Of a stretch of 64,000 nt of DNA, positions 1-64,000 are shown piece by piece. The stretch is from Microtetraspora glauca (GTDB lineage: Bacteria > Actinomycetota > Actinomycetes > Streptosporangiales > Streptosporangiaceae), in contig BBYL01000017.1 of assembly GCA_001570385.1 (NCBI GenBank), positions 62,001 to 126,000 on the forward strand. Direction: 5' to 3'. Position 1 is the first letter of the stretch. Each line of letters opens with the position of its first letter. The notes beneath the pieces were generated by a model, which was not told the origin of the DNA, did not search any database, and saw only the letters and a program-made list of their open reading frames with translations. The position numbers and the translations under genes are program-made.

Positions 1-2
1 TG

Positions 3-167
3 GCGACCGGCGCCGAGGTGCTGGTGTCCGCGAACCCCGGCTGTTCCATGCAGATCGCGGCCGCCGTACGGAGGTCGGGGAAGGGCGAGATGAGGGTGGC
101 GCACACCGCCGAGGTGCTCGATGCCAGCCTGCGCGGGCTCGGCGCCCGTGCGCTGGGACGCGCATGA
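3..167 (+). CDS. glcF: C-terminal end of a glycolate oxidase iron-sulfur subunit-like protein (partial)
   Basis: An open frame enters from the left edge and stops at TGA 165-167, giving the last 54 residues of a protein. They contain NPGCSMQ and later RVAHTAEVLDASL. This matches the last cysteine-rich (CCG) domain of GlcF-type glycolate oxidase Fe-S subunits, in which an N-x-G-C motif is followed about 20 residues later by V-x-H-x-x-E-V-L. Family knowledge: GlcF carries electrons for the FAD subunit GlcD in oxidation of glycolate to glyoxylate. An IclR regulator follows, which fits glycolate/glyoxylate control. Other CCG-domain proteins (GlpC- or LutA-like) cannot be excluded from so short a piece. 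Confidence 0.65.
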   Translation, partial: ATGAEVLVSANPGCSMQIAAAVRRSGKGEMRVAHTAEVLDASLRGLGARALGRA

Positions 168-169
168 TC

Positions 170-436
170 GAGCGAATCGCGTTTCGCGCGGGTGCTCATT
201 GCTCGTCCTCGACACGACCCGACTCCGAGCCGCCAGGCGAGGAGACGACATGAACGAGCGAAGCGAGCGAATCAACAAGCACAGCGCGTTTCGCGCGGGT
301 GCTCATTGCGCGTCCTCGACACGACCCGACTCCGAGCCGCCAGGCGAGGAGACGCCATGAACGAGCGAAGCGAGCGAATCAGTAAGCACAGCGCGTTTCG
401 CGAATGCGACTCCGAGCCGCCAGGCGAGGAGACGAC
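170..436 (+). repeat. 107-bp tandem repeat carrying duplicated RBS and start codon
   Basis: The string GTTTCGCGCGGGTGCTC occurs at 181 and 288, and its left part again at 395, so the period is 107 bp. Each full unit holds GAGGAGACGMCATGAACGAG, that is a Shine-Dalgarno plus ATG, followed by GAGCGAAGCGAGCGAATC. The third unit is shortened by an internal deletion (after 399) and its RBS/ATG is the real start of the IclR gene at 437. The two earlier ATGs (250, 358) open short frames that run into the next unit. This is best read as duplication of a translation initiation region. Confidence 0.85.
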
Positions 437-1171
437 ATGAGCGTGCAGAGCGTCGATCGGGCGCTCGACGTGCTGGAGGCACTGGCCGATCATGGCGGCG
501 AGGCCGGGTTGTCGGAGATCGCGGCCAGGACGGGCCTGCCGTACGGCACGATCCACCGGCTGCTCCAAACGCTGCTCGCGCGCGGTTACGTCCGGCAGGA
601 GAGCGACCGCAGGTACGCCCTGGGCGGTGCCTTGGTACGCATCGGCGGAGCGGCCGAGCGGATGGTGGGCGCGTGGGCGGAGCCCTACCTCGCCAAGATG
701 GTCGAGTTGTCGGGCGAGACCGCGAACATGGCGGTGCTGGAGGGCGACTTCGTGGTGTACGTCGCCCAGGTGCCGTCGCCACGCAGGTTGCGGATGTTCG
801 CCGAGGTGGGGCGGCGGGTGCTCCCGCACAGCACGGCCGTGGGCAAGGTGCTGCTCGCCGACCGTCCGGACGCGGCGGCCATACTCGACCGGACCGGCCT
901 GCCGCGCCGTACCGACCGGACGATCACCACAACGGACGACCTGCTGGCAGAGATCGGCCGGGTCCGCGACCGGGGTTACGCCCTGGACCTGGGCGAGGAG
1001 GAGAACGGCGTGCACTGTTTGGCTGTGCCGGTCCGCGCCGGCGGCCGAGTGCTGGCGGCGATGTCGGTGTCCGGCCCGGCTGAGCGGATCGACGCGCATG
1101 ACCGTGAGGAGCTCGCCGCGTCCCTGCGCGCGGTCGCGGACGATTTCGGGGCGTCCGTGTTCGGCGCCTGA
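437..1171 (+). CDS. IclR-family transcriptional regulator
   Basis: This is a 244-residue protein. Residues 5-57 form the IclR winged helix-turn-helix (SVDRALDVLEAL, then SEIAARTGLPYGTIHRLLQT). Residues about 75-240 form the GAF-like effector domain, with the usual LPHSTAVGKVLLA segment near the middle and RAGGRVLAAMSVSGP near the end. The start is ATG 437, chosen because GAGGAGAC lies just upstream and the protein then begins directly with the family motif; an upstream in-frame start at 404 would run through the repeat. The gene lies downstream of a GlcF-like gene, so a glycolate/glyoxylate or allantoin-type effector is plausible but not shown. The three repeated RBS/ATG copies upstream may affect its translation. 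Confidence 0.9.
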   Translation: MSVQSVDRALDVLEALADHGGEAGLSEIAARTGLPYGTIHRLLQTLLARGYVRQESDRRYALGGALVRIGGAAERMVGAWAEPYLAKMVELSGETANMAVLEGDFVVYVAQVPSPRRLRMFAEVGRRVLPHSTAVGKVLLADRPDAAAILDRTGLPRRTDRTITTTDDLLAEIGRVRDRGYALDLGEEENGVHCLAVPVRAGGRVLAAMSVSGPAERIDAHDREELAASLRAVADDFGASVFGA

Positions 1172-1209
1172 CCCGCGCACCCGACCCGCGACCGAGGAGG
1201 ATGGGGGGC

Positions 1210-1425
1210 ATGTGCCGAAGCATCAAGACCCTGCGCCCTCCGTTCGCCGACGAGGTGACCGACGACGACATCCGGGCCGCCGCGCTGCAGTACGTCAGGA
1301 AGATCTCGGGGTTCCGCGCTCCCGCCGCCCACAACGCGGCCGCTTTCGAGCAGGCCGTCGAGGCGATCACGCGGGCCAGCGCCGACCTGCTCGCCTCGAT
1401 CGAGGTTCGCGGGGCCAGGCCGTAG
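1210..1425 (+). CDS. DUF2277 family protein
   Basis: A 71-residue protein beginning MCRSIKTLRPPFA, the hallmark N-terminus of DUF2277, with Cys2 and the following basic stretch conserved. The middle (DDDIRAAALQYVRKISGF) and the helical C-terminus fit the family length of 70-95 residues. Two ATGs are available; 1210 is preferred because GAGGAGG ends at 1200, leaving 9 nt, whereas ATG 1201 would directly abut the Shine-Dalgarno. The family function is unknown. It follows the IclR gene by about 38 bp and may be co-transcribed with it. Confidence 0.85.
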   Translation: MCRSIKTLRPPFADEVTDDDIRAAALQYVRKISGFRAPAAHNAAAFEQAVEAITRASADLLASIEVRGARP

Positions 1426-1540
1426 GCGCTGCTTCCTACGACGCCTTCGGCGCCGCCGGTCGGACGCCTTGGAGACGGCGGCTTTCCTCGTCGCTAGGGA
1501 GTCGCGCCTTACCCTCTCGCTCCGCTCGGCGGCCCCGAAA

Positions 1541-1572
1541 CTGCGGGGCTTCGGAGCTGCGGGGCTTCGGAG
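1541..1572 (+). repeat. two 16-bp direct repeats in the intergenic gap
   Basis: CTGCGGGGCTTCGGAG is repeated exactly at 1541-1556 and 1557-1572. It sits in the gap between the DUF2277 gene and the next ORF. No gene or clear terminator is visible in the rest of 1426-1650. Confidence 0.8.
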
Positions 1573-1650
1573 TTCCTTGGGATCTTCGCGTGCGAGCCGC
1601 TCAGGTCGCGTACAAGCCGCCCCCAAGTCGTGCGGTCGAGACTGGGCCGC

Positions 1651-2313
1651 ATGGGACTGTTTTCTAATTTCTTCCTGGTCCGGCGGCTTCGCAAGGGACC
1701 GACGCTTCTCCTTCCCTACGTCCCCGACACCGAGGCGGTGCTGAACACCGTACGGCTGCACGGTCCGGGGGCCAGGCCGTACGGCGACGGCCTGAAGGTC
1801 AGCGACAACGTATGGCTGCGCGGCCCGATCACGATGACGCCCGAGTTGGCGGCCAAGGCGGGCATCCCGGCCGGATGGCAGGTCGCCTACGTCGCGGCGA
1901 ACATCGACGACGAGGAGGGCGGGGAGTACGACCGGCCCATGGCGGTCGCGGCGGGCCTGGCGGAGCGGTTGAACGGCCAGGTCCATCCTCACGCGCCCGA
2001 CTCGCCCGCCGATCTGGCTGACGTCACCGGCGGGCGACGCGTCCCGGTCGCCGAGTTGGTCGAGCTGCTGGCCGATGAGCTCCCCGGCCTGACCGCCACG
2101 TCGGTGAATCCGGTGATCACCATGCTGACCAGCGAGCGAAGCCCGATCGAGATCCTGGTGGAGGAGGACGACGGCGAGGTGACGTACGAGATCTGCGTGG
2201 ACGACGGCGTCCAGGGTCCCGATCTCGTCGGGACGGCCCGCCGGGCGGCCTTGGCGATCGCCGAGCGGGCCGGCGGGATCGCCAGGGACCACAACGGGTT
2301 CCTGATCCGATGA
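1651..2313 (+). CDS. hypothetical protein, acidic, about 220 residues
   Basis: No family is recognised. ATG 1651 gives 220 residues starting MGLFSNFFLVRRLRKGP; an in-frame GTG at 1630 is also possible and neither has a good Shine-Dalgarno. Codon use is typical (G/C third positions). The N-terminus is basic; the rest is acidic and soluble, with segments such as GWQVAYVAANIDDEEG and a predicted alpha/beta C-terminus (IEILVEEDDGEVTYEICVDDG). No signal peptide or membrane segment is seen. Homology cannot be assigned from the sequence alone. Confidence 0.7.
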   Translation: MGLFSNFFLVRRLRKGPTLLLPYVPDTEAVLNTVRLHGPGARPYGDGLKVSDNVWLRGPITMTPELAAKAGIPAGWQVAYVAANIDDEEGGEYDRPMAVAAGLAERLNGQVHPHAPDSPADLADVTGGRRVPVAELVELLADELPGLTATSVNPVITMLTSERSPIEILVEEDDGEVTYEICVDDGVQGPDLVGTARRAALAIAERAGGIARDHNGFLIR

Positions 2314-2354
2314 GCGGATCGGCCGCCGGAGACGGCCGGGGCACGCGCGGCCCG

Positions 2355-2457
2355 CGCTGAAGGCGCGGGGTGACCGGGACGCGCCGCGCATGCTGAAGAC
2401 GAGGGCGACCGGGGCAGGGCTACGCCCGCTGAAGGCGCGGGGTGACCGGGACGCGCG
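2355..2457 (+). repeat. 30-bp direct repeats (73-bp period) in a 406-bp gene-free gap
   Basis: CGCTGAAGGCGCGGGGTGAC followed by CGGGACGCGC occurs at 2355-2384 and again at 2428-2457. The remainder of 2314-2719 holds no convincing gene: short frames there are poor in initiation signals. Promoter elements for the downstream sigma-factor gene presumably lie here, but I cannot point to one. Confidence 0.75.
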
Positions 2458-2719
2458 GCGCGGGCGGAAAGCGGGGGCTGCCGAGCCCAGTCGGCGTCCG
2501 CCCCAAAAAAGGGAGAACAGACGTGGAACTCGATCCGGGCGTCCGGCGGAGGTAGGGGTGAGGGGCGCGCGGGCGCCCACTTAGCCCTATGGAAGGATCG
2601 ATCCTTCTCATGCCGACCGAAGCTGGGGGCCCTCCCCCGACCCTCTCGCGCCCTTCGGGTTCCCCGAAGGCCCCGAGTTCCCCGAGCCCCCTGAGATCCT
2701 CCGTGCACGGACACGACGG

Positions 2720-3355
2720 GTGGTGAGTTCAGCGGCTCCACATCCCTGGGGCCTGTTCACCACCTCCGAGGCGGAGCCGAGCGGGCCCAGCGACGCCGGG
2801 CTGATCCGCGCATCGCTGGACCGGCCGGAGGAGTTCGCCGGGGTGTTCGACCGGCATTCCGACGAGATCCACGCCTACGTCGCGCGCCGTCTCGGCCCCG
2901 AGCTCGGCCAGGCCGACGACGTGACGGCGGAGACGTTCCTCATCGCCTTCCGCAAGCGGCACAGATACGACCTGACCCGGCCGGACGCCCGGCCGTGGCT
3001 GTACGGCATCGCGGGCAAGCTGATCTCCGGTCATCGCAGGTCCGAGGTGCGCAGGCTCAAGTCTCTCGCCAGGGCCGCGGGCGGCGCGGACGCGTCCGGC
3101 GCGGAACTCCACGAGGAGGAGCGCAGCGCCGAGCGTGCGAGCGCCGCCGCCATGCGCCCCGCGCTCGCCGCCGCCCTGGCGCGGCTGTCCGCCGCCGAGC
3201 GGGATCTGCTCCTGCTCGTCGCCTGGGCCGATCTCACGTACGAAGAGACGGCCGAAGCCCTCAAGATCCCCATCGGCACGGTCCGCTCCCGGTTGCACCG
3301 GATCAGGGCGAAGCTCCGCCGCCATCTCCACCTCTCCGAGGAGCCCGCCGCGTGA
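2720..3355 (+). CDS. ECF-type RNA polymerase sigma factor
   Basis: A 211-residue sigma-70 family protein with only regions 2 and 4. Region 2 covers about residues 38-105 (FDRHSDEIHAYVARRLG, then DDVTAETFLIAFR and RPWLYGIAGKLI). Region 4 covers about 150-200 (LSAAERDLLLLVAWADLTYEETAEAL... GTVRSRLHRIRAKLR). The start is GTG 2720 or the adjoining GTG 2723; the Shine-Dalgarno is weak. Its stop overlaps the next start by 4 bp (GTGA at 3352), so the two genes are translationally coupled. The partner is a single-span membrane protein that may act as its anti-sigma or sensor factor. Confidence 0.92.
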   Translation: MVSSAAPHPWGLFTTSEAEPSGPSDAGLIRASLDRPEEFAGVFDRHSDEIHAYVARRLGPELGQADDVTAETFLIAFRKRHRYDLTRPDARPWLYGIAGKLISGHRRSEVRRLKSLARAAGGADASGAELHEEERSAERASAAAMRPALAAALARLSAAERDLLLLVAWADLTYEETAEALKIPIGTVRSRLHRIRAKLRRHLHLSEEPAA

Positions 3356-4419
3356 ACGACGAAATCGACATGATCAAGCAGGCCCGGCCGGAAGTGACTC
3401 CGTACTCCGAGGAGGCCAAGCTGGCGGCCCGGCGTACCCTGACCGCCTCCGCCCCACCCAGGCGCAGGCCGTACGGCATCGCGCTCGTGGGGGCCCTCGC
3501 GGTCGCGGCGGCGAGCGTCGTCGCGGTCGCCACGCTCTTCCCCGGTGCGGGCGCCGACGACGCGCCGACGGTCGCCGTGGGAACGGCGAGCGCGGGCACC
3601 GGCGAGCGGGCCGCGATCACGCTGCCTAGGATCGCGAAGATGTCGGCGGAGGAGGTGCTGGGCCGGGCCGCCCGAGCGGTGACCGACCTGCGGCCGGGTG
3701 ACGACCAGTTCATCAGGGTCACATCGCAGACGATGTACGGCGCGATACGGATGGGCGCGAACGTCAAGACCGGCGAGCCGATCGAGGAGAGCCGCTACCT
3801 CTACCGCTCCAAGCGGACGATCTGGCTCTCGGCCGACGGCACGAGGGACGGCGCCCTGAAGATCGAATACCTGGAGCCCCGGGCATACCCTGGCTGGCCG
3901 ATCCCGAAGGAGGCCTACGACGAGCAGGGCACCGAATGGAACAGGCTGCCGGTCTGCGGGAACGTGTCGGAAACCGCGTACACCTCGCTGAAGAAACTGC
4001 CGGGCGACGCCGAAGGGATGCGCGCCCACCTCTACGCCAGGGATAACGGGGACAATTCGCCGGACGCCGGGGCGTGGACCGCCGTCGGCGACCTGCTCCG
4101 GGAGACCTACCTGCCCGCCGAGCAGCGCGCCGCGCTGTTCAAGGCCGCGGCGACGATTCCCGGCGTCACCGTGACCGAGGACGCCGAGGACGCGGCGGGA
4201 CGCAAGGGCATCGGCGTGGGGCGTGAGTCGCTCGGCATCCGTGAGGACATCATCTTCAACCCGGAGACCTACGAACTCCTGGGTGAGCGGGGCATCGTGG
4301 TGGACGAGAAGGAGGCCAAGGCGCCGCTCGGCAGCCTGGTCGCCTCAACGGCCCAGCTGACGATCTCCGTCGACGACAAGGCACCCCGGGTCGACGACCC
4401 GCACGCCGGCTGCGGCTGA
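3352..4419 (+). CDS. CU044_5270-family membrane-anchored protein, partner of the ECF sigma factor
   Basis: A 355-residue protein starting at GTG 3352. The N-terminal cytoplasmic part (about 40 residues, MNDEIDMIKQARPEV) resembles the short sigma-partner tails common in Streptosporangiales. It is followed by one membrane segment at about 42-63 (YGIALVGALAVAAASVVAVA) and an extracytoplasmic domain of about 290 residues. No zinc-finger anti-sigma HxxxCxxC motif is visible. The 4-bp overlap with the sigma gene suggests a stoichiometric partner. The anti-sigma role is inference from context. Confidence 0.8.
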   Translation: MNDEIDMIKQARPEVTPYSEEAKLAARRTLTASAPPRRRPYGIALVGALAVAAASVVAVATLFPGAGADDAPTVAVGTASAGTGERAAITLPRIAKMSAEEVLGRAARAVTDLRPGDDQFIRVTSQTMYGAIRMGANVKTGEPIEESRYLYRSKRTIWLSADGTRDGALKIEYLEPRAYPGWPIPKEAYDEQGTEWNRLPVCGNVSETAYTSLKKLPGDAEGMRAHLYARDNGDNSPDAGAWTAVGDLLRETYLPAEQRAALFKAAATIPGVTVTEDAEDAAGRKGIGVGRESLGIREDIIFNPETYELLGERGIVVDEKEAKAPLGSLVASTAQLTISVDDKAPRVDDPHAGCG

Positions 4420-4442
4420 TCTTCCGCCTCCGCCGCCGGTTC

Positions 4443-4483
4443 ACGAGGACCCGCTCTCCCAGGCCATAAGGGCGGGTCCTCGT
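4443..4483 (+). terminator. 12-bp perfect hairpin downstream of the sigma operon
   Basis: ACGAGGACCCGC (4443-4454) pairs perfectly with GCGGGTCCTCGT (4472-4483) across a 17-nt loop. It lies 23 bp after the stop at 4419 and faces the convergent HNH gene. No U-run follows, as is usual for actinomycete terminators. Confidence 0.7.
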
Positions 4484-4498
4484 CGTGTCCTGGGACAG

Positions 4499-4620
4499 GC
4501 GCACCGGCGTGACGACCTGACCCCGGTTCGCGAAGGGGTCACGCGCACCGGCATGACCAGCCGAACCGGTTCGCGAAGAGGCCAGGCGCACCGGCATGAC
4601 CACCGGACCACGCCTGGCGG
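4499..4620 (+). repeat. about 44-bp imperfect tandem repeats
   Basis: GCGCACCGGCRTGACC begins at 4499, 4543 and 4586, each time followed by related text such as GGTTCGCGAAGRGG. There are two and a half units of 43-44 bp between the hairpin and the stop of the minus-strand HNH gene. No coding function is apparent. Confidence 0.7.
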
Positions 4621-4624
4621 AAGG

Positions 4625-5407
4625 TCAGGCGCACTGCTCCAGCATGGTCGACTTGTCCTCCTCGGTCACCGGGAGCTCGTACTTCAGCGCGACCTGGGCG
4701 AACCGGACGGCGTACGAGCAGCGGATCTCGTTGACCGGCGGAAGCCAGTCGGCGGGGCCCGAGTCGCTCTTGGAGGAGTTCATCGGCCCGTCCACGGGCA
4801 GCAGGTTGAGCGGATCGTTGGCGATCTGCTTCCGCTTGGCGTCGCTCCACCGGGACGCGCCCATCTGCCAGTCGTAGGAGAGCGGCATGACGTGGTCGAT
4901 CTGGATCTCGGCGGCCTTCTCCTTGCGCCATTCGATGGTCTTGCCGGTGTACGGGTCGTCCAGGGTCATGGAGACGAGGATGCAGGTCGATCCATCGCGA
5001 TATTTCAGCTTCTGGCCGTCCCGCCGGAGCAGGTCGTTGCGGGTGTCGCAGCCGTTGCGCCCGAAGGGGACGTCGTCCACGCTGTCGGCCCACGCGTACC
5101 CGAACTTGTCCCGGTCGTAGCCGGTCTTCGTCCCGCGCTTCTTGGTGGGGACCTTCTCGATGAGCTCGCGGGCCTTCGCCTTCTCCTTGGCCGCCGTGAT
5201 CGGCGCGAGTCCCGGCCTGGTCCCGTCGGGGTTCTCCAGCGGGCTGGCCCCGCGCCCGCCTCCGCCGGACTTCGACGTCGCCTTCGGCGACGCGCTCTTG
5301 GCGAGGTGATCGACTCCGATGTCCTGCGCGTCCAGCGGCCCGCATCCCGCCAGTACGGCTACCGCCATAGAGAAACCGAGGATCGCCCTGGATCCACGTG
5401 CACGCAT
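4625..5407 (-). CDS. secreted lipoprotein with HNH (DUF1524/GmrSD C-terminal-like) nuclease domain
   Basis: 260 residues from ATG 5407, preceded by AGGGG with a 5-nt gap. The N-terminus is a lipoprotein signal peptide (basic MRARGSR, hydrophobic core, LAGC lipobox, Cys22). A Gly/Ser/Lys-rich linker follows to about residue 60. The C-terminal half carries the HNH-type core: QIDHVMPLS, then NDPLNLLPVDGPMNSSKSD, the pattern of DUF1524 proteins in which D-H and N bind metal. Paired cysteines (CDTRN, CILV, IRCSY, EQC) suggest disulfides outside the cell. Likely an extracellular or envelope-anchored nuclease; activity is inferred from the motif. An inverted repeat sits directly in front of it. Confidence 0.85.
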   Translation of the reverse strand: MRARGSRAILGFSMAVAVLAGCGPLDAQDIGVDHLAKSASPKATSKSGGGGRGASPLENPDGTRPGLAPITAAKEKAKARELIEKVPTKKRGTKTGYDRDKFGYAWADSVDDVPFGRNGCDTRNDLLRRDGQKLKYRDGSTCILVSMTLDDPYTGKTIEWRKEKAAEIQIDHVMPLSYDWQMGASRWSDAKRKQIANDPLNLLPVDGPMNSSKSDSGPADWLPPVNEIRCSYAVRFAQVALKYELPVTEEDKSTMLEQCA

Positions 5408-5414
5408 CGCCACC

Positions 5415-5441
5415 CCTAGGTAAAGAAATTACATACCTAGG
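5415..5441 (-). promoter_or_regulatory. CCTAGGTA-N11-TACCTAGG inverted repeat in front of the secreted nuclease gene
   Basis: CCTAGGTA at 5415-5422 and TACCTAGG at 5434-5441 are perfect 8-bp arms. The intervening and flanking DNA (5421-5470) is strikingly AT-rich compared with the surroundings. The left arm ends 7 bp before the ATG, so a protein bound here would block initiation of the HNH gene. This reads as promoter plus operator of a short-leader transcript; the regulator is not identified. Confidence 0.6.
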
Positions 5442-5692
5442 TATAGCAAAGCCCCAAGAAATAGTAATTATCGGCAAATGTCAGGTTTTGGAGTCAAGCC
5501 GCCCGGATCCCGACACAAGGGGCACAGCGTCACGAGTGGTGACAGGGTTCCCAAGTCCCGACGGCGGCCACGCGCTCCTCGACCTCAGCGGTCCGCGGCC
5601 GTGGCCCTATCGGCGGTCATGCCGCGCTCCACGGCCTTCGCGTGCGGGGGGCGTCTCACCGCCTGGCGGACGGCACGGGATCCCACCGGCGC

Positions 5693-7084
5693 TCAGGAGC
5701 CGTGGGCGCCGCCGGTGCCAGCCACCGGGGACGGCGGCGCCGCAGGAGTTGCGGACGGCGCACCTGTCACGGAGGGCGTGGATGGCATGGAAGTCGCGGA
5801 GGGCGTGGGCGTCGCCGGCGGCGTGGAAGTCGCGGAGGGCATGGGCGTCGCCGGCGGCGTGGAAGTCGCTGCGGAAGTCGCGGGTGGCGTGGAAGTCGCG
5901 GAGACCGCCGCCTTGGAGCGGCCTCGCAGGCCGCCGGACAGCGCGCGGAACGCCAACCCGGCCACGAGCCCCCAGAACGCGGCCCCGATGCCGAACGGGG
6001 CGACCCCCGAGACGGTCACCACGAACGTGACCACCGCCGCGTCACGCTGCCGCTCGTCCGCGACGGCGGCCTGGACCGCCGAGCCGAGCGTGGCCAGCAG
6101 CGCCAGCCCCGCGACGGTCTCGATGAGCAGCGGCGGGGACGACGCGATCAACGACACGGTCAGCCCGATGGACAGGCCGAGCACGATGTAGACGACGCCG
6201 CCCGTGACCGACGCGATCCAGCGCCGGTCCCTGTCTGGGTGGGCGTCGGGGCCGGCGGCCAGCGCCGTGGTGATCGCCGCGAGGTTGACGGCGTGCCCGC
6301 CGAAGGGGGCCACGGCCATCGTGGCGAGCCCCGTCGTCGTCAGGATCGGCCGGAGCCTCGGGTGGTATCCGTAGGTCGCCAGCATGCTCATCCCGGCCAC
6401 GTTCTGCGAGGCCATCGTGACGATGAACAGCGGGATCGCGATGCCGATCAGGGCGCCGGCCGAGAAGGAGGGCGTCTCGACGGTCACCGCCGGCCACAGT
6501 CCCGCGCCGTGCTCCGCTCTCGGCTGGGTGAGCAGGATGACGGCGATCGTGACGAGCAGCGCCCCCGGCACGGCCCATCTCCGCGCGAAGCGGAACAGCA
6601 CCGCCCAGGCGACGACGATCGGTATCGCGGGCCCGGGGAACCGTACGACCGCCTGGACGGGGGCCAGGCACAGCGGCAGCAGCACCCCGGCGAGCATGGC
6701 ACCGGCCAGCGGGGCGGGGATGGCGTGCAGCAGGCGGCTGAACCGGTCGGACAGCCCGGCCAGGACGAACAGCAGGCCGGTGACGGCGAACGCGCCCAGG
6801 GCCGCACGGTAGTCGGCCCGGTCGCCGGCGCCCTCCGACCCGACCGACACCAGCAGCGCGGCTCCCGGCGTGGACCAGGCGACGCTCATCGGCATCCGGT
6901 AGCGCAGGCCCAGCCCGATCCCGAGCGCGCCCATCGCGAGGCACAGCACCAGCAGCCCGGACGTGGCCTGCGCCTGATCGGCGCCGACGGCCCGCAGCCC
7001 GGCCAGCACCACGGCGAACGAGCTGGCGAAGCCCACGATCGCGAGCACCACTCCGGCCAGGATCGGCTGCAGCACGCGTCCCAT
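5693..7084 (-). CDS. BenE-family (benzoate:H+ symporter-like) membrane transporter
   Basis: 463 residues from ATG 7084 (GGAG six bases upstream; a GTG at 7087 is alternative). About 11-12 hydrophobic segments fill residues 5-385. Family-like signatures include AWSTPGAALL in TM3, IPAPLAGAMLAGVLLPLC and APFGGHAVNLAAITTALAAG. BenE proteins import aromatic acids, but substrates of actinomycete members are mostly unknown. The C-terminal about 75 residues are a cytoplasmic Ser/Thr/Pro/Ala tail made of a 36-bp tandem repeat (5788-5895). The gene diverges from an XRE-cupin regulator with two operators in between, so it is probably that regulator's target. Confidence 0.88.
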   Translation of the reverse strand: MGRVLQPILAGVVLAIVGFASSFAVVLAGLRAVGADQAQATSGLLVLCLAMGALGIGLGLRYRMPMSVAWSTPGAALLVSVGSEGAGDRADYRAALGAFAVTGLLFVLAGLSDRFSRLLHAIPAPLAGAMLAGVLLPLCLAPVQAVVRFPGPAIPIVVAWAVLFRFARRWAVPGALLVTIAVILLTQPRAEHGAGLWPAVTVETPSFSAGALIGIAIPLFIVTMASQNVAGMSMLATYGYHPRLRPILTTTGLATMAVAPFGGHAVNLAAITTALAAGPDAHPDRDRRWIASVTGGVVYIVLGLSIGLTVSLIASSPPLLIETVAGLALLATLGSAVQAAVADERQRDAAVVTFVVTVSGVAPFGIGAAFWGLVAGLAFRALSGGLRGRSKAAVSATSTPPATSAATSTPPATPMPSATSTPPATPTPSATSMPSTPSVTGAPSATPAAPPSPVAGTGGAHGS

Positions 7085-7098
7085 CACGAACTCCGTTC

Positions 7099-7148
7099 GT
7101 TCCGTATATGGAACAGCAGTCTAGGGCCCGTCGTTCCACAAACGGAAC
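7099..7148. promoter_or_regulatory. two GTTCC-N6-GGAAC operators in the benE-type/regulator divergent promoter
   Basis: GTTCCGTATATGGAAC (7099-7114) and GTTCCACAAACGGAAC (7133-7148) share 5-bp palindromic arms and a 6-bp spacer; their centres are 34 bp apart. They fill the 86-bp gap between the two divergent genes. The dyads fit a dimeric HTH_3 regulator that represses both directions. GATACT at 7159-7164 lies close to ATG 7171, suggesting a leaderless or very short-leader regulator transcript. Confidence 0.75.
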
Positions 7149-7170
7149 AGTCCGGCACGATACTGGTCAC

Positions 7171-7878
7171 ATGAGGGAGCACTCCGCGGCGTTCGCGGCC
7201 GAGGTCGGGCAGCGCATCCGGCGGCTGCGCGCGCAACGCGGGCTGTCGCTGTCGGAGCTGGCCCTGCGGGCAGGCGTCGGCAAGGCCACGCTGTCCGGGC
7301 TGGAGGCCGGGACCCGCAATCCGACCGTCGAGACCCTGTACGCGATCACCGCCCAGCTCGACGTCCCGCTCGCGGCCGTGCTCACCGACATGCTCACCGA
7401 GTCCGGCGTGCCGTCCGGCCATGACGTGCCGCCCGACCATGCTGTGCCATCCGGCCATGCTGTGCGGTTCGACCATGCTGTGCGGTCCGATCCCGACGTA
7501 CGGCCGGAGCGGCCGGAACCACCCGAGATCATCCACGGGTCCGCCGTCTCCGCCGCGCTCCTGGAGACCTTCGTGGACGGGCTCGTCACGACCGAGCTCT
7601 ACCGGCTGCGGATCAGGCCGGGTCGGGTGCAGGTCTCCCCCGCCCACCCTCTCGGCGCCGTGGAGTTCCTCACCGTCTTCACCGGCACCGCCCGGGTCGG
7701 CCCGCTCGACCGTCCCATCGTGATCCCGGCCGGAGGCCACGCGAGCTGGGTGTCCGACGTACCGCACATGTACGCCGCGGAGACCGGCGAGGACGTGCAC
7801 GCCTCCCTCGTCATCCGCCACACCGCCTCACGAACGGGCGGAGCGACGGCGAGGGGCGCCCGCACCGATCCGATCTGA
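7171..7878 (+). CDS. XRE-family regulator with C-terminal cupin domain
   Basis: 235 residues. The HTH_3 domain is at residues 12-66 (EVGQRIRRLRAQRGLSLSEL, then GVGKATLSGLEAGTRNPTVETL) and a cupin-2 fold at about 130-215 (AVEFLTVFTGTARVG... VIPAGGHASWVSDVPHMYAAE). Between them is a variable linker of short repeats (GHDVPPDHAVPSGHAVRFDH) from DNA slippage. The start is ATG 7171; the longer frame upstream runs through the operators. This architecture commonly represses a divergent transporter gene and senses a small ligand with the cupin. The likely target is the BenE-type gene. Confidence 0.9.
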   Translation: MREHSAAFAAEVGQRIRRLRAQRGLSLSELALRAGVGKATLSGLEAGTRNPTVETLYAITAQLDVPLAAVLTDMLTESGVPSGHDVPPDHAVPSGHAVRFDHAVRSDPDVRPERPEPPEIIHGSAVSAALLETFVDGLVTTELYRLRIRPGRVQVSPAHPLGAVEFLTVFTGTARVGPLDRPIVIPAGGHASWVSDVPHMYAAETGEDVHASLVIRHTASRTGGATARGARTDPI

Positions 7879-16479: not shown

Positions 16480-17490
16480 ATGCCAGAATTGCCCGATCTT
16501 TCGGGTCTTTCGCCGTCTCGCCGGCCTCGATGGCGTACGGCGCTCGCCCTGACCGGGGCCACCGGCGTCGTCGCCGTGGCGGGGCTCGGCGTCTTCCTTG
16601 GCACCGCCCGCGATGCCGACGGCGACAACGGCCACGGCTCGGACGGCGGGCCACGCCTCGGCGTGCTGGGTCAGGCGCGCGACTCGGGTCCCCTTGATCA
16701 CATTCGCGATCCCCACGGTACCGGCACGGGCGGCGCGCAACCGGGTGGCGGCACGACCGGCGGGGGCGCCGCGCGCGGCAGCGCTGGTCCTACGGGCATG
16801 GGCGCGCCGGGCGGCGATGCGAGCGCGGCAGGCGGCGGCGCGGCAGGTGGCTCGGGAACCGGCGGTTCTGGTGTGAACGGCTCTGGGACGAACGGGTCTG
16901 GCGTGAACGGCTCTGGCGTCAACGACTCTGAGGCGGATGGCTCCACCGCGAACGGGTCGGGCGTCAACGGCTCCGGCGGAGAGCGGGCGAGATCGGGGAC
17001 ACGGCCCGCACCCGGCACACCAGCGCCAGCGGCGCGACGCGATTCGGGGTGGCTGGAGACACCGGGGACGTCTCTGGGCCGCCTGATGACACCGAGGTCG
17101 ATTCCGGTTCCCGCGACACAGCTCCGGCTTCCCCCGGCGTCGGGCCCTGCGACGCGCCCTTCACCGGTTCCCATCCCGCCCCCGAGGCCGAGCAGGGACG
17201 CGGGCGCCGACGCGCGGACGAAGGCGGCGGTCCCGGGAAAGGCGGCCCCCGCGCTGTCCGCGACACCGGGAACGGCAGCGGAAACGGCAGCGGCCCCAGA
17301 AAGGACCGCGATCACCGGGAAGGCCACCGTCACCGGCAAGACGGGAGTCGCCAGACGGACACCCGCCAAACCGTCGCACCGCGACGGGCCCCGGTCTCGC
17401 CCCTTCCCCGACCCCTGCGCGACCTTCCACGACGTGCGCCGGGACTACTGCTACCAGTTCCTCGACAGCTTCACGGCCCCGCGCCGCTGA
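16480..17490 (+). CDS. membrane-anchored low-complexity protein with C-terminal Cys-pair motif
   Basis: 336 residues: a short basic cytoplasmic start (MPELPDLSGLSPSRRPRWR), one transmembrane segment at about 20-41 (TALALTGATGVVAVAGLGVF), then about 270 residues of Gly/Ser/Asn repeats (GSGVNGSG-type), Pro/Ala/Thr-rich linker, and a compact C-terminus PCATFHDVRRDYCYQFLD with two cysteines 11 residues apart that could form a disulfide. The design mirrors the divergent gene at 15285. Function unknown; the C-terminal motif is the part most likely to be under selection. Confidence 0.7.
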   Translation: MPELPDLSGLSPSRRPRWRTALALTGATGVVAVAGLGVFLGTARDADGDNGHGSDGGPRLGVLGQARDSGPLDHIRDPHGTGTGGAQPGGGTTGGGAARGSAGPTGMGAPGGDASAAGGGAAGGSGTGGSGVNGSGTNGSGVNGSGVNDSEADGSTANGSGVNGSGGERARSGTRPAPGTPAPAARRDSGWLETPGTSLGRLMTPRSIPVPATQLRLPPASGPATRPSPVPIPPPRPSRDAGADARTKAAVPGKAAPALSATPGTAAETAAAPERTAITGKATVTGKTGVARRTPAKPSHRDGPRSRPFPDPCATFHDVRRDYCYQFLDSFTAPRR

Positions 17491-17586
17491 AGCCGACGCA
17501 TTCCACGGTTCGGCTCCGGGCCGCATCACCGTAGGACACCTCCGGTCCGTCAGGCATGACCGGGAGTCGCTTCTCTGAAGAGTCGG

Positions 17587-17619
17587 GTGGGACGGCCGCC
17601 CCCACGACAGCCGTCCCAC
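17587..17619. terminator. 10-bp hairpin in the 330-bp gap before miaB
   Basis: GTGGGACGGC (17587-17596) pairs with GCCGTCCCAC (17610-17619), loop 13 nt, between convergent genes. The rest of 17491-17820 holds nothing I can support as a gene. Confidence 0.6.
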
Positions 17620-17820
17620 GACCACGACGCCGAGCGCCATGGCACTCCGCACCACGGCACCACACGCCGCCGTATGGGCTTCGCGCCCGGACCCACCACA
17701 GCATGACGTGCCGCCCTGTGTGCCCACGCACCGACCCCGACCCCGACCACCGCCCCCGACCGCTGTGATCCGCGTCGCCCCAGCCGGGGCGCCACGGCCG
17801 CTGCCGGGGCCGAGCCGCCG

Positions 17821-19308
17821 TTATGGGCGGGCGGAGCAGGCCGAGGAGGACTCGGGAGCCGCCGGAGGGCGGCCGATGGTCGGCATGCCCAGATTGACCC
17901 CACGGCCCGTGTCAGGTGCGGCCTGTCGGGCCTCCCACGCGTCCCCGGCACGCGTACGCCGTACGGAGACGACCGTGTCGGCGACGAGGTGGTGAGGGGC
18001 GGCGTAGGTGACCTCGGCGGTCACCATGTCGCCCGGCCGGGCGTCCACGGCGGCGAGGTGCACGAGGCGGTTGTCGGCGGCACGACCGGACAGGCGGCGG
18101 GTGGCGTCGTCCTTGCGGCCCTCGCCCTCGGCGATCAACACCTCCAGGGTGCGGCCGACCTGCTTCTTGTTCTCCTCCCAGGAGATCTCCTCCTGGAGGG
18201 CCACCAGGCGCTCGTAACGCTCCTGGACGACGGCCTTGGGCACCTGGTCCTCCATGGTGGCCGCCGGGGTGCCCGGACGGATGGAGTACTGGAAGGTGAA
18301 GGCGTTGGCGAAACGGGACGCCCGTACGACGTCGAGGGTCTGCTGGAAGTCCTCCTCGGTCTCGCCGGGGAAGCCCACGATGATGTCGGTCGAGATCGCG
18401 GCGTCCGGCATCGCGGCACGGACCCGGTCGATGATGCCGAGATAGCGCTCCGCGCGGTAGGACCGGCGCATGGCCTTCAGCACGCGGTCGGACCCCGACT
18501 GCAGCGGCATGTGCAGCTGGTGCATGACGTTGGGCGTCTCGGCCATGGCGTGGATGACGTCGTCGGTGAACGCGGCCGGGTGGGGCGAGGTGAAGCGGAC
18601 CCGCTCCAGCCCCTCGACGTCCCCGCAGGCGCGCAGCAGCTTGCCGAACGCGAGCCGGTCGCCGAACTCGACGCCGTACGTGTTGACGTTCTGGCCGAGG
18701 AGCGTGATCTCAAGGACCCCCTGGTCGACCAGCGTGCGGACCTCGTTCAGAATGTCGCCGGGCCGGCGGTCCTTCTCCTTGCCGCGCAGCGACGGCACGA
18801 TGCAGAAGGTGCAGGTGTTGTTGCAGCCGACGGAGATGGCCACCCAGGCGGCATAGGCGGACTCGCGCCTGGTCGGCAGCGTCGAGGGGAAGGTCTCCAG
18901 CGAGTCCTTGATCTCGACCTGGGCCTCCTGCGCGATGCGGGCGCGTTCGAGCAGCACCGGCAGCGAGCCGATGTTGTGCGTGCCGAAGACCACGTCCACC
19001 CAGGGGGCCTTGCGGACGATCTCGCCCTGGTCCTTCTGCGCGAGGCAGCCGCCGACGGCGATCTGCATGCCGTCTTTGGCCATCTTGATCGGCCGTAGGT
19101 GCCCGAGGTTGCCGTAGAGCCGGTTGTCCGCGTTCTCCCGCACGGCGCACGTGTTGAACACGACGACGTCCGCCGCCTCCCCCTCGGGGGCGCGGACGTA
19201 TCCGGCGTCCTCCAGCAGCCCGGACAGGCGCTCGGAGTCGTGCACGTTCATCTGGCACCCATAGGTCCGTACTTCGTACGTGCGGGCGCCTGCTTCGGTG
19301 ACAGTCAT
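17821..19308 (-). CDS. miaB: tRNA-2-methylthio-N6-dimethylallyladenosine synthase
   Basis: 495 residues from ATG 19308 (a TTG at 19320 is possible). This radical-SAM enzyme methylthiolates i6A37 in tRNA. The N-terminal UPF0004 domain has Cys18, Cys54 and Cys88 for one 4Fe-4S cluster; the radical SAM motif CNNTCTFC (Cys162, 166, 169) binds the second; a TRAM domain (about 385-450) follows. The last about 40 residues are a nonconserved Pro/Ala/Ser tail. It acts after MiaA, encoded about 6 kb away on the same strand. Confidence 0.96.
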
Positions 19309-19802
19309 CTCAACCAACAAGGGTAGGCGCTTCGGCGACCCCGGAACGCCTCCACCAGACTCATCCCCGATCAGGGCAATGACCCGCCCATCTTGGCAAA
19401 GCCACCAATAGTCCCGCGAGAAGCCGTCAAAAGCTCATGTGTGCCGCGGCCCGTCGCGTGGCCGTACTCCTTGCGCGTTCCTTGCGCGACTCCTTGCGCG
19501 TGACCGCCACTTGTCCCGGGCGTGCGCGATCACGCGATGATCTCTCTTCTTCCCGAACCCGTCCGCCGCCCGTTCAGTAGCCCGTTCAGTAGCCCGTTCC
19601 GCTGGTCGTTTCGCTGGTCGTTTCCATCCGTTTCCACCCGGACGATGATCGGCGACCTGATCGGCCGACCCCTTGCGACGCGTCGTGCGCTACGAGAGGA
19701 TCTCCGAACGACTTTGGCCAGAGGACGGCATTCCCTTCCGGACTGGCACGTTTTGTCACACGTACCTCACGCATTGAGAAATGCCGATATGAGGAGGCTG
19801 TG
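19309..19802. other. 494-bp gene-free divergent region with short repeats
   Basis: No gene is supported. Visible structure: CCTTGCGCG-type units three times at about 19468-19501, CGTTCAGTAGCC twice at about 19573-19596, and GCTGGTCGTTTC twice at about 19601-19624. Promoters for miaB and for the permease gene must lie here; GAGGAGG at 19791-19797 is the permease RBS. Confidence 0.55.
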
Positions 19803-21194
19803 GTGCAGCCGCAGGAGAATGTCGAACAGTTCGGTTACCGCCAGGAATTACGCCGCGGCATCGGACTGAGCGACCTGGTGTTCTACGGCCTGATCTTCAT
19901 GGTGCCGATCGCGCCTTTTGCGATTTTCGGTCAGGTTTACAAGGAATCCCACGGCATGCCGGCCCTGGCGTACGTCATCGGAATGGTCGCGCTGCTGTTC
20001 ACCGCCGCCTCGTACGCGCAGATGGTCAAGGCGTTCCCGTTGTCCGGTTCCGTCTACAACTACGCGGGCCGCGGCATCGCCGCCCCGGTCGGATTCATGA
20101 CCGGATGGGCCATCCTGCTCGACTACGTCCTCGTGCCCGGCCTGCTGTACCTGGTGGCGTCGATCGCCATGAACGCCACCGTGCCGCAGGTCCCGGTGTG
20201 GGCATGGGTGATCATCTTCGTGGCGATCAACACGGTGATCAACCTGCGCGGCATCCGGATGACCATCTCGCTCACCAAAGCCCTGATCACCGCCGAGTTG
20301 GTCGTGCTGGGCCTCTTCCTCTCGGTCGGCGTCTGGGCCCTCCTCCAGGGCAAGGGGCGCGGGTTCAATCTCACACCGCTGTTCAATCCGGACACCTTCT
20401 CCTGGCCGGTGGTGTTCGGCGCCGTCTCCATCGCGGTGCTGTCCTTCCTCGGGTTCGACGGGATCAGCATGCTCGTCGAGGAGGCCAAGGGCGGCTCGGC
20501 CCAGGTGGGGAAGGCCATGCGCCTGGCCCTGATCCTGGCCGGCGTGCTGTTCATCGTCCAGGTGTGGGTCGCCTCCCTGCTGGTCCCCGACCCGGCCGGC
20601 CTGCTGGCCCACGGCGACAAGAACGGCACCGCGTTCTACGACACCGCCGCGGCCGCCGGCGGGAGCTGGCTGGCGCACATCATGTCGACCGCGACCGCGA
20701 TCTCGTGGGGCCTGGCCGACACCCTGGTCGCGCAGGTCGCCGTCTCCCGCCTGCTCTACGCGATGGCGCGCGACCGGCAGCTCCCGTCGTTCCTGGCCAG
20801 GGTGTCGGTCAAGCACTCCGTGCCGGCCAACGCCACGCTGTTCATCGCCGCGCTGTCCACCGTTCTCGGGGTGTGGATGTCCAGCCGCAAGGACGGCGTC
20901 ACCCTGCTCTCCAGCCTGATCAACATGGGCGCGCTGATCGCCTTCATCGTCCTGCACGTCTCCGTCATCGTGCACTACGTGATCCGTGGGCGGTCGACCG
21001 ATCTCCTCGCGCATCTGATCACGCCGCTGGTGGGGATGGCGATCCTCGTCTTCGTCGTGATCAACGCCAACATCCTGGCCCAGGTGTTGGGCCTGATCTG
21101 GCTCGGCGTCGGCGTCCTGGTCCTGGCCGGCCTGTACATTGCCGGTCGCCGGCCCTCCTCAGCCGGCCTCGCCGTACTGGAGGAGTCACGGTGA
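19803..21194 (+). CDS. APC-superfamily amino acid permease
   Basis: 463 residues with about 12 hydrophobic segments. The N-terminus (LRRGIGLSDLVFYGLIFMVP) and TM1 region plus FLGFDGISMLVEEAKGGSAQVGKAM are typical of APC transporters of the putrescine/amino acid type. Two adjacent GTGs can start it; 19803 is 5 nt from the GAGGAGG and is preferred over 19800. Its stop overlaps the GPP34 gene start by 4 bp, so the two are coupled. The transported amine or amino acid is not evident. Confidence 0.9.
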   Translation: MQPQENVEQFGYRQELRRGIGLSDLVFYGLIFMVPIAPFAIFGQVYKESHGMPALAYVIGMVALLFTAASYAQMVKAFPLSGSVYNYAGRGIAAPVGFMTGWAILLDYVLVPGLLYLVASIAMNATVPQVPVWAWVIIFVAINTVINLRGIRMTISLTKALITAELVVLGLFLSVGVWALLQGKGRGFNLTPLFNPDTFSWPVVFGAVSIAVLSFLGFDGISMLVEEAKGGSAQVGKAMRLALILAGVLFIVQVWVASLLVPDPAGLLAHGDKNGTAFYDTAAAAGGSWLAHIMSTATAISWGLADTLVAQVAVSRLLYAMARDRQLPSFLARVSVKHSVPANATLFIAALSTVLGVWMSSRKDGVTLLSSLINMGALIAFIVLHVSVIVHYVIRGRSTDLLAHLITPLVGMAILVFVVINANILAQVLGLIWLGVGVLVLAGLYIAGRRPSSAGLAVLEESR

Positions 21195-21838
21195 GCGCCA
21201 TGAACCGGCTGCCGCTCTACCAGGACCTGTATCTCATCGCCCACGACCAGGCCGGCAAGCCGCTGATCAACCAGCCCTCGCTGAGTCTCGGGCTGGCCGG
21301 CGCCGTGCTGCTCGACCTGGCCCTGACCGGCCGCCTGGACATCACCCACGGCCGGCTCGCCGTCTACGACCGCAATCCCATCGGTGACATGGTCGCCGAC
21401 AGCCTCGTCCCCCTGATCCTGCGGGACCGCACCAACCGGGACACCAGGTTCTGGATCAGGAAGGTCGCGGAGGACATCTACGACCGCACCTGCGGCGGCC
21501 TGGTCGCCGCGGGCGTCCTCACCCGGGTCACCAGGCGGCGCATGGGCGTGATGTCGCAGACCCGCTACCCGCCCACCGACGTCGCGCCGCTCGTGCGCGC
21601 GCGTTCCGGGGTGCGCAACGCCGTCGAGGCCGTGGAGCAGCCGGACGCGCGGTGCGCCGCGCTGTGCGGCCTGGTCGGTGTGCTGCGAGTGGAGGCGGCG
21701 CTCCATCTCGCCCAGCCGTCCGGCCAGCTCGTCGGCCGCCTGCGTTCCATCGCGCGGGAGTATCCCCGCCCGGTCAACGAGGTCATCGGCATGGTCGAGA
21801 CGCTCATCAGCGAGGCCGCCGTCGCCCTGTATCGGTGA
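21191..21838 (+). CDS. GPP34 (GOLPH3/VPS74-like) family protein
   Basis: 215 residues from GTG 21191, with AGGAG 5 nt upstream and a GTGA overlap with the permease. The family signature is clear: LPLYQDLYLIAHDQAGKP, LGLAGAVLLDLALTGRLDI, then IYDRTCGGLVAAGVLTRVTRR. Eukaryotic GOLPH3 binds phosphoinositides at the Golgi; actinomycete copies are abundant but undefined. Coupling with a permease hints at a membrane-associated role. Inference only. Confidence 0.9.
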   Translation: MSAMNRLPLYQDLYLIAHDQAGKPLINQPSLSLGLAGAVLLDLALTGRLDITHGRLAVYDRNPIGDMVADSLVPLILRDRTNRDTRFWIRKVAEDIYDRTCGGLVAAGVLTRVTRRRMGVMSQTRYPPTDVAPLVRARSGVRNAVEAVEQPDARCAALCGLVGVLRVEAALHLAQPSGQLVGRLRSIAREYPRPVNEVIGMVETLISEAAVALYR

Positions 21839-21930
21839 GCGGCCGAATCTGACCCACCCCGATCGGGACAATGTCCCATCCTTCTGGGCGAAGCCATCGA
21901 TACCCTGAAACCGGACATCAGGGAGGTCAC

Positions 21931-24105
21931 GTGCGGCGTGCGGCATGGCCCGTATGCGTGGCCACACTCCTGCTCACCACCGCCGCACTCGTCCTGGGCG
22001 TACGCAACGGGATGGGCCTGATCCCCCAGAGCCATCTGATCTTCGTGGCCGCCTTCGCGGTCGTGGGCGGCCTGATCGGCGCGCGGCGGCCGGGCAACGC
22101 GATCGGCCTCATCATGGCGACCGGCGCCCTGTCCTTCGCCTTGCTCGACGGCTTCGGCCAGTACGCGATCTTCGCGCGATCCACCGGAGCGCCGCTCGCC
22201 GAGGCGGCCGCCTGGCCGCAGAGCTGGCTGTGGATCCCGGCGAACCTGTCGCTCTCCGCGATCCCTCTCTTCTTCCCCGCCGGAAGGCTCCCCTCGCACA
22301 GGTGGCGGCCGTTGCTCGGCGCGCTGGGCGTGTTCTCCGTGGCGGTGATGGCGCTGAGCGCGTTGCGGCCGGGCCCCAACGACCAGGCGGGCCTCGGCAC
22401 GGCGGTCGTCAACCCACTCGGCGTACCGGCGCTCGCGGACCTCTCCCGGGCCGTGGACCCGGTGATGTCGGTGCTCTCCGGCCTGCTGTTCGTCGCGGGC
22501 GCGGTGGAACTCGTCCGCCGGTCCAGGCACGGCGGGCGGCGGGAGCGCGACCAGGTCAAGTGGCTGGTGTACGCGGCGGGGCTGGCCGGTCTGATCGTCG
22601 CCGCCCGCCTGGTGGCCGGGCTCACGGACGAATATCCGGGCGCCGTCTGGCCGATGGAGAGCACGCTCTGGGAGCTCGCGGGAACGCTGGGAGCCAGCCT
22701 GCTGCCGATCTCGGTCGGCGTGGCCGTGCTCCAGCACGGGCTGCTCGACATCGATCTCGTCATCAACCGGACGTTCGTGTACCTCCTGCTGTCCGGGTGC
22801 ATCGTCGGCGGGTATGTCGTGGTGGTCACCTACCTAGGCGCGATCTTCCGGTCCGAGGGCGCGCTGCCGGTCTCGATCGTCGCCGCCGGGGTGATCGCCC
22901 TGGTCTTCGCCCCGCTGCGGGACCGCGTCCAGCGCTGGATCAACCTGGTCATGTACGGCAGACGGGACGATCCGTACGCCGTCCTGGCGCTGCTGGGCAA
23001 GCGGCTGGAGGAGACGGGGGAACCGTCCGCCGTGCTGTCGGCGGTGGCCCAATCTGTGGCCGAGACGCTGCGGCTGCCGCACGTCGCGGTCGAGGTGGCC
23101 GGCGGCCCGTCGCACGCGCACGGCGTGCCCGCCCCCGATCCCGTACGGCTCCCGCTGGTCTATCACAACGAGCCCGTCGGTGAGCTCGTCCTGTCCCCGA
23201 GACCCGGTGAGAGCGGGTTCGGCCCGAGGGACCAGCGTGTCCTCGCCGACCTGGCCAGGCAGACGGGCGTCGCCGTCCATTCGGTACGGCTGTCCGCCGA
23301 CCTGCAGCGGTCACGCGAGCGCCTGGTCATCGCCAGGGAGGAGGAGCGCCGACGGCTGCGCCGCGATCTGCACGACGGCCTCGGCCCCACGCTCGCCGCG
23401 CTGACCATGCGGGCGGAGGCCGTCCAGGACATGGTCACGGACGAGGCGGCGAAGGCGATGCTGGAGGACATCATGGCCGACGCCCAGGCGGCCATGGACG
23501 ACGTGCGCACGCTGGTGGACGGGCTGCGCCCGCCCGCGCTGGACACCCTCGGGCTCCTCGGCGCGATCCGCTCGCACGTCGCGGGCCTGCCCCGGAGCCC
23601 GGTGGCGCTGCTGGACGTGCGGGTGGAGTCCGACGGTGAGTTGCCCGCCCTTCCCGCCGCCGTCGAGGTCGCCGCGTACCGGATCGCCGTGGAGGCGCTG
23701 GCCAACGTGCGCGGGCACGCCGGAGCCGCGCACGCCACGATCCGTCTGTCCGTGGCCGGGGCCCGGCTGCGCCTGGAGGTCACCGACGACGGGCGCGAGC
23801 CGTACGGCACGGCATCCGAGGAGAGGGTGACCGGCACGGACGCCGGGGCTGTGACCGGCACGGGCGCCCAGGCCGTGACCGGCGTCGGAGCGGGCGTGGG
23901 AACCGCGTCGATGCGCGAGCGGGCGGCCGAGCTGGGCGGATCGTGCCGGATCGAACCGCGGGCGGAGGGCGGCACCCGGGTGCTGGCCGAACTCCCGCTC
24001 GGAGCGATCCCGGAAACCCGGCCGGACCGAGAAGATCCCGGAGATCCCGGGGCGGATCACGCCACTCCCGGGGTGAACCGGGAGAAATCGGAAGGAGAGC
24101 GGTAA
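21931..24105 (+). CDS. membrane sensor histidine kinase (NarL-type partner)
   Basis: 724 residues from GTG 21931 (GGGAGG 4 nt upstream). The first about 330 residues hold some eight to ten membrane helices; a GAF-like domain spans about 345-465; the HisKA_3 phosphoacceptor EEERRRLRRDLHDGLG puts His481 as the phosphorylated residue; the HATPase_c part starts near YRIAVEALANVRGHAG. The ATP-lid is enlarged by a repeat insertion (VTGTDAGAVTGTGAQAVTG) between the N-box and the GVGTASMRERAAELGG G-box. The N-box sequence ANVRGHA departs slightly from the common TNVVRHA. The response regulator gene follows after 3 bp. Confidence 0.92.
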   Translation: MRRAAWPVCVATLLLTTAALVLGVRNGMGLIPQSHLIFVAAFAVVGGLIGARRPGNAIGLIMATGALSFALLDGFGQYAIFARSTGAPLAEAAAWPQSWLWIPANLSLSAIPLFFPAGRLPSHRWRPLLGALGVFSVAVMALSALRPGPNDQAGLGTAVVNPLGVPALADLSRAVDPVMSVLSGLLFVAGAVELVRRSRHGGRRERDQVKWLVYAAGLAGLIVAARLVAGLTDEYPGAVWPMESTLWELAGTLGASLLPISVGVAVLQHGLLDIDLVINRTFVYLLLSGCIVGGYVVVVTYLGAIFRSEGALPVSIVAAGVIALVFAPLRDRVQRWINLVMYGRRDDPYAVLALLGKRLEETGEPSAVLSAVAQSVAETLRLPHVAVEVAGGPSHAHGVPAPDPVRLPLVYHNEPVGELVLSPRPGESGFGPRDQRVLADLARQTGVAVHSVRLSADLQRSRERLVIAREEERRRLRRDLHDGLGPTLAALTMRAEAVQDMVTDEAAKAMLEDIMADAQAAMDDVRTLVDGLRPPALDTLGLLGAIRSHVAGLPRSPVALLDVRVESDGELPALPAAVEVAAYRIAVEALANVRGHAGAAHATIRLSVAGARLRLEVTDDGREPYGTASEERVTGTDAGAVTGTGAQAVTGVGAGVGTASMRERAAELGGSCRIEPRAEGGTRVLAELPLGAIPETRPDREDPGDPGADHATPGVNREKSEGER

Positions 24106-24108
24106 ACG

Positions 24109-24750
24109 ATGGAGCGGATCCGCGTGCTGCTCGTCGACGACCACGCCACGTTCCGGGCCGGGCTGCGCGCCCTGCTCCAGTCGGTGGAGGACGTGGAGGT
24201 GGCGGACGAGGCCGCCAGCGGCGAGCAGGCCCTGGTCCTCGTGACGAGGGTGCAACCCGACGTCGTTCTGATGGATCTGACGATGCCCGGCATGGGCGGC
24301 GTCGCCGCCACCGAGCGGATCGTGCGGGACTATCCCCACATCAGGGTCCTCGTGCTCAGCATGTCGGACGACGACGACTCGGTCCTCGCCGCCATGCGGG
24401 CCGGGGCCAGGGGTTATGTGCTCAAGGGAGCGCGGCGGGCCGAACTGGTCCGCTCGATCCACGCCGTGGCGGGGGGCGAGGCCATCTTCGGCCCCGCCCT
24501 CGCCGGGCGGCTGATGGACTACTTCTCCCGAGGGTCGGGCGGGGAGGAGAGCTTCCCCGAGCTGACCCGGCGTGAGCGGGAGATCCTGGGGTTGATCGCC
24601 TCCCACCTGACCAACCCGCAGATCGCGGTACGGCTCGGCCTGAGCCAGAAGACCGTGCGCAATCACGTGTCCAGCATCTTCACGAAGCTGCGGGTGGCGG
24701 ACCGGGCCCAGGCGATCATCCGGGCGAGGGAGTCCGGCCTCGGCAAGTGA
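24109..24750 (+). CDS. NarL/FixJ-family response regulator
   Basis: 213 residues. The receiver domain (1-120) has the acidic pocket Asp10/Asp11, phosphoacceptor Asp56 (VVLMDLTMPGM), Ser/Thr at LSMSDDDDS and Lys105 in VLKGARRAEL. The LuxR-type HTH (about 148-210) reads LTRREREILGLIASHLTNPQ, then GLSQKTVRNHVSSIFTKL. It forms an operon with the kinase just upstream (3-bp gap). Targets are unknown. Confidence 0.95.
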   Translation: MERIRVLLVDDHATFRAGLRALLQSVEDVEVADEAASGEQALVLVTRVQPDVVLMDLTMPGMGGVAATERIVRDYPHIRVLVLSMSDDDDSVLAAMRAGARGYVLKGARRAELVRSIHAVAGGEAIFGPALAGRLMDYFSRGSGGEESFPELTRREREILGLIASHLTNPQIAVRLGLSQKTVRNHVSSIFTKLRVADRAQAIIRARESGLGK

Positions 24751-24822
24751 CGGCCGGGCCGGCAGAGGGCCGGGCGGGGCACGAAGCCAGGTGGATGAGG
24801 GTTCGGGCGGGTCAGGTGGGCG

Positions 24823-24917
24823 GTCAGGTGAACGGTCTCGCGGATGAAGGGTCGGGCGGGTCAGGGGTCAGGTGGAAAGTCAGGTGAACGGTCTCGCGGA
24901 TGAAGGGTCGGGCGGGT
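24823..24917 (+). repeat. 39-bp direct repeats with 56-bp period
   Basis: GTCAGGTGAACGGTCTCGCG with the following GATGAAGGGTCGGGCGGGT is present at 24823-24861 and exactly again at 24879-24917; a partial earlier copy begins near 24790. It fills the gap between the convergent regulator and membrane-protein genes. Confidence 0.85.
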
Positions 24918-24923
24918 AAGAGG

Positions 24924-25568
24924 TCACGCGGCCTGCCAGTCGGCCACGGGCATGCGGAGCACCTTCACGGCCACCCAGCCGAACGAGGCGAACTGGAACA
25001 GCGCTCCGATCGACTGGACGGCGGGTGTCTGGCCCATCGTCAGGAACGGCCCCACGATCCCCATGAGCGTCACCACGGGCAACCACCACGGCCCCGCCTT
25101 GGCGAGGGCCAGGCCCACCATGAGCGTGAGGACGCCCACGTGGGCGAGGAATCCCGGCAACAGCATGCCGTACACGAACCCGCCGAGCTCGTTCGCCGCC
25201 TCGGTCACGCGTACGGCCTGCTCCGCCGGCAGGGTCTGGGCCAGCGCGAGGTCGTAGAAGTCGGTCGTGAAGAGGGCGATCGCGCTCGCGGCGCCGGCCG
25301 CTCCGATCGCGGCGCCGATGTTCCCGGTCCGCGGCATGCGCGTACGCAGGAGATGGGCGAGCCCGAGTATCGCGGGGATCAGGGCGATGGTGCCCCACTG
25401 GTACAGCAGGGCGCTCACCTGCACCTGCACCGGGCGGCTCGCGAAGACGTCAGGGGCGTGCGTGGACCCCGGTGGCGAGGTGAGGAAGGCCGCGAGCTCC
25501 AGCAACGGCCAGGCCAGCATGGCGACGCCGGCGACGTTCCTCCTGAACAGATCTGGATTTTTCAACAT
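24924..25568 (-). CDS. integral membrane protein of unknown function
   Basis: 214 residues from ATG 25568. Six hydrophobic stretches are visible (VAGVAMLAWPLLELAAFL, LLYQWGTIALIPAILGLAHL, IGAAIGAAGAASAIALFTTD, YGMLLPGFLAHVGVLTLMVG, WWLPVVTLMGIVGPFL, then a C-terminal one). The same frame stays open far upstream through gluA, but codon pattern and this start point to the short version. It is divergent from gluA, so their promoters share 25569-25778. No family recognised. Confidence 0.75.
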   Translation of the reverse strand: MLKNPDLFRRNVAGVAMLAWPLLELAAFLTSPPGSTHAPDVFASRPVQVQVSALLYQWGTIALIPAILGLAHLLRTRMPRTGNIGAAIGAAGAASAIALFTTDFYDLALAQTLPAEQAVRVTEAANELGGFVYGMLLPGFLAHVGVLTLMVGLALAKAGPWWLPVVTLMGIVGPFLTMGQTPAVQSIGALFQFASFGWVAVKVLRMPVADWQAA

Positions 25569-25778
25569 AAGTGGCTCACCGCGGCTTTCTATGAGGGGCT
25601 TTCTCCGGTCGCCTTCGCGACGAACCCAGAGAAGCGCCACACCATCCCGGGACGGATGAGCCGTGGCCCCGGAGAGACCGGGAGAAATGTCCCGGCACGT
25701 GGGCGTAGGGAGCCTGTGATCTGATCGGTACCCGCGCGGTAGTGATTTGGCGACGTTGACACCCCTACGTTGTTGACC

Positions 25779-26534
25779 ATGACGGAGCCTGGTGACCCGC
25801 GCCCTCTTGTCAATCTGGAAGGCGTCAACAAGCACTTCGGCACGCTGCATGTGCTGAAGGACATCAACCTCAGCGTCGCGCGCGGCGAGGTCGTCGTCGT
25901 GATCGGGCCGTCCGGTGGCGGCAAGTCCACGCTGTGCCGCCTGGTCAACCGCCTGGAGACCATCGACGCCGGGAAGATCACGTTCGACGGCCAGGAGCTC
26001 CCCGCCGAGGGGAAGGCGCTGGCCAGGTTCCGCTCCGATGTCGGGATGGTCTTCCAGTCGTTCAACCTGTTCTCCCACAAGACCATCCTGGAGAACGTCA
26101 CCCTCGGGCCGATCAAGGTGCGCAAGGTCTCCAAGAGCGAGGCCGACAAGCGCGGCATGGAGTTGCTCGAACGTGTCGGCATCGCCTCGCAGGCCGGGAA
26201 GTACCCCGCCCAGCTCTCCGGCGGCCAGCAGCAGCGCACCGCCATCGCCCGCGCGCTGGCCATGAACCCCAAGATGATCCTCTTCGACGAGCCGACCTCG
26301 GCGCTGGACCCCGAGATGGTCCAGGAGGTGCTCGACGTGATGACCGGCCTCGCCAGGGACGGCATGACCATGATGGTCGTCACCCACGAGATGGGGTTCG
26401 CCCGCCGGGCCGCCAACCGGGTCGTGTTCATGGCCGGCGGCGAGATCGTCGAGGAGGCCGAACCCGACGCCTTCTTCACCAATCCCCGGACGGACCGGGC
26501 CAGGGATTTCCTTTCCAAGATCCTCACGCACTGA
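25779..26534 (+). CDS. gluA: glutamate ABC transporter ATP-binding protein
   Basis: 251 residues of the polar amino acid ABC ATPase type (GluA/GlnQ). Walker A GPSGGGKST (43-51), signature LSGGQQQRTA, Walker B MILFDEPTSALDP and switch histidine in VVTHEMGF are intact. ATG 25779 lacks a clear RBS; TTGTTGACC directly upstream and nearby TTGACA suggest a short or absent leader. The first gene of gluABCD, which imports glutamate or a related amino acid. The actinomycete position beside recX/recA and miaB is conserved. Confidence 0.94.
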   Translation: MTEPGDPRPLVNLEGVNKHFGTLHVLKDINLSVARGEVVVVIGPSGGGKSTLCRLVNRLETIDAGKITFDGQELPAEGKALARFRSDVGMVFQSFNLFSHKTILENVTLGPIKVRKVSKSEADKRGMELLERVGIASQAGKYPAQLSGGQQQRTAIARALAMNPKMILFDEPTSALDPEMVQEVLDVMTGLARDGMTMMVVTHEMGFARRAANRVVFMAGGEIVEEAEPDAFFTNPRTDRARDFLSKILTH

Positions 26535-26593
26535 TCACGCAATCCTCCCCGGGCCGCGATCCGGCCCGGCGCACGGAAGAAGAGGTGGCAGTA

Positions 26594-27454
26594 ATGCGAG
26601 CACGACGAATCTGGGCGGTTCTCGCCGTCGCCGCCACGGCCGCGAGCCTGACGGCCTGCGGCGGGGGCGACGAGAGCTACTCCAGCGTCGCGGAGAAGCT
26701 GGAGAAGTCGCAGAAGGTCGTTCTTGGCACCAAGTGGGACCAGCCGGGGCTCGGCCTGAAGAAGGGCGCCGAGCCCGAGGGCTTCGACGTCGACGTCGCG
26801 AAGTACGTCGTCAAGGAGCTCGCCGGCGGCAAGGACGTGGACATCACCTGGAAGGAGTCCGCCTCGTCCAACCGTGAGGCGTTCCTCGCCAACGGCACCG
26901 TGGACATCATCTTTGCCTCCTACTCCATCACCGAGAGCCGCAAGGAGAAGGTGACCTTCGGCGGGCCGTACATCGTGGCGCACCAGGACGTCATGGTCCG
27001 CACCGACGACAGCGGCATCGCCAAGCCGACCGACCTGGCGGGCAAGCGGATCTGCCAGGCCGCGGGCTCCAACTCCTACAAGCGGATCACCGACCCGCCG
27101 CCGGACGGCGAGCTCGACCTCGACGCCCAGCTCGTGGGCGCGGCGTCGTACTCCGAGTGCGTGGCCAAACTCGGCGGCAACAACCTCGACGCCGTCACGA
27201 CCGACGACCTGATCCTGGCCGGGTTCGCCGGTCAGGCCCCGGGCAAGTTCAAGATCCTCGGCCAGCCGTTCACCGACGAGAAGTACGGCGTGGGCCTGAA
27301 GAAGGGCGACACCAAGACCTGCGAGGCCGTGAACGCCGCCATCACCAAGATGTACCAGGACGGCACCGCCCAGCAGCTGTTCACCAAGTGGTTCGGCCAG
27401 GCACAGGGTCTGAAGGCGCCCACCGGGGCTCCGACTTTCGAGCCCTGCGCCTGA
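26594..27454 (+). CDS. gluB: glutamate-binding lipoprotein of the ABC transporter
   Basis: 286 residues. Signal peptide with LTAC lipobox (Cys22) anchors it outside the membrane. The SBP family 3 fold follows, with KKGAEPEGFDVDVAKYVVKEL, then DIIFASYSITESRKEKVTF, the ligand-loop and the hinge. Two cysteines late in the protein (SECVAKLG, KTCEAVNAA) plus the one near CQAAGSN may form a disulfide. ATG 26594 has GAGGTGG 5 nt upstream. It follows gluA by about 60 bp. Confidence 0.94.
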   Translation: MRARRIWAVLAVAATAASLTACGGGDESYSSVAEKLEKSQKVVLGTKWDQPGLGLKKGAEPEGFDVDVAKYVVKELAGGKDVDITWKESASSNREAFLANGTVDIIFASYSITESRKEKVTFGGPYIVAHQDVMVRTDDSGIAKPTDLAGKRICQAAGSNSYKRITDPPPDGELDLDAQLVGAASYSECVAKLGGNNLDAVTTDDLILAGFAGQAPGKFKILGQPFTDEKYGVGLKKGDTKTCEAVNAAITKMYQDGTAQQLFTKWFGQAQGLKAPTGAPTFEPCA

Positions 27455-27477
27455 CCGTGTCCCAGGACACCTGACAT

Positions 27478-27514
27478 GGCCGCCGCCGCGCCGGTCCCCC
27501 GGCCGGCGGCGGCC
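27478..27514 (+). promoter_or_regulatory. GC-rich hairpin between gluB and gluC
   Basis: GGCCGCCGCCG (27478-27488) pairs with CGGCGGCGGCC (27504-27514) and the stem continues after a small bulge. It lies 24 bp after the gluB stop and ends 21 bp before gluC. Such hairpins in ABC operons often stabilise the binding-protein message or partly terminate, giving excess of the binding protein. Confidence 0.65.
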
Positions 27515-27534
27515 TCCTCAACCGGTGGAGCACG

Positions 27535-28203
27535 ATGGACGATCTGATCAAATACGCGCCGGACCTGCTGGCGGGCTTCCTGGAGAACGTCAAGCTCTCG
27601 CTGATCTGCGCGGTCCTCGCGCTGGTCCTGGGCACGATCCTGGTGTCGATGCGGGTCTCGCCGACGCCGGTGCTGCGCGGGGCCGGCACGGTCTACGTCA
27701 ACATCGTGCGGAATACACCGCTGACCCTGGTGCTGGCCTTCTCCTCACTCGGCCTCAGCGACACCATCGGCCTGGCCTTCTCGGCGACCCCGAGTACCAA
27801 CAGCTTCTGGCTGGTGGTCTTCGGGCTGTCCGCGTACACCGCGACCTTCGTCTGCGAGGCGCTGCGCGCGGGCATCAACACCGTGCCGCTCGGGCAGGCC
27901 GAGGCGGCGCGCGCCATCGGGCTGACGTTCCTGCAGTCCCTGCGGCTGATCATCCTGCCGCAGGCGTTCCGGACGGTCGTCGCGCCGCTGGGCAGCGTGA
28001 TGATCGCGATGATCAAGAACACCACCGTGGCGATCGCCGGAGGCTACCTGATGGAATCGGCCTTCGTCATGAGGGACACCTTCGACGACACGGGCGTGTC
28101 GATCCCCATCTTCGTCGGGCTGGTCATCGCCTTCATGGCCGTCACCCTGCCGGTCGGGTTCGTCACCAGCCGCCTGGCGTCGAAGCTGGCGGTGGCCCGA
28201 TGA
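27535..28203 (+). CDS. gluC: glutamate ABC transporter permease
   Basis: 222 residues, five hydrophobic segments. The HisM/GlnP-type EAA loop is EALRAGINTVPLGQAEAARAIGLTFLQ (about 105-132), which contacts the ATPase. RBS GGTGGAG precedes ATG 27535. Its stop overlaps the gluD start by ATGA at 28200. Confidence 0.93.
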   Translation: MDDLIKYAPDLLAGFLENVKLSLICAVLALVLGTILVSMRVSPTPVLRGAGTVYVNIVRNTPLTLVLAFSSLGLSDTIGLAFSATPSTNSFWLVVFGLSAYTATFVCEALRAGINTVPLGQAEAARAIGLTFLQSLRLIILPQAFRTVVAPLGSVMIAMIKNTTVAIAGGYLMESAFVMRDTFDDTGVSIPIFVGLVIAFMAVTLPVGFVTSRLASKLAVAR

Positions 28204-29087
28204 GCACGAACATCCTCTTCGACGCGCCGGGCCCGCGCGGACGGCTGCGCAACAACATCCTGACCCTGCTGTCCGTGGTCATCCTGGCGTCCGCCGCGTA
28301 CTACGTCTACGCCAGGTTCGACGCCAAGGGGCAGTGGGAGGGCGAGATCTGGAAGCCCTTCCTCGACGTCTCCACCTGGACCGAGTACATCATCCCCGGT
28401 CTGCTCGGCACCCTGAAGGCGGCCGGTATCAGCGCGGTCTGCGCGCTCGTCTTCGGCGCGATCTTCGGCCTCGCCCGGCTCTCCGACCACCGGTGGGTCC
28501 GGGGCGTCGCGGGCGCGGTCGTCGAGACGTTCCGCGCGATCCCGCTGCTGCTGCTGATCTTCTTCCTGTTCTTCCTCGCGCCGAGCGTGTTCGGCGGCGG
28601 CGACTACACGCTGATCGCGCTCGTGGCCGGGCTCACGCTGTACAACGGATCCGTGCTGGCCGAGATCGTCCGTGCAGGGGTCCGCGCGGTGCCGTCCGGG
28701 CAGGCCGAAGCGGCGCAGGCGATCGGGTTGCGCAAGAGTCAGGTGATGCGGCTCGTCCTGCTCCCCCAGGCGGTCACCGCCATGATGCCGGCCATCGTGA
28801 GCCAGCTCGTCGTGCTGCTCAAGGACACCGCGCTGGGCTACATCATCGCGTACGTCGACCTGCTCAACATGGGCTTCAAGCTGATCCCGGCGGTGCACTT
28901 CGGGTCGCTCATCCCTGCCGCGATCGTCATCGGGGTCATCTACGTCGGGCTCAACATGTCGCTCAGTACCCTCGCCACCTGGCTGGAGAGGCGCACCAGA
29001 CGCAGCAACCGGACGTCGGCGGCGCCGATCGCCCCGCCGGGAGCCGTCGGCGAGCCGGAGACGTCCGGGGCCGGCACGCTGCTCTGA
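28200..29087 (+). CDS. gluD: glutamate ABC transporter permease
   Basis: 295 residues with an N-terminal extra segment (about residues 18-38) before the five-helix permease core. EAA motif: GVRAVPSGQAEAAQAIGLRK. ATG 28200 overlaps the gluC stop by 4 bp, which fixes the start. The C-terminal about 30 residues after LATWLERRTRRS are polar and disordered. Confidence 0.93.
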   Translation: MSTNILFDAPGPRGRLRNNILTLLSVVILASAAYYVYARFDAKGQWEGEIWKPFLDVSTWTEYIIPGLLGTLKAAGISAVCALVFGAIFGLARLSDHRWVRGVAGAVVETFRAIPLLLLIFFLFFLAPSVFGGGDYTLIALVAGLTLYNGSVLAEIVRAGVRAVPSGQAEAAQAIGLRKSQVMRLVLLPQAVTAMMPAIVSQLVVLLKDTALGYIIAYVDLLNMGFKLIPAVHFGSLIPAAIVIGVIYVGLNMSLSTLATWLERRTRRSNRTSAAPIAPPGAVGEPETSGAGTLL

Positions 29088-29174
29088 TCCTGGACACGAC
29101 TTTCCCGTTCCATTCCCGTTCCGTGTCGTGTCGCTGCTTGGCCGCCCGCCCGCCCCGCCCCGATTCTTGGGCTC

Positions 29175-29912
29175 GTGCGGCGCGTCGCGGCCCTGCTGCT
29201 GGGCCTTTCGATGACGGTCGCCTCCCTTACGGCCTGCGGGAAGGGCGGCGACCTCGTCATCGGCGTGCGCGTCGGATACCCCGGACTGGTCCTCCGGCTC
29301 CCGGGCGGGGGATACACCGGTTTCGACGTCACGGTCGCCCAGTACGTCGCGCGCGAGCTCGGCTACCGCGACGGGCAGATCAGCTACACCGGTGACCTCG
29401 ACCAGGCCGACATCGTCGTCGGCACGAGCGGCGTCCGCGACACCGCCGGGCCCTACCTCGTCACGAGCTCGGACATCCTCGTCCGCGCGGGCGACCTCAC
29501 GATCAGCAGGCCGAAGGACCTGCGCCGCAAGCGTGTGTGCGGCACCCGCGCGGACACGGCGCCTCTGGTCGGCAGGCTCGGCACCGCGTGGAAGGCCGCG
29601 TTCCTCGCGGAGGCGAACGTCCCCGCCGCGTGCGCTCCCCTGCTGGCCAAAGGAAGGATCGACGCCATCGTGGCCGACGCGCCGGTCCTCGTGGGGCTCG
29701 ACGCGCAGTACCCCGGGCGCTTCCGGCTCTGCGGTGCCTCGATCGCCGTCCACAGGTACGGCATCGAGGCACGATCCGAGGGAGCACGCGAGGAGATCGA
29801 CGCCGCCCTGCGGAGGATGTTCGACGACGGCGCCTGGAACCGCGCCGTGATCCGCCACCTCGGCGTCCTGGCGGCCCGCTACACCGCTCCTCCCGCCCTG
29901 GGCATGACGTAG
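29175..29912 (+). CDS. orphan family-3 solute-binding lipoprotein
   Basis: 245 residues from GTG 29175. Signal peptide with LTAC lipobox (Cys21) and a reduced SBP family 3 fold: YTGFDVTVAQYVARELGYRD, ADIVVGTSGVRDTAGPYLV, RPKDLRRKRVCGT. It is about 40 residues shorter than GluB. It starts 87 bp after gluD and may be co-transcribed as an alternative binding protein or a sensor; its divergence from GluB suggests a different ligand. Confidence 0.82.
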   Translation: MRRVAALLLGLSMTVASLTACGKGGDLVIGVRVGYPGLVLRLPGGGYTGFDVTVAQYVARELGYRDGQISYTGDLDQADIVVGTSGVRDTAGPYLVTSSDILVRAGDLTISRPKDLRRKRVCGTRADTAPLVGRLGTAWKAAFLAEANVPAACAPLLAKGRIDAIVADAPVLVGLDAQYPGRFRLCGASIAVHRYGIEARSEGAREEIDAALRRMFDDGAWNRAVIRHLGVLAARYTAPPALGMT

Positions 29913-29951
29913 ACGCGGCGCCGTAGCCCTGCTTCCGGCAGGATGGGAGGC

Positions 29952-32045
29952 ATGTCCCCCGTGCCCGCGCCAGTGCCGTACGCCGTCTGGCCCTCGCCGA
30001 TCTCCACCACCGACGTCGCCCGATCGGGGCTGTCTCTCGGCTTCCCCACGGTGCTGGACGACGACCTCTGGTGGGAGGAGGACCGCCCGACGGAGGGTGG
30101 GCGGCGCACCGTCGTCCATCGCGGCGCCGACGGGCTCCTCCGTGAGTTGCTTCCCTCGCCCTGGGACGCGCGCACCCGCGTCCACGAGTACGGCGGGCGC
30201 TCCTACGCGGTCGTCCCAGGCTGGGGGATCGTCTTCGCTCACCACCGTGACCAGCGGCTCTACCTCGCCGCCTCCGGGACGGAGCCATGGCCGCTCACGC
30301 CGGAGCCCGAGCGGCTTTGCGGGCTCCGCTATGCCGACCTCCTCGTGCACCACGGCCCGGACGGGCCCGAAGTGTGGTGCGTCCGCGAGCGCCACCACGA
30401 CGACGGTGCGGTCACCCGCTCCATCGTCTCGATCTCCCTCGGGGACCATCTCTCCGCGCCCGGCCCGGTCTCCGGCCTGAACGACCATCCCTCCGCACCT
30501 GATCCACGGGGCCGTTCGTTCCCGCCCGGCCCCGACGGCGTGACCTCCCGCTCACCCTCATCCGGCCCGGCCTCCGGCCTGAACGACCGTTCCTCCCGTG
30601 GCGGAGCCCTCCACTCCCCCGCCTCGTCCCCGATCGGCTCGCCCTCGTCGAGCGGGATCGTGGAGCGGGTGAGCGGGAGTGACTTCTACGCCTTCCCCAC
30701 GATCTCCCCGGACGGACGGCACCTCGCCTACATCTGCTGGGACCATCCACGCATGCCGTGGTCGGGGACCGAGCTGCGGGTGACCAGGATCGCCGACGGC
30801 CGCACCTGGACCGTCGCCGGCGGCGTCGACGAATCGGTGCTCGCCCCGTGCTGGCGCGACGACCTGAACCTGTACTTCGTCTCCGACCGCTCCGGCTGGT
30901 GGAACCTCTACCAGGACGGCCTCCACGGCGGCTCCCCGCGCGCCCTCCACCCCGCGGAGGAGGAGTTCGCCGGACCACTGTGGCGGCTCGGCGGCCGACC
31001 GTACCAACCGCTGGGCGATGGCCGGCTCGCCGTGCTGCACGGACGCGGCGACCTGCGCCTGGGCATCCTCGATCCGGATACGGGGGCGCTCACCGATATC
31101 GAGGTGCCCTACTCCGGCTGGGATCCCGCGTTGGCCTCCGACGGGCGGACCGTCGCCGGGATCGCGTACGGCCCTCATCTCCCCCGGGCGGTCGTCCGGC
31201 TCGACGGCGGCGACGGCAGGGTCGAGTGGCTGTGCGGCGACACCGCCGAACTGCCCGAGACCGCCTACCTCCCCATGCCCCGGGCCGTCGAGATCGAGAG
31301 CGGCGCCAGTCGTGACGTCCACGCCTACCTGTACCCGCCGTCCGGTCCCGGTGCCGGCGACGCGGCGGCCACGCCGTACGTCGTGTTCGTGCACGGCGGG
31401 CCGACCGGGCACGCGACGACCGAGCTCAGCCTGGAGAAGGCGTTCTTCACCAGCAGGGGCATCGGCGTGCTCGACCTCAACTACGGCGGTTCCAGTGGGT
31501 ACGGCCGGGCCTACCGTGAGCGCCTACGCGGACAGTGGGGCGTCGTCGACGTTGAGGACGCCGTGGCGGCGGCGCGGTGGCTCGCGGCCGAGAACCTGGC
31601 CGACCCGGCGCGCATCGCCATCAGGGGAGGCAGCGCGGGCGGCTGGACCGTCATGGCGGCCTGCTGCGCCTCCGACGTCTTCGCCGGAGGCGTGTCGATC
31701 GCCGGGGTCAGCGCCCTCGCCCCGCTCGCCGCCGCCACGCACGACTTCGAGTCGCGCTACATGGACTGGCTGGTCGGCCCGGAGACGTCGTACGCCTCCC
31801 GCGAACCGCTGGCCAGGGCCGGCGAGATCGACTGCCCCATGTTGCTGATGCAGGGGCTGGCCGATCCGGTGGTGCCCCCGGCCCAGTCGGAGGCGTTCGC
31901 CGACGAGCTGTCCGCGCGCGGCGTGCCCTGCACCTATCTCGCGTTCGAGGGCGAGTCGCACGGTTTCCGCCGCCACGAGACCAGAGCCACCGCCCTGGCC
32001 GCGGAGCTGTCCTTCTATCTGCAGATCTTTCACATCTCGGCCTGA
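29952..32045 (+). CDS. prolyl oligopeptidase family (S9) peptidase
   Basis: 697 residues (ATG 29952; ATG 29943 and GTG 29961 are alternatives). An N-terminal beta-propeller (about 20-440) is followed by an alpha/beta hydrolase domain. The catalytic triad is visible: Ser561 in GGSAGGWTVM, Asp638 in LADPVV and His670 in ESHGF; VFVHGGPTGHAT is the oxyanion region. No signal peptide, so probably cytosolic peptide degradation. A disordered Ser/Pro insertion (about 170-230, containing VSGLNDHPSAPD and later ASGLNDRSS) interrupts the propeller and looks like a repeat-driven expansion. Confidence 0.9.
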   Translation: MSPVPAPVPYAVWPSPISTTDVARSGLSLGFPTVLDDDLWWEEDRPTEGGRRTVVHRGADGLLRELLPSPWDARTRVHEYGGRSYAVVPGWGIVFAHHRDQRLYLAASGTEPWPLTPEPERLCGLRYADLLVHHGPDGPEVWCVRERHHDDGAVTRSIVSISLGDHLSAPGPVSGLNDHPSAPDPRGRSFPPGPDGVTSRSPSSGPASGLNDRSSRGGALHSPASSPIGSPSSSGIVERVSGSDFYAFPTISPDGRHLAYICWDHPRMPWSGTELRVTRIADGRTWTVAGGVDESVLAPCWRDDLNLYFVSDRSGWWNLYQDGLHGGSPRALHPAEEEFAGPLWRLGGRPYQPLGDGRLAVLHGRGDLRLGILDPDTGALTDIEVPYSGWDPALASDGRTVAGIAYGPHLPRAVVRLDGGDGRVEWLCGDTAELPETAYLPMPRAVEIESGASRDVHAYLYPPSGPGAGDAAATPYVVFVHGGPTGHATTELSLEKAFFTSRGIGVLDLNYGGSSGYGRAYRERLRGQWGVVDVEDAVAAARWLAAENLADPARIAIRGGSAGGWTVMAACCASDVFAGGVSIAGVSALAPLAAATHDFESRYMDWLVGPETSYASREPLARAGEIDCPMLLMQGLADPVVPPAQSEAFADELSARGVPCTYLAFEGESHGFRRHETRATALAAELSFYLQIFHISA

Positions 32046-32206
32046 ACACGAGTCCAAGGGGCCCGGGGCCGTCGCGCCCGCGTGAGCCGTACGTGGCGGC
32101 CACGCCAGGACTCCCTGGCCCCCGGACGCCGTGGACCCTCCAGACTCCGGACGCCCTGGCCCCCGGACGTCCCGGGCTCCATGGGCCTTGGGCCCCCGGG
32201 CTCCTT

Positions 32207-32279
32207 GGACTGCCTAGCACGCTCCTTGGACCCCGGGCTCCCGGGCTCCATGGCCTCCGGGCATTCTGGACTGCCTAGC
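32207..32279 (-). repeat. 61-bp near-tandem duplication that includes the RNase Y stop codon
   Basis: GGACTGCCTAGC occurs at 32207-32218 and 32268-32279; the second copy contains the last codons and stop of the RNase Y gene. The DNA between and upstream (from about 32150) is built from degenerate CCCGGGCTCC(A/T)TGG units. Confidence 0.7.
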
Positions 32280-33900
32280 GGGCGAACTCCGTCGCCCGGG
32301 ACTCGCGTACGACCGTGATACGGATCTGGCCGGGATAGGTCAGCTCCTCCTCGACCTGCTTGGCGACGTCCCGCGCGATCACCTGGGCCTGGATGTCGTC
32401 CACCGAGTCGGGGCGGACCATGACCCGGATCTCCCGCCCCGCCTGCATCGCGAAGACCTTGTCCACGCCGTCGTACGACTGGGCGATCTCCTCCAGCCGC
32501 TCCAGCCGCTTCACGTACGCCTCGAGCGACTCGCGCCGAGCTCCGGGACGGCTGCCGCTGATCGAGTCGGCCGCCTGGGTGAGGACCGCCTCGACCGTGC
32601 GCACCTCCACCTCGTTGTGGTGGGCCTCGATCGCGTGGACGACGTCCTCGTGCTCGCCGTACCGGCGGGCGATCTCCGCGCCGATCAGGGCGTGGCTGCC
32701 CTCGACCTCATGGGTCAGCGCCTTGCCGATGTCGTGGAGCAGCGCGCAGCGCTTCACCAGATCACGGTCGAGCCGCAGCTCGGACGCCATGATCCCGGCG
32801 ATGTGCGCGGACTCGATCAGGTGCTTGAGCACGTTCTGCCCGTAGGAGGTGCGGTAGCGGAGCTGGCCGAGCAGCGTGATCAGCTCTGGGTGCATCTCGG
32901 TGATGCCGAGCTCGACCAGCGCGTCCTCGCCCGCGCGGACACACAGGTCACGCACCTCGGTCTTGCTGCGCTCGTACGCCTCCTCGATGCGCTGCGGATG
33001 GATGCGGCCGTCGAGGACGAGGCGTTCCAGCGTCAGCCGGGCGGTCTCCCGCCGGACCGGGTCGAAACACGACAGCAGCACCGCCTCGGGCGTGTCGTCG
33101 ATGATCAGATTGACCCCGGTCGTGGACTCGAAGGCCCTGATGTTGCGGCCCTCGCGGCCGATGATGCGGCCCTTCATGTCGTCGCCGGGCAGGTGCAGCA
33201 CGCTGACCACGGACTCCGCGGTCTGCTCGGTGGCGACCCGCTGGACCGCGAGCGTCACGATCTTGCAGGCGCGCTTCTCGCCCTCTTTGCGCGCCTCGCT
33301 CTCGATCTCCCGGACGATCAGCGCGGCCTCGCGCTTGGCCTGGTTCTCGATCTCCTTGACCAGCTCGCCCTTCGCCTGGTCGGCGGTGAGGCCGGCGACC
33401 CGCTCCAGGATCTTCCTGCGGTTGTCGGCGACGTGGTCGAGCTCGACCCGCCGGTCAGCGAGCTCCGTCTCGGTCTCGGCCAGCTTGCGCGCCCGCTCGG
33501 ACTGCCTGCGCGCCTCCTCGTCGAGCCGCTGCTCCCGCTCGACCAGGCGACTCTCCCGGCGTTCCAGGTCGGCGCGCAGTTCCTTGATCTCGCCTTTGAG
33601 CGCGCGCGCCTCCTCCTCGACCTCTTTGCGCATCAGGGCGGCGCTTTCGGCGAGGGACTCGGACTTCTTGACGATCTCGCCCGCGTCGCTCTCGGCCTTG
33701 CCGCGGATCTCGTCGGCCTGGCGCCTGGCCTGCTCCAGCTCCTCGTTCACCTCGGCCTCGGCCGCGGCGAGCTGCTCCGGGGAAGGAGCCTTGGGCCGGG
33801 GGATTCCCCCGGTGTGGCGCACGACCATGACGAGCGCGGCAATCGCTACGAGCGTCAGCAGCACCACCGCCAGCGCCAGCACGATCACGATCGTATTCAT
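32275..33900 (-). CDS. rny: ribonuclease Y
   Basis: 541 residues from ATG 33900 (GAGGAGG upstream). Membrane anchor at 3-27 (TIVIVLALAVVLLTLVAIAA), long coiled coil about 40-200 rich in Glu/Arg/Lys, KH RNA-binding domain about 230-300 (GDDMKGRIIGREGRNIRAFE) and HD phosphohydrolase domain with His389-Asp390 in LLHDIGKALTHE. RNase Y is the membrane endonuclease that starts mRNA decay in Gram-positives; its presence in the recX-gluABCD interval is typical of several actinomycete orders. The stop lies inside a duplicated segment. Confidence 0.95.
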   Translation of the reverse strand: MNTIVIVLALAVVLLTLVAIAALVMVVRHTGGIPRPKAPSPEQLAAAEAEVNEELEQARRQADEIRGKAESDAGEIVKKSESLAESAALMRKEVEEEARALKGEIKELRADLERRESRLVEREQRLDEEARRQSERARKLAETETELADRRVELDHVADNRRKILERVAGLTADQAKGELVKEIENQAKREAALIVREIESEARKEGEKRACKIVTLAVQRVATEQTAESVVSVLHLPGDDMKGRIIGREGRNIRAFESTTGVNLIIDDTPEAVLLSCFDPVRRETARLTLERLVLDGRIHPQRIEEAYERSKTEVRDLCVRAGEDALVELGITEMHPELITLLGQLRYRTSYGQNVLKHLIESAHIAGIMASELRLDRDLVKRCALLHDIGKALTHEVEGSHALIGAEIARRYGEHEDVVHAIEAHHNEVEVRTVEAVLTQAADSISGSRPGARRESLEAYVKRLERLEEIAQSYDGVDKVFAMQAGREIRVMVRPDSVDDIQAQVIARDVAKQVEEELTYPGQIRITVVRESRATEFAR

Positions 33901-34260
33901 GCGCGCCCACCCCTCCTCGCGTCGCAATGTCGAGCCAGCGAGGGGGTTACGCGCACAGCACGGCAGAACCCGGCGACGTCAGCGGAACGTCGTGAAATCC
34001 GGCGGCCCCGGAGGGCGGCCGACATGGCCGGCAAGCCGGTCAATCTTCCTCGTTCTGTCATCCACCGATATGGCAATCCGCACTGCGGAGTAACTCCTCA
34101 CTGCGGTCGAGATTAAGCGTCAGCGAGGTAACGGGCAAGCAAAGGAGCAGCGTCAAATGGCTTTTCCTGGTCACATCTGACGGCGCGAAAAGTGCACACC
34201 CCTCCACGCGGGACGTGTCGGCGCGCGCAGTCAGAACCACACGCACGCGTCGTCCGGCCA
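33901..34260. other. 360-bp gap between recX and RNase Y genes
   Basis: No gene is supported. The only structure I see is CACTGCGG repeated (34080 and 34101 areas) and lower GC from 34050 to 34180, which may hold the RNase Y promoter. Whether recX transcripts read through into RNase Y cannot be told. Confidence 0.5.
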
Positions 34261-35403
34261 TCACCGCATGTCGCCGTCAGGGAGATCGTCGATCTCGGCG
34301 CCCTCGCTCTCCAACGCCTCGCGGACGACTCTGAAAGCGAGCCCGGGACCGTAGCCCTTGCGGGCGAGCATCCCGACCAGCCTGCGGGTGCGGGCCTGGG
34401 TCTCCACGCCCCGCGTGCCCGCGAGCTTGCGGGCGACCAGCCGCCGGGCGGTCTCCACCTCCTGCTCGGGGTCGAGCTGCTCGACGGCCTCCTTGACGGT
34501 GTCCTCGTCCACGCCACGATGGCGCAACTCCTGCGCGAGCGCCCGTCGTGCCAAGCCACGCCCGGCGTGCCGGGAACTGACCCACGCAGCGGCGAACGCC
34601 TCGTCGTCGATGAGGCCGACCTTGGAGAAGCGCTCCAGTACGGCCTGCGCCGCGTCCTCCGGAACCTCCCGCTTGTGCAGGGCTTCCGCGAGCTGGGCCC
34701 GGGTCTTCGGCGCCATGGTGAGCAACCGCAGGCAGATCGCCCTGGCCACCGCCTGGGGATCCGCCGCCGGCGCCTGAGCGGCCGGGGAGCCCTCATCCGG
34801 GCCCTCAGGCGACCAGTCCGATCGCCTCGACCGCCCCTTCTTCCGCCGGGTGCCCCCAGCACGGCCAGGACGATCGGCAGGGCCATCCCCGAAGCCACCG
34901 TCATCGTCGGCACCGAAAGCACCGAACGCAGGGCCTAGCCCGCCGAACGCGCCGTCAGCCCCAGAATCCCTCGCGCCACCGGCCCCGGAACCCCTCGCCC
35001 TACCGGCGCCGAGCCCTCTCGCCCCATCAGCGCCGGAACCCCTCGCCCCGCCGGCGCCGAAGCCGCGAGCACGGCCCCTGATGGAGCCACCGGCATCGCC
35101 AACGCCATGGGATGGATCGGCGGAGTGCTCAGGGCCCCACGGACCGGAGTTCCAGTCGGCCGGGTTGAGCTCCCCAGTCGGCCCGGAGTTCCCGCTCCCA
35201 TGGACCACCTCATCCGCCGGCCCGGAGCCCCGGCCCCGCCGCCACCTCAGGTCGCCTGCCGGATCGGAGCGTCGACCCGGCAGGTCCGACTCGCCCGCAG
35301 GAGCGGAATCCCGGCCCTGCCACCCCGCAACGCTCGAACAGCCTGGGTCCTCGTCCCCCGGGCCCGGCTCAGCGGAGGGGCCGGGGAACTCGTCACGCCT
35401 CAT
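34261..35403 (-). CDS. recX: recombination regulator RecX with a long repeat-rich N-terminal extension
   Basis: 380 residues from ATG 35403, 8 bp after the recA stop, so translation is coupled. The RecX three-helix repeats occupy about 215-375 (AVARAICLRLLTMAPKTRAQ, GLIDDEAFAAAWVSSRHAGR, ARKGYGPGLAFRVVREAL). RecX inhibits RecA filament growth. The first about 210 residues are low complexity (Gly/Ala/Asp/Arg/Pro) with five 8-residue repeats at about 115-155; ordinary RecX is 150-270 residues. The extension has no recognisable fold. Confidence 0.92.
   Translation of the reverse strand: MRRDEFPGPSAEPGPGDEDPGCSSVAGWQGRDSAPAGESDLPGRRSDPAGDLRWRRGRGSGPADEVVHGSGNSGPTGELNPADWNSGPWGPEHSADPSHGVGDAGGSIRGRARGFGAGGARGSGADGARGLGAGRARGSGAGGARDSGADGAFGGLGPAFGAFGADDDGGFGDGPADRPGRAGGTRRKKGRSRRSDWSPEGPDEGSPAAQAPAADPQAVARAICLRLLTMAPKTRAQLAEALHKREVPEDAAQAVLERFSKVGLIDDEAFAAAWVSSRHAGRGLARRALAQELRHRGVDEDTVKEAVEQLDPEQEVETARRLVARKLAGTRGVETQARTRRLVGMLARKGYGPGLAFRVVREALESEGAEIDDLPDGDMR
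34939..35061 (-). repeat. 24-bp in-frame tandem repeat inside recX
   Basis: Five degenerate copies of 24 bp encode GAGGARGS-like octapeptides (GADGARGL, GAGRARGS, GAGGARDS). The unit is a multiple of three and the array falls in the nonconserved N-terminus. Confidence 0.8.
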
Positions 35404-35411
35404 GGCTGAGC

Positions 35412-36515
35412 TCAGACGTCACCGGGCTTGGGCGTGGACGCCTTGGACCCGCGCCCTCCGGACGGAGCGGCCGCGGCCGGCACGGGGGCGGGAGCGGGAG
35501 CCTCCGCGGCGGCGTCCAGGCGCGGCCCGACACCGAGCTTCTCCTTGATCTTCTTCTCGATCTCGTTGGCGATGTCGGGGTTGTTCTTCAGGAAGTTGCG
35601 GGCGTTCTCCTTGCCCTGGCCGAGCTGATCGCCCTCATACGTGTACCAGGCGCCGGCCTTGCGCACGAACCCGTGCTCGACCCCCATGTCGATGAGGCCG
35701 CCCTCGCGGGAGATGCCGATGCCGTACAGGATGTCGAAGTCCGCCTGGCGGAAGGGGGGCGCCATCTTGTTCTTGACGACCTTCACCCGGGTGCGGTTGC
35801 CGACCGGCTCGGTGCCGTCCTTGAGGGTCTCGATCCGGCGGACGTCCAGCCGGACCGACGCGTAGAACTTCAGCGCCTTACCACCCGTGGTGGTCTCCGG
35901 CGAGCCGAACATGACGCCGATCTTCTCGCGGAGCTGGTTGATGAAGATGGCGGTGGTGCGGGTCTGGTTGAGGGCACCGGCGACCTTGCGGAGGGCCTGG
36001 GACATCAGGCGCGCCTGGAGGCCGACGTGGCTGTCGCCCATCTCACCCTCGATCTCGGCCTTGGGCACCAGGGCGGCCACCGAGTCGATGACGATGATGT
36101 CGACCGCGCCGGAGCGGATCAGCATGTCGGCGATCTCGAGGGCCTGCTCACCGGTGTCCGGCTGGGAGACGAGCAGCGCGTCGACGTCGACGCCGAGCTT
36201 CTTCGCGTACTCCGGGTCGAGGGCGTGCTCGGCGTCGATGAAGGCGGCGATGCCGCCGGCCCGCTGCGCGTTGGCCACGGCGTGCAGCGCGACGGTCGTC
36301 TTACCGCTGGACTCCGGCCCGTAGACCTCGACGATGCGACCGCGCGGGAAGCCGCCGATGCCGAGAGCGACGTCGAGGGCGATCGCGCCGGTGGGGATCA
36401 CTTCGACCGGGGCACGCGCGTCGTCGCCGAGGCGCATGACGGAGCCCTTGCCGAACTGCCGCTCGATCTGTGCGAGGGCGGTCTCAAGGGCCTTCTCGCG
36501 GTCGTTGATTGCCAT
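35412..36515 (-). CDS. recA: recombinase RecA
   Basis: 367 residues. Walker A GPESSGKT at 66-73, Walker [14 protein letters not shown], the L1/L2 loops ([39 protein letters not shown]) and the C-terminal acidic/Ala-Pro tail are all present. RecA drives homologous recombination and LexA self-cleavage. Transcribed with recX. The promoter region carries an SOS box, so it is DNA-damage inducible. Confidence 0.98.
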
Positions 36516-36691
36516 TGGGTGCCCCCTGGAGGGTCGTGGTCTGTTCGGTCACCGGAAAGCTACGGGGTGCCACCGACAATTTCCGGAGTTCCGGAAGCCG
36601 TCCTCGGAAACCGGCACCGGACGCCCCGGGAAACCCGGAAGGCGCCTGCGGCTGCCCACCCGACGCGGCACACCCCTGCGGCGGCCGTTCA

Positions 36692-36714
36692 AATATAGCC
36701 GAACGACTGTTCGA
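36692..36714 (-). promoter_or_regulatory. recA promoter: LexA (SOS) box and -10 element
   Basis: CCGAACGACTGTTCGA at 36699-36714 matches the Gram-positive/actinobacterial SOS box (CGAAC-N4-GTTCG). On the minus strand it is followed directly by TATATT (complement of 36692-36697), a good -10 hexamer, so LexA would cover the -35/spacer. It lies about 180 bp upstream of the recA ATG, implying a long leader. The rest of 36516-36933 has no supported gene. Confidence 0.88.
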
Positions 36715-36933
36715 TCACATCTGGAACCGTGCGGCGCGTCGCTCCCTCTTCCGGCGCGGTCCACGGTGTACGGCAGGCTCCGACCGGGCGAGCGGCGGGC
36801 GCCGTACTGGGCGAGAGGGATGCACCACCCCAACCGCGAGGTCACATTCCCGGGCATTCCGGCACCGCTGTTGCCTGGCCGGTGACCTGCGGCGATCCTG
36901 GAGGAAAGCCGGTTCTTCCCCCAAGGCGGCGAT

Positions 36934-37209
36934 GTGACGAGCACCAGCACCTACGGACCGCAACGCCGTACGCACCTGGAGACACTCGCCGGGCAACTCC
37001 CTGAACGTGGAATCGTCGGCCGCATGCTGGGCGGCGACGACCCCGTTCTCTGGGTGTGGCATCCGCGCACCGGACATCAGACGATCGTCTTCGCCACACC
37101 GACGATCGACGGCTGGATGTTCCTGTGGTCTCCGGACGGCCAGGAGAGCGCCGAGGACCCGGCAAGGACCGCCGACGCCGTGACGAAGCTGCTCTCCCGC
37201 ACCGGCTGA
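36934..37209 (+). CDS. small hypothetical protein, 91 residues
   Basis: GTG 36934 opens a 91-residue soluble protein (RRTHLETLAGQLPERGIVG, then VLWVWHPRTGHQTIVFATPT, WMFLWSPDGQ). The Trp-rich beta-strand middle and C-terminal helix look like a compact domain. Codon use is normal. Divergent from recA. I do not recognise the family. Confidence 0.72.
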   Translation: MTSTSTYGPQRRTHLETLAGQLPERGIVGRMLGGDDPVLWVWHPRTGHQTIVFATPTIDGWMFLWSPDGQESAEDPARTADAVTKLLSRTG

Positions 37210-37397
37210 ACGCCACTCTCACGGCAGGCCCCGAGCGACTTCTCCGGACCGCCGCCGGACAAGCTCTCCAAGCTGAGCTCACCCGGCGGTTCGCCCAGCC
37301 GTCCCAGCCGTCTCCCGGGCGTCTCCCGGGCGTCTTCCTCCCGGGCGGGCCACATGGCCAGCCGTCTCGGCCGCTCGCCCTGCCGGCCGTACCGGAT

Positions 37398-38579
37398 CTA
37401 GAGCCCCTGGTCCGGGCCGAACACCTCATAGTGGATGCGCTCGGCCGGGACGCCCCGGTCGAGCAGCCGCGCACGCACCTCGCGCATGAACGGCACCGGC
37501 CCGCACAAATAGGCGCGCGTGCCGTCGAGGACCTCGACGCCGGCCAGATCCACCAGACCCGTGCGCTCGGCGGGCCAGCCCTCCTCCGGCTCCTCGTACC
37601 AGACGTGCGTGACGGCCTGCGGGATCTTCTCGGTGAGCAGTTCGAGCTCCCCGCGGAAGGGGTGGCTGCGCGGGGTGCGGTCGCCGTGCACCACGGTCAC
37701 CGGCCGCGTGGTCGCGCGCGCGGCGAGGTGGGCCAGCATGCTGATGATCGGGGTCGCGCCGACGCCCGCCGAGGCGAGCAGGATCGGGCAGTCACCCTCG
37801 TCGAGCACGACGTCGCCGAAGGGAGCGCTCACACGGAGGATGTCTCCCTCGCGGACGTTGGCGTGCAGCCAGGTCGACACCTCGCCTTCCGGGCTGTCCG
37901 CGACCCGCTTCACCGAGATCCAGTAGTCGGATCCGCCTGGCGCACAGGACAGGCTGTACTGCCGGATCTGCCGGGCTCCGTCCGGGAGTTCCACCTGGAC
38001 GGAGACGTACTGGCCCGGCCGGAAGGACGGCGTCGGGCCGCGGTCGGCGGGCCGCAGCATGAAGGTGGCGACGTGGGCGGTCTCCTCGACCCGGCCGACC
38101 ACGCGCCAGGGGCGCCACACGTCACCGTCCGCGACGCCCGAATCGGCGTACAGCCGCGCCTCCAGCGCGATCAGCGCGCCGGCCATCAGCCAGTAGACCT
38201 CATCCCACGCCGCCGCCACCTCCGGGGTGACCGCGTCTCCGAGGACCTCGGCGATCGCGGCGAACAGGTGGCGGTGCACGATGCCGTACTGCTCCGCGGT
38301 GATCCCGAGCGAGGCGTGCTTGTGCGCGATGCGCGCGAGCAACTGGTCGGGCCGGGTGTTCGGGTGCTCCAGCAGCGCGACGGCGAACGTGGCGATGGAG
38401 CCGGCGAGAGCTCGCCCCTGCGACCCGTTGGCCTGGTTGCCCCTGTTGAAGAGGTCACGGAGCAGCTCAGGGTGGGCGTCGAACATCTTGCGGTAGAAGA
38501 TTGGCGTGATCTCCCCGATCGCCCCTCCGACCGCGGGCAGGGTGGCGCGGACGACGGCCGCGGACTTCTCTGAAAGCAT
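37398..38579 (-). CDS. hmp: flavohaemoglobin, nitric oxide dioxygenase
   Basis: 393 residues from ATG 38579 (AGGAG 5 nt upstream). Globin domain 1-140 with proximal His in GIVHRHLFAAIAEVL; FAD-binding domain with RQYSLS; NAD-binding domain ending CGPVPFMREV and YEVFGP. It oxidises NO to nitrate using O2 and NAD(P)H. nsrR lies upstream on the same strand and a dyad resembling an NsrR site sits in front of the gene. Confidence 0.95.
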   Translation of the reverse strand: MLSEKSAAVVRATLPAVGGAIGEITPIFYRKMFDAHPELLRDLFNRGNQANGSQGRALAGSIATFAVALLEHPNTRPDQLLARIAHKHASLGITAEQYGIVHRHLFAAIAEVLGDAVTPEVAAAWDEVYWLMAGALIALEARLYADSGVADGDVWRPWRVVGRVEETAHVATFMLRPADRGPTPSFRPGQYVSVQVELPDGARQIRQYSLSCAPGGSDYWISVKRVADSPEGEVSTWLHANVREGDILRVSAPFGDVVLDEGDCPILLASAGVGATPIISMLAHLAARATTRPVTVVHGDRTPRSHPFRGELELLTEKIPQAVTHVWYEEPEEGWPAERTGLVDLAGVEVLDGTRAYLCGPVPFMREVRARLLDRGVPAERIHYEVFGPDQGL

Positions 38580-38591
38580 GACCACTCCTAA

Positions 38592-38606
38592 ATCTGATTC
38601 TCAGAT
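38592..38606 (-). promoter_or_regulatory. ATCTGA-TTC-TCAGAT dyad before hmp, likely NsrR operator
   Basis: ATCTGA (38592-38597) and TCAGAT (38601-38606) are inverted around TTC, 13 bp upstream of the hmp ATG; flanks AAATCT and AGATACC extend the symmetry loosely. Known Streptomyces NsrR sites contain a similar ATCTGAGAT-like core (from memory). The regulator gene is the immediate upstream neighbour. Confidence 0.65.
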
Positions 38607-38656
38607 ACCAATTTTTGGCGCGCGGCACCCATCGATGGCGTGCGACATCGACAGGG

Positions 38657-39103
38657 TTACGCGGGTGGGGACGTGAGCAGTTGGATAAGCATCGGCCTGG
38701 ACGAGTCACCGACCAGATCTCGTACGGTCAACGGGTCCAGCGAGGCGTAGAACGCCTCCTGCGCCTGGCGCAGGGCCCCGCGCAGGCGGCACGCTCCACG
38801 CAGAGGACACGGCGGCTGGTCCTCGCAGCCGACCACGTCGTCCGATCCCTCCAGTTGACGCACCAGCCAGCCGACGGAGGCGTTCCGACCGGCCGTGGTG
38901 ATCTCCAGACCCCCTCCCCTCCCCCGGCGGGTCTCCAGGACGCCGAGGTGCTGGAGCCGGCTGACCACCTTGGCGACGTGGGTGTACGGCGCGGCGACGG
39001 AACCGGCCACCTCCCTTGAGGTGGGCAGCTCCTCCGCCCCGTCTATCACCGCCAGGCGCATGGTCACCCGGAGCGCGAGGTCGGTGAACTTCGTCAACCG
39101 CAC
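38657..39103 (-). CDS. nsrR: Rrf2-family NO-sensing repressor NsrR
   Basis: 148 residues from GTG 39103. Winged helix at 1-80 (LTKFTDLALRVTMRLAV, YTHVAKVVSRLQHLGVLET, GRGGGLEIT). Cys93, Cys99 and Cys105 (GCEDQPPCPLRGAC) have exactly the positions of the 4Fe-4S ligands of Streptomyces NsrR. NO destroys the cluster and relieves repression of hmp, the next gene. No RBS is visible before GTG; GATACC/TACCTT on the minus strand 10-15 bp upstream suggests a leaderless transcript. Confidence 0.93.
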   Translation of the reverse strand: MRLTKFTDLALRVTMRLAVIDGAEELPTSREVAGSVAAPYTHVAKVVSRLQHLGVLETRRGRGGGLEITTAGRNASVGWLVRQLEGSDDVVGCEDQPPCPLRGACRLRGALRQAQEAFYASLDPLTVRDLVGDSSRPMLIQLLTSPPA

Positions 39104-39200
39104 GACATAAAGGTATCAAAGTGGCATTTCGGAGTCGCATTTGGGGCTCCGTGAAGCGTCCCTCCACACAGGATGCGGGGCGCTCCAGGCGTACGGCCTG

Positions 39201-39395
39201 CTAGCGCAGCCGGGAATCCACGTCGACGACCGTGCAGACGGCGTGCCAGACACGCTTGGCCGCCACGCCGTCGGCCAGGGCCTGCTCGACGGTCCGGCCG
39301 CCGAGATCGGCGATGACGTAGTCCTTCGCCCACGATTCGGCGTACACCTCGCCGAAGTGGCGGTGCATACGGCTCCAGAAATCCGTCAGGCGCAT
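39201..39395 (-). CDS. DUF3046 family protein
   Basis: 64 residues, MRLTDFWSRMHRHFGEVYAE at the N-terminus, then WAKDYVIADLGGRTVEQALA and VWHAVC. This is the full DUF3046 domain, which in actinobacteria commonly lies near recA/recX. ATG 39395 matches the family start; the frame extends upstream without support. Function unknown. Confidence 0.9.
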   Translation of the reverse strand: MRLTDFWSRMHRHFGEVYAESWAKDYVIADLGGRTVEQALADGVAAKRVWHAVCTVVDVDSRLR

Positions 39396-39426
39396 TCCCC
39401 AAGTATGGTCCCGCCCCGGAGGTGCC

Positions 39427-39915
39427 TCAAATGACGCGGGAGCCGTACATCTCCCCGAGCGGGTCGGCGAGCAGTTCGAGCCGGGCACCGTCGGGGTCGC
39501 GGAAGTAGATCGACGCGCCGCTCTCGACCTGGTACGGCACGCCCTCGGCCTCCAGCTTGCTCCGCAGCCGCTCCCAGGTGGCGGGCGCGACCGAGATGGC
39601 GATGTGATGCACCCCGCCGAGAACCTCCTGGTACGGCCCGAGATCGAGGCCGGGCAGATCGAAGAACGCCAGCAGGTTCCCGTTGCCGATGTCGAAGAAG
39701 AAGTGGTTGGACCCCTTGTAGTCGCGGTTCTCGAAGATCTCGGTGAGCGGGAACTCGAGGAGCTCCTGATAGAACCGGATGGTCCGCTCGGGATCCGACG
39801 AGAGCAACGCGAAGTGGTGGAGACCTCTGGCGCTGCTCGGCGGACGGTTCTCGCGCAGGTAGCGCTCCCTGATCCGGGAGCGCTCCCGCTCGATGGCCTC
39901 GTAATCGATGTCCAT
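39427..39915 (-). CDS. VOC-superfamily (glyoxalase/dioxygenase fold) protein
   Basis: 162 residues. Two beta-alpha-beta-beta-beta modules: RGLHHFALLSSDPERTIRFY and GGVHHIAISVAPATWERLRS, ending YFRDPDGARLELLADP. Candidate metal ligands are the His in GLHHF, His in GVHHI and Glu in LEL. A charged helix (DYEAIERERSRIRERYL) precedes the fold. Substrate unknown. Confidence 0.88.
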   Translation of the reverse strand: MDIDYEAIERERSRIRERYLRENRPPSSARGLHHFALLSSDPERTIRFYQELLEFPLTEIFENRDYKGSNHFFFDIGNGNLLAFFDLPGLDLGPYQEVLGGVHHIAISVAPATWERLRSKLEAEGVPYQVESGASIYFRDPDGARLELLADPLGEMYGSRVI

Positions 39916-39943
39916 AACCGTATGCTTGTCCTCTTTCCCGGAT

Positions 39944-39997
39944 AATCAACGCTTCCCGGGCAATCAACGCTTCTCAGGCAATCAACGCCTCCCGGGC
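39944..39997. repeat. 18-bp tandem repeat, three copies
   Basis: AATCAACGCTTCCCGGGC-type units start at 39944, 39962 and 39980 with one or two changes each. The array lies in the VOC gene's upstream region, close to its promoter. Confidence 0.85.
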
Positions 39998-40041
39998 GAT
40001 CGGGACTCGCGACACGGCTCTGTCTCCGGATGGTCAGCCGG

Positions 40042-40221
40042 TCACGGGGACCACAATCTCCGGGGCGACGCCCAGCGTTCTCGCTCCGACCTCAGCGTGT
40101 CGTACCACTCCGCCGGGCCGCGGTCGCCCGCCGGATCCCACACCCGCGCCCCGGTCCTTCTCGTACGCGTCCAAGCGCCCCACATCCGGCTCGGGACCTT
40201 CGTCGTGCCGTCCTCGCTCAT
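40042..40221 (-). CDS. small hypothetical protein, 59 residues
   Basis: ATG 40221 is preceded by GAAGGGAGCGCGAA, a good Shine-Dalgarno with a 7-nt gap. The product starts MSEDGTTKVPSRMWGAWTRT and ends RERWASPRRLWSP, is Arg/Trp-rich and very basic. It is the end of a much longer open frame that is otherwise antisense to lhr. Support is the RBS, the length and the free space. No family known. Confidence 0.5.
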   Translation of the reverse strand: MSEDGTTKVPSRMWGAWTRTRRTGARVWDPAGDRGPAEWYDTLRSERERWASPRRLWSP

Positions 40222-40332
40222 TTCGCGCTCCCTTCGTTCGGTCACGCGTCCAGGCTCCACGGGGCGACTTGCTCGCGGCTTGGTCCTCACATGGTCACGG
40301 CGAAGATCATGTCCGTTTCTGTCGGTCGGCGG

Positions 40333-43300
40333 ATGCATGATGGCGAGGTGAGCGTGCTCGACTACTTCAGCCAGGTGACCAGGGAGTGGTTCACCGGCGC
40401 CTTCGCCGCCCCCACCGCCGCGCAGGAGGGCGCCTGGTCGTCGATCGCGCGTGGCGACAACACCCTGGTCGTCGCTCCCACCGGATCGGGAAAGACGCTC
40501 GCGGCCTTCCTGTGGTCGCTCGACCGCCTCGCCGCCGCACAGATCGGGACGCCGACGGCGACAGTCCAACCCGACGCCGCGCCCGACACCGGGACCGGGG
40601 CCGAGGCCCGTGCTACCGGTGGGTCCCGGGGAAAGGGACCCAAGCGGCTGTGCCGGGTGGTGTACGTGTCGCCGCTCAAGGCCCTCGCCGTGGACGTCGA
40701 GCGGAACCTGCGGGCGCCGCTCACCGGGATCAGGCAGACGGCCCACAGGCTGGGCGTTCCCGCGCCGGAGATCTCCGTGGCGATCCGGTCGGGCGACACC
40801 TCGGCCGAGGATCGCCGCCGGTTCGCGGCCCACCCGTCGGACATCCTGATCACCACGCCCGAGTCGCTCTTCCTCATCCTGACCTCGCAGGCGCGCGAGG
40901 CGCTGCGCGGCGTCGAGACGGTCATCGTCGACGAGGTGCACGCGGTCGCCGCCACCAAGCGCGGCGCCCACCTCGCGCTGACCCTGGAGCGGCTCGACGC
41001 GCTGCTGCCCGAGCCGGCGCAACGCATCGGCCTGTCCGCGACGGTCCGGCCGGTGTCGGAGGTCGCGACCTTCCTGGGCGGTGCCCGTCCCGCCACGGTG
41101 GTGCAACCGCCGTCGGACAAGGTCATCGAGGTCGACGTCGTCGTCCCCGTGGAGGACATGACGGAGCTGGCGCCTCCTCTGCCCGGGATGGACGGCGAGC
41201 CGGCCGAGCACCGGCGCAGCATCTGGCCCCACGTGGAGGAGCACCTGCTCGACCTGATCGAGGCGCACCGGTCCACGATCATCTTCGCCAATTCGCGCCG
41301 CCTGTCCGAGCGGCTCTGCACCCGGCTGAACGAGCTCGCGGACGAACGCGCGTCCGCCGACCCGCCGGAGACATGGGCGGCGACGACGGCACCGACCGCG
41401 ACGGCACCACCGGGTGATCGCCCGCGCGGCTCAGTGGGCACTCCCGCCGAGATGATGGCGCAGGCCGGGGCGTCCCGTGGCGCGCCCGCGGAGATCGTCC
41501 GGGCACACCACGGCTCGGTGTCCAAGGAGGAGCGGTCCCAGATCGAGGAGGCGCTGAAGTCGGGGCGGCTCCCCGCCGTGGTCGCCACCTCCAGCCTCGA
41601 GCTGGGCATCGACATGGGCTCGGTCGATCTCGTCGCGTGTGTGGAGGCGCCGCCGAGTGTGGCCAGCGGGCTGCAGCGCATCGGCCGGGCCGGGCACCAG
41701 GTCGGCGCCGTGTCCCGAGGGGTGATCTTCCCGAAATATCGCGGCGACCTCGTCCAGACCGCCGTCGTCGCCGAGCGCATGCGGAGCGGCCAGATCGAGG
41801 AGCTGCGCTACCCGCGCAACCCCCTCGACGTGCTGGCCCAGCACATCGTCGCGATGACCGCGCTCGACGAGTGGACGGTCGACTCGCTGGAGACCCTCGT
41901 CAGGAGGGCCGCGCCGTACGCCACGCTGCCGCGCAGCGCGCTGGAGGCGACGCTCGACATGCTCGCCGGGCGATACCCGAGCGAGGAGTTCGCCGAGTTG
42001 CGGCCGCGCATCGTGTGGGACCGGGTGACCGGCACCCTGCGGGGCCGTCCGGGCGCGCAGCGGCTGGCCGTGACGAACGGCGGCACGATCCCCGACCGGG
42101 GCCTCTTCGGTGTGTTCCTCGTCGGCGAGCGGGCCTCCCGGGTCGGCGAGCTGGACGAGGAGATGGTCTACGAGTCACGCGTGGGCGACGTGTTCGTGCT
42201 CGGCGCGACGTCGTGGCGGATCGAGGACATAACCGCCGACCGGGTGCTCGTCTCCCCCGCTCCGGGCCAGCCGGGCAAGCTGCCGTTCTGGCACGGCGAC
42301 GCCCCCGGCCGCCCGGCGGAGCTCGGCCGCGCCATCGGGGCGTTCATCCGGGAGCTGTCCGGCGCGGGGCTCTCGTCCGAGCCCGGCCGTACGTCCGGGA
42401 AGGACCGGCCGTCCGAGAAGAACCAGCCGTCCGGAAAGGACCGTACGTCCGGAAAGGACCGGCCCTCACCGCAGGACGCGGCCGCCGTGGTCCGCGTCCG
42501 TGACGCCGGGCTGGACGAGTTCGCCACCGGCAACCTGCTGGCCTACCTCGGCGAGCAGCGCGCCGCGACCGGCTACGTGCCGGACGACCGCACCCTGCTC
42601 GTCGAGCGCTTCCACGACGAGCTCGGTGACTGGCGGGTGGTGATCCACTCACCGTACGGCGCGCGCGTGCACGCCCCGTGGGCGCTCGCCATCGGACGCC
42701 GGCTGCGCGAGCGGTACGGCGTCGACGTGCAGGCGATCCACTCCGACGACGGCATCGTGCTCCGCATCCCGGACACGCTCGACGAGCCGCCCGCCGACGT
42801 GGCGGCCTTCGACGCCGACGAGATCGAGCAGATCGTCACCGAGGAGCTCGGCGGCTCGGCGTTGTTCGCCGCCCGGTTCCGTGAGTGCGCCGGGCGTTCC
42901 CTCCTGCTGCCGCGCCGTACGCCCGGGAGGCGGACCCCGCTCTGGCAGCAGCGTCAGCGCGCGGCCCACCTGCTGGGCGTGGCGAGCAGATATTCGGGCT
43001 TTCCCGTGGTGCTCGAGACCATGCGCGAGTGCCTGCAGGACGTCTTCGACGTGCCGGGCCTGGTCCAGCTGATGCGCGACCTCGCGGCCCGGCGGGTCCG
43101 GCTGGTCGAGGTGGAGACCGCGCAGGCGTCCCCGTTCGCCGCGTCGCTGCTGTTCAACTATGTCGGCGCGTTCATGTACGAGGGGGACGCTCCGCTGGCC
43201 GAGCGGCGCGCGCAGGCCCTCGCCCTCGACACCGCGCTGCTGGCCGAGTTGCTCGGCCAGGCGGACCTGCGCGAGCTGCTCGACCCCGACGTGGTCGTCG

Positions 43301-45255
43301 AGGCCGAGCGAGAGCTGGCTCGCCTCGACCGGCCGCTTCGCGACCCGGAGGATCTGGCCGACCTGCTGCGCACCCACGGCCCGCTGCTCGCGGAGGACGT
43401 GTCGATCCGCGAGGGCGACCCCTCGTGGCTGGTCGGGCTGGAACAGGCCCGCAGGGCCATCCGGGTGCGCGTCGCGGGCGAGGAGCAGTGGGCCGCGGTC
43501 GAGGACGCCTGGCGGCTGCGTGACGCCCTCGGCACCCCGCTTCCCGTCGGAGTGCCGCAGGAGTTCCTTGACGCCCCCGTCTCGGCCTCCGGGGCCGGGA
43601 CGGCACGCCCTGATCCGCTCGCCGATCTGGTCGCACGCCATGCCCGCACGCGGGGGCCCTTCCACGCCGATACGGCCGCCGCCAGGTTCGGGGTGGGCGT
43701 CGCGGTGGTCGGCGACGCGCTGCGGCGGCTCGCCGCGACCGGCCGGGTCGTGTCCGGGGAGTTCCGTCCCGGCGGCCGTGGCGAGGAGTGGTGTGACGCG
43801 GAGGTGCTGCGGCTGCTGCGCCGCAGGTCGCTGGCACGGCTCCGCAAGGAGGTCGAGCCCGTCCCGCCCGAGACGCTGGCCACGTTCCTGCCCGCCTGGC
43901 ACGGCGTCGCGCCCGTCCGGCCCGCGCACGAGTACGGCGACACCGGGCGGCGCGGCGGCCCGGCGCGGGCGATGGACGACCTGGTCAATGCGATCGAGCG
44001 GCTCCAGGGGGCCGCGGTGCCCGCGTCGGCGCTGGAGACGCTGGTCCTGCCCGGGCGGGTGCCGGGGTACTCCCCCGCGCTCCTCGACGAGCTGACCGCG
44101 TCCGGGGACGTCATCTGGACGGGCCAGGGCTCCCTGCCGGGCGGCGACGGCTGGGTCTCGCTCTACTTCGCCGACACGGCTCCGCTGCTGCTGCCCGAGC
44201 CCGCCGCGATCACGATGACGCCGCTGCACGAGGGCGTCCTGGCCGCGCTGGGCGGCGGGGGCGCGCTGTTCTTCCGCGAGCTGTCCAACCGGGTCGCGTC
44301 CCTGACGATCGACGCCTCCGGCCCCGGCGGAGCCGTTCCCGACGATCAGACCCTGGCCGCCGCGCTGTGGGACCTGGTCTGGTCGGGGCGGGTCACCGGT
44401 GACACGCTGGCACCGCTGCGCTCGGCCCTCGGCTCCGGGCGGCCCGCGCACCGGCCCCCGGCGAACCGGTCGCTCCGGCGCCGCCGGGCGGTGCTGCCGA
44501 CGCGTGGCGGGCCGCCCACGGTGAGCGGCCGGTGGTGGCTGCTGCCTGATCCCTCTGACGACGGCACCCAGCGCGCGCACGCCCAGGCCGAGATCCTGCT
44601 CGAACGGCACGGCGTGCTGACCAGAGGCGGGGTCGGCGCGGAGCGGCTGCCCGGCGGGTTCTCCGCCGTCTACCAGGTTCTTCGGGCGTTCGAGGAGAGT
44701 GGCCGGTGCCGCCGGGGCTACTTCGTGGAGGGGCTCGGCGGCGCTCAGTTCGCGTTGCCCGGAGCCGTCGACCGGATGCGGGCCATGTCCCCGACGGCGT
44801 CTCCCGCACCGGCCGGGCCGCCCGCGCTCGATGACCTGTGGACCACCCCGGCGCCGCGCGCGCCGCGGCGCGTGGTCGTACTTGCCGCCGCCGATCCCGC
44901 CAACCCGTACGGCGCGGCCCTGCCCTGGCCCGACCGGACCGGTGAGGTCACCCACAAGCCGGGACGCAAGGCGGGCGCGCTGGTGGTCCTGGTCGAGGGC
45001 CGGCTCGTGCTCTACGTGGAGCGCGGCGGCAGGACGCTGCTCTCCTTCGGCGCCGGAGACGGCGGCGCCGACGGCACCGGGGACGATCTCCAGCCGGCGG
45101 TCGACGCGCTGGCCCTGGCGGTGCGGGAGGGGGCGCTGGGGAAGCTCACCGTCGAGCGGGCGGACGGGACCGCGATCACGGATTCACCGCTCGCCGCGGC
45201 CCTGGAGGCGGCCGGCTTCCATCCGACGCCGAAGGGCCTGCGCATCCGCGCCTGA
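40333..45255 (+). CDS. lhr: Lhr-type ATP-dependent DNA/RNA helicase
   Basis: About 1640 residues from ATG 40333; GTG 40348 or 40354 (VSVLDYFSQVTREWF) are equally possible starts. Superfamily 2 helicase core: APTGSGKTLAAFLWSLDRL (motif I), VDEVHAV (motif II), LSATVRP (III) and GLQRIGRAGHQVG (VI), followed by the winged-helix and Lhr-CORE domains to the end. Actinomycete Lhr is a single-strand translocase linked to DNA repair. Between the core and C-terminal part (42380-42480) is a charged repeat linker (GKDRTSGKDRPS), and the early PTATVQPDAAPDTGTG linker also looks expanded. Confidence 0.94.
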   Translation: MHDGEVSVLDYFSQVTREWFTGAFAAPTAAQEGAWSSIARGDNTLVVAPTGSGKTLAAFLWSLDRLAAAQIGTPTATVQPDAAPDTGTGAEARATGGSRGKGPKRLCRVVYVSPLKALAVDVERNLRAPLTGIRQTAHRLGVPAPEISVAIRSGDTSAEDRRRFAAHPSDILITTPESLFLILTSQAREALRGVETVIVDEVHAVAATKRGAHLALTLERLDALLPEPAQRIGLSATVRPVSEVATFLGGARPATVVQPPSDKVIEVDVVVPVEDMTELAPPLPGMDGEPAEHRRSIWPHVEEHLLDLIEAHRSTIIFANSRRLSERLCTRLNELADERASADPPETWAATTAPTATAPPGDRPRGSVGTPAEMMAQAGASRGAPAEIVRAHHGSVSKEERSQIEEALKSGRLPAVVATSSLELGIDMGSVDLVACVEAPPSVASGLQRIGRAGHQVGAVSRGVIFPKYRGDLVQTAVVAERMRSGQIEELRYPRNPLDVLAQHIVAMTALDEWTVDSLETLVRRAAPYATLPRSALEATLDMLAGRYPSEEFAELRPRIVWDRVTGTLRGRPGAQRLAVTNGGTIPDRGLFGVFLVGERASRVGELDEEMVYESRVGDVFVLGATSWRIEDITADRVLVSPAPGQPGKLPFWHGDAPGRPAELGRAIGAFIRELSGAGLSSEPGRTSGKDRPSEKNQPSGKDRTSGKDRPSPQDAAAVVRVRDAGLDEFATGNLLAYLGEQRAATGYVPDDRTLLVERFHDELGDWRVVIHSPYGARVHAPWALAIGRRLRERYGVDVQAIHSDDGIVLRIPDTLDEPPADVAAFDADEIEQIVTEELGGSALFAARFRECAGRSLLLPRRTPGRRTPLWQQRQRAAHLLGVASRYSGFPVVLETMRECLQDVFDVPGLVQLMRDLAARRVRLVEVETAQASPFAASLLFNYVGAFMYEGDAPLAERRAQALALDTALLAELLGQADLRELLDPDVVVEAERELARLDRPLRDPEDLADLLRTHGPLLAEDVSIREGDPSWLVGLEQARRAIRVRVAGEEQWAAVEDAWRLRDALGTPLPVGVPQEFLDAPVSASGAGTARPDPLADLVARHARTRGPFHADTAAARFGVGVAVVGDALRRLAATGRVVSGEFRPGGRGEEWCDAEVLRLLRRRSLARLRKEVEPVPPETLATFLPAWHGVAPVRPAHEYGDTGRRGGPARAMDDLVNAIERLQGAAVPASALETLVLPGRVPGYSPALLDELTASGDVIWTGQGSLPGGDGWVSLYFADTAPLLLPEPAAITMTPLHEGVLAALGGGGALFFRELSNRVASLTIDASGPGGAVPDDQTLAAALWDLVWSGRVTGDTLAPLRSALGSGRPAHRPPANRSLRRRRAVLPTRGGPPTVSGRWWLLPDPSDDGTQRAHAQAEILLERHGVLTRGGVGAERLPGGFSAVYQVLRAFEESGRCRRGYFVEGLGGAQFALPGAVDRMRAMSPTASPAPAGPPALDDLWTTPAPRAPRRVVVLAAADPANPYGAALPWPDRTGEVTHKPGRKAGALVVLVEGRLVLYVERGGRTLLSFGAGDGGADGTGDDLQPAVDALALAVREGALGKLTVERADGTAITDSPLAAALEAAGFHPTPKGLRIRA

Positions 45256-45298
45256 GCGGCGCGGGTGCCCTTTCGGACATGGCAGCCCAGGCACATGG

Positions 45299-45378
45299 CT
45301 GCCCAGACACATACCTGCCTAGGCACATACCTGTCTAGGCACATACCTGCCCAGGCACATGACTGCCCAGGCAGCGGC
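45299..45378 (+). repeat. 16-bp tandem repeat, five copies
   Basis: AGGCACATACCTGCCC-type units start at 45299, 45315, 45331, 45347 and 45363 with one to three changes each. They fill the 130-bp gap between the convergent lhr and E2 genes. Each unit contains AGGCACAT...TGCCC(A), an imperfect dyad, so the array may fold into stacked hairpins and act as a terminator. Confidence 0.9.
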
Positions 45379-45385
45379 CCGGTCC

Positions 45386-46726
45386 TCACGGTGACCGTCG
45401 GACGACCTCCTCCGGCGCCTCCAGCAGGGCCTTGAGCGCGCGGAGGAACAGCGCGGCGTCCCTGCCGTTGATCAGCCGGTGGTCATAGGCCAGGCCGATA
45501 TCGGCGACGGTCCTGCTGACCACCTCACCCGCTTCGAGCCGGAGCACGGCCTGGGGCGCCGTCACCGCGAGCGCGCACACGTGCCCCGGGAAGATCAGTG
45601 GGATCGCGAGCGTGACATCCCCGTCGTGGTGCAGGGTCACGACGATGTTGGCCCCGGTCAGGTCGTTCTCGCGGAAGTCCCCTGTGACCGCGGCCAGGCG
45701 GTACTCCATCAGGCGATTCGCGACATCCCGCACCGATCGCCCGGCGGCGTCGTGGATGACGGGCACGTAGAGTCCCGCACCGGTGTCGATCGTGACGCCG
45801 ATATGCGGGGCTTCCGCCATCATGGCCGAGTTCTCATCGACGATCGTGGCGTAGAACAGCGGGAACGTCGCGTGGAGCCGGGCCACCGCGCAGGTCACGA
45901 GTTCGGGCAGGCCGACGGGCCGCCTGATCTCCCTGGTCAGCTGGGCGGCCATCTCCAGCCCCGCCCCGACGTCGATCTTCATCACCGTGTACGCCGCCGG
46001 GATGGTCTCGTGTGATGAGCGCACCGCCCTCGCCACCGCCCGCTGCACACGCGAGAGCGCGTACGGCACACCCGCCACGCCGGAGGCGGGATCGGGAGGC
46101 GCCCCGCCGGAGGCGGGATCGGGAGGTGTCACGCGATCGGCCACCAGCCGTTCGACGTCCGCGGTGCGGACGACCGGAACGCCGAGAGCGCGCACCTCCT
46201 CCGGATCGATGCCGAGTTCGTCGATCAACTCCTGTGCGGGCACGGTGATCAGTGGTTCATGGGACGGCCCCCCACCGGACACCGCCCCCGTCCCAGCCGC
46301 CGCCATCCAGGGCGCCCCCGTCCCGGGCGCCCCCGTCCCGGCCGCCCCTGTCGCAGTCTCCCCCGTCCGGGAGGCGGAACCCGCCCCGGAGGCCGAATCC
46401 GTCCCAGACGTGGAACTCACCTTGGACACGGCACCCGCACCGGGCGCGGAGCCGCGGTCGGCCGTACCCGGCGGCGTGGGTGACGGCCGCTCTCCTCCGG
46501 TGGTGATACGGGCGATCACGGCGCCGGGCGGGCAGTCGGCGTTCACCGGGAGTTCCCGCCACACGAAGCCGTCTTCCTCGGCGACGAGTTCCTCCGTGGC
46601 CTTGGACGTCTCCAGGAGCACGATGGGATCGCCCGCCTCGGCCCGCTGCCCGTCCTCGACGAGCCACTCGACGAGGACGTACGCGGTGTCGTTGCTGTTG
46701 AGCTTCGGCACCCGGATATCAGTCAC
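45386..46726 (-). CDS. 2-oxoacid dehydrogenase E2-like lipoyl acyltransferase of the NRPS cluster
   Basis: 446 residues from GTG 46726, which overlaps the E1 stop by 8 bp and has GGAGG 6 nt upstream. Lipoyl domain 1-80 with Lys42 in LLETSKATEEL; a Gly/Ala/Thr-rich repeat linker (about 90-165); a peripheral-subunit binding domain (LIDELGIDPEEVRALG, about 180-215); catalytic acyltransferase domain about 245-446. The active-site motif reads YDHRLINGRDA: His416 is kept, but the usual Asp of HRxxDG is Asn420. Last gene of a four-gene operon with E1, a condensation-carrier protein and an adenylating enzyme. It may pass an acyl group from E1 to a carrier protein rather than CoA (inference). Confidence 0.85.
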   Translation of the reverse strand: MTDIRVPKLNSNDTAYVLVEWLVEDGQRAEAGDPIVLLETSKATEELVAEEDGFVWRELPVNADCPPGAVIARITTGGERPSPTPPGTADRGSAPGAGAVSKVSSTSGTDSASGAGSASRTGETATGAAGTGAPGTGAPWMAAAGTGAVSGGGPSHEPLITVPAQELIDELGIDPEEVRALGVPVVRTADVERLVADRVTPPDPASGGAPPDPASGVAGVPYALSRVQRAVARAVRSSHETIPAAYTVMKIDVGAGLEMAAQLTREIRRPVGLPELVTCAVARLHATFPLFYATIVDENSAMMAEAPHIGVTIDTGAGLYVPVIHDAAGRSVRDVANRLMEYRLAAVTGDFRENDLTGANIVVTLHHDGDVTLAIPLIFPGHVCALAVTAPQAVLRLEAGEVVSRTVADIGLAYDHRLINGRDAALFLRALKALLEAPEEVVRRSP

Positions 46727-48794
46727 GAAGCGCCTCCAGCACCGCGTCGTAGATAGTGGACTCACGCACGAGCACGCGGCTCTCCAGATGGGCGGCGGCG
46801 GGGATCACGCTGTCGGCGGAGCTGACCTGCCGCACCGGCCCCCGGAGATCCCGCCACATCAGCCGGTGGATCCGGTGCGCGACCTCGCTCCCCCATGTGC
46901 CGCCCGCGGTCCCGTCCTCCACGACCAGTACGGCTCTCGCCCGCCGCAGCCCGGACAGGAGCGGCTCGGTGCCGGAAGTCGCCGGAGAACCAGCGGAACC
47001 AGGCGGACCCGGCCGGTGGGACCCACCGGCCTCAGCGAACCCAGGGCCCCCACCTGAGCCGCCTGAGCCGCCGGAACCACGGAGCGCGTCGAGGGAGCCG
47101 GCCGGGTCGGAGGAGTCGAAGAGGTCGAAGGGATACAGCCGCGAGGGCACGTACAGGCAGCAGGTCACCTCGCGTTCCAGCAGCAGGGCGCGCATGGCAC
47201 GGGTCACCCGGTCCACCATGCCGCCGGGCGCGATGATGACGCAGTCAGCCGCCTCCGGATCGTCGAGGAAGACCCGCGCGACGTCGACTCCCGCGGTCCC
47301 CGCCGTGACCATGTCGTACCGGAACGGTTCGCAGACGTCGTACATCGTCCGGGTGTAGAGCACCTTGTCCTCGAAGAACACGGACGGCTCGCCCGAGGCC
47401 AGCATGGCGTTCATGACCGCGCGGTTGTCGTGGAGCGGTGACATCTCGTAGACCGACAACCCCGGCACGCCGATGAAGTGCTTCTGCATGCTCTGGCTGT
47501 GGGTCGGCCCGTACCCCCGGCCGCCTCCGGTGGGACACCGCACGATCATCCTCATCGGGACGCGGGAGCCGTACATCGAGCCGGATTTGGCGGCGAAGTT
47601 GACGATCTGGTCGAAGGCGAGCGCCACGAAGTCGCCGAACATGATCTCGACGATGGCCGTGTCCCCGCAGAGGGCGAGCCCGGCGGCCAGGCCGGTGATG
47701 CCGGCCTCGCTGATCGGCGTACCGAGCACGCGGCCCGGAAACCGGCTGGACAGCCCCTTCGTGACCTTGAATGCGCCCCCATAGGGGTCGAGGATGTCCT
47801 CGCCGATCACGTACGCCGTCGGGTCGGCCTCCAGGACACCGTGCAGGGCCGCGTTGAGGTTCTCCACTACGCGCATGGATCCCACCTCGACAGCGGACGC
47901 GCGGCGACCTCCTGGACGATCGCCGCGACATGGGCCCGCCGGGCCTCGTCCGCGCGGGTGAACCGGCCGGGATCGGCTTCCGCGTAATCGGCGATGCCAG
48001 TCGTGGGCCTCGGCATCCCGTACGGCTTCGCGGGGACGGGTGTCGTCACCCTTGCTGTGCGGACCGAGCCGGTGGGTCGCGAACTCGACGACCAGCGGCC
48101 GGTTCTCCAGCCGCACCTCGGACAGGAGCGGCGCGAGATCGTCCCTGATCAGGTCGATGTCGGAGGTGTCGATGCCGTGGTGACGCACTCCGAACGCCTG
48201 GGCGCGGGCGCGGATGGTCCCGGCCATCTGGCGGGCGGTCGGGGTGGACTGCGCGATCCCGTTGTTCTCGACGACCACGAGCAACGGCAGCCGCCAAAGT
48301 GAGGCGATGTTGAGCGCCTCGTAGACGGCGCCCTCCCCCCACGTCCCGTCACCGATATACACGCAGGCGAGGGCCCCGGGCGAGGTGTGCTTCAGGTGCA
48401 GCGCCACGCCGGTGGCCACCGGGAGGCTCTCCCCCTGCACACCCGTGGACATGTAGCGGTCGCGGAGGATGTGCTGGCTGCCTCCGACCCCGCGGCAGAC
48501 CGCTCCCTCCCTGCCCAGGATCTCGGCGAGCAGCCCGGCCGGGTCCTCGAACCGCGCGAGGTAGTGGCCGTGCCCCCGATGGTTGCTGAAGACGAAATCC
48601 ATCTCGCCGAGCAGCGGCCGGAGCGCGACCGGCACGTACTCCTGCCCGAGGCAGGTGTGCGTGGTGCCGTTGATCCTCCCCTGGCCGAACAGGTCGAGTA
48701 GGGCCAGTTCGAAGTGCCTGATCAGGAGCAGCAGGTCGAGATCGCCGTCGTCCGGCAACGGCGGGCGGGCGAGTACGGCGGAGGGCTCGGTCAC
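46719..48794 (-). CDS. TPP-dependent 2-oxoacid dehydrogenase E1, alpha and beta in one open frame
   Basis: One 691-codon frame. Residues 1-266 are E1-alpha: HTCLGQEYVPVAL, HRGHGHYLAR and the TPP motif GDG (148-150) to NN (177-178). Residues 307-691 are E1-beta: MRVVENLNAALHGVLE, VIGEDILDPYGGAFKVTKGL, then FGDFVALAFDQIVNFAAK and RRARAVLVVEDGTAGG. The join (267-306) is Arg/Pro-rich and unlike either family, and a different frame encodes a proper alpha C-terminus (see the next entry), so E1-beta probably starts at ATG 47876 on its own. E1-beta has a Gly/Ser-rich insertion near its last third. GTG 48794 overlaps the upstream stop by 4 bp. Substrate unknown: pyruvate-like 2-oxoacid or a ketose phosphate, as in NapB-type systems. 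Confidence 0.82.
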   Translation of the reverse strand: MTEPSAVLARPPLPDDGDLDLLLLIRHFELALLDLFGQGRINGTTHTCLGQEYVPVALRPLLGEMDFVFSNHRGHGHYLARFEDPAGLLAEILGREGAVCRGVGGSQHILRDRYMSTGVQGESLPVATGVALHLKHTSPGALACVYIGDGTWGEGAVYEALNIASLWRLPLLVVVENNGIAQSTPTARQMAGTIRARAQAFGVRHHGIDTSDIDLIRDDLAPLLSEVRLENRPLVVEFATHRLGPHSKGDDTRPREAVRDAEAHDWHRRLRGSRSRPVHPRGRGPAGPCRGDRPGGRRASAVEVGSMRVVENLNAALHGVLEADPTAYVIGEDILDPYGGAFKVTKGLSSRFPGRVLGTPISEAGITGLAAGLALCGDTAIVEIMFGDFVALAFDQIVNFAAKSGSMYGSRVPMRMIVRCPTGGGRGYGPTHSQSMQKHFIGVPGLSVYEMSPLHDNRAVMNAMLASGEPSVFFEDKVLYTRTMYDVCEPFRYDMVTAGTAGVDVARVFLDDPEAADCVIIAPGGMVDRVTRAMRALLLEREVTCCLYVPSRLYPFDLFDSSDPAGSLDALRGSGGSGGSGGGPGFAEAGGSHRPGPPGSAGSPATSGTEPLLSGLRRARAVLVVEDGTAGGTWGSEVAHRIHRLMWRDLRGPVRQVSSADSVIPAAAHLESRVLVRESTIYDAVLEALRD
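47867..47999 (-). other. out-of-frame E1-alpha C-terminus: probable frameshift at about 47987-47996
   Basis: After Trp266 of E1-alpha, the +1-shifted frame reads DYAEADPGRFTRADEARR and continues to RPLSRWDPCA, stopping at TAG 47869-47867. This looks like the usual E1-alpha C-terminal helix, has more G/C third positions than the fused frame, and its stop overlaps ATG 47876 of E1-beta by 10 bp, the same coupling used elsewhere in the operon. Seven bases (CATCGCC on the minus strand) separate the two frames, i.e. one base too many. It may be a true mutation, a sequencing error or recoding. Confidence 0.7.
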
Positions 48795-50467
48795 CGGCCG
48801 CCGTCCATGTCGCCCGGCCCCAGCCCGGCGCGCGCGAGCGCCGTACCGGAAGCGCGCACGGGCACCGCCTCGGAAGCGCGCACGGGCGCCGCCTCGGAAG
48901 CGCGCACGGGCGCCGCCTCGGACGCACTCGCGGACGCCGCCTCGGACGCACTCGCGGACGCCGCCTCGGACGCACTCGCGGACGCGCTCTCCGGGTGCTC
49001 GACGCTCTCCACCACCCCCGCGATCGTCGGCGTGTCGAAGAAGACGTCGAGCGGCACCTCGATGCCCAGGCGCTTGCGCATCCGGGCGATGATCTGGGTG
49101 ATCGTGAGCGAGTGGCCGCCGAGGTCGAAGAGGTCCTCGTCGTCACCGATCTCGTCGATGCCGAGAACTTCCTGCCAGATGACTCTGATCTCGTCGGCGA
49201 GGCCGGCCGGTTCGGCATGGCCGTCGCCCGACAAGATGTCCCCGAGCGCCGAGTCCGGATTCTTCATGATCGTTGTGAGGTCCTTCGCTATCTGGGTGAC
49301 CCCCGAGAGGGTGCGCGGGTTGTACTGCAGCGTCACGTCGAGACCGTCGGGGCCGTCGACCGCCTGGATGTGCAGGACGCTGCGGACGGAGCGGTTGAAG
49401 AGCGCCCACTCGACCGTGGCCCGAAGCCCGGCGAACTCGGGCGCGGACCCCCGCCTGCGGTAGCTCACCGAGACGGGCGCCATCGCCGTACGCGGCCGGA
49501 GACCGCGGACGGCCCGGGCGAGGGGTACCGGCCGGAACCGGTACATCCGCCGCAGTTCCGTGTGGAGCCAGGCGGCGAGTTCGGCGAGGGTCAGGCGCGG
49601 CGACGGCGTCGACGCCACCGGCAGTTCGTTGACGAAAAGCCCGATGTGATCGCGGCTCTCGGGCGTCCGCGTCGACATGTCGACCGCGCACACAGGGTCC
49701 GCGTTGCCGTACGCGAACAGCAGGGCGTGCACGGACGCCAGGAACAGCTCGAAACGCGAAAATCCCGGCGCGCCGGGCGCGCCACCCGCATCCGGGACGT
49801 GCCCCAGGTCGCCGAGGAAGGCGTGAACCGCACCCTCCTCCGCCCCTCGCGACCGTCCCGGCCGATCCGCCGGGGCAGAGAGGCCGCGCAGGACCACGTC
49901 CGCGGGTTCCCGCCAGCGGCTCCGCCAGAACTCGCGCGCGTCGCCGAGGAGTCCCGCGACCCGCTCGCGCTCGGCCGCCGCGTGGTCGGCGTACGTCCCC
50001 TGGAGTGGCGTGACCGGGGATCCGTTGTAGAGCGCGGCGAGATCGCGGACCAGGATGTCCTTGGACTCGCCGTCGAAGACCAGGTGGTGGGCCACGATGA
50101 TCAGGACGTGCCGGGCGGGGCCGACCCGGGCGAGCCGGAACCGGGCCAGCGGCCCTCTCCCGATGTCGAACGGCCGCAGGATCTCCTCGCGGACCAGGTC
50201 GTCGACATCTCCCGCGAGGGTCACGTCCACGCTCGGAGGGGCTCCGGGCACCTCCACCGGAACGCCGTCGCGCTCCACGATCGCGGTCGAGAGGACGGGA
50301 TGACGCCTGATCAGCGCCTCACACGCCCGGACCAGCCTGGGGGCGTCCAAGAGCCCGTCAAAGGTGACCAGCAGCGGCATGCGATACGCCGAACCGGCCC
50401 GGCCCATGCGCTCGGTGATCCACATCCCGACCTGGGCGAACGACGCCTGCGCCGGAGCGGTGCTCAT
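48791..50467 (-). CDS. NRPS condensation domain-peptidyl carrier protein
   Basis: 558 residues from ATG 50467. Condensation domain 1-415 with the catalytic motif HHLVFDG (His127, His128, Asp132); carrier domain 420-495 with DLFDLGGHSLTITQI, Ser453 as phosphopantetheine site. The last about 60 residues are Ala/Ser/Glu octapeptide repeats (ASASEAAS, then VRASEAAP) from a 24-bp DNA repeat. Start and stop overlap both neighbours by 4 bp. It probably receives an acyl group activated by the upstream ligase or delivered by the E1/E2 pair; which of the two is not shown by the sequence. Confidence 0.92.
   Translation of the reverse strand: MSTAPAQASFAQVGMWITERMGRAGSAYRMPLLVTFDGLLDAPRLVRACEALIRRHPVLSTAIVERDGVPVEVPGAPPSVDVTLAGDVDDLVREEILRPFDIGRGPLARFRLARVGPARHVLIIVAHHLVFDGESKDILVRDLAALYNGSPVTPLQGTYADHAAAERERVAGLLGDAREFWRSRWREPADVVLRGLSAPADRPGRSRGAEEGAVHAFLGDLGHVPDAGGAPGAPGFSRFELFLASVHALLFAYGNADPVCAVDMSTRTPESRDHIGLFVNELPVASTPSPRLTLAELAAWLHTELRRMYRFRPVPLARAVRGLRPRTAMAPVSVSYRRRGSAPEFAGLRATVEWALFNRSVRSVLHIQAVDGPDGLDVTLQYNPRTLSGVTQIAKDLTTIMKNPDSALGDILSGDGHAEPAGLADEIRVIWQEVLGIDEIGDDEDLFDLGGHSLTITQIIARMRKRLGIEVPLDVFFDTPTIAGVVESVEHPESASASASEAASASASEAASASASEAAPVRASEAAPVRASEAVPVRASGTALARAGLGPGDMDGGR
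48843..48986 (-). repeat. 24-bp in-frame tandem repeat array, about six units
   Basis: Units start at 48867, 48891, 48915, 48939 and 48963, with a partial one before. Two variants occur in blocks: GCCTCGGAAGCGCGCACGGG and GCCTCGGACGCACTCGCGGA, each completed by 4 bases. They encode the C-terminal tail of the condensation-carrier protein. Confidence 0.9.
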
Positions 50468-52089
50468 GAGCGCGCCCGCAACGCCCGTTTGTCCACCTTG
50501 CCGCCATGGTTCCTGGGCAGCGCCTCCAGGGTCACGATCTCGGAGGGGATCTCGTGCCGAGCCAGCCGGTCGCCGAGGAAGGCCCGCAGCGCGGGCAACG
50601 ACACCTCATTGGCCTCGGCACCGCCCCTGCCGCTTTCCCCTGTACCGCTCTCGGCACCGCCCGTGCCACCGCTCTCGGCACCGCCCGTGCCACCGCTCTC
50701 GGCACCGCCCGCGCCACCGCCCGTGCCACCGCCCGCGCCACCGCTCTCGGCGCCGCCCGCCGGGCCGCGCCCCCAACCTCCCCGGTCCGGTGGCTCCCCG
50801 GGAGCCCGCACCACGACGGCCGCCGCGACGGCCGTACCGAGGACGGGGTGGGGAACGCCGTACACGGCGGCCTCCCTCACGGCGGGATGCGCGTGAAGCG
50901 CCTCCTCGACCTTGAGCGTGGAGACCTTGAACGCGCCCGACTTGATCACGTCGCTCTCCCTGTCGACCAGGTAGAGGTAGCCGTCGTCGTCGATGTAGCC
51001 GAGATCGCCCATCCGGATCCAGCCGTCCTTGAAGACGTCGGAGGCGACCGGGGAATCGTTGTAGTACGCGCGGGGCGCGGCGGGCGAGCGCATCCACACC
51101 TCACCGGTCTCTCCGGGAGGTAGCGCGTCGCCGTGGGACGAGGTGATCCGGACGTCGCCGCCCGCGGCCGCCCTGCCGACGGAACCCGGCCGGTCCGGAT
51201 CGACGATCATGATCGTCTGGGCCGGCGCCGCCTCGGTCGAGGTGTAGTAGTTAGTGATCGTCGCGTTGGGGAACATTCCGGCCAGCCCGGTGGCGACCGC
51301 CGCCGGCAGCGGCGCGGCGGCAGAGCCGAGCAGCAGCACGCTGGACAGGTCGTGGCTCCCCCGGTGGCCCAGCAGCTCGATGGCCATCGCGGGGACCACG
51401 AACACCGTCCCGGCACGATGTTCCGCGATGAGCCGCGCGAAGCGATCAGGTGTGAAGCGCGGCAGGGTCACCACGGCCGGATGCGCGTTGAGCGCGTTGA
51501 CCAGCATCATCTGCCCCGCGTTCGTCCCGATCGGGAAGGCGTGCACCAGGTGCCGCGAATGGGCGAACATCCTCAGGGCCGGGCGGCGCGGCCGGAGGAG
51601 CGCGCCGAAGGCCAGGTTGGCGTGTGTGGCGGCGACGCCCTTGGCCGTCCCCGTGGTGCCCGAGGTGTAGAGGATCTGCGCGAGGGCGTCACGCCCGGTT
51701 CGCGCGTCGGGCGGCTCCGCCGCGCCCCCAGGTAGATCGCCCAGATCCCTGATGATCATGGATGCCGAACAGTGCGCCGCGATCCGTCCGACCTCCGCGA
51801 CCGGTGTCCGGTCCGGCAGAGGTACGGCCACCGCGCCCGCCTTGAGCACTCCGATGAATGCGATCGCATAGTCGATCCAGCGCGCGCCAGGAAAGATCAG
51901 TCCGATCCGTTCGCCGTTCCGCACGCCCATGGAGAGCAACGCGTTGGCGACGGCGTTCGACCGCACCTCCCACTCCTCGAAGGTCAACTCACCGACCCCG
52001 TGAACGATCATCGCGACCGCGTGGGGTTCGGCCGCCGCCCTGGCCGCGAGCAGGCGGGGAAGCGTCGGGAATTCGATCGCAGTTCTCAC
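50464..52089 (-). CDS. stand-alone adenylate-forming enzyme (acyl/aryl-acid or amino acid ligase)
   Basis: 541 residues from GTG 52089 (GGAGG 6 nt upstream). ANL-superfamily motifs: YTSGTTGTAKG (141-151), NYYTSTEAAP (A5), GEVWMRSPAAPRAYYN, GWIRMGDLGYIDDDGYLYLV (A7) and the C-terminal catalytic Lys531 in HGGKVDK. The A4 region (HAFPIGTNAG) lacks the Asp that holds the alpha-amino group in NRPS A domains, so a fatty, aryl or hydroxy acid is more likely than an amino acid. The hinge before the C-terminal subdomain is swollen by Gly/Ala/Glu/Ser repeats (about 445-482). First gene of the minus-strand operon; probably loads Ser453 of the next protein. Confidence 0.9.
   Translation of the reverse strand: MRTAIEFPTLPRLLAARAAAEPHAVAMIVHGVGELTFEEWEVRSNAVANALLSMGVRNGERIGLIFPGARWIDYAIAFIGVLKAGAVAVPLPDRTPVAEVGRIAAHCSASMIIRDLGDLPGGAAEPPDARTGRDALAQILYTSGTTGTAKGVAATHANLAFGALLRPRRPALRMFAHSRHLVHAFPIGTNAGQMMLVNALNAHPAVVTLPRFTPDRFARLIAEHRAGTVFVVPAMAIELLGHRGSHDLSSVLLLGSAAAPLPAAVATGLAGMFPNATITNYYTSTEAAPAQTIMIVDPDRPGSVGRAAAGGDVRITSSHGDALPPGETGEVWMRSPAAPRAYYNDSPVASDVFKDGWIRMGDLGYIDDDGYLYLVDRESDVIKSGAFKVSTLKVEEALHAHPAVREAAVYGVPHPVLGTAVAAAVVVRAPGEPPDRGGWGRGPAGGAESGGAGGGTGGGAGGAESGGTGGAESGGTGGAESGTGESGRGGAEANEVSLPALRAFLGDRLARHEIPSEIVTLEALPRNHGGKVDKRALRARS
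50644..50755 (-). repeat. 24-bp in-frame tandem repeat in the adenylating enzyme
   Basis: ACCGCTCTCGGCACCGCCCG plus TGCC recurs at 50644, 50668 and 50692, followed by 12-bp half-units. It encodes GGAESGGT-type repeats in the hinge between the two ligase subdomains. Confidence 0.9.
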
Positions 52090-52402
52090 TGGACAACCTC
52101 CGAAAGATCGGATGAATGAAGCTCACCCATCGACCGGAAATCATTATTGGAAGGATTGTTTCCAGTTACTCCGAGGGGAGAGTCTGACACGACGCGGCAA
52201 CGTGCGACAAGTGGGAGCGCCTATCCAATGCCCTATCTCGTCGGAGTTTCCATTCGCCACAAGGGTTGTGGCCCCGGCCGCCGCATGCCAGACTTGACCC
52301 CACACGATAACTGCAAAGAAACTTTCCTATTATTACTCGCCGGCACCTTCCTCCGGCCATTTAGGGCTGCAGTCATCCGATCTATGGGAGGCGTACGCCT
52401 GG
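52090..52402. promoter_or_regulatory. 313-bp AT-rich divergent promoter region of the NRPS cluster
   Basis: The region separates the two cluster operons and is much lower in GC than its flanks (for example AATCATTATTGGAAGGATTG near 52140 and AAAGAAACTTTCCTATTATT near 52315). TATTAT at 52329-52334 is a candidate -10 for the plus operon. GGGAGG at 52385-52390 is a Shine-Dalgarno 12 nt before ATG 52403. I see no clear dyad operator and no regulator gene in the cluster. Confidence 0.6.
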
Positions 52403-55400
52403 ATGCTTGCCATCTCTGACATTCCGCTGTCCCTCGGCCAGGAACGGCTGTGGTTCCTGCACGAGCTGAACCCGGACGACGCCTCCTACAACATCTGCGT
52501 CACCGAGCGGCTTCGCGGACCGCTCGACGCCGTCGCGCTGGAGCGCGCCCTCGGCGCGGTCGTACGGCGGCACGAGGTGCTGCGGACCCGCTACCCCTCC
52601 GTGGACGGCAGGCCCGTGCAGGTGATCGACGACGCCGTCCCCGTGCTCGAACGCGTCGCCGCGTCACGCGAGGACCGGGCCGCCGAACTCGTCGCCGAGC
52701 TGACCAACCGGCCGTTCGACCTCGCCCGCGGCCCGGTGATCCGGGCCCGCCTGATCACGCTCACCGGAGGCGACGGCGCCGACGGCGGCATCGAAGACCA
52801 TGCCGAAGACCATGCCGAAGACAACGCCGCCGACAGCACCGACGACAGCGCGGCGAACGAGCAGGGCGGGCCCCGCACCGAGCACATCCTGGTCGTCGTC
52901 CTGCACCACATCGCGGGCGACGGCTGGTCACTCGGGGTGTTGTTCCGCGAGCTGGCCGCCCATTACGAGGCCTTCCTGAACGGCACGCCGCCCCGCGTCC
53001 CCGACCTGCCCATGCGGTACGCCGATCATGCGATCCGCCAGCGTGCCCGGGACCACGCCCAGGAGCATGACCGCTCGCTGGACCACTGGAAGGAACGGCT
53101 GGCCGGGGTGCCCGTCCTCGCCCTGCCCACCGACCGGCCGCGTCCCCGGACGAGGAGTTCGCGGGGCGGCTGCGTCACACGCGAACTGCCGGCCACCCTG
53201 ACGGACCGGCTCACACGGCTGGCACGGGCCCAGCGGGTCACCCTGTTCATGCTGCTGCTCGCCGCGTTCCAGACAGAGCTGTCCCGCTACTCGGGCCAGA
53301 TCGATTTCTGCGTGGGCTCCCCGGTGGCCGCCAGGGACGACGAGGACACCGAGCACCTGATCGGCTTCTTCCTCAACACGCTCGCCATCAGGACCGACCT
53401 CTCCGGCGATCCCTCCTTCAGGGAGGTGCTCCGCCGTACCCGCTCGACCGTGGTGGAGGCGCTGGTCCACCAGGGCACGCCGTTCGACCGGCTGGTCACC
53501 GAGCTCGGCGTCGAACGCGACCTGAGCCGGACTCCGGTCTTCCAGACGCAGTTCAGCCTGCGTAGCGAGGCGAACGACGGCCCCGTCCTCGCCGGGGTCA
53601 CCGCCGAGCGGTACGACCCGGGGTTCCGGCAGGCGAAGTTCGACCTGTCGCTGGAGATCCTCCCGTCCGGGGACGTCCTCAAGGCATTCTTCGTCTACAG
53701 CGCCGACCTCTTCCACAGGGCGACCGTCGAACGGTTCGCCGCGAACTTCGAGACCCTCCTGTGGTCCGTCGTCACCGACCCGGACACGCGGATCTCCGAA
53801 CTGGAGCTGATCGCGCCCGACGAGCGGAAGGTCATCGCCGGTTGCAGCGCGTGCCCGACCGTTCCCGAACCGCCCGCACCGACGCTTCCCGAGATGGTCG
53901 CCGCCACGGCTCGCCGCTCCCCCGGAACCGTGGCCGTGCGGTACGGCGACGCCGAGTTGACCTACGCCGAGCTGGCCGCGCGCGCCGGAGGGCTGGCGGC
54001 ACGGCTCAGGGATCTCGGCGTCGGGCCCGACGTTCGCGTGGGCATCTGCCTGGAACAGTCGATCGACCAGGCGGTGGCCATCCTCGGCGTGCTGAAGGCG
54101 GGCGGGGCGTACGTGCCGCTCGATCCGGAGCAGCCCGGGGAGCGGCTGCGGCACATGCTCGAAGGCGCGGCCGTACTGATCGCCAGGACCGGTGGTGACG
54201 GCGCCCGGGGCGCTCCGGGCGCCCATGGCTCCCTGGACGGCGGAACAGCCGTTCCGCCGGGGCCGGACTTCGCTGGACCGGTGATCGACCCGGGCGACCC
54301 GGGCATCCCGCGTGCGGGCACAGGGCAGTTGGGCACAGGGCAGTTGGGCACAGGGCAGGCGACCACAGGGCGGGTGGGCACGGAGGAAGGAAGCACGGGT
54401 GACGGGGGAGCCGACGCCGCCGCCCCGTGGCCGCCTCCGTCGCCCGACGACCTCGCCTACGTCATCTACACGTCCGGATCGACCGGGCGGCCCAAGGGCG
54501 TGTCCGTACAGCACAGGCAGGTCATGAACTACCTGGCGGACGTGCACGAGAGGTTCGGCGTCGCCGAGGGCCGGAGCTTCGCCCTGCTCCAGTCGCTCAC
54601 GTTCGACTTCGGCATGACCGTGTTCTACCTGTCGCTGATGACCGGGGGCACGCTCCACATGCTGCCCTCGCGCATCTCCGCGCCCGAGCTGGCGGCGTCC
54701 ATGCCGGGGATCGACTACCTCAAGATGACGCCCTCACACCTCGGCGCGCTGGCGGCGGACGTGGACGTGCGTGCGCTCCTCCCGAGGCGGCTGCTGATCC
54801 TGGGCGGTGAGGGGTCGAGCTGGGAATGGGCCCGCGGGCTGGCCGCGCTCGGCGCCTGCCAGGTGGTCAACCACTACGGCCCCACCGAGGCGACCATCGG
54901 CGTCACCACCTACCAGGTCGGAGCGGACGTCGAACCCACGGGGCCGATCACGCCGATCGGGCGGCCGCTCGGCCACGCACGGATCCTCGTCCTCGACGCG
55001 CACCTGCGGCCGGTGCCGGTCGGCGTGCCGGGCGAACTGTGCGTCGGCGGCGACCGGCTGGCCCGCGGATACCTCGGCAGGCCCGACCTCACCGCCGCCG
55101 CGTTCGTCGAGTCCGAACGGCACGGCCGGATCTATCGCACCGGCGACCTGGCCCGATGGCTGCCGGACGGCACCCTCGAGTTCCTCGGCCGCCGCGACCT
55201 CCAGGTCAAGATCCGCGGATACCGGGTCGAGCTCGGCGAGGTGGACGAGGCCCTGCGGCTGTGTCCGGGCGTCGCCCACGCCGTGACCGACGCGCGAGGG
55301 GGCGAGCTGGTCGCGTACCTGGTGGCCGGCGACGTGGCTGACAACGTAGCTGGCAACGCGGCCACCGGGGCGGGTCGGCCCGGCGTCGCTGAGCTGCGCC

Positions 55401-57970
55401 GGGACCTCGGCACCCGGCTGCCCGACTACATGGTGCCGACCCGCTATGTCTGGCTGGACGAACTGCCGCTGAAGGGACACGGCAAGGTCGACCGGGCAGC
55501 GCTGCCCGACCCGGAGGGCGACCGTCCGGACCAGGAGGTGCCCTTCGAGCCGCCGGCGGACGAGGTCGAGGCGATCATCGCCGCGGCGTGGTGCGATGTG
55601 CTCGGCCTGCGCCAGGTGGGCGTGCTGGACGACTTCTTCGACCTCGGCGGTCACTCGCTGCTGGCCACCCGCGTGGTGGCCCGTCTGCGCCGCGAGTTGC
55701 CGCCCGGCGGCCATCCGATCGGCCTCATGGACCTCTTCCAGCGGACCACGGTCAGGGAGTTGGCCGAACTGGCGAGGAGCGGCGCCGGCCCGCGCGGCCT
55801 GCTGTACGAGCTGACCGCGCCGCGTTCGGGGCAGGTGACGTGCACCCTGGTCTGCGTGCCGTACGGCGGGGGAAGCGCGGTCGTCTACCAGCCGCTGGCC
55901 GACGCGCTTGAGGAGACGTGGACCCTGTTCTCGGTCGCCGTCCCGGGACACGATCTCGGGCTGGCCGAGGAACCGCGCCCGCTTGAGGAGGTCGCGGAGC
56001 GGTGCGTCGAGGAGATCGCGGAGAAGGTGACCGGACCGCTGGTGCTGTACGGCCACTGCGGAGTCGGAGGCGCGCTGACCGTCGAGATCGCCCGGCGGCT
56101 GGAGGCCAGGGGAAGGGCGGTGGAGGCCGTCTACATGGGCGGCGTGTTCCCCTTCGCCCGTCCGGTCAAGGGGCTGATGGGCCGGTGGGCCGCGCTCACC
56201 CGGCTGGAGCGGCTGCGCAGCGACCGGGCGGAGCTCAACTGGCTGACCGCGCTCGGAGCCGATCTGTCGGAGCTGGACGACGACCAGAAGGCGTTCGTCA
56301 TCCGCAACATGCGGCATGACGCCCGGGAGGCCGAGGAGTATTTCACCCGGCTGATCGAGGAGGGCGCCGACCGGCTGTCCGCGCCGATCATCTCGGTCGT
56401 CGGCGAGTACGACCCGGCCACCGACTACTACGAGGAGCGCTATCGGGAGTGGGGGTTCCTGACCGGCACGACCGCTCTGGTCGTCCTGGAGGAAGGTGGC
56501 CACTATTTCCTGAAATATCGAGCGAACGAGTTGGCGGCCGTCGTCACCGGCACCCATCGGCGGCTCCCGGCCGTCCTCGGCGGTGCCGCCCTGACGGCGG
56601 ACCCCGGTCAGCCGCCGACACCGGATCACGCGGCGGACCCCGGTCAGACGGGGGAACCGGATCGCACGGCAGGACCCGGCCGCACGGCAGGACCCGGTCA
56701 AGTGGCCGGACCCGAGCCGACGGTACGCCGATTCCTGACGGTCGCCCTGGGCCAGATGGCCTGCCTGATCGGCTCCACGCTGACCGAGTTCGCGATCCCG
56801 GTGTGGATGTACCTCAGGACCGGATCCATGACGCAGTACGCGGTGCTCCAGATCCTGGCCGTGATCCCGGGCATCCTGGCGGCCCCCCTCGCGGGCGCGA
56901 TCGTGGACCGGTCGAACCGCCGCACGGTGATGATCACAGGTAACGCGGCCGCGCTGGCGATCCAGTCGACGGCCGCGCTGCTCCTGTGGGCCGGCCACCT
57001 CGGCACCTGGCCGCTGTACGGCCTGCTGACCGCTCTGTCCGTCGCGCTGACCTTCCAACGGCTGGCGTTCACCTCGGCCGTGCCGCAACTCGTGCCGAAG
57101 CGCTACCTCGGGCACGCGAACGGCGTCGCGCAGACGACCCTGGGCGTCGCGCAGTTCATCGCGCCGCTGGCCGCCGTGGGCCTCCTGTCGGCGGCGGGGC
57201 TCCAGGGCATCCTCGTACTCGACGTGGTCGGACACGTGTTCACGCTGCTCGTCCTGGCGCTCGTGGCCTTCCCCGCGACGATGGCGCACCGCCGGAGGGA
57301 GGCCGTCGTCCGGCAGATCGCGGAGGGGTTCCGGCTGTCGATGGGCGACCGGAGCTTCCGCGCCATGGTGATCTTCTTCGCTCTGCTGTCGCTCGGCCTG
57401 TCGCCGGTCTTCATGATGTACTCGCCGCTGGTGCTGTCCTTCGGCACCCTGGCGGACGCGGGTGCGATCGCGCTCGTCGCGGGCGCGGGCGCGGTGGCCG
57501 GCGGTCTGACGATGGCCGTGTGGGGAGGTCCCGCACGCGGGCGGATGCGCGGGATGCTGCTCGCCACGTCGCTCATCGCCGCGTCCTGCCTGGTCGTGGG
57601 GCTCGACACCTCGCTGGTCATGATCGGCGTGGGCGCCTTCGGGGTGTCGTACGGGCTGGCCCTGGTCAACGGCATCTACACGACGATCATCCAGGTGAAG
57701 GTGCCGCAGCGGTTCCACGGCCGGGTGTTCGCGCTCAACCAGATGGTCGCCTGGTCGACGATCCCGCTCGGGGTCGGCGTGATCGCCCCGCTGGGCACCC
57801 GACTGCTCGGCGACATCGGCACGATGTACGTGGTGTTCGGCGGGTTCATCGCGGCCGTCGTGCTCGTCTCGCTCCGCGTCCGCGTCCTGGCCCGGTTCGA
57901 CGACGAGGTCCCGGACGCCACCCCCGACGATCTCGTCGGACTCGAACGGCGATCTCGGAAGCCGGCATGA
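52403..57970 (+). CDS. NRPS (C-A-PCP-TE) fused to an MFS exporter
   Basis: 1855 residues. C domain 5-470 with HHIAGDG (168-174); A domain 490-1040 with YTSGSTGRPKG (689-699), NHYGPTEATIG and Lys1028; PCP with GGHSLL, Ser1085; thioesterase about 1140-1385; linker of TAGPGR repeats; MFS transporter of about 10-12 helices from 1441 to 1840 (RRFLTVALGQMACLIG, GAIVDRSNRRTVM). A-domain specificity residues by GrsA alignment read D-F-T-K-I-G-H-I-G-K, close to Asp codes. The thioesterase nucleophile motif is GHCGVGG (Cys1219), with Asp1337 and His1367 completing the triad. Asp/Glu- and Thr/Gly-rich repeats are inserted in the C and A domains. The stop overlaps the ACP start (ATGA). Confidence 0.93.
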   Translation: MLAISDIPLSLGQERLWFLHELNPDDASYNICVTERLRGPLDAVALERALGAVVRRHEVLRTRYPSVDGRPVQVIDDAVPVLERVAASREDRAAELVAELTNRPFDLARGPVIRARLITLTGGDGADGGIEDHAEDHAEDNAADSTDDSAANEQGGPRTEHILVVVLHHIAGDGWSLGVLFRELAAHYEAFLNGTPPRVPDLPMRYADHAIRQRARDHAQEHDRSLDHWKERLAGVPVLALPTDRPRPRTRSSRGGCVTRELPATLTDRLTRLARAQRVTLFMLLLAAFQTELSRYSGQIDFCVGSPVAARDDEDTEHLIGFFLNTLAIRTDLSGDPSFREVLRRTRSTVVEALVHQGTPFDRLVTELGVERDLSRTPVFQTQFSLRSEANDGPVLAGVTAERYDPGFRQAKFDLSLEILPSGDVLKAFFVYSADLFHRATVERFAANFETLLWSVVTDPDTRISELELIAPDERKVIAGCSACPTVPEPPAPTLPEMVAATARRSPGTVAVRYGDAELTYAELAARAGGLAARLRDLGVGPDVRVGICLEQSIDQAVAILGVLKAGGAYVPLDPEQPGERLRHMLEGAAVLIARTGGDGARGAPGAHGSLDGGTAVPPGPDFAGPVIDPGDPGIPRAGTGQLGTGQLGTGQATTGRVGTEEGSTGDGGADAAAPWPPPSPDDLAYVIYTSGSTGRPKGVSVQHRQVMNYLADVHERFGVAEGRSFALLQSLTFDFGMTVFYLSLMTGGTLHMLPSRISAPELAASMPGIDYLKMTPSHLGALAADVDVRALLPRRLLILGGEGSSWEWARGLAALGACQVVNHYGPTEATIGVTTYQVGADVEPTGPITPIGRPLGHARILVLDAHLRPVPVGVPGELCVGGDRLARGYLGRPDLTAAAFVESERHGRIYRTGDLARWLPDGTLEFLGRRDLQVKIRGYRVELGEVDEALRLCPGVAHAVTDARGGELVAYLVAGDVADNVAGNAATGAGRPGVAELRRDLGTRLPDYMVPTRYVWLDELPLKGHGKVDRAALPDPEGDRPDQEVPFEPPADEVEAIIAAAWCDVLGLRQVGVLDDFFDLGGHSLLATRVVARLRRELPPGGHPIGLMDLFQRTTVRELAELARSGAGPRGLLYELTAPRSGQVTCTLVCVPYGGGSAVVYQPLADALEETWTLFSVAVPGHDLGLAEEPRPLEEVAERCVEEIAEKVTGPLVLYGHCGVGGALTVEIARRLEARGRAVEAVYMGGVFPFARPVKGLMGRWAALTRLERLRSDRAELNWLTALGADLSELDDDQKAFVIRNMRHDAREAEEYFTRLIEEGADRLSAPIISVVGEYDPATDYYEERYREWGFLTGTTALVVLEEGGHYFLKYRANELAAVVTGTHRRLPAVLGGAALTADPGQPPTPDHAADPGQTGEPDRTAGPGRTAGPGQVAGPEPTVRRFLTVALGQMACLIGSTLTEFAIPVWMYLRTGSMTQYAVLQILAVIPGILAAPLAGAIVDRSNRRTVMITGNAAALAIQSTAALLLWAGHLGTWPLYGLLTALSVALTFQRLAFTSAVPQLVPKRYLGHANGVAQTTLGVAQFIAPLAAVGLLSAAGLQGILVLDVVGHVFTLLVLALVAFPATMAHRRREAVVRQIAEGFRLSMGDRSFRAMVIFFALLSLGLSPVFMMYSPLVLSFGTLADAGAIALVAGAGAVAGGLTMAVWGGPARGRMRGMLLATSLIAASCLVVGLDTSLVMIGVGAFGVSYGLALVNGIYTTIIQVKVPQRFHGRVFALNQMVAWSTIPLGVGVIAPLGTRLLGDIGTMYVVFGGFIAAVVLVSLRVRVLARFDDEVPDATPDDLVGLERRSRKPA
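54316..54360 (+). repeat. 15-bp in-frame tandem repeat in the NRPS A domain
   Basis: GGGCACAGGGCAGTT occurs at 54316, 54331 and (ending GC) 54346. It encodes GTGQL repeats in a surface insertion between motifs A2 and A3 (about residues 639-672). Confidence 0.88.
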
Positions 57971-58242
57971 GAAGCACCGGGGATCCCGGCGCGGAAAGGG
58001 ACCGAATGCTGAAGGAACGACTGGCGGAGCTGGTGTCGGAATCGTGCGACGGCGAGATCACCACGGCCGAGGCCCTGGAGGCGACCGTCCCGCTGTCCTA
58101 CCTCGGCGTCACCTCCCTGGCCCAGATGCGCCTGATCGACGCGCTCGAACGGGAATACGGCGTGGAGATCGACCTCGGCGGAGACGTCTCGTTCCTCGAC
58201 AGCGTCGACGGGCTGGCCGCGTGGGTGTCGGCGGCGCGATGA
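57967..58242 (+). CDS. free acyl/peptidyl carrier protein with altered DSL motif
   Basis: 91 residues from ATG 57967, overlapping the NRPS stop (ATGA). PP-binding fold: MLKERLAELVSESCDGEITT, then YLGVTSLAQMRLIDALEREYGVEIDL. The phosphopantetheine site is Ser50 in VTSLAQ, where carrier proteins normally have (L)-Asp-Ser-Leu; here Thr49 replaces Asp. The stop overlaps the next start by 4 bp. Likely holds an intermediate for the free C domain that follows, or for the E1/E2 pair. Confidence 0.88.
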   Translation: MRSTGDPGAERDRMLKERLAELVSESCDGEITTAEALEATVPLSYLGVTSLAQMRLIDALEREYGVEIDLGGDVSFLDSVDGLAAWVSAAR

Positions 58243-59561
58243 TCTCCTTCGCGGGCACGCGCTCCGGCAGGGCCCCGCTGACCTGGGGCCAGCGGGCGAT
58301 CTGGGACGCCATCCGGCGGACAGCGCCCGACGACCGCTACTTCAACTTCGGCCGGGTGCTGGAAGTGCCGAGGGGCGCGCGGCCCGCGTCGGCCGCGTAC
58401 GTGTCGCGCGGGATCGGGCTGCTGGTCGAGCGGCACGAGGCGCTCCGCACGCTCGTCGGCCCGGGAGCGTGTCAGGACCTCCGCGACCGGGGCGTGCTCC
58501 CCGTCCGGATCGCGGCGGGCGCGGACCCCGACCTCGTCCTCGCGGAGCTGTCCGCGACCGCCTTCGACTACGCGGACGAGTGGCCGCTGCGGGTCGGGCT
58601 CGTGACCGGCGGCGGCCCCCTCCATGAGGACGAGGTCACCCACGTGGTGCTCGTCTTCTGCCACATGGCCGCGGACGGGCTCGGCGCGGAGCAGGTGGTC
58701 CGTGACCTGCGGTTGTTCCTCCTGCGCGGCGGGTTGCCCGGCGATCCGCCGCCGCAGCCGCTCGACCTGGCCCGATGGCAGGAGTCCGCGGCCGGCAGGA
58801 GACAGGCGGCGGCCGCGGCCACCCACTGGGAACGCGAGTACCGCCGGATCCCGGCCACGATGTTCGACCTGCCGTCCGGCGCCGCCGAGCGGCCCCCCGT
58901 CCGGCGGGCCGCTCTCTCCTCCCCGGCGATCGACCTGGCCGCCCAGCGCCTGGCCGTACGGCACGGCACCAGCACCTCGACCGTGCTGCTCACGGCGGTG
59001 AGCGCGCTCGTCGCCGAGGTGACCGGCCACGAGACCGTCGCCGTCCTGCCGATCGTGAGCAACCGGTTCGGCCGGGACACCCGGACCGCGGTGACCACCC
59101 TGTCGCAGGAGGGGCTGTTCGTCCTCGGAACCGGCGGCTCATCGGGCGGCCCGGTGCGCACGCGGCCCGGGGCCGGGTTCGCCGACCTGCTCGCCGCGGC
59201 CCGCGCGGCCGTGCTGCGGGCCTATCGGAGCGGCTACCACGATCCCGGCGACCGGGAACGGATCGTCGCGGAGACGAGCCGGGAGCGCGGCGTCCCGATC
59301 CACCCGTACTGCTGTTTCAATGACATGCGCTTCACCGAGCGGGCGACCGACCACGACGACGAGCTCATCCGCAGAGCGCCGTCGGAGACATCCCTGACCT
59401 GGCCGCTGAGCCAGGACGAGCTCAACTGCCGGTTCTGCGTCCATGTGAGCGACGCGACGCGGGTCTCGGTCACGGCCGACACCCGCTGGCTCTCGAAGGC
59501 GGACATCGAGCGCTACCTGCTCGGCCTGGAGAGGCTCCTCGTCGAGGCGGCCCTGCGTTGA
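58239..59561 (+). CDS. free-standing condensation-like domain
   Basis: 440 residues from ATG 58239. Condensation-fold features: an N-terminal LTWGQRAIWDAIRR, HEALRT-type helix (LLVERHEALRTLVG) and the core motif CHMAADG at 141-147. The first His of HHxxxDG is Cys, while catalytic His142, Asp146 and Gly147 remain. C-terminal SLTWPLSQDELNCRFCVHVS and the final helix are also C-domain-like. It may condense, cyclise or release an intermediate on the preceding ACP. Coupled on both sides by 4-bp overlaps. Confidence 0.85.
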   Translation: MISFAGTRSGRAPLTWGQRAIWDAIRRTAPDDRYFNFGRVLEVPRGARPASAAYVSRGIGLLVERHEALRTLVGPGACQDLRDRGVLPVRIAAGADPDLVLAELSATAFDYADEWPLRVGLVTGGGPLHEDEVTHVVLVFCHMAADGLGAEQVVRDLRLFLLRGGLPGDPPPQPLDLARWQESAAGRRQAAAAATHWEREYRRIPATMFDLPSGAAERPPVRRAALSSPAIDLAAQRLAVRHGTSTSTVLLTAVSALVAEVTGHETVAVLPIVSNRFGRDTRTAVTTLSQEGLFVLGTGGSSGGPVRTRPGAGFADLLAAARAAVLRAYRSGYHDPGDRERIVAETSRERGVPIHPYCCFNDMRFTERATDHDDELIRRAPSETSLTWPLSQDELNCRFCVHVSDATRVSVTADTRWLSKADIERYLLGLERLLVEAALR

Positions 59562-61477
59562 CCGCGCCCGCGATGACCGGAGGCGTGCGCGCCTACGCCA
59601 CCGCCACCTCGTGCGCGCAGGGGGAGGCACTGGAGTTCCGCCTGGACGGCCCGGGCGAGCTCGGCGTCGCCGTCCACGACGCGACCGACGACCGGCTCAT
59701 GCTGGCGGCCTCCGTACGCGGGCCGTCCTGGCGGCTGGAGGTGCCGCCCGACTGGCCCAGCTCGCTCTACCGGGCCCGGTTCGTCGCCGGCCCTCCCGAG
59801 CCCGATGTGCCCGTGTCCCGCGCCTCCGGCGACCTTCCCGGTTCGGGAGCCTCCCCGGACGACGAGGTTTACTTCGTCGTACGGCAGGCCGTGCCGGGGG
59901 CCACGTCACCGATCCTCGTGTCGATCCCGTTCGCCACGTGGCAGGCGTACAACCGGGCGGGCGTTCCCGGGGAGAGTGTGTACTGGACCGAGCAGCCGGA
60001 CCGCGCCGCGCGCGTGTCGTTCGACCGGCCAGGCGGCGGGCCGCCCCCCGAGCGCTGGGAGGACGGCATGCTCCGCTGGTTCGGCCCGGCCGGCTACGCC
60101 GTCGAGTACTGCTCCGGCCTCGACCTCGACCTCGATCTGCTGTCCGGCTACCGGCTGCTGGTGGTCAACGGGCACGACGAGTACTGGACTGCCGAGATGC
60201 GCGACGCCTGCGAGGAGTTCGCCCGGCGCGGCGGGAACATCGCGTTCTTCTCCGGAAACACCTGCTGGTGGCAGATCCGGATGGAGGGCCGGACCATGGT
60301 CTGCCATCGCGACCCGGTGACCGATCCCGTCGAGGACCCGCGCCTGACGACCGTCGAGTGGTCGAGCGCGCCGGTCTCCCGTCCGGAGAACTCCCTGACC
60401 GGCGTGAGTTTCCGCAACGGTGCCGGTACGTGGGGCACCTTCATGCCGTTGATGCGGGAGGAGTCGTACACCGCGAGGTTCGCCGGGCACTGGGTCTTCG
60501 AGGGCACCGGGCTGACCGACGGCGACAAGTTCGGCCAGGGAGCGCTCGGCTACGAGACCGACGCGGCCGAGTTCACCGAGATCATGGGCGTGCCCCGGGC
60601 CACCTGCCGGGATGGCACCCCGCCGTCGTTCGTCGTGCTCGCGACGGCCGACCTGCGGCACTGGGACTCCTGCGGGCAGGGCGGCTGGGCCACCATGGGC
60701 GTCTTCTCCCTCGGCCGCGGCACGGTCTTCAACGCGGCGACGGTCAACTGGGGCAACACGCTGCACGACCCGGTCGTCGACCGGATCACGCGGAACGTCC
60801 TCGACCGGCTCTCCCGGCCCTGCCGTCCGGGCTGGGAGGTCATCGGCCCGGCCGGCGACATCCACGCGCTCGCCGCCTGGCGCTCGGCGCTGTACGCGGT
60901 GAGCGCCGACGGCACGCTCCTGACCCGCGAGCTGTGCGGGCAGAACCTGCGCTGGTCGCCGATCGGTTCCGCGGGCGGGGTACGCTGCCTCGACGCACCC
61001 CGTGAGGCCGCCGCCGGGCTCGGCACCGGCCTGTACGGCGTGACCTCCGGCGGCGTGCTCCGCTACCGCGAGGCGACCCCGGATCCAGCGGACTGGATCG
61101 ACGTGGGACCGGCGCCGAGGGACACGGTCGCGCTGGCGGTGAGTGACGGCGCGTTCTTCGCCGCCACGTCGGCCGGCCGTCTGTGGACGGCGTCCTTCGG
61201 CGAGCTCGCCGCGGCCGCCGTGACTGCGCCGGTCTGGCGGGACGCCGGTGACTCGGGCGGCGCGATCTGCCTGAGCGGGAGCAACGGCCGCCTCTACTCC
61301 CTCGGGGCGGACCATCGCGTCCGGACCCGGCCACCGGTGGCCGGCCCGGCGCCCTGGTCCGACCTCGGCGAGGCGTTCGGGGCCACGGTGCTCACCGTCC
61401 ACGCGGGCCGGTTCGTGTCGGCCGGAACCGGCCGGGAGTTGAGGTGGCGGGTCGCTCAGAAGTCGACCGGCCCGTAG
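59558..61477 (+). CDS. N,N-dimethylformamidase large-subunit-like protein with C-terminal beta-propeller-like region
   Basis: 639 residues; TTG 59558 overlaps the previous stop (TTGA), ATG 59573 is alternative. Residues about 100-430 match the DMFase beta-subunit C-terminal type domain: ILVSIPFATWQAYNRAG, VVNGHDEYWTAEMRDACEEF, GGNIAFFSGNTCWWQIRME and a late GRGTVFNAATVNWGNTLHDP. DMFase hydrolyses an N-substituted formamide with iron ligated by Tyr/Glu residues. Residues 435-639 are five weak repeats (IGPAGDIHALAAWRSALYAV, GGVRCLDAPREAAAGLG) that look like a small beta-propeller. No signal peptide. In an NRPS operon it may hydrolyse or form an amide bond in the product. Its 3' end overlaps vanX by 22 bp. 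Confidence 0.8.
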   Translation: MTAPAMTGGVRAYATATSCAQGEALEFRLDGPGELGVAVHDATDDRLMLAASVRGPSWRLEVPPDWPSSLYRARFVAGPPEPDVPVSRASGDLPGSGASPDDEVYFVVRQAVPGATSPILVSIPFATWQAYNRAGVPGESVYWTEQPDRAARVSFDRPGGGPPPERWEDGMLRWFGPAGYAVEYCSGLDLDLDLLSGYRLLVVNGHDEYWTAEMRDACEEFARRGGNIAFFSGNTCWWQIRMEGRTMVCHRDPVTDPVEDPRLTTVEWSSAPVSRPENSLTGVSFRNGAGTWGTFMPLMREESYTARFAGHWVFEGTGLTDGDKFGQGALGYETDAAEFTEIMGVPRATCRDGTPPSFVVLATADLRHWDSCGQGGWATMGVFSLGRGTVFNAATVNWGNTLHDPVVDRITRNVLDRLSRPCRPGWEVIGPAGDIHALAAWRSALYAVSADGTLLTRELCGQNLRWSPIGSAGGVRCLDAPREAAAGLGTGLYGVTSGGVLRYREATPDPADWIDVGPAPRDTVALAVSDGAFFAATSAGRLWTASFGELAAAAVTAPVWRDAGDSGGAICLSGSNGRLYSLGADHRVRTRPPVAGPAPWSDLGEAFGATVLTVHAGRFVSAGTGRELRWRVAQKSTGP

Positions 61478-62100
61478 ACGGCCGCCTCGGCGCCCGTCGT
61501 CATGGCCCAGTAGCGGTCGCCGTAGGACCAGTGCCACCACTCGGTGGGATAGTTGACCAGCCCGGCGGTCTCCAGCGCGGTCGAGAGGATCTTGCGGTTC
61601 TGCCGGGCGTCCGCGCTGATGTCGGGCGCGTCGGTGTAGCACGCGCCGTCGCTCTCCTCCGGGTTGTCGTTCACCGCGGTGCCCATGTCGAGCTCGACGC
61701 CGTCGTCGTCGCACAGCGTGAGATCGACGGCCGCTCCGGCGGTGTGGGGCGCGACCTCGATCGGCGAGACGTACCGGCTGGCGGCGCTGTGCAGCTCCTC
61801 GGGCGACATTTCGGGATATGTCGCCCGAAGCTCATCCTTGTAGTCCTCGAAGTACTTCCGCTGCAACGCGAGCGGGCGGTACCCCTCCACGACCACGATG
61901 TGGCACCCGGCCGGAAGCAGTGCCTGGGCGTCCTCCAGCCGGGCCAGCACGCCTTCCCGCAGGTGGGCGTAGGCCCCGGCGTCGTCGGCGAGCCGCCCGT
62001 CCACGCGGAGCCGGCCGCGGACGTCGCTGAGCGGCTCTCCGCACTCCGCGACGGGGAGGGAGGTCACGCGGGGATCGGAGATGAGGACGATGTCAGACAT
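61456..62100 (-). CDS. vanX: D-alanyl-D-alanine dipeptidase (VanX-like)
   Basis: 214 residues from ATG 62100. Peptidase family M15D zinc motifs: HTAGAAVDLTL (His and Asp ligands) and EWWHWSYGDRYWA (Glu base, His ligand), with VVVEGYRPLALQRKYF upstream. VanX cleaves D-Ala-D-Ala; in glycopeptide resistance it removes the vancomycin target, but many actinomycetes have solitary homologues for peptidoglycan turnover. No vanH/vanA genes are seen nearby. No signal peptide, so cytosolic. Convergent with the NRPS operon. Confidence 0.9.
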   Translation of the reverse strand: MSDIVLISDPRVTSLPVAECGEPLSDVRGRLRVDGRLADDAGAYAHLREGVLARLEDAQALLPAGCHIVVVEGYRPLALQRKYFEDYKDELRATYPEMSPEELHSAASRYVSPIEVAPHTAGAAVDLTLCDDDGVELDMGTAVNDNPEESDGACYTDAPDISADARQNRKILSTALETAGLVNYPTEWWHWSYGDRYWAMTTGAEAAVYGPVDF

Positions 62101-62307
62101 GGTCAAAAACTACCCGCTCGCTGGGAGCGCCCGGACTGACCCGTCACCGACGCCCCTGAGGTGGCCCCGCGATCTCCCCGTCCCGCCCGGCCTGTCCGCC
62201 GACCGGCTGACGACGACCGGATCCGCACGTTCCCCGCCCCTGCCGCCGACCGGCTGCCGGATCAGATGCACGCGTTCCCGCCGGAAGCCGGCCCACCGGC
62301 TTCCGGA

Positions 62308-63468
62308 TCAGATCGTGGACGAGAAGACCTGCTCTCTCGCTTGGTCCAGTGCCGCCACCAGCGCGCCGCGCAGTACGGGATTGCCCTCGACCTGGCTGAC
62401 CGCGACCTTGGGACGGCTCGGGCAGACCCGGGCCACCGCTTCCTCCACCCGGCGCGCGAGCTCCCACCCTCCGGCCCGCCCGATGTCGCCGCTCAGGACG
62501 ACGAGCCCGGGATCGAGCACCACCGCCACCGCCGCCACGCCCACGGCGAGCCGTCCGGCCAGCTCCTCCAGGAAACCGGAGTTGCCGGTGGCGACCGCCG
62601 TACGGACGAGGTCGGCGGCGGGCGCGGCGGCGAGGCCGTGCCCGGCCGCGACGCCGGCCAGCGCGTCCGTTCCGACCAGGCGCTGGAACGAGCCGGACTG
62701 GGGCGCGGTGACGTCCGTCGGCAGCGGTTCGCCCGGTACGGGCAGCCAGCCGACCTCCCCCGCGCCCCCGGAGATGCCCCGGTGCAGCCGCCCGCCCAAC
62801 ATGACGCCGAGCCCCTGGCCCACACCGGTCCAGAGGATGACGAAGTCGTCCACCCCCTTGGCGACGCCGTACGCCTGCTCGGCGAGGGCGACGAGGTTGA
62901 CGTCGTTCTCTATGACCACGGACTCGCCGAGGCCGGCCCGCAGCCCCGCGAGCACGCCGACATGCCAGGCGGGCAGGTCGAACGAGTAACGCACGTCACC
63001 GGTCGCGGGATCCACCACGCCACGTGTCCCGATCACGAACGACCGCAGACGGGACATGTCGACGCTCGCCGTCGCGCACGCCCGGAGCACCGCGTTGCGG
63101 ACGATCCCCACCGGGTCGGCCGCCTCGGTCGGATCGACGGTCACCTCGGCCACGACCTCGCCGGCGATGTCGGCCACGGCGGCGGTGACGCTGTCCGGCA
63201 ACACCTCCAGAGCGGCCACGTACGCGCTGGTCGGGTCGACGGCGTAGAGCGCGGCGTTCGGGCCGCGCCCGCCCGGACGCTCACCGGCCGTGGTCACCAG
63301 CCCGCGCTCCTCCAGCCGCGCCAGGAGCTGGCCGGAGGTGACCCTGGAGAGCCCCGTCAGTTCCCCCAGCTCGCCGCGGGTGAGCGGGCCGTGCGCGACG
63401 AGCAGCTCGAGCGCGGCTCGGTCGTTCATCTGGCGCAGCAGCCGGGGGGTGCCCGGTCGTAGAGACAC
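62308..63468 (-). CDS. ROK-family transcriptional repressor
   Basis: 386 residues from GTG 63468, chosen for AGAGGAGG eight nt upstream and the usual N-terminus MSLRPGTPRLLRQMNDR; ATG 63510 is alternative. HTH at about 10-65 (LTRGELGELTGLSRVTSGQ); ROK sugar-kinase-like domain with ENDVNLVALAEQAYGVAKG and DDFVILWTGVGQGLGVMLGG. The zinc-site cysteines of kinase-type ROK proteins are missing, as expected for repressors. Divergent from a sugar-binding lipoprotein it probably controls. Confidence 0.92.
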   Translation of the reverse strand: MSLRPGTPRLLRQMNDRAALELLVAHGPLTRGELGELTGLSRVTSGQLLARLEERGLVTTAGERPGGRGPNAALYAVDPTSAYVAALEVLPDSVTAAVADIAGEVVAEVTVDPTEAADPVGIVRNAVLRACATASVDMSRLRSFVIGTRGVVDPATGDVRYSFDLPAWHVGVLAGLRAGLGESVVIENDVNLVALAEQAYGVAKGVDDFVILWTGVGQGLGVMLGGRLHRGISGGAGEVGWLPVPGEPLPTDVTAPQSGSFQRLVGTDALAGVAAGHGLAAAPAADLVRTAVATGNSGFLEELAGRLAVGVAAVAVVLDPGLVVLSGDIGRAGGWELARRVEEAVARVCPSRPKVAVSQVEGNPVLRGALVAALDQAREQVFSSTI

Positions 63469-63510
63469 CGGCCGCGCCTCCTCTCTCTCGTCACGATCCG
63501 CTAACGGCAT

Positions 63511-63545
63511 GTTTTTTTTAATAAAGTTTCTTGTTAGTTTAGCGA
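63511..63545. promoter_or_regulatory. AT-rich divergent promoter/operator between ROK and binding-protein genes
   Basis: TTTTTTTTAATAAAGTTTCT and the adjoining TGTTAGTTTAGCGA form one of the most AT-rich stretches in the window. ROK repressors typically bind TTAGTTA/TAACTAA-like sites, and GTTAGTTTAG fits a half-site; CTAACAAG on the other strand is part of it. Binding here could control both genes. Confidence 0.6.
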
Positions 63546-63635
63546 CAGCCGCCCCGGAGGCAAGCGATCAGGCCACGGGACGCGCGCCGACCGAGCGCCA
63601 CCCCCGACGTGAAGCCGGGAAGGGAGAAACCCAAC

Positions 63636-64000
63636 GTGAAGATCGTGAAGATCGCGGCCGCCACCACCGCGACCGCAGCTTTGGCCCTGGGACTCACCGC
63701 TTGCGGAAGCAGCGAGGAGAAGCCCACCGCACAGCAGTCCGCCGCCGAAACCGCGGCGGCGACCGGGCCGAAGTACGCCGGACAGACCCTGACCGTGTGG
63801 CGCCTCGGCGCTCCCACGGAGGTGTCCGACAAGTACATGGCCGACCTGGGCGCCAAGTTCAAGGAGGTCACCGGCGCGGAGGCCAAGGTCCAGTACATCC
63901 CCTGGCCGGACGCCCAGAAGAAGTGGACCGCCGCGCTCGCCGGAGGCGAGGGACCGGACGTCACCGAGTTCGGCAACGACCAGGTCTCCGCCTGGGTGCA
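63636..64000 (+). CDS. extracellular sugar-binding lipoprotein of an ABC transporter (partial, cut by window end)
   Basis: The first 121 residues from GTG 63636 (GGGAG about 10 nt upstream; GTG 63645 possible). Lipoprotein signal with LTAC lipobox (Cys23), then a Ser/Ala/Glu-rich linker and the family-1 binding-protein start (YAGQTLTVWRLGAPTEVSDK, YIPWPDAQKKWTAALAGGEG, PDVTEFGNDQ). The reading frame runs off the edge. The divergent ROK gene suggests sugar-inducible expression; permease genes would be expected downstream. Confidence 0.92.
   Translation, partial: MKIVKIAAATTATAALALGLTACGSSEEKPTAQQSAAETAAATGPKYAGQTLTVWRLGAPTEVSDKYMADLGAKFKEVTGAEAKVQYIPWPDAQKKWTAALAGGEGPDVTEFGNDQVSAWV

Follow-up and report, generated by a model that had tools for sequence, protein, structure and literature searches.

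A single extra base probably joins separate E1-alpha and E1-beta genes in an E1/E2-NRPS operon of Microtetraspora glauca

Microtetraspora glauca is a bacterium of soil. In the window, by which we mean the whole 64,000-nucleotide stretch of its DNA analysed here, an uninterrupted minus-strand frame of 691 codons (46719-48794; 691 aa) runs from an E1-alpha-like core into an E1-beta-like protein. Does this frame encode a novel fused E1, or have two genes been joined by a shift of frame? The apparent fusion is the result of an ordinary mutation or of a sequencing error and not a new kind of protein. E1-alpha and E1-beta are probably two genes overlapping by 10 bp within a tightly overlapped operon, in which A, C-T, E1-alpha, E1-beta and E2 follow each other with successive overlaps of 4, 4, 10 and 8 bp:

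50464..52089, minus strand: stand-alone AMP-binding (adenylation) protein; 4-bp overlap with the C-T gene
48791..50467, minus strand: condensation and carrier (T) domain protein; 4-bp overlap with the E1-alpha start
47988..48794, minus strand: putative E1-alpha core, codons 1-269, GTG start; Pfam E1_dh; 91% identity to the alpha of Microtetraspora locus L012
46719..47876, minus strand: putative E1-beta, ATG at 47874-47876; Transket_pyr and Transketolase_C
45386..46726, minus strand: E2-like acyltransferase bearing a lipoyl domain at its N-terminus; GTG start, 8-bp overlap with the beta stop

Within the 691-codon frame, Pfam E1_dh covers residues 24-264 (2.1e-37; 129.1 bits against a cut-off of 22), and the beta part matches Transket_pyr (82.4 bits, cut-off 27) and Transketolase_C (31.1 bits, cut-off 25.9). 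Judged by these domains, the alpha and beta parts form the putative E1 of a 2-oxoacid dehydrogenase-like enzyme, and the alpha core contains GDG...ENN, which we take to be the ThDP-binding region. By the NCBIfam cut-offs they are not a canonical pyruvate dehydrogenase E1: TIGR03182 scores 178.5 bits, under its cut-off of 393.85, and NF006667 scores 152.5 bits, under 321, while the intact alpha of L012 likewise stays under the NCBIfam cut-off (185.4). A longer E2 ORF, from 46765, matches Pfam 2-oxoacid_dh (6.1e-37) and Biotin_lipoyl (2e-7); the gene call starts at 46726.

What kind of system does this operon belong to? The window locus is an ordinary, conserved E1/E2-NRPS operon and, by analogy, may resemble the loading system of the pepteridine locus in Photorhabdus, where E1/E2 are proposed to load a 2-oxoacid-derived acyl group on a carrier protein, replacing CoA (PMC5384830). 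E1, lipoyl-E2, C and T are encoded together in both loci; as presented in that account, however, T and C of the pepteridine locus form one protein with the E2-like subunit, whereas the C-T protein of the window is separate and accompanied by a stand-alone A protein. Pfam gave no pterin-family match among the 14 window ORFs scanned. The paulomycin pair Plm8/Plm9, proposed to attach a two-carbon chain to a deoxysugar, is encoded by distinct E1 alpha and beta genes within a biosynthetic cluster (PMC4802897), like the arrangement in relatives of the window; the window operon includes E2 and NRPS genes, whereas an E2-NRPS partnership is not described in the sections of PMC4802897 drawn on here. The dynaplanin system was set aside as unrelated: the compound likely targets an E2 subunit, and the five genes given in the sections used are not E1/E2 genes (PMC9239090).

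Repeats occur in and beside several of these genes. Tandem repeats of 12/24 bp, in frame with the genes, give the C-T protein an Ala/Ser-rich tail (window 48828-48989) and place a Gly-rich insert towards the C-terminus of the adenylation protein (50644-50760), and about 5.6 copies of a 16-bp unit (45285-45373) lie where the E2 and large-helicase (Lhr) genes converge, in the short space between them.

How are the alpha and beta parts joined? Residues LRGSRSRPVHPRGRGPAGPCRGDRPGGRRASAVEVGS bridge the alpha core and beta, and they comprise 37 aa with 9 Arg and 5 Pro, an Arg + Pro share of 38% against 15% in the alpha part. An earlier note, made from the sequence alone, had described a 40-residue Arg/Pro-rich stretch unlike E1; the stretch is there, but counted from the shift after codon 269 its length is 37 residues. 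Over the same DNA the +1 frame reads YAEADPGRFTRADEARRAHVAAIVQEVAARPLSRWDPCA, followed by TAG at 47867-47869, and the peptide AHVAAIVQEVAARPLSR belongs to this +1-frame tail:

47877..47987, minus strand: out-of-frame joint rich in Arg/Pro, 37 codons; resembles an out-of-frame read in composition, GC3 and codon score
47867..47986, minus strand, +1 frame: genuine E1-alpha C-terminus, 39 residues and TAG; matches the tails of loci L012, L013, L014, L017 and L023

Codon statistics separate the two frames. Across the joint, GC3 is 0.59 in the continuous frame and 0.85 in the +1 frame. A codon-usage model was trained on eight other window ORFs and tested on 39-codon windows of the same ORFs, so that the test windows (n=655 per frame) overlap and come from the training ORFs; its means were +0.306 in frame and -0.471 and -0.532 in the other two. 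At -0.486 per codon, the continuous joint lies below every in-frame window (0 of 655 as low). For the +1 tail the score is +0.201 per codon, which 78% of in-frame windows equal or exceed, compared with 0/655 and 1/655 windows in the two other frames. The tail can also be aligned, residue for residue and gap-free, to the alpha C-termini of L012-L014, L017 and L023, and its TAG overlaps the beta ATG by 10 bp. Both the E1-alpha-like C-terminus with its overlapping stop and the higher third-position GC of the shifted frame, as put forward in the earlier note, are therefore upheld.

The complete alpha, including its C-terminal helix, is present in the +1 frame and absent from the continuous one. 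The intact L012 alpha was modelled with AlphaFold2 (mean pLDDT 82.5), and the model closes with a helix, residues 275-297 (block pLDDT 94-98). Its alignment to solved E1-alpha chains extends as far as the final residue, for example with 3exe_A (Z 32.9, rmsd 2.6 over 300 residues); against 1umb_C the values are Z 30.8 and rmsd 2.7 over 300. On this model, the fusion frame would lack the C-terminal alpha helix.

Where does the frame change? Aligned at the DNA level with 16 intact relatives, the window carries one surplus base, at GATTAC:

47986..47987, minus strand: site of the extra base, either T of TT; located by DNA alignment and codon counts

The change falls directly after alpha codon 269 of 308, and the extra base yields TTA as codon 270 of the continuous frame. 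The site is a TT pair without a homopolymer run. On its 5' side the window has DWHRR where L012-L014 have DWYRR, one of three window-specific substitutions having turned into His the Tyr of DWY, which does not vary in a set of 16 aligned rows; His at this position is also found in L008 and L009. The 12 nt preceding the site contain 11 conserved columns, 3 of which carry these substitutions, against 37 of 790 in the whole gene, a clustering (hypergeometric P 0.012) that is modest, was computed post hoc and is equalled in density by a 12-nt stretch near alpha codon 148. When the 300 nt around the insertion were searched for a possible template-switch donor, a single 8-mer inverted match came up, which is no evidence of such an event. 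The 23-base junction pattern, with up to two mismatches, occurs in 1 of 200 family genomes, the window's own, in what is a weak test, as relatives carry several substitutions there.

Is the joined arrangement shared by other bacteria? Relatives were scanned with one genome per species, and the best 80 of 135 candidates gave 79 distinct loci. E1-alpha and E1-beta are separate in 73 of these, single-frame in five and cut by the contig end in one (L053, whose contig stops before beta). The nearest among the loci kept are the Microtetraspora loci L012, from M. niveoalba, L013 and L014, with 89-91% identity in alpha and 79-81% in beta (81% for the beta of L012). Alpha and beta overlap by 10 bp in L012, L013, L014, L017 and L023, and by 4 bp in L019-L022. 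Compared with the separate E1 pairs of actinomycete clusters (L012-L014, L017, L023 and others), the window has the same domains, order and 10-bp overlap, and differs by the one additional base that joins both frames. A one-base frameshift as the origin of the fusion, proposed in the earlier note, is thus supported by the aligned extra base and by the separate genes of the three nearest relatives. The comparison of homologues that the note had called for found separate genes predominating, and the observation that was to speak against a frameshift, a homologous fused E1 with the same Arg/Pro-rich join, was made in none of the 79 loci retained from the best 80 of 135 candidates.

Single-frame E1 proteins do exist in nature, and it could be asked whether the insertion was retained because a single-chain E1 is useful, as in these natural fusions:

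L010, L011, L015, L016 and L018, from 6001, in Kitasatospora and Streptomyces: single-ORF E1 proteins in which alpha and beta are naturally fused, with Ala/Pro-rich linkers that vary in length

Their occurrence in 5 of the 79 loci (best 80 of 135), together with the open fused frame and the conserved beta of the window, would fit such a selected fusion, and alpha and beta share one frame in both cases. However, all five natural fusions retain the alpha tail with its Arg-Pro pair and then add an Ala/Pro-rich linker, whereas the window frame loses the tail and has out-of-frame sequence in its place. In a tree of alpha cores (81 sequences: the 79 loci from the best 80 of 135 candidates, the window and its paralogue L004), the five form one distant clade with support 100/100, while the window groups with the three Microtetraspora rows (100/99). 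The window frame therefore has neither the alpha tail, nor the Ala/Pro linker, nor the tree place of the natural-fusion clade. As the window's join was also found in 0 of the 79 loci (best 80 of 135), we regard a selected, functional fusion as unlikely.

Could the ribosome itself be changing frame? Programmed +1 recoding would involve a slip at CGA-TTA-C, giving authentic alpha as well as the alpha-beta fusion. The alpha tail is conserved, and TTA, a rare leucine codon of the bldA type, stands exactly at the shift; the 77,947 codons of the contig's 211 called genes contain 7 TTA, that of the E1 shift included. However, TTA arises automatically when a T is added before TA, and a recent mutation explains the conserved tail equally well. 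To our knowledge, CGA-TTA-C matches no slippery sequence, and a comparable shift was seen in 0 of the 79 loci (best 80 of 135), so that no frame change is conserved among them. Recoding is accordingly very improbable. The gene bldA encodes the sole UUA-reading leucyl-tRNA of S. coelicolor, according to PMC2000904. In an elaboration that we likewise consider highly doubtful, scarcity of a bldA-type leucyl-tRNA would provoke the +1 slip at TTA, so that E1-alpha would be made early and the fusion late, placing enzyme architecture under developmental control. Both recoding and a genuine novel fusion, listed as alternatives in the earlier note, thus lose ground to the absence of such a shift or join from the 79 loci (best 80 of 135).

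A more serious alternative is that the base is absent from the cell and arose in sequencing or assembly, E1-alpha and E1-beta being intact, separate genes. This genome is a draft in 62 contigs; the shift is found in none of the relatives examined (79 loci, best 80 of 135), and the remaining operon is intact and syntenic with that of genome G001. If the sequence were error-prone, would other genes not be broken as well? A comparison using genes called by the codon model, and covering one contig (276 kb of the 9.27-Mb genome), matched 114 of 241 called genes from G001 to the window contig, over 43,133 residues, with the E1 shift as the only frame break. Compared in the other direction (111 of 211 genes, 42,503 residues), the contigs again gave the E1 shift alone. 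The isolation of this break argues against a generally error-prone sequence, and the position outside a homopolymer and the three window-specific substitutions adjoining the site also speak against an error.

Less stringent scans had returned further candidates. A lightly filtered scan gave three frame-break candidates in one direction, which disappeared with the codon-model gene calls; with looser settings the two directions yielded 12 and 9, lists that were discarded because their entries were taken to be for the most part antisense, upstream or mirror frames. Two of the candidates were viewed, one lying between two called genes (about window 27463) and the other in an uncalled frame; the remainder were dismissed through the gene calls and not one by one.

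Has the displaced alpha tail begun to decay? Its dN to L013, L014, L017, L019 and L023 is 0.125-0.241 for the window, lower in each case than for the intact L012 (0.181-0.264). Between window and L012 the tail dN is 0.154, and between window and L013 it is 0.183, compared with 0.204 between the intact L012 and L013. Over only 39 codons, dN/dS is 0.68 for window-L012, 0.44 for L012-L013 and 0.64 for L012-L014. Residue changes in the tail divide into four specific to the window, three specific to L012 and three ambiguous, and these counts show no clearly faster change in the window. Because the tail is without decay, its dN lying below that of the intact L012, the frame change appears to be recent. 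The same absence of decay is equally expected from a sequencing error, which we hold to be possible yet distinctly the less probable account.

A recent, genuine one-base insertion in the DNA of the strain is the explanation we favour, if with some reserve; the base would then be present in the cell's DNA and not just in the assembly. Inserted after alpha codon 269 of 308, it would shift ribosomes out of the alpha frame into that of beta, which is open over the last 37 codons, and translation would pass the alpha stop and continue into beta. The expected product would be an alpha-beta fusion that lacks the C-terminal alpha helix, along with some free beta should ribosomes still initiate at the beta start. 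Why are the genes fused, and alpha not simply cut short? In 14 of the 16 intact relatives no stop interrupts the beta frame between the site and the beta start, and most +1 changes at this place would therefore run the genes together. As beta lies in the frame into which a +1 insertion in alpha leads, and GC-rich DNA contains few stops there, a one-base insertion late in alpha would usually give an apparent fusion; in GC-rich overlapping genes generally, a one-base change can yield an open fusion instead of a truncation.

If the mutation is real, E1 activity is likely reduced or lost and the E1/E2-NRPS pathway of the strain may be impaired, which would matter for obtaining its product. A second E1 pair might or might not replace that of the window:

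L004, contig 34 of the window's own genome, G000: second, intact and separate E1-alpha/E1-beta pair with a 4-bp GTGA overlap

Its alpha is 74% and its beta 52% identical to those of the window, and the tree joins it weakly to the natural fusions (94/64). Automatic annotation would call a fused E1 in the window and could count it among the true E1 fusions, against which the present case is a warning.

Near the operon, a plus-strand ORF of 1855 residues (window 52403-57970) has an MFS transporter domain behind its condensation, adenylation, carrier and thioesterase domains. Since it aligns from end to end with G001, at 85% identity, this NRPS-transporter fusion looks real.
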